Positions 1 to 11,100 of a DNA stretch of 11,100 bases are shown here, in pieces. The number at the start of each line of letters is the position of its first letter. Position 1 is the stretch's first letter. This DNA comes from Candidatus Altarchaeales archaeon (GTDB lineage: Archaea; Altiarchaeota; Altiarchaeia; IMC4; SCGC-AAA252-I15). The translations under genes were made by a program, and so were the position numbers. Where the stretch lies: positions 1 to 11,100 of the forward strand of contig VGJA01000013.1 in the NCBI GenBank assembly GCA_016867655.1, in the 5' to 3' direction. The notes under the pieces are model-generated. The model was not told the DNA's origin, did not search any database, and saw nothing but the letters and a program-made list of their open reading frames with translations.

Positions 1-409
1 AAAAAAGATTGCAAGAGACGGCGAAGGCGCGTCAAAATACCTTGAGTTTGAAGTAACAAACGCCAAAAATGACGCCTCAGCGGCAAAAGTGGCGAAAGCC
101 ATCGCCTCATCTCCACTGGTGAATGCAGCATTCTACGGCGAGAACCCAAACTGGGGCAGAATCATTTCAACCATTGGAAGCAAGATAAAATTCAACCCAA
201 TGGAGACGACAATAAAATTCAGCTCTGAAAAAGGCGGTGTGAATGTCTTCAACCAAGGCACAGTAGGAAACCTGAAAAAAGCGGTGGGAGTGCTGAAGGC
301 AAAGGAAATAAAGGTCACAGTCAACCTAAGGCAGGGCAGAGGCAGCGCTAAAGCCTACACCTGCGACTTGACTGAAAAGTATGTTAGGATAAACGCAGGA
401 TACAGTTAG
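1..409 (+). CDS. argJ: Arginine biosynthesis bifunctional protein ArgJ, C-terminal part (5' end outside window)
   Basis: Glutamate N-acetyltransferase, which transfers the acetyl group of N-acetylornithine to glutamate and so recycles acetyl in arginine synthesis; some members also use acetyl-CoA. The frame is open from base 2, and reading starts inside the gene. About 135 residues are visible. They include RDGEGASKYLEF, then IASSPLVNAAFYGENPNWGRI (compare the family signature SPLVKTA..G.DPNWGRI), and the closing DLTEKYVRINAGYS typical of ArgJ C-termini. The autocleavage threonine that separates the alpha and beta chains lies upstream and cannot be checked, so one- or two-step activity cannot be inferred. 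The internal GTG at 89 is not the start, because family homology continues upstream of it. The stop is 1 base before the rhomboid ATG, so the two are probably co-transcribed and translationally coupled. Confidence 0.93.
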   Translation, partial: KKIARDGEGASKYLEFEVTNAKNDASAAKVAKAIASSPLVNAAFYGENPNWGRIISTIGSKIKFNPMETTIKFSSEKGGVNVFNQGTVGNLKKAVGVLKAKEIKVTVNLRQGRGSAKAYTCDLTEKYVRINAGYS

Positions 410-410
410 A

Positions 411-1031
411 ATGAGATTTCTAGGTTCCAGAATAGGGGCGGTTGAAGCATTGATGGCAGTAAACTTCATCGCATTCCTGGCTACAATGGTTTTTCCAACA
501 ATAATGCTGACGCTATTCGCATTAAGTCCCGGAACAGTGGTATACATGCCTTGGACCATACTGACAAGCATGTTCCTGCATGCAGACGTCATGCACATAA
601 TATTCAACATGATGGCCTTCTACTTTTTCAGCCTCTATCTGGAAAACCTGGTTGGAGAGAAAAACATGCTGAAAGTCTTCTTCACCGGAGGAATCGCCGG
701 GAGCATATTCTACATACTAAGCTCCTTCACACTTGGCACTCCGGAACAAAACACTTTTGCGTTAGGCGCCTCAGGAGGAATCTTTGCAATAGCTGGAGCA
801 CTAGCCATATTAAGGCCATACATGAAGGTTGTAATGATACCCATCTTCATACCAATGCCCCTGTATATAGCAGTCTTCGTGTTCATGGTCCTGCTCTCTT
901 TCATGCCTGGAGTCGCATGGCAGGGCCACCTCGGCGGACTAATAACAGGGGTACTATTCGGCCTACGATGGAAGAAAAGAACAGTAGAACTAATAGCAGT
1001 AAAAGAACCCTACGGATATCGATTTTACTAG
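411..1031 (+). CDS. Rhomboid-family intramembrane serine protease
   Basis: Membrane protease that cleaves substrates within or next to transmembrane helices. The protein has 206 residues and is hydrophobic throughout, with about six helices, which matches the minimal rhomboid core without extra domains. Catalytic serine: Ser121 in GASGG (119-123). Catalytic histidine: His173 in WQGHLGGLITGVLFG (170-184), matching the HxxGxxxG helix. The oxyanion-hole pair corresponds to His62 and Asn66 in HIIFNMM, in the segment that follows the amphipathic WTILTSMFLHADVMH loop. All residues needed for activity are present. The ATG begins 1 base after the argJ stop with no Shine-Dalgarno sequence, suggesting reinitiation. 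The substrate is unknown, and the argJ and ubiA neighbours do not suggest one. Confidence 0.93.
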   Translation: MRFLGSRIGAVEALMAVNFIAFLATMVFPTIMLTLFALSPGTVVYMPWTILTSMFLHADVMHIIFNMMAFYFFSLYLENLVGEKNMLKVFFTGGIAGSIFYILSSFTLGTPEQNTFALGASGGIFAIAGALAILRPYMKVVMIPIFIPMPLYIAVFVFMVLLSFMPGVAWQGHLGGLITGVLFGLRWKKRTVELIAVKEPYGYRFY

Positions 1032-1035
1032 AAAA

Positions 1036-1887
1036 ATGAAAAACAAAATAAAAACGTTGCTGGAGCTTGCAAGACCCAGAAACATGGCCATATCCTTCCT
1101 GGGGGTGATAGTCGGCATGCTCCTTGCATCCAAAACCAGTGCAATAAACATTAATGCCATTTCAGCAGCCATATCCACAATGCTTATCCTTGGCGGAGGA
1201 AACGCCCTAAACGACTACTACGACTACCATGCAGACAAAATAAACCGGCCAAAGCGTCCAATACCCTCAGGCAGAATCAAAAGAGAAACCGTGAAACAAC
1301 TGTCAACGCTAATGTTCCTCGCTGGAATACTTGTCGCATTAAGCATAAACGCCTACTGCCTGCTGCTCGCGATAGCAAACTCTACCATACTCATAGCCTA
1401 CGCAAAATACTCAAAAAAAGCCATCCTGCTTTCAAACACTGCAGTCAGCTACCTGAGCGCCTCAGTATTCGTCTACGGGGCGTTGAGCATATACCAAACA
1501 AACTTGTTCAACCCAACCTGGCTTGGAATACTAGCGACATTGATTGCATCATCATTCTTCATGACACTCTCGCGCGAAATAATAAAAGACATGGAAGATG
1601 TTAAAGGCGACCACAAAATGCACGCAATAACACTGCCAATAAAAATCGGGGTCCACAAGGCAAAAAACACAGCCATCCTCTCTGGATTGATGTCAATAGC
1701 CATAAGCCTCATCCCATTGTTCACAAAAACAACAGGCTTCAACACAACCGCCTATGCACTATTTATAATACCCGCCAACCTAATCTTTATCTCATCCTAC
1801 TTCAAAACACCCAGCAAAAGCCAAAAACACATCGTACTTGGAATGACCATAAGCCTGATAGCATTCCTAACAGGGCGAATACTGTGA
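1036..1887 (+). CDS. UbiA-family prenyltransferase, probably digeranylgeranylglyceryl phosphate synthase
   Basis: Integral membrane prenyltransferase of 283 residues. In archaea this subfamily typically adds the second geranylgeranyl chain to geranylgeranylglyceryl phosphate in ether-lipid synthesis. Both Asp-rich Mg-diphosphate motifs are present: NDYYDYHAD at 59-67 (N59, D60, D63, D67), followed by KINRPKRPIPSGRI, and KDMEDVKGD at 184-192 (D185, D188, D192), preceded by SRE. The rest is a succession of about eight to nine hydrophobic helices. NDYYDxxxDxxNRPxRPIPSG is the pattern of the archaeal lipid enzymes and of (bacterio)chlorophyll/UbiA relatives, so the substrate is inferred and a quinone or heme prenyltransferase cannot be excluded. 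The ATG is 4 bases after the rhomboid stop; last gene of the + strand run. Confidence 0.9.
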   Translation: MKNKIKTLLELARPRNMAISFLGVIVGMLLASKTSAININAISAAISTMLILGGGNALNDYYDYHADKINRPKRPIPSGRIKRETVKQLSTLMFLAGILVALSINAYCLLLAIANSTILIAYAKYSKKAILLSNTAVSYLSASVFVYGALSIYQTNLFNPTWLGILATLIASSFFMTLSREIIKDMEDVKGDHKMHAITLPIKIGVHKAKNTAILSGLMSIAISLIPLFTKTTGFNTTAYALFIIPANLIFISSYFKTPSKSQKHIVLGMTISLIAFLTGRIL

Positions 1888-1911
1888 AAAACTGGATCGA
1901 GTAATTACACT

Positions 1912-1922
1912 CAAAAATAATT
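1912..1922 (+). promoter_or_regulatory. Candidate TATA box for tRNA-Thr transcript
   Basis: AAAAATAATTA is the only convincing AT-rich box between ubiA and tRNA-Thr. A start about 26 bases downstream would fall near 1943, giving a precursor leader of about 50 bases that contains the palindromic repeat. Composition and spacing are the only evidence. Confidence 0.3.
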
Positions 1923-1934
1923 AGCATTCATACA

Positions 1935-1970
1935 GTGCTACCGACCGAGCAAAGCGAGGGAGTGTAGCAC
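1935..1970 (+). repeat. Palindromic intergenic module, copy A
   Basis: Arms GTGCTAC (1935-1941) and GTAGCAC (1964-1970) form a perfect 7-bp stem. The loop holds a 21-base core at 1942-1962: CGACCGAGC, then AA, then AGCGAGGGAG. The same core, with GG in place of AA, recurs on the minus strand at 4120-4140, so this is a dispersed repeat and not unique spacer. Confidence 0.7.
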
Positions 1971-1977
1971 CTTCGAT

Positions 1978-1996
1978 CAATACCCTTTGGGTATTG
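1978..1996 (+). repeat. Perfect 8-bp hairpin abutting tRNA-Thr
   Basis: CAATACCC (1978-1985), loop TTT, GGGTATTG (1989-1996). The last G of the stem is the first base of the tRNA. In the precursor this hairpin would sit directly against the RNase P cleavage site. It may be a second module of the preceding palindromic repeat. Confidence 0.6.
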
Positions 1997-2068
1997 CCTC
2001 AGTAGCTCAGTAGGTAGAGCGATGCCTTGGTAAGGCATAGGTCGCGAGTTCAATTCTCGCCTGAGGCT
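1996..2068 (+). tRNA. tRNA-Thr(GGT)
   Basis: A full cloverleaf of 73 bases. Acceptor GCCTCAG pairs with CTGAGGC. The D arm is GCTCAGTAGGTAGAGC. The anticodon stem ATGCC/GGCAT encloses the loop TTGGTAA with anticodon GGT at 2029-2031. The T arm is GCGAG TTCAATT CTCGC. Discriminator base T73 (2068) is usual for archaeal tRNA-Thr. No intron; CCA is not encoded. It reads ACC and ACU codons. Confidence 0.97.
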
Positions 2069-2076
2069 AAACCGCA

Positions 2077-2091
2077 GGGGGCTCCGCCCCC
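2077..2091 (+). terminator. GC-rich hairpin after tRNA-Thr
   Basis: GGGGGC, loop TCC, GCCCCC: a perfect 6-bp stem 8 bases after the tRNA. It may end the transcript or protect its 3' end. No T-run follows, so a terminator role is uncertain. Confidence 0.4.
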
Positions 2092-2166
2092 TCCCCAGTT
2101 TCAAGTTCTTCCTGACCCACCCCCAGGGAGGATAACGTTGTATTACGCTGTATGAAGAAGTCGTTT

Positions 2167-2176
2167 CTTTAAAAGG
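2167..2176 (+). promoter_or_regulatory. TATA box of the hexuloisomerase gene, implying a leaderless mRNA
   Basis: CTTTAAAAGG is centred about 27 bases before the ATG at 2198, the usual archaeal TATA-to-start distance. No Shine-Dalgarno sequence precedes the ATG. Transcription would therefore begin at or next to the start codon. Confidence 0.5.
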
Positions 2177-2197
2177 ATTCTAGTCCAATAGGTATTT

Positions 2198-2788
2198 ATG
2201 CCAATTAAGTCTGCTATGAAGCAGATTGCAGATCATGTGCACAAGACCATAGAAAAGCTTGACGATTTGGAAGTTGACGTTATGATAGAAGCCGTGAAAA
2301 AGGCTGACAGAATCTTTTTGATGGGAGTAGGCCGCTCCGGCTTGGTTTCAAAAGCGTTCGCCATGAGGCTTGTGCACTTGGGTTTGAAGGCTCATGTCAT
2401 AGGCGAAACCACAACGCCTTCAATAACTAAAAACGATTTGTTGATTGCAGTATCAGGCTCAGGCAGCACAAATTCTGTTGTAAAAGCGGTTGAAATATCG
2501 AAGAAAGTCGGCACGAAAGTTCTTGCAGTCACCTCCTACCCAAACTCAGACTTGGGCAAACTGGCAGACCATGTGGTGAAGATTGAAGGCCGCACCAAAC
2601 TGGACGCAAGTAGAGACGACTTGAAAAGAGAACTAACAGGCTACGAACAATTAACGCCGCTGGGCACATTGTTTGAAGACACTGTGATGATATTCTTCGA
2701 CGGCATAATCGCCAAGCTGATGAACGAACTAGGCACCAAAGAAACAGACATGCAACACAGGCACGCCAAGTTGGAATGGTTTTACTGA
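2198..2788 (+). CDS. hxlB: 6-phospho-3-hexuloisomerase (SIS domain)
   Basis: Interconverts 6-phospho-3-hexulose and fructose 6-phosphate. In archaea without the oxidative pentose phosphate pathway, it works with hexulose-6-phosphate synthase in reverse to supply ribulose 5-phosphate for nucleotides. The 196 residues form one SIS domain. MGVGRSG (42-48) and the phosphosugar loop AVSGSGST (84-91) are clear. The C-terminal part has YEQLTPLGTLFEDTVMIFFD and the closing HRHAKLEWFY, which resemble hexuloisomerases rather than KpsF/GmhA-type SIS proteins. The partner synthase gene is not in this window. The gene is monocistronic, has its own TATA box, and converges on pelota. The call rests on family pattern; a different SIS isomerase is less likely. 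Confidence 0.88.
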   Translation: MPIKSAMKQIADHVHKTIEKLDDLEVDVMIEAVKKADRIFLMGVGRSGLVSKAFAMRLVHLGLKAHVIGETTTPSITKNDLLIAVSGSGSTNSVVKAVEISKKVGTKVLAVTSYPNSDLGKLADHVVKIEGRTKLDASRDDLKRELTGYEQLTPLGTLFEDTVMIFFDGIIAKLMNELGTKETDMQHRHAKLEWFY

Positions 2789-2834
2789 CGGTTTTCAGTT
2801 CTCGGTCTTCAGTCTTCGGAAAACAGAAAACCGT
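2788..2834. terminator. Inverted repeat between convergent hexuloisomerase and pelota genes
   Basis: ACGGTTTTC (2788-2796) and GAAAACCGT (2826-2834) form a 9-bp stem around a 29-base loop; the left arm begins at the last base of the stop codon. The loop has an imperfect direct repeat (TTCAGTTCTCGG / TTCAGTCTTCGG). GAAAACCG is repeated at 2835-2842. The position suits a bidirectional terminator, but this is not proven. Confidence 0.4.
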
Positions 2835-2849
2835 GAAAACCGAATCTTG

Positions 2850-2873
2850 TCCCGAAGGATTCCCGCAAGGGAA
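2850..2873 (+). repeat. Double-hairpin palindromic module
   Basis: Two adjacent small hairpins: TCCCGAAGGA, then TTCCC GCAA GGGAA (2860-2873). The same layout of a GAA-type loop and a GCAA-type loop joined by AT occurs at 4224-4248. The module therefore looks like a member of a dispersed family of short palindromes. Confidence 0.55.
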
Positions 2874-2887
2874 AAAACCCGTGAAAA

Positions 2888-3946
2888 CTATTTTACTCTA
2901 AATCTTAGTATTCCAGCTATCCCGCCTAACGCCTTTAATTGCCTGCCGGCTTCGCTGTCCTGGTTCACTATGTGAACTCTGCCGCGGGAATTCCTGACTG
3001 AATTCATCAATTCTTCAAGAGTTTTTCTTTGCTCCACAAAAGTCTTGTCCGAGATCAGCAGAATTTCAACAGCGCCAAAAGTTATTGCATTCCGGATTTC
3101 CTGCATTCCGTAAGCTGAGAAGCCGTCGTCTTTGCCTATGTGTTCAAGCAGTTTGTTGACTAGATTAACGTCCAACGCGGAGTTGATGTCTTCAAGCACT
3201 TTCTTCAAGACAGGCCGTTTTAAGACTTCGTTGACGCCGTTTACGCCGTGAGAACCGATGTGCTCTAAAACAGTCTTCTTCGCAAGTTCCGGATTTTTTT
3301 CAGACAAAAAAGCCATGAAATGCTCTTTTTCAAAACCAGCTCCGGCAACGATGATTGAATGCACGCTTTCCCTTAAAGCAGTGTTCTGCAAATGCTCTAA
3401 AACCTGATTGTAAAACTCTGTCTTACGCTTTTCCCTCAAATTCAAGTCAAACTTGCCGCCCACAGCAGAAGAAAAGCCTGAATGCTCTATCCTGGACGCT
3501 CTGACCAATCCGAAAGATGCTTCGCCTTCATCAATCACGGCAATCAAGACTTTAGGCCTTAAAGAAGAATCCACCGCATCCTTCAATCTGCTTAAGTCAG
3601 AGTCAAGCCACCTTTCCTTTCGAACTGAAATCACGTCGTCAACCCCAATGTTGAACGAGTGATGCGTTCCAAGAGAAACCACGTCTTCAGGTCCATGGGA
3701 GACGATGCCAAGAACTTTCAATACATTGGAATCAGACTTGAAATCCAACTTCTCCACCTTAATCTCAAGCGTTACAGTCCTCCGTTCAGCATCCATGCCC
3801 TCTTCCTTGCCTTTAACCTTGCGCGTAGTCTTGGATTCAACCAAATCCCTTTCCTGAACAATCTGGCTTAAATACCACAAGTCGTCCAAGCTTTCAACCA
3901 AAAGCTTTACTATACCACGCCGCAAATCCTTAAACAAAACCTTCAT
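2888..3946 (-). CDS. pelA: mRNA surveillance protein Pelota (Dom34 homologue)
   Basis: Ribosome-rescue factor related to eRF1. With an aEF-1A-type GTPase and ABCE1 it splits stalled ribosomes, and it lacks the GGQ peptide-release motif; no GGQ is seen here. The 352 residues match the usual length of about 350. The N-domain begins MKVLFKDLRRGIVKL and has the hallmark VESLDDLWYL. The central domain has SIIVAGAGFEKEHF. The C-terminal domain has YGMQEIRNAITFGAVEILLISD, a clear Pelota signature. I place the start at the ATG at 3946 because the family begins M(K)-[IV]-L there. The in-frame ATG at 3991 would add 15 hydrophobic residues translated from intergenic DNA. There is no Shine-Dalgarno sequence; a weak AT-rich box lies about 26-33 bases upstream. 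In archaea aEF-1A is the likely GTPase partner, and that gene is in this window. Confidence 0.95.
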   Translation of the reverse strand: MKVLFKDLRRGIVKLLVESLDDLWYLSQIVQERDLVESKTTRKVKGKEEGMDAERRTVTLEIKVEKLDFKSDSNVLKVLGIVSHGPEDVVSLGTHHSFNIGVDDVISVRKERWLDSDLSRLKDAVDSSLRPKVLIAVIDEGEASFGLVRASRIEHSGFSSAVGGKFDLNLREKRKTEFYNQVLEHLQNTALRESVHSIIVAGAGFEKEHFMAFLSEKNPELAKKTVLEHIGSHGVNGVNEVLKRPVLKKVLEDINSALDVNLVNKLLEHIGKDDGFSAYGMQEIRNAITFGAVEILLISDKTFVEQRKTLEELMNSVRNSRGRVHIVNQDSEAGRQLKALGGIAGILRFRVK

Positions 3947-4085
3947 AACAACAAAAAATAGGTAGAAAGAGGAAATAAGCGGAATGGACACACGCTAATC
4001 ATGCAGAAGGCAGAGTTTTTCCCAAGGGTTTTGCCCGAACGAGCACCTACCGTTGGTTTCAGAACACCAGTGAGGAAAAAGAGTT
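3947..4085. other. Intergenic stretch with no recognised gene
   Basis: The stretch between pelota and the tRNA-Glu fragment. I looked for tRNA arms, box C/D or H/ACA signs and palindromes and found only small, unconvincing stem-loops. Nothing is supported here apart from the possible pelota promoter at the left end. Confidence 0.4.
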
Positions 4086-4157
4086 TGCTCCCGCCGGGAT
4101 TTCCCCGCTATCGCGGGATCTCCCTCGCTCCGCTCGGTCGAGAACCCGGTCGCCGAG
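4086..4157 (-). pseudogene. tRNA-Glu 3'-end fragment interrupted by a palindromic insertion in the T loop
   Basis: On the minus strand, the segment at 4142-4157 matches the variable-loop and 5' T-arm part of the intact tRNA-Glu. After a 39-base insertion (4103-4141), the segment at 4086-4102 matches its T loop end, 3' T stem, acceptor strand and discriminator exactly (17 of 17). The T stem CCGGG/CCCGG would still pair around the insertion, which falls between TTC and AAAT of the T loop. No 5' half (acceptor, D arm, anticodon) is found upstream. One base of the variable loop is lost and the anticodon-stem arm reads CTCGG in place of TCCGG. The best reading is a decayed duplicate or an attachment-site-like copy of the tRNA-Glu 3' end. 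A 3' half of a split tRNA is a less likely alternative. Confidence 0.65.
4103..4141 (-). repeat. Palindromic intergenic module, copy B (inserted in the tRNA-Glu fragment)
   Basis: 39 bases inserted in the T loop. They contain the 21-base core (CGACCGAGC, GG, AGCGAGGGAG; 4120-4140) that matches copy A at 1942-1962 in 19 of 21 positions. A small hairpin follows: CCCGC, loop GATA, GCGGG. Both sides of the insertion are continuous tRNA sequence, so the insertion boundaries are well defined. Confidence 0.7.
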
Positions 4158-4220
4158 TAAATACAATAGGTTAAATTACATTCACAGAATTTAAAACTAG
4201 AAGGTAGTGCAGAGGGGTCT

Positions 4221-4251
4221 CCTCCCCTTCGGGGATCCCCTTGCGGGGAGG
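4221..4251. repeat. Double-hairpin palindromic module downstream of tRNA-Glu
   Basis: On the + strand: CCCC TTC GGGG (4224-4234), AT, CCCC TTGC GGGG (4237-4248), flanked by CCT and AGG that extend the outer pairing. On the minus strand the loops read GCAA and GAA, the same pair as in the module at 2850-2873. It starts about 13 bases after the tRNA-Glu 3' end and could also act in 3'-end formation. Confidence 0.55.
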
Positions 4252-4263
4252 TCTGTAGCCTCA

Positions 4264-4441
4264 TGCTCCCGCCGGGATTTGAACCCGGGTCGCCGGATGG
4301 CTTTAACCTGCCTCGTTGTTATGTGGGGTTGGTATACCCCACCTTTTCTTTCTTTTTCCCGAGGCTTTTTCTTTCTTTTATTAAAAGAAAGAAAAAGGCT
4401 CCGAAAGTCCGGTATGATTGGCCGGGCTACACTACGGGAGC
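4264..4441 (-). tRNA. tRNA-Glu(TTC) with a 103-nt intron at 37/38
   Basis: Exon 1 is 4402-4441 and exon 2 is 4264-4298, giving a 75-base mature tRNA. Acceptor GCTCCCG pairs with CGGGAGC, with discriminator A. The anticodon stem CCGGA/TCCGG is completed only across the intron. The anticodon loop is CTTTCG+A with anticodon TTC. The variable loop is CGAC and the T arm is CCGGG TTCAAAT CCCGG. The splice junctions form a canonical bulge-helix-bulge: the central 4-bp helix CTTT/AAAG lies between the 3-base bulges CG^G and CC^A, with the intron helix AGCC/GGTT beyond. Removing the intron gives a normal tRNA-Glu, and the D-arm GTGTAGCCCGGCCAATCAT is typical of archaeal tRNA-Glu. CCA is not encoded. 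Confidence 0.93.
4299..4401 (-). other. Structured archaeal tRNA intron (103 nt)
   Basis: Cut by the splicing endonuclease at the bulge-helix-bulge. Beyond the splice helix it contains a near-perfect A/T hairpin of 16-bp arms with a 1-base centre (4365-4397), and a stem GCCTCG/CGAGGC (4310-4315 with 4360-4365). The latter encloses a hairpin GTGGGGT/ACCCCAC with a 6-base loop (4323-4342). A purine tract between the two can compete for pairing with the A/T hairpin arm. The intron is longer than the mature tRNA. No open frame of note is inside it. Confidence 0.85.
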
Positions 4442-4463
4442 GTTGGTTTTAACTATATGTATT

Positions 4464-4477
4464 GTTTATTTATTAAG
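4464..4477 (-). promoter_or_regulatory. TATA box of tRNA-Glu
   Basis: The minus strand reads CTTAATAAATAAAC, centred about 29 bases before the first tRNA base (4441). This places the transcription start a few bases upstream of the mature 5' end, as expected for an archaeal tRNA gene. Confidence 0.5.
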
Positions 4478-4519
4478 AGTTTATTGTGTCTGGTTTTGAG
4501 GGGGTTGTGTGTTAGAAGT

Positions 4520-4828
4520 TCACTTCGTCAGTTCTATTTCGATGTGTACGCCGTCTGGCACTTGTATTCGCATTACTTGCCTTAAGGTTCTTTCGTTGGC
4601 TTCTAGGTCTATGATTCTTTTGTGTATGCGCATTTCCCATCTTTCCCAGGTGGAGGTTCCTTCTCCGTCTGGGCTTTTGAGGGTTGTGATTTTCATTTTG
4701 CGGGTGGGTATGGATATGGGTCCCGCGAATTTGCTGCCTATTTTTTTGGTTATGTCTATTATTTGGCTGCAGACTTCGTGTATTTTTTTTATTTCCCTGC
4801 CTATTAGTATTATTCGTGCTTTTTCCAT
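4520..4828 (-). CDS. rpsJ: 30S ribosomal protein S10 (uS10)
   Basis: Small-subunit protein of the 30S head. The 102 residues match archaeal/eukaryotic uS10. It starts MEKARIILIGREIKKIHEVC; the central AGPISIPTRKMKITTLKSPDGEGTSTWERWEMRIHKRIIDL carries the conserved GP.PLPT and RIHKR-type motifs; and it ends VPDGVHIEIEL. It follows EF-1A, its normal neighbour in the archaeal str cluster. It is separated from EF-1A by 97 bases with a hairpin and has its own TATA-like box, so it may be transcribed independently. No Shine-Dalgarno sequence is seen before the ATG. Confidence 0.96.
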   Translation of the reverse strand: MEKARIILIGREIKKIHEVCSQIIDITKKIGSKFAGPISIPTRKMKITTLKSPDGEGTSTWERWEMRIHKRIIDLEANERTLRQVMRIQVPDGVHIEIELTK

Positions 4829-4855
4829 TGTTTTTTTAGGGGGTAGAATGGTGGA

Positions 4856-4870
4856 GAGTTATTATAGGAG
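4856..4870 (-). promoter_or_regulatory. Candidate TATA box for uS10
   Basis: The minus strand reads CTCCTATAATAACTC, with the core TATAATAA about 33 bases before the uS10 ATG. A start 26 bases downstream gives a leader of under 10 bases, consistent with the missing Shine-Dalgarno sequence. Confidence 0.45.
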
Positions 4871-4892
4871 GGGTGTGTTAAAAAATAGTGTT

Positions 4893-4913
4893 AGGGGGTT
4901 TTGGCAACCCCCT
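4893..4913 (-). terminator. Hairpin between EF-1A and uS10
   Basis: AGGGGGTT / AACCCCCT, a perfect 8-bp stem with a 5-base loop, lying 12 bases after the EF-1A stop. On the minus strand it is followed after a few bases by a T-run. It is a plausible terminator or attenuator separating EF-1A from uS10. Confidence 0.5.
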
Positions 4914-4925
4914 TGTGCCGGTTTT

Positions 4926-6197
4926 TTAGGCTGCTTTTTTCTTTATGTCTATTACCATGCCTGCAGCTACTGTTTGGCCCATGTCTCTTACTGCGAATCT
5001 TCCTAGCTGTGGGAAATCTTTCGCGGCTTCGACTACTATGGGTTTGGTGGGCCTTATTTTTACTACAGCCACGTCTCCTGTTTTCAGGAATTCGGGTTTT
5101 TCTTGTTTTACTCCGCCGCTTTTGGGGTCTATGGTTTTCACCAGCTCTGTGAACTGACAGGCTACTTGGGCTGTGTGTATGTGGAATACTGGCGTGTAGC
5201 CGACTGTTATGGCGCTTGGGTGTTGCAGTATCACGATTTGGGCTGTGAATTCTTCTGCTACTGTGGGCGCGTTGTCTGCTGGCCCGACTACGTCTCCTCT
5301 TTTGACGTCGTCTTTTCCTATGCCTCTGACGTTGAATCCGACGTTGTCTCCTGGCTCGGCCTGCGGGATTTGTTCGTGGTGCATTTCTATTGTCTTGACT
5401 TCTCCGCCTGCGCCGCCTGGCATGAAGACTACTTTCATTCCTGGCTTCATGACGCCGGTTTCTACTCTTCCTACTGGGACTGTTCCAACGCCTGTGATGG
5501 TGTAGGCATCTTGTACTGGCAGTCTTAGGGGTTTGTTTATTGGTTTTTCTGGCGCCTGTAGTTTGTCCAACTCAGTTAATAGCGTGTCTCCTTTGTACCA
5601 GGGTGTGTTTTTGCTTTTTTCTTTTACGTTGTCTCCTTCGTATGCTGATACTGGAATGAAGGGCACTTCTTCGGTTTTGTAGCCGATTGACTTCAACAGT
5701 TTTTCTACGTCTTCTTTGGCTGCTTTTACTTTGCCTTCGTCGTATTTTACTGCATCGATTTTGTTTAAGGCAATGATTATTTGCTTTATTCCCAGTGTCT
5801 TGGAGAGAAATGCGTGTTCTTTGGTCTGTGGTTGCACGCCGTTTACCACGTCTACCACCAAGATTGCCGCATCTGCTTGTGATGTTCCCGTTATCATGTT
5901 TTTGACGAAGTCTCTGTGTCCTGGAGCGTCGATTATTGTGAAGTAGTGTTTGGGGGTCTTGAACTTCTTGTGGGATATGTCTATGGTGACCCCTCTTTCT
6001 CTTTCTTCTTTTAGTTCGTCTAATACCCAGGCGAATTCGAATGTTGCTTTTCCGCCTTTTGCAGCCTCTTCTCTTAAAGCCTTTAGCTTCTGTTCTGAAA
6101 CTTCCCCAACCTCGTAGAGCATTCTTCCTACTAGTGTTGATTTTCCGTGGTCAACGTGTCCGATGAACACCAGGTTCATGTGTGGTAAATCAGCCAT
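4926..6197 (-). CDS. tuf: Translation elongation factor aEF-1A
   Basis: GTPase that brings aminoacyl-tRNA to the ribosome; in archaea it also partners Pelota and aRF1. The 423 residues are within the normal range of 413-435. G1 is GHVDHGKS (13-20). The insert [22 protein letters not shown] carries the G2 threonine. G3 is DAPGH (90-94), G4 NKID (145-148), and the G5 region SAYEGDN (184-190). Domains 2 and 3 follow, with the [16 protein letters not shown] and [16 protein letters not shown] signatures. A strong Shine-Dalgarno GGAGG lies 6 bases before the ATG, unlike most neighbours. The start [19 protein letters not shown] fits the family. It follows EF-2 by 80 bases, with a possible promoter of its own. 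Confidence 0.98.
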
Positions 6198-6203
6198 TTT
6201 TTT

Positions 6204-6208
6204 CCTCC
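6204..6208 (-). promoter_or_regulatory. Shine-Dalgarno site of EF-1A
   Basis: GGAGG on the minus strand, 6 bases before the ATG at 6197. It is the only full-strength ribosome binding site before a gene start in this window, and it confirms the chosen start. Confidence 0.8.
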
Positions 6209-6228
6209 GTATATCGTTTAGTTTAAGC

Positions 6229-6242
6229 CATATTTATTTGAA
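6229..6242 (-). promoter_or_regulatory. Candidate TATA box for EF-1A
   Basis: The minus strand has TTCAAATAAATATGG, centred about 38 bases before the EF-1A ATG. The start would be near 6209, just before the Shine-Dalgarno site, leaving a 12-15 base leader. The evidence is composition and spacing only. Confidence 0.35.
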
Positions 6243-6277
6243 TTTGCCCTTTAAAAATGGTCTCTGGGAGTGTGCTT

Positions 6278-8470
6278 TTAGGACTCCATGTATTCTTCCG
6301 CCCTGGGGAGTTCTTTTTTCATGCCCTTTCTTTCGCGAATCTGCATGATTATTTTTTGCTGTAGTTCTGTGGGAAGCTTGTCGAAGCCAGCGTTTTCGGT
6401 GCTCCAGAGGGCGTGTCCCTCTGTGACGCTTCTTATGTCTCCTGAGAAGCCGAATGATTCTCCTACAGGTATTTTGCCTTCTATTGTCATTAGCTCGTCT
6501 TTCTGGCTCATTTCTCCGACAACTCCTCTGCGTCTCTGCAGTTCTCTGGTCACGTTGCCTAGATAGTCTTGCGGCACGTCTATGTACACGTTTTGCACTG
6601 GCTCTATGATGCAGGGTTTTGCTTTCAGGATGCACGCGTATATGGGATTTTTGACTGCAGGATAGACTTGTGCTGGCCCTCTGTGGATGGCGTCTTCGTG
6701 CAGGACTGCATCGTCTAAGACCACTTTTATGCCTGACATTGGTTCTGCCGCCAACGGTCCTTTGTTCATGACTTGCTCAAAACCATCTAACATCAGTTCC
6801 ATCACTTCGTCCAAATGCTGGATTCCCTTGGTCATGTCCACCATTATGTTGCTGTGGTATATGTCTATAAGCCTTTTGGCTTCTTCGTTGTCCATCCCCA
6901 AGTCGACCAGCTGGGCTCTTAGGTCTTTGCTGCGGTCTTTCCTGCGGCCTTCTTTTATGTCCCCGCTCATTATTGCATTGTATATCTTGGGTTCTAAGGG
7001 TTCCACTTTGATGTAGAATTTGTTGTGCTTGTTGGGCGATTTTCCTTCCACTGGCCCAAACTTCCCCTGCACTGCTTCCCTGTAGACGACGATTGGTGGT
7101 GATGTCTTGATTTCCAAGCCGCCTTGCTTTATCCTGTTTGTTATTACCTCCAGGTGTAGTTCGCCCATTCCTGAAAGCAAATGCTCGCCTGTCTCTTCGT
7201 CTATTTCAGCCTTTAATGTAGGGTCTTCTTTAGCCGTCTGCCTTAGGACTTCTATTACTCTGGGCAGGTCCTTCATGTTTTTGGCTTCGACCGCTATTGT
7301 AACAACCGGCTCTGAGACGTGTTTTATCGCCTCAAACGGCTGCATGTCTTCTGTTGAAACGGTTTCGCCTGCAAAGGCCCTTCTCAGTCCCGTAATTCCG
7401 ACTATGTTTCCTGCCGGAACGGACTCGGCGCGCTCTCTAGACGCTCCGAGGTAGATTCCTATGTTTTGCACTCTTTCTGTTGTTTTCGCCCCCACCAGGT
7501 AGACTTCTTCTCCTTCTTTCAGTGTTCCAGAGAAGATTCTTCCTGTGGCTACTTCTCCTTCCCTTTTGTCGAAAGTCTGGATGTTGGTTATCATTATCGC
7601 AAGCTTTCCGTTGGGGTCGCAGTTTAGCATTGATTTTCCTATTTCAGAGTCGAGTTCGCCCTTCCAAATCTGCGGAACCCTGATTTTCTGCGCCGTCAAT
7701 GGGTTAGGCAGGTGTTTTACGGCCATGTCTAGTATGATTGCATGGGCTGGCGCTCTTTCGAAAAGTTGTTTTTGGTTGTCGTTTCTGCAGCAGTCTATGA
7801 TGTCTTTGAAGGTTATCCCGCTTTTCTTCATGTAGGGCACGTTTATCGCCCACTTGTGGAAGCCTGAGCCGAATGAAACGCTTCCGGCATTCACATCCAT
7901 CCTCCAGTCCACTCCTTCAGGCTGTTTCATCTGGATTATTTTGTTGACTTCAGCTATGATTTTCAGGAACCTCTTTTGCAGTTCGTCTGGAGTGAGCTTT
8001 AGTTCGTTTATCAAACGATCTGTTTTGTTGATGAACAACACCGGCCTGACTCTCTCCCTCAACGCCTGTCCCAAGACTGTTTTGGTCTGGGGCATGACGC
8101 CTTCCACTGCACAAACGAGAACAACCACGCCGTCTACTGCGCGCATCGCTCGTGTAACGTCCCCGCCGAAGTCCACGTGCCCGGGAGTGTCAATCATGTT
8201 TATCAAATATTCTTTGCCGTCAAACTCGTGGACCATTGAAATGTTGGCTGCATTGATTGTGATTCCTCTAGCTTGCTCGTCCTCGTGGAAGTCCAAAGCC
8301 AGCTGTTTTCCAGCGGTTTCGGTTGAAATCAAACCAGCGTTCGCTATCAAGCTGTCGCTCAATGTAGTCTTCCCATGGTCAATATGGGCCACAATACCCA
8401 TGTTCCTAATCTGCTCTGGCCTGCCGACCAGCTTCTTCACCTTCTCAGCAACCTGCTCTTGACGTCCCAT
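6278..8470 (-). CDS. fusA: Translation elongation factor aEF-2
   Basis: Translocase GTPase of the archaeal ribosome. The 730 residues match the usual length of about 730. P loop AHIDHGKTT (28-36), switch I EQARGITI (65-72), G3 DTPGH (94-98) and G4 NKTD (148-151) are all present. Domain II has VATGRIFSGTL. Domain IV carries the diphthamide loop HEDAIHRGPAQVYPAV, in which the modified residue would be His596. That the archaeal/eukaryotic diphthamide site is intact implies that DPH genes are elsewhere in the genome. The C-terminus ends LPRAEEYMES. There is no Shine-Dalgarno sequence; the ATG lies directly after a copy of the 113-bp element, with a TATA-like AATAAA about 30 bases upstream, so a leaderless message is possible. 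Confidence 0.98.
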   Translation of the reverse strand: MGRQEQVAEKVKKLVGRPEQIRNMGIVAHIDHGKTTLSDSLIANAGLISTETAGKQLALDFHEDEQARGITINAANISMVHEFDGKEYLINMIDTPGHVDFGGDVTRAMRAVDGVVVLVCAVEGVMPQTKTVLGQALRERVRPVLFINKTDRLINELKLTPDELQKRFLKIIAEVNKIIQMKQPEGVDWRMDVNAGSVSFGSGFHKWAINVPYMKKSGITFKDIIDCCRNDNQKQLFERAPAHAIILDMAVKHLPNPLTAQKIRVPQIWKGELDSEIGKSMLNCDPNGKLAIMITNIQTFDKREGEVATGRIFSGTLKEGEEVYLVGAKTTERVQNIGIYLGASRERAESVPAGNIVGITGLRRAFAGETVSTEDMQPFEAIKHVSEPVVTIAVEAKNMKDLPRVIEVLRQTAKEDPTLKAEIDEETGEHLLSGMGELHLEVITNRIKQGGLEIKTSPPIVVYREAVQGKFGPVEGKSPNKHNKFYIKVEPLEPKIYNAIMSGDIKEGRRKDRSKDLRAQLVDLGMDNEEAKRLIDIYHSNIMVDMTKGIQHLDEVMELMLDGFEQVMNKGPLAAEPMSGIKVVLDDAVLHEDAIHRGPAQVYPAVKNPIYACILKAKPCIIEPVQNVYIDVPQDYLGNVTRELQRRRGVVGEMSQKDELMTIEGKIPVGESFGFSGDIRSVTEGHALWSTENAGFDKLPTELQQKIIMQIRERKGMKKELPRAEEYMES

Positions 8471-8582
8471 TCTACTTCTTGGTTTAATTCTTATGTTTTA
8501 TTCTCTGGACGCACCCATTTTGAGTTGCGTTCATGAGTCTTATTCTTAAGTTGTATTCGACTCATTTTTGAAGGGTGCGCAT
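8471..8582 (-). repeat. 113-bp element, copy 1 (112 bp), upstream of EF-2
   Basis: Begins ATGCGCACCCTTCAAAAA (minus strand, from 8582) and ends at the base before the EF-2 ATG. By eye it is about 80% identical to the two copies before uS7. Differences cluster between the two fully conserved blocks and near the 3' end. One base is missing in the final spacer relative to the others. It holds the 16-codon frame at 8484-8534. AATAAA lies at 8497-8502, 30 bases before the ATG. Confidence 0.9.
8484..8534 (-). other. Micro-ORF in element copy 1 (16 codons, MNATQNGCVQRIKHKN)
   Basis: ATG to TAA, ending 13 bases before the EF-2 ATG. Same length and frame as the micro-ORFs in copies 2 and 3, with no indel. 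Relative to copy 2, six codons differ: three are synonymous (GTC/GTT, AAA/AAG, AAG/AAA) and three change the residue. The first nine codons encode the same peptide in all copies. Translation is unproven, and shared ancestry of the repeat could explain the frame. Confidence 0.25.
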
Positions 8583-8600
8583 ATTAATCCTAAGTTACTC

Positions 8601-9206
8601 TTATCTTGCCGACTGCGCGATTCTTTCGGTTTCTTCCTTTCGGTTTAGGGCATAGCTTTTGGTGTCGCCGTTGGCTGCAGCTATAATCTCGTCTGCAAGG
8701 CATTCCTCTATCGACTTTTTGTTCTTGAAGGCTGTTGCAAAAGCGCCCAAGGAGATGTACTTCAAGCCAAAGTCAACCCTCCTCTGCGAAGACACGTCCA
8801 CTGCCTGGTGGTACCTAATCCCGCCGTAGATGATTGTGGTTGTCTCCTCTCTGGGCCCAGAGTTGACCAAAGCATCCACAAAAACCTGTATCGGATTCTT
8901 CTTGGTCTTGCTTTCTACGATTTCAAAGGCCTTTTCAACAATCTTCAAGGCGTTCTGCTTTTTTCCAGTGTTGCCGCCGCCTCTGATGAACTTTCCTGCC
9001 ACCTTTTTGGTCCCTTGGCCAGAGCGCATCATCTTGTTCACCAGCCTTTCAACAATGTTCATCTTTGATTTGGAGAACTGCTTTCCGCTCAATCTGCCCG
9101 CCTTGTGCGGCAGGTATATCGGGTTGAGAGAGATGTACCTCTTCATGCCCTCATCCTTAACCAACACTTCGTTGAAGCCCCACCTGCCAAATAGTTTCAC
9201 ATCCAT
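8601..9206 (-). CDS. rpsG: 30S ribosomal protein S7 (uS7)
   Basis: Primary assembly protein of the 30S head that binds the 16S 3' domain. The 201 residues are usual for archaea, which carry an N-terminal extension over bacteria. Visible signatures are NIVERLVNKMMRSG (S7 N-terminal RNA-binding motif), GKKQNALKIVEKAFEIVE, NPIQVFVDALVNSGPREETTTI, GGIRYHQAVDVSSQRRVDF, and the closing DTKSYALNRKEETERIAQSAR. It precedes EF-2, as in the str cluster, with 130 bases between that are almost all repeat copy 1. uS12, normally just upstream, is absent: two copies of the element and uS14 are there instead. There is no Shine-Dalgarno sequence; the ATG at 9206 abuts repeat copy 2. Confidence 0.97.
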   Translation of the reverse strand: MDVKLFGRWGFNEVLVKDEGMKRYISLNPIYLPHKAGRLSGKQFSKSKMNIVERLVNKMMRSGQGTKKVAGKFIRGGGNTGKKQNALKIVEKAFEIVESKTKKNPIQVFVDALVNSGPREETTTIIYGGIRYHQAVDVSSQRRVDFGLKYISLGAFATAFKNKKSIEECLADEIIAAANGDTKSYALNRKEETERIAQSAR

Positions 9207-9319
9207 CTTAATTCTTGGTTTTATTTTTTACTCTTTATTGTCTGAACGCACCCATTTTGAGTTGCATTCATGAGCTTGATTCTTGAGTATTATTCTAAGT
9301 GTTTTTGAAGGGTGCGCAT
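9207..9319 (-). repeat. 113-bp element, copy 2, directly upstream of uS7
   Basis: One of two tandem copies, identical to copy 3 at all but one position (9266 A versus 9379 G on the + strand). It ends at the base before the uS7 ATG. The junction with copy 3 duplicates the ATG context, so each unit begins with ATG. AATAAA (9234-9239) is 30 bases before the uS7 start. The inner hairpin GAATGCA/TGCGTTC keeps pairing as a G-U wobble on the minus-strand RNA. Confidence 0.95.
9221..9271 (-). other. Micro-ORF in element copy 2 (16 codons, MNATQNGCVQTIKSKK)
   Basis: ATG to TAA, ending 14 bases before the uS7 ATG. The single difference from copy 3 is a silent AAC to AAT in codon 2. No similarity to any protein I recognise. 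Being so short, it may be incidental. Confidence 0.25.
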
Positions 9320-9432
9320 CTTAATTCTTGGTTTTATTTTTTACTCTTTATTGTCTGAACGCACCCATTTTGAGTTGCGTTCATGAGCTTGATTCTTGAG
9401 TATTATTCTAAGTGTTTTTGAAGGGTGCGCAT
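9320..9432 (-). repeat. 113-bp element, copy 3, between uS14 and copy 2
   Basis: The distal tandem copy. Its ATGCGC begins 2 bases after the uS14 stop codon, so the pair of elements fills the whole gap from uS14 to uS7 exactly. A unique spacer is absent, as expected for a duplication or insertion at this point. Confidence 0.95.
9334..9384 (-). other. Micro-ORF in element copy 3 (16 codons, MNATQNGCVQTIKSKK)
   Basis: Same peptide as in copy 2. It is followed by the copy 2 ATG context rather than by a real gene, so if micro-ORFs act as leader peptides, this one would precede another leader. Confidence 0.22.
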
Positions 9433-9434
9433 TT

Positions 9435-9566
9435 TTAGCTGTATTTGTTGAACCCGATGCTTTCCGCATGCTCTTTGAAGCACTTTCTGCACATATTCAA
9501 GCCGTACTTGTGCACCATGCCCCGGTTGTTCCCGCACACCCTGCAACGCTGCTCGTGAGCGTCCAT
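9435..9566 (-). CDS. rpsN: 30S ribosomal protein S14, zinc-binding type (uS14)
   Basis: A 43-residue protein of the 30S head. Four cysteines, C8-x2-C11 and C26-x2-C29, form the zinc ribbon. The pattern [22 protein letters not shown] and the ending GFNKYS match archaeal uS14 (RC..C...RG..RKYGLN.CR.CF...GF.KYS). It is shorter than the usual 50-56 residues because the basic N-terminal extension is reduced to MDAHEQR. It follows uL5 by 13 bases, as in the spc cluster. The downstream gene is not uS8 but the repeat and uS7. No Shine-Dalgarno sequence is seen. Confidence 0.95.
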
Positions 9567-9579
9567 CTTAAATTTTTTC

Positions 9580-10104
9580 TTAAGTCTCTGCTTCAATTTC
9601 AACACCAAATTTTTCTTTTATGAAATCTATCGACTCCTGCCTTGTGATCGTGTGCTTTTTTGAAGGACTGCGCTGGTTTAGCCTCCTCCTCTTAGTCCGG
9701 TAGCCTGACTTTTCCAGAGTCGTGTTCACATTCAACCCCAGGATTCCTATGTCCGGGTCGTATTTCAAACCCTGTATGTCGATGTACTCGTGTATTCCAA
9801 ACGCCATGTTCCCCGCCTTGTCGAAGTTGTCCTCTGTTAGCTTATTGTCTTTGGCATACAGCATTCTCTTGAGTATTTCTTCCGCTTCTTTGCCTCTTAG
9901 AGTTACCTTGCATCCAATGGGCTCGCCCTTCCTCAGATTCCAGGCTGGAACCTTGTGCTTTGAAAAGGTTCTGATGGTTTTTTTGTTGGTTATCTTCTGC
10001 AGCAGTTTCTCTGCCTTCACTAGTTTTTCCCCGGACTCGCCTGCACCTATGTTCAAGGTTACTTTTTCTATCCTTGGTTTTTGCATCACATTGCTGTATT
10101 CCAT
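9580..10104 (-). CDS. rplE: 50S ribosomal protein L5 (uL5)
   Basis: Large-subunit protein that binds 5S rRNA in the central protuberance. The 174 residues match the archaeal length. The start region [20 protein letters not shown] is the family signature. It continues with [56 protein letters not shown], and the basic [19 protein letters not shown]. The C-terminal archaeal tail is [13 protein letters not shown]. The ATG at 10104 lies one base from the eS4 stop; an in-frame ATG six codons later (MQKPRIEKV) is also possible and closer to some homologues. Confidence 0.96.
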
Positions 10105-10105
10105 T

Positions 10106-10771
10106 TTAAATCGCTATCAAAGGTTTTTCCTTCCCGATTACGAAAACGTAGTCTGTCATTGTTTCAATGTCGCCCACTTTTGTCTTGGACTTCCCTGATT
10201 CCGTTCCTTCTGTTATCTGGCTTATCACACCGGTTTCGCCTGAATGCCTTCCCTGGCAGATTAAAGCAACATTGCCCTTCTTGTATTCCAAAACCTCTTT
10301 TATTTTCCTAGAGGGTATTTCCAAAATCAGAGTGTCTTTCGTCTTGAACGTGTTCTTCTCAATCAGCAGTGTGGTTCCGTCATGCAAGTTAAGCTGAATC
10401 TTCCCGTTTTTCACAGACTGTTTGTTGACTATCCTGCAGGGCTTTATCTTAGCCTCCTGTTCGGTTATTTCCCTGAGCTTAGGCCCCTTTCCGCTCGGCA
10501 GGATGCGATAATACTTGCCTACTTTAAGTATTTCAACGACATCCATCAATCCGGCAGTGTAGTTGGGCTCCTTTATGACCTTCTTGTTTACAGACACCAA
10601 GCCGTTGTTCAGTATCCTGCTGGCTTCTCTAGAGTTGTCCGCATACTTCAATACGTCTCTGAGTATGTAAAGCATTGTAAGAGAGTTTTCTTTCTTCTGA
10701 GATCCTGCCCTGATGATTGCAAACCACCTTGGCTTCTTGCCCTTTCCTATTGAAATCCTTTTTGTGTGCAT
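10106..10771 (-). CDS. rps4e: 30S ribosomal protein S4e (eS4)
   Basis: Archaeal/eukaryotic-specific small-subunit protein; its presence in the spc cluster excludes bacteria. The 221 residues are slightly under the usual 235-245. The S4-type RNA-binding segment lies at about 39-85, with REASRILNNGLVSVNKKVIKE. It is followed by the family signatures AGLMDVVEI, NLHDGTTLLI and the KOW-like KGNVALICQGRHSGETGVI near residues 163-183. The ATG immediately follows the uL24 stop with no gap, and GGTG 6-9 bases upstream may act as a weak Shine-Dalgarno. Order uL24-eS4-uL5 is standard for archaea. Confidence 0.96.
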   Translation of the reverse strand: MHTKRISIGKGKKPRWFAIIRAGSQKKENSLTMLYILRDVLKYADNSREASRILNNGLVSVNKKVIKEPNYTAGLMDVVEILKVGKYYRILPSGKGPKLREITEQEAKIKPCRIVNKQSVKNGKIQLNLHDGTTLLIEKNTFKTKDTLILEIPSRKIKEVLEYKKGNVALICQGRHSGETGVISQITEGTESGKSKTKVGDIETMTDYVFVIGKEKPLIAI

Positions 10772-11100
10772 TTATACACCTGCCTTTCTTTCAAGAATCT
10801 TTTTTCTTTTTTTGTCTTCCAAATCGAGCATAGTAATCTGCAGATTTGAAGGCTCCAAAGGCCTTTCGATGTCTGTTCCATCTGCTTTTTTCATCGTTAA
10901 TCCATCCACATAAACCTTGCGTTTGTCCACTTCAACTCTTATGACGTTTCCTGTGCTTCCCTTCAGTTCGCCCCTCATCACCTTCACAGTGTCGCCTTTT
11001 CTGACCTGCATGCTGTTCAGGCCATACGTTTTCTTCAGTTCCTTGCTTAACATCGCCCTGCAAAAAGCTTTTTTCTTGTGCAACGGCGCGTTAAACAAAA
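10772..11100 (-). CDS. rplX: 50S ribosomal protein L24 (uL24), N-terminus outside window
   Basis: Assembly initiator of the large subunit. The visible part runs from FNAPLHKKKAFCRAMLSKELKKTYGLNSMQ into the KOW motif VRKGDTVKVMRGELKGSTGNVI, then VDGLTMKKADGT, RPLEPSNLQITMLDLEDKKR and LERKAGV. This is the archaeal type (NAPLH at the N-terminal side; KADGT.. PL.PSN). Archaeal homologues have roughly 10-20 basic residues before NAPLH, so the gene runs beyond base 11100. The TTG at 11098-11096 is internal, not the start. Confidence 0.95.
   Translation of the reverse strand, partial: LFNAPLHKKKAFCRAMLSKELKKTYGLNSMQVRKGDTVKVMRGELKGSTGNVIRVEVDKRKVYVDGLTMKKADGTDIERPLEPSNLQITMLDLEDKKRKKILERKAGV

Follow-up and report, generated by a model that had tools for sequence, protein, structure and literature searches.

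Why should a repeat of about 113 bp end precisely at the start codons of two genes of the translation apparatus? The question is raised by the window, that is, the whole stretch of DNA analysed, which corresponds to contig C13 (11,100 bases) of an archaeal genome assembled to 1,152,678 bases in 215 contigs (78.65% complete). The minus strand of the window carries the genes for uS14, uS7, and EF-2 (Pfam names) in this order, and the nearest named relative of its uS7 belongs to a MAG labelled Candidatus Altiarchaeota (88%). Two units of 113 bp are found between uS14 and uS7, and one of 112 bp between uS7 and EF-2, all features of the locus being given here on the minus strand. The tandem pair before uS7 consists of S7a (9320..9432) followed by S7b (9207..9319), the latter ending at the uS7 start codon (9204..9206), and the EF2 unit (8471..8582) ends in the same manner at the EF-2 start codon (8468..8470). 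Upstream of the pair, the native junction (9433..9437) comprises the uS14 stop codon (9435-9437) and 2 nt, after which the ATG of the element follows; a stretch of 18 nt (8583..8600) leads from the uS7 stop to the EF2 unit.

The repeat and its coordinates had been reported in a preliminary description of this DNA, and both proved real, with uS7 starting at 9206 and EF-2 at 8470. The tandem copies, said to carry one difference, differ solely at unit position 54 (C/T), and the third copy of 112 bp, estimated there at about 80% identity, is 80-81% identical to both S7 units over the alignment, with 63 of 74 identical positions across the first 74. Two blocks had been singled out as conserved. The 18-mer ATGCGCACCCTTCAAAAA is indeed present in all three window units, and so is the 29-base block CTCATGAACGCAACTCAAAATGGGTGCGT, which has a single change in the unit at 9207-9319. 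As a control for chance similarity, the best ungapped match of a unit within bases 1-8400 of the window, on both strands, reached 51/113.

A neutral local duplication within one operon would be the simplest answer, and the two uS7 units, being 99% alike, demonstrate that tandem duplication does happen. This explanation is nevertheless extremely improbable and was rejected, since copies were detected on 13 further contigs and the closest relative of the uS7 units outside their locus resides on another contig. A search of the genome with the uS7 pair returned 11 places, with E-values from 2.9e-9 to 2.0e-56 for the top-scoring position per contig on nine contigs other than C13. A covariance model of the unit, built from 14 units, yielded 22 matches at E ≤ 5.1e-4 in about 14 loci (150 of 397 first-look candidates scored), namely those of uS7, EF-2, C99 (behind uL2), C40, C55, C143, C5, C14, C3, C78, C53, C18 with C83, C65, and C108. 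C18 and C83 are counted together, as they probably represent one locus to judge from their contig ends, which are nearly identical if shifted by two bases. A model match on C62 (E 2.05) was dropped, as no unit was seen there. Tandem copy number varies from one to at least three per locus and, as contigs C99, C55, C78, and C18 end inside a unit and C83 begins inside one, the real number of copies may exceed this count.

With regard to the kinship of the copies, the unit nearest to those of uS7 outside their own locus is the C99 unit behind uL2 (86-87%), the EF-2 unit standing at 80-81%. Tandem neighbours share 99% identity at uS7, 96% at C40, and 100% for C55a/b, and less alike neighbours are C55b/c (92%), C18a/C83 (91%), and the C99 units (82%). 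Taken within and between loci, these identities indicate that both dispersal and tandem duplication took place.

Outside this genome, the covariance model matched none of 60 other genomes (one from the same genus, six from the same family, others more distant), which were searched with stricter filters and at most 61 candidates scored per genome; under these filters the element's own genome gives 21 rather than 22 matches, so weak copies in relatives could also escape. An exact strict pattern gave no match in either GTDB genome contigs or viral contigs, sets in which the own genome and very near genomes are perhaps absent, and the C40 pair used as query found no match in phage and plasmid collections. 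Within a 199-kb sample of the same-genus genome (20 of about 100 contigs), no comparable start-codon repeat appeared among the top self-matches listed, where weaker families could escape. As a separate observation, contigs of the present genome have one or more other dispersed repeat families in common, some of them self-complementary (window 2784-2897 and 4345-4444; L017 97-344 and 998-1076; L082 1052-1191; L014 502-594).

The position at start codons is not peculiar to the window. At all 12 loci with a downstream gene on the contig, the array ends at the start of that gene and points in the same direction. The last canonical unit itself adjoins the start codon at ten of them, and at C143 and C53 a diverged or rearranged piece is interposed, beginning with an ATG directly behind the unit and reaching up to the gene. 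Contigs C99 and C78 end before any downstream gene, the C99 array being oriented like the preceding uL2 gene. The start codon following the element is ATG, except for TTG at C65 and C108 and GTG at C143. An ATG is likewise found at the 5′ junction of most units (C99a has ATA), such that most arrays have an ATG on both sides. No other in-frame ATG, GTG, or TTG occurs from the assigned start back to the previous in-frame stop at nine of the 12 loci, and hence there is no start further upstream there; at C55, C3, and C53, an in-frame GTG is located 45 nt upstream of the assigned start, within the 3′ arm, and by its position translation could begin inside the element, adding 15 residues. The preliminary description had held that a random distribution in the genome would speak against a control module, and the placement observed in this genome departs strongly from randomness. 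Such strict placement could alternatively stem from selection for a useful leader.

What the downstream genes encode is mixed. Ribosomal or elongation genes (uS7, EF-2, eL37, and uS15, by Pfam) account for four of the 12 readable loci, and outside the window two of ten are ribosomal. The others include genes for an Rrp4-like KH protein (behind an SBDS gene), an M48 peptidase, a tautomerase, and methylenetetrahydrofolate reductase, and four downstream proteins had neither a Pfam nor an NCBIfam match. The link to translation genes as such, drawn from uS7 and EF-2, was consequently not borne out. The genome-wide search that had been proposed for copies before further translation genes does find copies elsewhere, but their genes are mixed, and a translation regulon was rejected since too few ribosomal or translation genes are among the loci. 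Of the duplicated or mobile control module suggested earlier, the apparent mobility and the tie to start codons stand, and the association with translation does not. Separately, a series of short G+C-rich inverted repeats was seen on the reverse strand of L078, upstream of the element before eL37.

Comparison with relatives revealed how the native junctions look without the insert. In G001, a genome of the same genus, the uS14 stop is followed by 1 nt and the ATG of uS7, compared with stop, 2 nt, and element ATG in the genome studied here; similarly, the uS7 stop is followed by 5 nt and the EF-2 ATG in G001, and by 18 nt and the element ATG here. The insert before uS7 is absent in all four relatives with a readable junction, and that before EF-2 in all six. 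The element had been proposed as a leader whose absence before these genes in close relatives would count against it, and a conserved leader was rejected on this ground. At C3, the upstream gene of G001, encoding a Nop2-type methylase, crosses the start codon (AGAAA directly followed by ATG), and the identical AGAAA and ATG here continue into the element, with the gene coming after the element tail; the boundary is ambiguous by 4 nt, given that ATGCGCA opens both the G001 gene and the element. Upstream of uS15, both genomes have a recognisably common region, which is followed by the ATG in G001, and by the element's ATG, the element, and TTG here. The junctions are not all base-exact, with 18 nt versus 5 in the relative at EF-2 and 10 nt versus about 2 at Rrp4.

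The region before uS15 deserves a remark of its own. Stretches resembling TTCTGGAT and GGATTCGTCTGG that look conserved between this genome and its relatives were noticed there by eye (L203, L205, L206, L207, L208; L079 about 352-500, reverse strand), and by their similarity they possibly represent an archaeal uS15 leader; the upstream regions in L203, L205, L206, L207, and L079 had no Rfam match at gathering score.

The unit (112-114 bp) consists of an ATG, an arm GCGCACCC, an A-rich loop of 56 nt, a complementary arm GGGTGCGT, an A-rich tail, and the next start codon, the arms occupying positions 3-10 and 67-74 of the ~113-bp unit. In S7a the 5′ arm GCGCACCC is located at 9423..9430 and the 3′ arm GGGTGCGT at 9359..9366; the corresponding arms are at 9310..9317 and 9246..9253 in S7b, and at 8573..8580 and 8509..8516 in the EF2 unit. 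From the hairpin arm, A-rich tails of 39 nt (9207..9245) and 38 nt (8471..8508) extend to the start codons of uS7 and EF-2, respectively. The loop measures 57 nt in C65, and C108 is offset. The tail, with 56% A, measures 38-40 nt in all 17 units that have it complete, a count that leaves out the cut or relic units C55a, C99b, C78, C18b, and C143b. When 17 distinct units were compared over their first 78 positions, the tail being outside this test, the two best conserved 8-nt windows turned out to be the complementary arms (0.971 and 0.963, against 0.815 for the loop). The earlier proposal of a module that is dispersed and apparently mobile, and whose blocks are selectively conserved, is thus supported by the 22 matches at about 14 loci and by these best-conserved arms.

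RNAalifold applied to 14 units predicted exactly the GCGCACCC/GGGTGCGT stem, and none of its pairs was changed on both sides. When 18 rows were aligned, 99.3% of the arm cells pair, compared with 68.4% for a second, inner helix that prolongs the hairpin in about half of the copies. Every measure of covariation in this alignment was easily reached by shuffles, which is because most arm pairs never vary. One arm pair in C83/C18a is changed on both sides, from C-G to U-A. Better evidence for the hairpin comes from two further units outside the alignment, C108 and C143b, whose changed arms rest on single-sequence folds. Those of C108 (GCGCCGC/GCGGCGU) differ in sequence and still pair (z -2.74), and those of C143b (GUGCCUC/GAGGCAU) also differ and pair in a weak fold (z -1.73, 11 of 200 shuffles as good). 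Folded singly, the uS7 units form another hairpin, GAACGCA/TGCGTTC (z -1.9), which was not adopted, as 78.7% of its cells pair and no pair is changed on both sides, although it is possible for the uS7 units. C108 shares no more than 68% identity with any other unit and still has its spacing, and such constant spacing in divergent units argues for some constraint, be it on RNA function or on a moving machinery. The rearranged piece at C53 (L017 2038-2142, reverse strand), some 105 nt situated between the last canonical unit and the methylenetetrahydrofolate reductase gene, has other short inverted repeats, yet here too 39 nt separate the last G+C-rich arm GGGCGTGCGT from the ATG.

The units additionally display an internal repetition of 13 nt, AAGAATAAAACTT-like, with lag 13 ranking first of 37 lags in seven of eight units selected from 17. 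On the consensus, P was 0.0008 for lag 13 and 0.055 when all 37 lags were considered. All 14 genome-wide matches to a two-repeat pattern, with at most three mismatches allowed, fell at element loci, including two in the flank that precedes the first unit of C99, and the reversed control gave two. As a real feature of the unit, this periodicity in the sequences is suggestive only. Five element loci searched against Rfam yielded nothing at E ≤ 0.05, and the window at 8400-9700 gave two chance-level matches (best E 0.57, below gathering score). A coding reading based on the short frames opening with MRTL was discarded, as stop codons fall at differing places among the copies (translated by eye); such a frame is possible as an upstream ORF.

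These features bear on the idea of a cis-regulatory RNA regulon, in which a protein or ligand would bind the hairpin or the 13-nt GAATA-type repeats to control translation, the copies having spread by gene conversion or duplication together with selection. Arms and spacing that are conserved above the rest, a spacing unchanged in divergent copies, the internal 13-nt repetition with its two-repeat pattern (14/14 at element loci versus 2 in the control), and essential genes carrying the module all fit such a regulon. The downstream genes, however, have no common theme (two of ten ribosomal outside the window), the 60 other genomes are without a match, and copy number varies from one to at least three in tandem. 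We therefore regard this explanation as rather unlikely, while taking it seriously.

The reading that we favour, with slightly better than even confidence, is that of a mobile leader cassette, non-autonomous and restricted to the lineage, which would insert at start codons and turn into a 5′ UTR. Briefly, a unit of ~113 bp would be copied to new loci and land in sense orientation at gene start codons, giving the layout native leader, ATG, rest of the unit, start codon, and gene. As the unit opens with ATG and precedes a start codon, more units could stack head to tail with a spacing of ~113 nt. The insert would then be transcribed as 5′ UTR, presenting an 8-bp hairpin, a 56-nt A-rich loop, and an A-rich tail of 38-40 nt running into the real start codon. 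Within the genome and the relatives compared, the nucleotide sequence itself shows that the family is dispersed, oriented with its genes, placed at start codons, missing from the corresponding junctions in relatives, and equipped with pairing arms and a constant spacing. The element presumably moves by a recombinase or a copying process, and hairpin and spacing are likely to matter for RNA function or mobility. Points against this reading are the lack of a Y1 transposase match, a flank duplication that is not significant, the thin covariation of the arms, the weak C143b fold and the other hairpin preferred by the uS7 units, the in-frame GTG at C55, C3, and C53, the junctions that are not base-exact, and selection as another source of the strict placement.

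Movement as single-stranded DNA would be a more specific version, with a REP- or IS200/IS605-like element mobilised by a Y1 (HuH) transposase cutting after ATG. Such cutting would account for the ATG on both sides, the single orientation, and the tandem stacking, and the position of a hairpin arm close to one end, the lack of a clear target duplication, and ATG at most 5′ junctions agree with it. With respect to duplication, locus-specific flank duplication beyond the ATG was not significant (permutation p of 0.073 across 10 loci), and C5 and C143b look duplicated by eye. Against this mechanism, Y1_Tnp had no match in the 78.65%-complete assembly, where the gene could lie in a gap, whereas five of 14 control genomes were positive, and the 56-nt loop is far from the 20-40 bp palindromes of REPs, which makes it an improbable explanation.

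A further locus to consider is C143 (L012 1266-1401), where the first 27 nt of rrp4 are found on either side of a diverged second unit. Judging from these flanks, the doubled rrp4 start perhaps preserves the trace of an insertion. The lysine seen in the relative is retained in the downstream copy, while asparagine takes its place in the upstream relic, and this points to the downstream copy as the working one. This also bears on an intron-like or bypassed insert, which would be removed from the RNA or hopped by the ribosome to restore the native sequence of leader, ATG, and gene. Removal between both start codons would indeed restore the native junction and tolerate the 3′ TTG at C65 and C108. 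What speaks against this explanation is the lysine kept downstream at C143, the ATA at the 5′ end of C99a, the lack of an evident bulge-helix-bulge by eye, and the Shine-Dalgarno-like sites that immediately precede the downstream start at four loci (GAGGTG, GGTGA, GGAGG, and GAGG at C5, C14, C65, and C108), and it is considered very improbable.

For the mobile leader cassette, the same Shine-Dalgarno-like sites at four loci together with the rrp4 copies suggest that translation would begin after the element. The element is also probably transcribed, as it sits where a 5′ UTR would be and a TATA-like box (TTTTTAAAT) precedes the element ATG at C78. By eye, the sense strand of the units showed no T-rich TATA-like box, and with the C78 box located upstream, the element seems to follow the native promoter; a role of the element as promoter was set aside for the same absence of a box in the units. 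That it alters translation is a guess. Insertion at a start codon is expected to harm a gene, and yet genes expected to be essential (uS7, EF-2, uS15, and eL37) have one or two units in front of them and still possess an open frame and a start codon. If true, the proposal would describe a route by which a repeat spreads in a compact archaeal genome by becoming an mRNA leader, as well as a natural set of a dozen genes for studying the effect of one fixed leader on archaeal translation. It may further be ventured, at less than even confidence, that this is a new class of mobile element targeting translation start sites, which copies itself between native leader and coding sequence, leaves the start codon at a fixed distance from a hairpin, and rewires the 5′ UTR of essential genes without breakage.

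Among the titles and abstract openings listed in literature searches, none described this element, and it lacks tested hallmarks of MITEs, REPs, and ribosomal-protein leaders alike. Archaeal ribosomal-protein leaders, as outlined in PMC7247131, are reported for given operons across a lineage. The element resembles them as a structured RNA (predicted here) before ribosomal protein genes, but none of the relatives read has it before uS7 or EF-2, and it precedes unrelated genes and has no Rfam match above chance level. Like the prokaryotic MITEs summarised in the review PMC10969869, among which Correia elements are predominantly immediately upstream of genes, it is small, multicopy, non-autonomous, and dispersed. 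In contrast to their terminal inverted repeats at both ends, the arms here are at 3-10 and 67-74, the 3′ arm lying about 39 nt inside, and single orientation and start-codon precision set the element apart from what that review describes. REP and REPIN sequences are likewise dispersed hairpin-forming repeats outside genes, but REPs are given as 20-40 bp (PMC3733652), as opposed to a unit of 112-114 bp with a 56-nt loop in most units and no Y1 transposase found. The bypassed inserts of Magnusiomyces mitochondria, as presented in PMC5009743, are also many, short, and tied to genes; they disrupt reading frames and are compensated in translation, whereas the Altiarchaeota elements precede the start codon. 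Finally, the TAACTGA direct repeats of Beggiatoaceae, so far as PMC4679880 describes them, form numerous sets that immediately precede start codons, for the most part in forward orientation, and the genes behind them are functionally mixed, include ribosomal ones, and mostly lack a ribosome binding site. An array end at the start codon (12 of 12 readable loci here), the forward orientation, and the mixed genes are shared with these repeats. Theirs are 7-nt units in short arrays, unlike the 112-114-nt unit with pairing arms found here in an archaeon, which has no TAACTGA heptamer and is placed at the start codon itself. Going by that account, the TAACTGA repeat is the nearest described phenomenon found, having placement rather than structure in common with the element.
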